DNA of 7,755 nt from Candidatus Eiseniibacteriota bacterium (lineage in GTDB: Bacteria; JAFGKV01), in assembly GCA_025453925.1 (NCBI GenBank), contig JALOPK010000153.1:1-7755 (forward strand). The letters are read 5' to 3'. This document shows positions 1-7,755 of this stretch, one piece after another (positions within the stretch are counted from its first letter, which is position 1; every line of letters starts with the position of its first letter). Below the pieces are notes generated by a model. It saw only the letters and a list, made by a program, of their open reading frames with translations. It was not told the DNA's origin and did no database searches. The position numbers and the translations under genes were made by a program.

Positions 1-318
1 CAGGTCGCGCCCCGTGGGGGTCGCGCCGAACAGGAGGATCTGCGGATGATGGGATCTCACGAGTTCGGTCACGACTCGCGCATACGGGAGGGTCTGGTAC
101 TCTCCCAGCACCCCGTCGTCTGCGGCGTACACGGTGTCAGCTCCATGGGCGATGAGCACGGAGGAGAGGTGGGCAACGCGCTCACCCAGCAAGAGCGCCT
201 CGAGCTTGACGCCGAGCCCGTCAGCGAGAACACGCCCTCTGCCAAGAAGCTCGAGACTGCATTCCTCGAGATGCCCCCCGTCCTGTTCGGCGAATACCCA
301 GACGTTACCTTTGTTCAT
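1..318 (-). CDS. etfA: Electron transfer flavoprotein alpha subunit, N-terminal part (3' end outside window)
   Basis: EtfA pairs with EtfB to form the soluble FAD-containing heterodimer that passes electrons between dehydrogenases and membrane or ferredoxin acceptors. I translated 106 codons from the ATG at 318; the frame is still open at base 1, so about two thirds of the gene, including the C-terminal FAD-binding domain, is missing. The visible part matches the family's N-terminal domain: it opens MNKGNVWVFAEQDGGHL, continues with SLELLGRGRVLADGLG near residues 21-36, then LLLGERV, HGADTVY at about 58-64, and ILLFGATPTGRDL at 94-106, the conserved segment that normally runs on into LAPR. 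It starts 18 bp after the etfB stop and has its own strong ribosome binding site, so the two are surely one transcription unit. There is no N-terminal ferredoxin domain of the kind found in some clostridial EtfA proteins. The family assignment is firm; the physiological partner cannot be read from this fragment. Confidence 0.95.
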   Translation of the reverse strand, partial: MNKGNVWVFAEQDGGHLEECSLELLGRGRVLADGLGVKLEALLLGERVAHLSSVLIAHGADTVYAADDGVLGEYQTLPYARVVTELVRSHHPQILLFGATPTGRDL

Positions 319-324
319 GAATTC

Positions 325-330
325 TCCTCC
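325..330 (-). promoter_or_regulatory. Shine-Dalgarno site of etfA
   Basis: The minus strand reads GGAGGA, followed by six bases (GAATTC) and the ATG of etfA. It lies wholly in the 18-bp gap after the etfB stop and fixes the etfA start. Confidence 0.85.
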
Positions 331-336
331 GGCGCA

Positions 337-1209
337 CTAGCTCAGGACGTGCTCGGTGATCAGTTCCTCGACGAGAGCGGATATCCCTGCCTGCGTCGGC
401 TCGACCCTCTTGACCTCCCGGGGAGAGATGACAACGCTGGCCACCCTCTTCACCCAGGTGGGCGACCCCGCCATTCCGCATCTGTTGGGCTCCGCGCCGA
501 TCATGTCAACCCCCCACTCCTCGATGAGTAACCCCTTGTCTCCCAGCGCGCTGGTCTCCAGGTAGTCCTCCGTGGAGGCCATCAACTCGGTCTGGGTCCG
601 CGCTTTCTTGTAGGTCATGATGCGGCGCACGCTGGGAGGTCGCGGGCGATTGGCCGTGGAAACGATGGTAAGGAGGACGGGAAGCGTCGAGCGGACGATG
701 CGGGTTCCCCGATCCGTGGTGCGGGACACCACGATCGTTCCCTCGCCGAGCTCGACCACGCGGTCCACATAGGTCACTTGGGGGATTCCCAGCTTCTCGG
801 CGATCTGGGGGCCAACCTGGGCGGTATCGCCATCGATCGCCTGCCGTCCGCACAGCACGATATCAGGAGTACCCAGCGTGGCGACGGCCCGCGCCAACGC
901 ATAGGATGTCGCCAGCGTGTCGGCTCCGGCAAAGAGCCGGTGGGTGAGCAGGATCACGCGATCGGCTCCGCGGTACAACGCATCGCGCAGCAGTTCAGCC
1001 GCCCCCGGGGGGCCCATGCTGACCACGGTGATGTGCCCACCGTGCTGGTCGCGCAGACAAAGCGCCATCTCCAGGGCGTTGAGATCCTCCGGGTTGAAGA
1101 TGGCGGGGAGGGCGCCTCGGTTGACGGTACCGTCCGGTTTCATCGCCTCCCCGGTGATATTGGCGGTGTCCGGCACTTGTTTCGCAAGCACGACTATCCG
1201 AAGCGACAT
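337..1209 (-). CDS. etfB: Electron transfer flavoprotein beta subunit, long form with bifurcating-type motifs
   Basis: This is the 290-residue partner of EtfA. It opens with MSLRIVVLAKQVPDT, the classic EtfB beginning, followed by IFNPEDLNALEMAL at 37-50. The nucleotide-binding signature is GRQAIDGDTAQVGPQ at 121-135. Human-type EtfB has a DDD-NQT version of this motif and binds AMP, whereas the DGDTAQVGP form is the one I associate with clostridial and Acidaminococcus bifurcating ETFs, where this site holds a second FAD. A beta-signature-like stretch ends in STLPVLLTIV near 174-183. The C-terminal part contains RCGMAGSPTWVKRV at 243-256, again reminiscent of the long or bifurcating branch. 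At 290 residues it is longer than the roughly 250-264 of common EtfB. I chose the ATG at 1209 over an in-frame ATG at 1257, because the 1209 start has an AGGAG site and directly precedes the conserved KQVPDT strand, while the longer version would overlap the upstream gene. Family identity is certain; bifurcation is inferred. Confidence 0.95.
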   Translation of the reverse strand: MSLRIVVLAKQVPDTANITGEAMKPDGTVNRGALPAIFNPEDLNALEMALCLRDQHGGHITVVSMGPPGAAELLRDALYRGADRVILLTHRLFAGADTLATSYALARAVATLGTPDIVLCGRQAIDGDTAQVGPQIAEKLGIPQVTYVDRVVELGEGTIVVSRTTDRGTRIVRSTLPVLLTIVSTANRPRPPSVRRIMTYKKARTQTELMASTEDYLETSALGDKGLLIEEWGVDMIGAEPNRCGMAGSPTWVKRVASVVISPREVKRVEPTQAGISALVEELITEHVLS

Positions 1210-1217
1210 CGAGCATT

Positions 1218-1223
1218 CTCCTG
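1218..1223 (-). promoter_or_regulatory. Shine-Dalgarno site of etfB
   Basis: The minus strand reads CAGGAG, eight bases before the ATG at 1209. It fills most of the 14-bp gap after the FG-GAP gene's TAA stop. It decides the start, arguing against the ATG at 1257 inside the upstream gene. Confidence 0.85.
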
Positions 1224-2942
1224 TTAATTGGCTTCTTGCGTTGATGCGATTGTCCAACGGACGCCGGTGGCGAAGTCGAACTCACCGACGCGCGGGGAAC
1301 GCATGAGCTCCTGATCGGCAGCATTGACCGCCATGACCAGATAACACCAATTCACCGCTGGGTCACAGACACCATTGATCGTGCTCCAGGTCGACACGTT
1401 TGGTCTGAGAACCGCGACTCTGTGCAGGAAATCGGGGGCCTGCCCGGGCGCGAAATGTGGGTGGTCGGGCGCGCCAAACACCCAGTATGCGCCAGCGCCG
1501 GGGTAAGGAGTCCACCCCAGAGTGAGCACCCCGGCCTGGAGAGACACCCTCAGCTGCATCGGCACGAAAGACCCTCCAGACAGGCAATACCCGGAGGCGA
1601 GGCTTCCGTAGAGACCCTGCGTGCCGGCAAGGACCTCGGCCAGCTCATCACCATCGACATCGGGCATGGAATCGACGAAGTAGAGGCGGCGCCCGGCGGC
1701 GAAGGTGCCGAGCACCGCCCCGTCGGTTCCCCGCACGACGTACACCTTCGTGTCGAACGACCCTGCCACCACGTCTTGGCGACCATCGCCGTCAAGGTCG
1801 TCAATCGCCGCGACAGTCCACACGTCGCCGCCGTTGACGGTCCCGGTGGGCGTGCTCCACAGGGTCGCCCCATCGCTCCCGTTGAGGCACAGTATGGCAT
1901 TTTCCCACCATCCGATAGCCACCTCCGGGACGCCGTCGCCGTTCTGATCCTCCAGCGGCGATAGTTTCATGATCGAGTCACCGACGTTCCGCGTCCACAG
2001 GGGGCCACCATCAACTCCCGAACAGCAACGCACCATCCCGGTGGACGAACCCGCCAGCACTTCGGGGATGCTGTCGCCGTTCAGATCAGGCATCGCCGCC
2101 ACAGTGCGTACCACGCCTCCCATGTGGACGCTCCAGATCTCGCGAGATCCAGGCCAGGAGGCGGCGCCGTGCAGGCAGAACACGCGATCATCCTCGTAGT
2201 TCGCGCCGTTCCCCGCCGCCACGTCAGGGATGTTGTCGCCATCCACGTCGCCCACCACCGCCACGGCCATGAAACCATCGTCCGCTCCAAACGACCACAC
2301 AATCGAGGCTGCGCCCGCTGAGGCGCCATCCACGCAGAATATCGAGTTGGCATCGGCTCCGACAGCCGCGAGGGCCTCCGGAACTCCGTCATTGGTGATG
2401 TCGACGAACGGAGCCACCTGATAGACCCAGCCGGACGGAGGAACGTCATACGTGTCCAGAACCCAGAGGGAATCGCCGGTGACTCCCGACCGGGCATAGA
2501 AGGACCGCCCACCCCACGCGGTCCCGTAGAGCACGTCGGGAATGTCATCGGCATTCATGTCCGCCGCCGTCGCCAGGCACCCCGGTCCGTACCCTCCTCC
2601 GCCCGAGATGCCCTGCTGGGAGTCCACCGACCACAGCACGGTTGGCGTCCCCTGGCTGCTCCCCGCCACACAGACCAAGTCGTCGAAGTCGTACCCCGCG
2701 TCATACACGGTGAAGACCACGTCGGGTATGCCGTCCGCGTCGACATCCCCAACGGATCGGATGCAGTTCACGTCACCGTTGTCCTCGGGCGCGGTGAACT
2801 CCCAGATCGCACTTCGGGATTGGCCCGGCTGCAGCGAGGCCGTGAGGTTCTCCGATGCGCGATGCCGCAGTACCGCACGGTCCAGGTCGGCCGCCCCGGT
2901 GACGGCCGACAGCAGCATCATGCAGAGAACCGGGGTACGCAC
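1224..2942 (-). CDS. Secreted FG-GAP/VCBS-repeat beta-propeller protein with FN3-like C-terminal domain
   Basis: A 572-residue exported protein of unknown specific role. The first 18 residues (MRTPVLCMMLLSAVTGAA) look like a short Sec signal peptide cleaved near A18. The body holds eight calcium-loop motifs of DxDxDG type, beginning at about residues 66, 128, 181, 232, 286, 332, 382 and 428; most continue as IPDV or VPEV. Spacing of 46-62 residues fits one loop per blade of a roughly eight-bladed propeller. Between loops are LW...G and CLNGSDG-like strands resembling PQQ-type propeller repeats. The last loop (DVDGDELAE) is degenerate. Residues about 462-557 form an FN3-like domain (LTLGWTPYPGAGAYWVFG) with a cysteine pair at 526 and 533, and end near RVGEFDF, a style I associate with surface proteins of FCB-type bacteria. 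The start is a GTG with a well-placed ribosome binding site. Such proteins usually bind ligands or build the cell surface, but no enzyme motif is visible. The stop is 14 bp before etfB, suggesting shared transcription. Confidence 0.9.
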   Translation of the reverse strand: MRTPVLCMMLLSAVTGAADLDRAVLRHRASENLTASLQPGQSRSAIWEFTAPEDNGDVNCIRSVGDVDADGIPDVVFTVYDAGYDFDDLVCVAGSSQGTPTVLWSVDSQQGISGGGGYGPGCLATAADMNADDIPDVLYGTAWGGRSFYARSGVTGDSLWVLDTYDVPPSGWVYQVAPFVDITNDGVPEALAAVGADANSIFCVDGASAGAASIVWSFGADDGFMAVAVVGDVDGDNIPDVAAGNGANYEDDRVFCLHGAASWPGSREIWSVHMGGVVRTVAAMPDLNGDSIPEVLAGSSTGMVRCCSGVDGGPLWTRNVGDSIMKLSPLEDQNGDGVPEVAIGWWENAILCLNGSDGATLWSTPTGTVNGGDVWTVAAIDDLDGDGRQDVVAGSFDTKVYVVRGTDGAVLGTFAAGRRLYFVDSMPDVDGDELAEVLAGTQGLYGSLASGYCLSGGSFVPMQLRVSLQAGVLTLGWTPYPGAGAYWVFGAPDHPHFAPGQAPDFLHRVAVLRPNVSTWSTINGVCDPAVNWCYLVMAVNAADQELMRSPRVGEFDFATGVRWTIASTQEAN

Positions 2943-2950
2943 GGTGGTTG

Positions 2951-2956
2951 CTCCTC
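2951..2956 (-). promoter_or_regulatory. Shine-Dalgarno site of the FG-GAP gene, supporting a GTG start
   Basis: The minus strand reads GAGGAG, eight bases before the GTG at 2942. In-frame ATG codons occur only seven residues later, inside the signal peptide, so this site selects the GTG. Confidence 0.8.
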
Positions 2957-2960
2957 TTCC

Positions 2961-2974
2961 CTCTCAACCGAGAG
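2961..2974 (-). promoter_or_regulatory. Small hairpin just upstream of the FG-GAP ribosome binding site
   Basis: The minus strand reads CTCTC-GGTT-GAGAG, a perfect 5-bp stem with a 4-base loop, four bases before the Shine-Dalgarno site. There is no T-run after it, so it is not a typical intrinsic terminator. It might shape translation of the leader, or be chance. Confidence 0.3.
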
Positions 2975-3000
2975 ATCAACGGCTCAGGTCAACGCACGAT

Positions 3001-3029
3001 AGGATAGAGAGCCGGATGACGGTTCACAA
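3001..3029 (-). promoter_or_regulatory. Possible sigma70-type promoter for the FG-GAP-etfB-etfA unit
   Basis: On the minus strand TTGTGA (3029-3024) and TATCCT (3006-3001) are separated by exactly 17 bases. Each matches the consensus hexamer at four of six positions. It sits in the 103-bp gap after ktrB and would give a leader of roughly 50 bases before the GTG start. Housekeeping promoter consensus in this lineage is unknown, so this is only a plausible placement. Confidence 0.3.
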
Positions 3030-3045
3030 GCAGGGCGTGGCGGCA

Positions 3046-4866
3046 CTACCCAACGATCACGTCTCCCGACGGATAGCGGTATCGTCCGCTCGGCCTCGAT
3101 TGACCCACCGAAAGCGCCAGTGCTAGCGGGCCGACCCGGCCAACGAACATGAGGGCGATCAAGACGAGTTTCGCCTCGACACACAGCAGGGGGGTGATAC
3201 CGGTGCTGAGCCCGACGGTCCCCAGGGCGGATGTCGCCTCGAACAGCAACTGCATCGCCGGGCGAGGCTCGATGACCAGCAACAGGAACACACCCAGGAA
3301 GAGCGTCCCCAGGTAGGCGAGAGTGATGGCGACCGCCTTTTGGAATAGCGAATCGGGCAGGTCGCGACCGAAGGCCTCGAGTCGGCCTCGGGAGGAGACC
3401 AGCGATCGGAGCGAGAGCACGAGCGATGCCGCGGTGGTGGTTTTGATTCCGCCACCGGTGCCCCCGGGGCACGCCCCTATGATCATGAGGGCACATACCG
3501 CGAAGAGGAGGGCGGGGGCGAAGCGGCCGAACGGGAGGGAATTGAAACCGGCGGTCCGGGTCGTGACTGACTGGAAGTATGCATGGGCGATCTTATCACC
3601 GAAGGGCAGCTCCCGCATGGTGTTGTCATATTCGCCGAAGAAAACGAGAATCGCACCTCCGACTATGAGAAAGGCGGTGGTCACCAACCCGAGACGGGTG
3701 TGGAGCGAGAGTCCCCTCCAGCCCCCCGGTCTACGGCGCATCACCCGCTCATGGCCATTGGGGTCAAACCCTCCCGCGGTCGTGCCTCTCGATGCGCGAC
3801 GGCCCAACAGCGCGCCGGAAAGGTCATGCAGAATGGGGAATCCAAGGCCCCCGCCGATGATGAGCACGGAGACCGTGATGAGAGCGGGAATGGTGGCGCG
3901 CTCGAGGCTGTCGGGCCAGAGCGAGAACCCGGCATTGCAGAAGGCAGAAACCGCGTGGAACAACCCGACGAACACCTTTCCCGACCCGCTGGGCGAAGCC
4001 GGCCCCGGGAATACGACGAGAAGCCCCCACCCAATCACCTCGAACACCAGAGTGGCCACGGCGATGAAGCGAACCATGCGGAACACGTCCACACGTTCCG
4101 TGCCACCCATTACTTGCATGAGGGCCTCGCGTTGCCTCGCGCTGGGCGGTCTGAGGATCGCAATGAGGGAAAGCGACAGGGTCATCGTCCCGAGGCCGCC
4201 GATCTGCATCAGGGCGAGTATGATCCAGTGACCGAACGAGCTGAAGTGGGTGGGTGTGTCTCTCACGGCTAACCCGGTCACGCACGTCGCCGAGGTCGCG
4301 GTGAACGCTGCATCCACGAAAGATGTCGGTGAACCATCCCGGCTGGCGATGGGAAGGGCCAGGGCAATCGTCCCCACAGCGATGACGATCGCAAACGAGA
4401 GGGGCGCCAGACGAGCCGCCCCGGCCTCAACCCTCGCGATCAGCCGTTCCCGGAGAACCCGCCCACCCGTCGATGACGCGAGATGGACGACCTGGCCTGC
4501 CAGGAGCGGAAGCCGGTGGTCGCCGCCGAGGCTCCACTCCATGGCAGACACTACGGCAAGCACGCCCTCCACTCCCCCGGCGTAGCGCCGGAACCTTCGT
4601 GTCGGGGGGAGAAACCGGATGACGGCGCCCAGCAGAAGGGCGGCGAGAGCCCCGGCATCGAGGCCCGTCGCCAGCGTCGCGCACCAGCGGGGGAGGTCGT
4701 GCTGCATTCCCCGCTCCCACATCCATGCGGCCCACACCCACACCGCAAGGAGCAGAAGGAAGCGGCGAGAGAATCTCCGCAGTGAATCGAAGCGGTTGTG
4801 TTCACCGGGAGACGGGGTGATGCGCCGCAGGACCCCGGGGGGCAAACGTCTCATCACGTGCGTCAT
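3046..4866 (-). CDS. ktrB: KtrB/TrkH-type potassium uptake channel subunit with N-terminal extension
   Basis: This 606-residue inner-membrane protein belongs to the TrkH/KtrB/HKT superfamily, which moves potassium (with sodium in Ktr systems) through one pore made of four M1-P-M2 repeats. All four P-loops are visible, with filter glycines at G198 (CVTGL), G313 (NAGFS), G440 (TAGFN) and G552 (TVGLS). The glycine-rich gating loop of the third repeat is CPGGTGGGIKTTT at about 466-478. The C-terminus (GRVGPLALALS near 576-586, then RYPSGDVIVG) is KtrB-like rather than like E. coli TrkH. KtrB is normally about 450 residues; here about 150 extra N-terminal residues include hydrophobic stretches near 36-48 and 68-86, so two added membrane helices are likely. 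No KtrA/TrkA regulatory subunit is encoded in this window. The ATG at 4866 lacks a strong Shine-Dalgarno site, with only GAGA nearby, and an alternative ATG four codons later is no better. Function is confident; transport specificity and partner are inferred. Confidence 0.93.
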   Translation of the reverse strand: MTHVMRRLPPGVLRRITPSPGEHNRFDSLRRFSRRFLLLLAVWVWAAWMWERGMQHDLPRWCATLATGLDAGALAALLLGAVIRFLPPTRRFRRYAGGVEGVLAVVSAMEWSLGGDHRLPLLAGQVVHLASSTGGRVLRERLIARVEAGAARLAPLSFAIVIAVGTIALALPIASRDGSPTSFVDAAFTATSATCVTGLAVRDTPTHFSSFGHWIILALMQIGGLGTMTLSLSLIAILRPPSARQREALMQVMGGTERVDVFRMVRFIAVATLVFEVIGWGLLVVFPGPASPSGSGKVFVGLFHAVSAFCNAGFSLWPDSLERATIPALITVSVLIIGGGLGFPILHDLSGALLGRRASRGTTAGGFDPNGHERVMRRRPGGWRGLSLHTRLGLVTTAFLIVGGAILVFFGEYDNTMRELPFGDKIAHAYFQSVTTRTAGFNSLPFGRFAPALLFAVCALMIIGACPGGTGGGIKTTTAASLVLSLRSLVSSRGRLEAFGRDLPDSLFQKAVAITLAYLGTLFLGVFLLLVIEPRPAMQLLFEATSALGTVGLSTGITPLLCVEAKLVLIALMFVGRVGPLALALSVGQSRPSGRYRYPSGDVIVG

Positions 4867-4966
4867 TCAGTCTCGCATTCTAGAATGATGCGGAAGCATT
4901 CGCGCAGGCGAGGCCCTACGAACCCACCCCGCCTTTGGGGCCGGATCCACCCCTCCCTGGGAATGC
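4864..4966. repeat. Cluster of CATTC/GAATG pentamers upstream of ktrB, with a 12-bp palindrome
   Basis: On the plus strand CATTC occurs at 4864-4868, 4876-4880 and 4897-4901, and its complement GAATG at 4883-4887 and 4961-4965. The second CATTC and first GAATG form the perfect palindrome CATTCTAGAATG at 4876-4887. Two same-direction copies are 21 bp apart, about two helical turns. Three copies extend to the hexamer GCATTC/GAATGC. This could be an operator array controlling ktrB, but no regulator is known and chance is possible. Confidence 0.35.
4877..4882 (-). promoter_or_regulatory. Possible -10 element giving a nearly leaderless ktrB transcript
   Basis: The minus strand reads TAGAAT, five of six matches to the -10 consensus, ending ten bases before the ktrB ATG. 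A start six to eight bases downstream would leave a leader of only a few bases, which fits the lack of a strong Shine-Dalgarno site. No convincing -35 hexamer lies 17 bases upstream, and the element is part of the palindrome described nearby. Confidence 0.2.
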
Positions 4967-5042
4967 GTACGGGGAGTATGCACGATCACATGGGAATCAC
5001 TTGATGAACATGCACTCTCGACTCGAGCCCCGCCGCGGAAGC

Positions 5043-7755
5043 TCAGAACTCGGCCCCCAGCGACCACAACGAACGCCATGGCCCGGAACTGGTGACGAGA
5101 TCGGTCCTCCTGGCAAGATCCCACTTGAGGACGAAAATGCCCAGATTGAGTCGCGCACCCAGGCCATAGGATGCCCGCAGGTCCTTTGTCGCGGGCAGCC
5201 CGGTCTTCTCATCCTTGGTGAAGAACGAAACGCCGGCACCCTCCCACGCGCTTCCGCCGTCCATGAACACGCATCCCCGGATGTCTCTGATGTCCAGTGG
5301 CAGCGGGAATCCCAGCCACAGCCGTTGAACGAGCGGGAAACGGAACTCTGCGTTGGCCAGGAACGCGCGTGTCCCAGAAAGCGATGCCGAGTCGTAGCCT
5401 CGAATGCTCTGTGAGCCACCCAGGCTGAAGACTTGGGGAGTTTCTCCGTTGCTGATGCCGAACACCCCCCGGATGGCGAAGAGGTAGTCCCTGGACACGT
5501 TCAGGTACTTCCGGAGGTCGGCTACTCCGGTGCGAAACCTGAGGTCCCCCGCGGCAAGAGAGATCTCCATGCGGGTGCGGTGGCCGGAGAGCGGCCCCGT
5601 GTACCCCCAGATGGCATTGTCCGTCACCCAGGCAAGCGAAGGCTCGGCGTAGTAGAAAGCCTCGTCGGTCACCTGGTAGAGGTAGTCCGGGTCCCAAATC
5701 GTGCGGAGGTAGGTCCGCTGTTGGATCGAGAGCAGCGCCAGGTTGAGTTCGACCCGTGAGAAACGTGACAAGGGCCAGAGCAGGGTCAGTTCGCCGCCTC
5801 GGTACACCTCGCTCCGGTACTCCTCGGCATCGGGCGCGGCGAACAAGTAGTCGTTCCGGTACTGGTAGAGGGCCGCCCCCCAGTTCAGTCGATGAGAGAG
5901 GTTGGTGTACCCCAGCAGCAGATCGGAATCCGTGAGGGAGCCATAGAGCGCCGCCCCGATGGTGATGGTATGGTTGCCGAGGATGTCGCTGAGCGAAACG
6001 TAGGATTGGCCGTAGAGGCCCAGGCTCTGCGCATAGGTCGCGCCCCCGGCCAGGTAGTCGGGAGAGAACTTCACCTTGTACCGCGCGATGGCGAAGGTGG
6101 TGGTGTCCATGGCATCGACAACCAAGGCGGGCTGGACGGAGTCCTCGGGTGCCGGCTCGATCCACTCTGTGACCCGTTGCGCCGGCGAGTCAATGGCGAA
6201 CACGTTCCAGCTTCCGCCCTCGAAGGCGGAAAACGCGAGGCGATCGGCGTTCTGCGCCCAGGTGAGGCATGGGCTTGACTCCGTGAGTCCACTCACTCCC
6301 GTGAAGACGTTGGTCACTTTCCCTACCCGCAACGAGTCCAGATCCCAAAGGTAGACGTTCGGGATGCCGTCCGCGTCCGAGACGAATCCGAGGTATCTCC
6401 CATCATGGGAGAATGAGGGGTCGATGTTCTTTCCCGCCAGCCGCGGCAGTACCACCACGGAGGTATCCGCCAGCGTCATGATGCCGATGCCCCAGTCGGC
6501 GATCACCATGTCCTCGAAGTTTGTACGGGGTGATCGGTCGGTGCCGAAGGCCAGTCTCGACCCATCCGGCGACCACGCCGGGTCACGTTCCGCAAAACGA
6601 TCTTCGGTGAGAGGCGTCAATACCTTTGAGGCGATGTCGTACACGAAAAGGTCTGACTGCCCTCCATGGAAGCCCACGAACGCGAGTCGCGCCCCATCGG
6701 GGCTGAAGGTCGGGCCCTGTATCCCGTCCAGATCGGGAAACACCCGGTCGACAATCTCCCCGGACTGGGCATCGAGCAGATAGATCCCTTCGTTCCCGCC
6801 CGATTTGACCGAGACCGCCAGCGTGCCAGCATCTGGTGACCACCCGACGCTGGTGGAGAGGAATCGGAGCGATTCGAACGTGCCCGATCGTTCTCCCCGG
6901 GCGAGCCGCCTCGTTTTCCCGTCCTCCGACCGCACGTAGAGGTCGATGAAGAGGTTCTCGTCGGAGATGAAGGCCAGCCGGTCTCCAAACGGACTGAGCG
7001 CAGGGGAGATGTTATAGGCAGCGTGCGACTTCGGGCCGCCGGCCAGGAGTGTCCCCGTTTCGGCAGGAGCCTCCCGCCCCTCCAATTGCGGCAAGTAGGT
7101 TCGCCGAACATGGAGGTGCCACTTCCGGGAGAGATCATCCACCGACATCCCCAACGTGCGTTCGACCCCTTTGTCGAACGGAGTCTGGTTCATGAGCCTG
7201 GTCCAGAGTTCGCCGACCTTCTCCTGTCCATATCTCTCGGCGATGAAAGCCATTACACTCTGGCCAAAGCGGTAGACCCTGATGTCTCCCACATTGGCGA
7301 GAGTCGGAAGGTCCACCAGGTAGCCCGACAGGGCGGCGTCGCGTAGCCACATCTCCGTGTTCGGATCGACTCGTCCGATGCTGTAGTACTCCGCCATCCC
7401 TTCAATAACCCAGAGGGGGGGAGTGATCACCTGGCTGCCGACGAGGCTCTTGCCGCTTCCCAGCAGGCGGTCGATCTGGAATGCATGGACGAGTTCGTGC
7501 TTCAACACGTGATCGAGTTCCGCGTACGACCCCGTGAATGGGAGAAACACCCGGCGCTTAATCAACTCGGTGACCCCGCCGGTACCCTCCGAAATCAGTG
7601 AGGGTGTGATGTTGGTCTCGGCGAAGTGTCCGTGGGACGCGTAGAGCAGAAGTGGTATCGGGTTCTCAACCTCGTATCCGAACAGCTCCGACAGTTCCGC
7701 GTAGTGCTGCTCCGCCATCCGGGCTGCATCGAGCGCCGCACGCCGTTGTGCGCCA
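5043..7755 (-). CDS. Zinc-metallopeptidase/PD40-propeller/Omp85-barrel fusion, 5' end outside window
   Basis: The reading frame is open to the window edge, so the N-terminus and any signal peptide are missing; numbering here starts at the methionine at 7718, which has 12 in-frame codons before it. Residues about 1-210 form a peptidase-MA-like (gluzincin) domain: HELVH at 74-78 supplies two zinc-ligand histidines and the catalytic Glu, and E106 in WVIEGMAEYYS is the likely third ligand. Residues about 230-515 hold six PD40/TolB-like blades, with SPxGxRLAF-type motifs near 242, 293, 338, 382, 436 and 487. From about 545 to 891 comes a strand-rich region ending in a Bac_surface_Ag/Omp85 barrel, with GGSQSIRGYDSASLSG at 767-782 matching the RGY loop-6 signature and a terminal phenylalanine typical of outer-membrane barrels. 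The protein is probably anchored in the outer membrane with its protease and propeller attached; which face they occupy is not shown. Substrate is unknown. Similar predicted proteins occur in Gemmatimonadetes and Bacteroidetes-like genomes, to my recollection. Confidence 0.88.
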   Translation of the reverse strand, partial: GAQRRAALDAARMAEQHYAELSELFGYEVENPIPLLLYASHGHFAETNITPSLISEGTGGVTELIKRRVFLPFTGSYAELDHVLKHELVHAFQIDRLLGSGKSLVGSQVITPPLWVIEGMAEYYSIGRVDPNTEMWLRDAALSGYLVDLPTLANVGDIRVYRFGQSVMAFIAERYGQEKVGELWTRLMNQTPFDKGVERTLGMSVDDLSRKWHLHVRRTYLPQLEGREAPAETGTLLAGGPKSHAAYNISPALSPFGDRLAFISDENLFIDLYVRSEDGKTRRLARGERSGTFESLRFLSTSVGWSPDAGTLAVSVKSGGNEGIYLLDAQSGEIVDRVFPDLDGIQGPTFSPDGARLAFVGFHGGQSDLFVYDIASKVLTPLTEDRFAERDPAWSPDGSRLAFGTDRSPRTNFEDMVIADWGIGIMTLADTSVVVLPRLAGKNIDPSFSHDGRYLGFVSDADGIPNVYLWDLDSLRVGKVTNVFTGVSGLTESSPCLTWAQNADRLAFSAFEGGSWNVFAIDSPAQRVTEWIEPAPEDSVQPALVVDAMDTTTFAIARYKVKFSPDYLAGGATYAQSLGLYGQSYVSLSDILGNHTITIGAALYGSLTDSDLLLGYTNLSHRLNWGAALYQYRNDYLFAAPDAEEYRSEVYRGGELTLLWPLSRFSRVELNLALLSIQQRTYLRTIWDPDYLYQVTDEAFYYAEPSLAWVTDNAIWGYTGPLSGHRTRMEISLAAGDLRFRTGVADLRKYLNVSRDYLFAIRGVFGISNGETPQVFSLGGSQSIRGYDSASLSGTRAFLANAEFRFPLVQRLWLGFPLPLDIRDIRGCVFMDGGSAWEGAGVSFFTKDEKTGLPATKDLRASYGLGARLNLGIFVLKWDLARRTDLVTSSGPWRSLWSLGAEF

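Follow-up and report, generated by a model that had tools for sequence, protein, structure and literature searches.

A stretch of 7,755 nucleotides from a Candidatus Eiseniibacteriota bacterium, which will be referred to as the window, encodes a single polypeptide that joins a gluzincin-type metallopeptidase domain, a PD40/TolB-like β-propeller and an Omp85 outer-membrane barrel, and the gene is an ordinary, contig-end-truncated member of a widespread conserved family. An earlier note made from the letters of the window had described a protease, a propeller and a barrel in one polypeptide, and Pfam, the predicted structure and fold matches all agree with this description. The observation was correct but understated, since the fusion belongs to a family found and conserved far beyond this contig.

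The fusion gene lies on the minus strand (5043..7754), where 903 codons are open without interruption between the contig edge and the stop at 5043, in agreement with the single frame of more than 890 codons that had been claimed. The window is one whole contig of a fragmented assembly and its right-hand end coincides with the 5′ end of the gene; as the frame runs off this end, the beginning of the gene is missing. Residues are numbered over the 903-residue frame, whereas the earlier note counted from an internal ATG, so that 12 has to be added to its numbers (H74, H78 and E106 correspond to H86, H90 and E118). The closest complete orthologues are 78% and 67% identical to the window protein and are located on contigs recorded as Candidatus Fermentibacteria. 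Compared to the closest of them, approximately 50 residues including the signal peptide are missing from the window gene; what the complete orthologues possess in addition is a signal peptide and a conserved start, 'QYFGQNKVQY' or 'YFGQNKVQY', and nothing else. A hydrophobic stretch resembling an export signal precedes the FGxNK motif in 86 out of 87 relatives. A frameshift or a chance fusion was ruled out, as the same three parts are present in one frame in orthologues and distant relatives, and chance is excluded because the H, E, H and E of the zinc site are kept in all members of a 93-protein alignment.

The metallopeptidase domain comprises residues 1-230 (7065..7754, minus strand), with about 30 mature N-terminal residues cut off in the window, and was recognised by the Pfam families Peptidase_MA_2 and BSP, a profile match to collagenases and the fold match of an orthologue. 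In the window frame, the BSP peptidase match reached 24.8 bits (cut-off 23.8), and Peptidase_MA_2 (PF13485), whose cut-off is 32.4, scored 28.3 bits in one run and 32.4 bits in another, where the match was listed as exceeding the cut-off. Several relatives scored clearly above this cut-off, and 48 of the 49 family domains matched at E <= 0.01. The orthologue with 78% identity supplied the complete domain for a separate model, built with an alignment of 49 sequences (pLDDT 86.8, pTM 0.86). This model matched microbial collagenase with Z 17.9 and 3.8 Å over 234 residues; further matches were lugdulysin, an M30 peptidase (Z 16.3), and numerous aminopeptidases of family M1. When the family profile was compared with Vibrio-type collagenases, HExxH, WxxEGxAEY and Y(K/R)xG aligned with the same elements (E 0.0002).

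The predicted zinc site is formed by the HELVH motif (7485..7499, minus strand), in which H86 and H90 would be zinc ligands and E87 the catalytic Glu, and by the PLWVIEG motif (7398..7418, minus strand), which contains the putative third ligand E118. Y161 (7272..7274, minus strand) aligns with the Tyr in the 'IYRWG' segment of collagenases. H86, E87, H90, P113, W115, E118, G119 and Y161 are invariant in all 93 aligned proteins, the window protein included. Most of these proteins were found with patterns located in the N-terminal segment outside the active site, which was therefore no selection criterion for the aligned set. The zinc ligands, previously judged to be intact, are thus the same throughout the alignment, and this conservation rules out a degenerate site. 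With HExxH, a downstream Glu and a predicted peptidase fold, the domain is by sequence and model a gluzincin of the Peptidase MA clan, the fold and the alignment to collagenases indicating the probable geometry of the metal site. Because both the architecture and the zinc-site residues are conserved far beyond the window, these sequences are most naturally read as encoding an active protease.

The second part is a six-bladed PD40/TolB-like β-propeller (residues 240-528; 6171..7037, minus strand), which is evident from Pfam (PD40, 72.5 bits in the window frame), the match to TolB, the model and the blade signatures. The six SPDG-type blades noticed earlier were located at residues 254, 306, 351, 395, 449 and 500, and the model shows a propeller fold. 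TolB is the best sequence relative of known structure and shares this fold (Z 27.7, 2.3 Å over 243 residues) at 20-24% identity; TolB, however, is soluble in the periplasm and has an N-terminal domain of its own, whereas the propeller of the window protein is fused to a barrel.

The third part, residues 564-903 (5046..6065, minus strand), is a 16-strand Omp85 β-barrel according to Pfam (46.9 bits in the window frame, cut-off 24), the model and the fold match to BamA. The AlphaFold model of the full frame, built from 18 family members, has a mean pLDDT of 83.9 and a pTM of 0.79 and shows a helical N-terminal part followed by the propeller at approximately 240-528. Sixteen long strands in residues 564-900 form the C-terminal barrel that had been anticipated, and this barrel matches that of BamA with Z 27.4 and 3.9 Å over 311 residues. 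SIRGY (residues 783-787; 5394..5408, minus strand) represents the (V/I)RG(F/Y)-type motif of Omp85 loop 6, and FMDGG (5253..5267, minus strand), containing D832, the FxDxG strand motif; as described in the earlier note, the protein ends in Phe, and an aromatic last residue is found in 87 of the 93 aligned proteins. Of the 93, 89 keep R785, while G786 and D832 are each conserved in 92. Judged from the alignment, the conservation of R785 and D832 suggests a role for the barrel beyond that of a passive anchor.

In HMM searches, neither the window frame nor the full-length orthologue matched POTRA. The reported absence of POTRA domains from the visible part therefore extends to the complete protein, and a POTRA hidden in the missing 5′ part was ruled out on the full-length orthologue. 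Two related genomes, G001 and G002, encode separate BamA proteins with POTRA matches of 164-177 bits. Replacement of BamA by the fusion was thus ruled out, and as these genomes possess a canonical POTRA-bearing BamA as well, the fusion is an addition to it. M48 peptidases are also present in the related genomes, so that no gap in the machinery requires the fusion.

A survey of the conservation of the three-part fusion revealed a widespread and conserved family. One scan of a species-level genome collection, built on a 7-row alignment with patterns in the N-terminal segment, detected at least 487 relatives, mostly in phyla of the FCB group. The best 80 of these at least 487 relatives are on records labelled Fermentibacteria, Gemmatimonadetes, Zixibacteria, KSB1, Calditrichota, Latescibacterota, Eisenbacteria, Neomarinimicrobiota, WOR-3, TA06 and others. 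Among 60 whole genomes, the same fusion was found in relatives from other bacterial families, and all three genomes of the window's phylum contain two copies, one orthologue of the window gene and one paralogue. In the 93-protein alignment, the lowest identity to the window is 33% for the protease, 23% for the propeller and 25% for the barrel (medians 39%, 33% and 34%, respectively), so that the protease is under no weaker constraint than the barrel. In candidate division TA06 SM23_40 (L082:5968-8894), two overlapping frames of 640 and 385 codons together encode the fusion, which reflects either an error in sequencing or a natural break between propeller and barrel.

Relatives lacking a barrel were also observed. 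A protein of 633 residues encoded on the Salinibacter ruber plasmid pSR116 (L159:3824-5725; product name 'basic secretory protein-like protein') shares 37% identity with window residues 2-516 and contains PD40 repeats; its BSP peptidase match is weak (21.7 bits, below the cut-off), and no Omp85 match was obtained in it. Membrane tethering is therefore not essential to every relative. The gene following this one is serine carboxypeptidase-like. A second class of approximately 1000 residues combines an HExxH peptidase with a PD40 propeller (L148:1019-3967, L149:1737-4772, L150:1317-4547 and L157:1857-4856), and in these several genomes no Omp85 match was found at the C-terminus. As the same pair occurs in proteins without a barrel, peptidase and propeller form a unit that is employed in more than one setting.

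Among known systems, the WD40-Omp85 subfamily is the closest in architecture. This subfamily was defined in 2014 by Heinz and Lithgow as propeller-Omp85 proteins without POTRA and was proposed to resemble a fusion of BamA and BamB (PMC4104836). The window family shares the N-terminal TolB-like propeller, the C-terminal Omp85 barrel and the absence of POTRA; in the main text of PMC4104836, however, the propeller is described alone, with no mention of an HExxH protease ahead of it. In the open-licence literature, no protease-propeller-Omp85 fusion was found described beyond the WD40-Omp85 proteins as that main text presents them. Having a propeller before the barrel and no POTRA, the family is apparently an undescribed variant of the WD40-Omp85 kind as characterised by its published description. 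The 'Metallo' subfamily described in the same text likewise fuses a putative metalloenzyme to an Omp85 barrel and was assigned a proposed periplasmic quality-control role, but its enzyme domain is PF00149 and not an HExxH protease. The term metalloprotease is used for this subfamily in the main text of PMC4104836, while Pfam names PF00149 calcineurin-like phosphoesterase. PlpD and the patatin-Omp85 proteins share with the window family an enzyme fused to an Omp85 barrel; they carry a patatin-like lipase and one POTRA, whereas the window family carries a protease and a propeller and no POTRA. No patatin domain was detected in the window frame with Pfam up to E = 1. The M9 collagenases ColG, ColH and VhaC have the gluzincin fold, HExxH plus E and the following Tyr in common with the family protease domain at approximately 12-14% identity, but they are secreted and have no barrel. 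BepA is an M48 peptidase. It is likewise a zinc protease acting beside an Omp85 barrel, but a separate M48 protein; no M48 peptidase domain was found in the window frame with Pfam up to E = 1, and the protease domain resembles M9/M1 gluzincins rather than M48, so that the comparison with BepA is one of analogy.

We propose, at about even confidence, that the fusion is an outer-membrane-tethered periplasmic protease that serves envelope proteins in their maturation or quality control. In the most likely arrangement, protease and propeller would be located in the periplasm beneath the barrel, an assignment based on the precedent of PlpD, whose enzyme was shown to remain in the periplasm (PMC11116518), and on general Omp85 topology, since the Omp85 N-terminal domains characterised to date are periplasmic. 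The TolB-like propeller would most likely bind a partner or a segment of the substrate, and the gluzincin domain would most likely cut outer-membrane or surface-bound proteins that pass near the barrel, either for their maturation or for quality control. A bolder version of this proposal, that the family constitutes a widespread, previously undescribed class in which one polypeptide unites recognition by the propeller, proteolysis by the gluzincin and a functional Omp85 gate, coupling insertion or export to cleavage at a single site, is possible but doubtful.

The retained RG and FxD motifs of Omp85, together with the likening of WD40-Omp85 to a BamA-BamB fusion in the main text of PMC4104836, might also point to an assembly or translocation factor lacking POTRA, whose gluzincin domain would act mainly as a substrate-binding chaperone and only secondarily in cleavage, a dual role like that of BepA. 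We consider this unlikely, as a domain that does nothing but bind would have no need of a catalytic Glu and metal ligands that are invariant in 93 of 93 proteins, and as canonical BamA is present in addition. Exposure of the protease at the cell surface, with the barrel passing it outwards in the manner of an autotransporter to yield a surface-bound or shed digestive enzyme, would accord with the secreted collagenases among the nearest solved enzymes and with the original proposal, reported in PMC11116518, that PlpD secretes its enzyme; this reading is quite improbable, however, because PlpD was re-measured as periplasmic (PMC11116518), like the characterised N-terminal domains of other Omp85 proteins. 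Moreover, a BamA-like barrel would seem to offer no obvious channel for two folded domains. A receptor-like uptake device, whose barrel admits or binds peptides that the protease trims for nutrition, is highly improbable: it would fit the resemblance in fold to the M1 aminopeptidases and the M9 collagenases and the two copies per genome in the window's phylum, but no recurring peptide-uptake genes adjoin the fusion and no Omp85 barrel is known to serve as a nutrient channel.

Only a few fusions of an enzyme with Omp85 exist and they have barely been studied, and according to the PlpD paper all previously studied Omp85 proteins are assembly or translocation factors (PMC11116518). The preservation of the zinc-site residues across many phyla suggests that the protease-propeller-barrel proteins are likely active and physiologically important in the outer-membrane biology of the FCB group. 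The family makes it possible to test whether Omp85 proteins are able to process their own substrates.

The genes adjoining the fusion in the window encode a TrkH K+ transporter, an FG-GAP repeat protein and electron transfer flavoprotein (ETF) subunits. The FG-GAP protein (572 aa; 1224-2942, minus strand) lies between TrkH and the ETF subunits (1-318 and 337-1257, minus strand), one of which is cut by the contig end; copies of it with 58-68% identity are present in both related genomes. The NCBIfam relatives of the ETF subunits include acryloyl-CoA reductase ETF subunits. Comparison with the same-genus and same-family genomes revealed no conserved operon around the window gene. In the same-family genome the order of TrkH and FG-GAP is retained, whereas in the same-genus genome the surroundings of the orthologue contain no window neighbour, the FG-GAP and ETF genes instead being close to the paralogue, a few kb downstream of it (L051, G001:C25, 8211-18293). 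The orthologous and paralogous loci thus seem to be rearranged in this genome.

In other phyla, envelope genes recur beside the fusion, largely in a phylum-specific manner and absent around the window gene, and they therefore lend weak support to an envelope role. Among the best 80 of the at least 487 loci, a calcineurin-like phosphoesterase gene is located upstream on the opposite strand in 16 and a MurA-like (EPSP-synthase family) gene upstream in eight. A SPOR-domain protein is encoded nearby in seven loci of the Gemmatimonadota type, and TPR/YfiO-like proteins also recur. In ten of the 80 loci (L093, L095, L102, L103, L108, L112, L115, L117, L119 and L128), an MlaE permease gene follows at most approximately 110 bases downstream of the fusion, an adjacency that hints at a link to outer-membrane lipid maintenance in those phyla.
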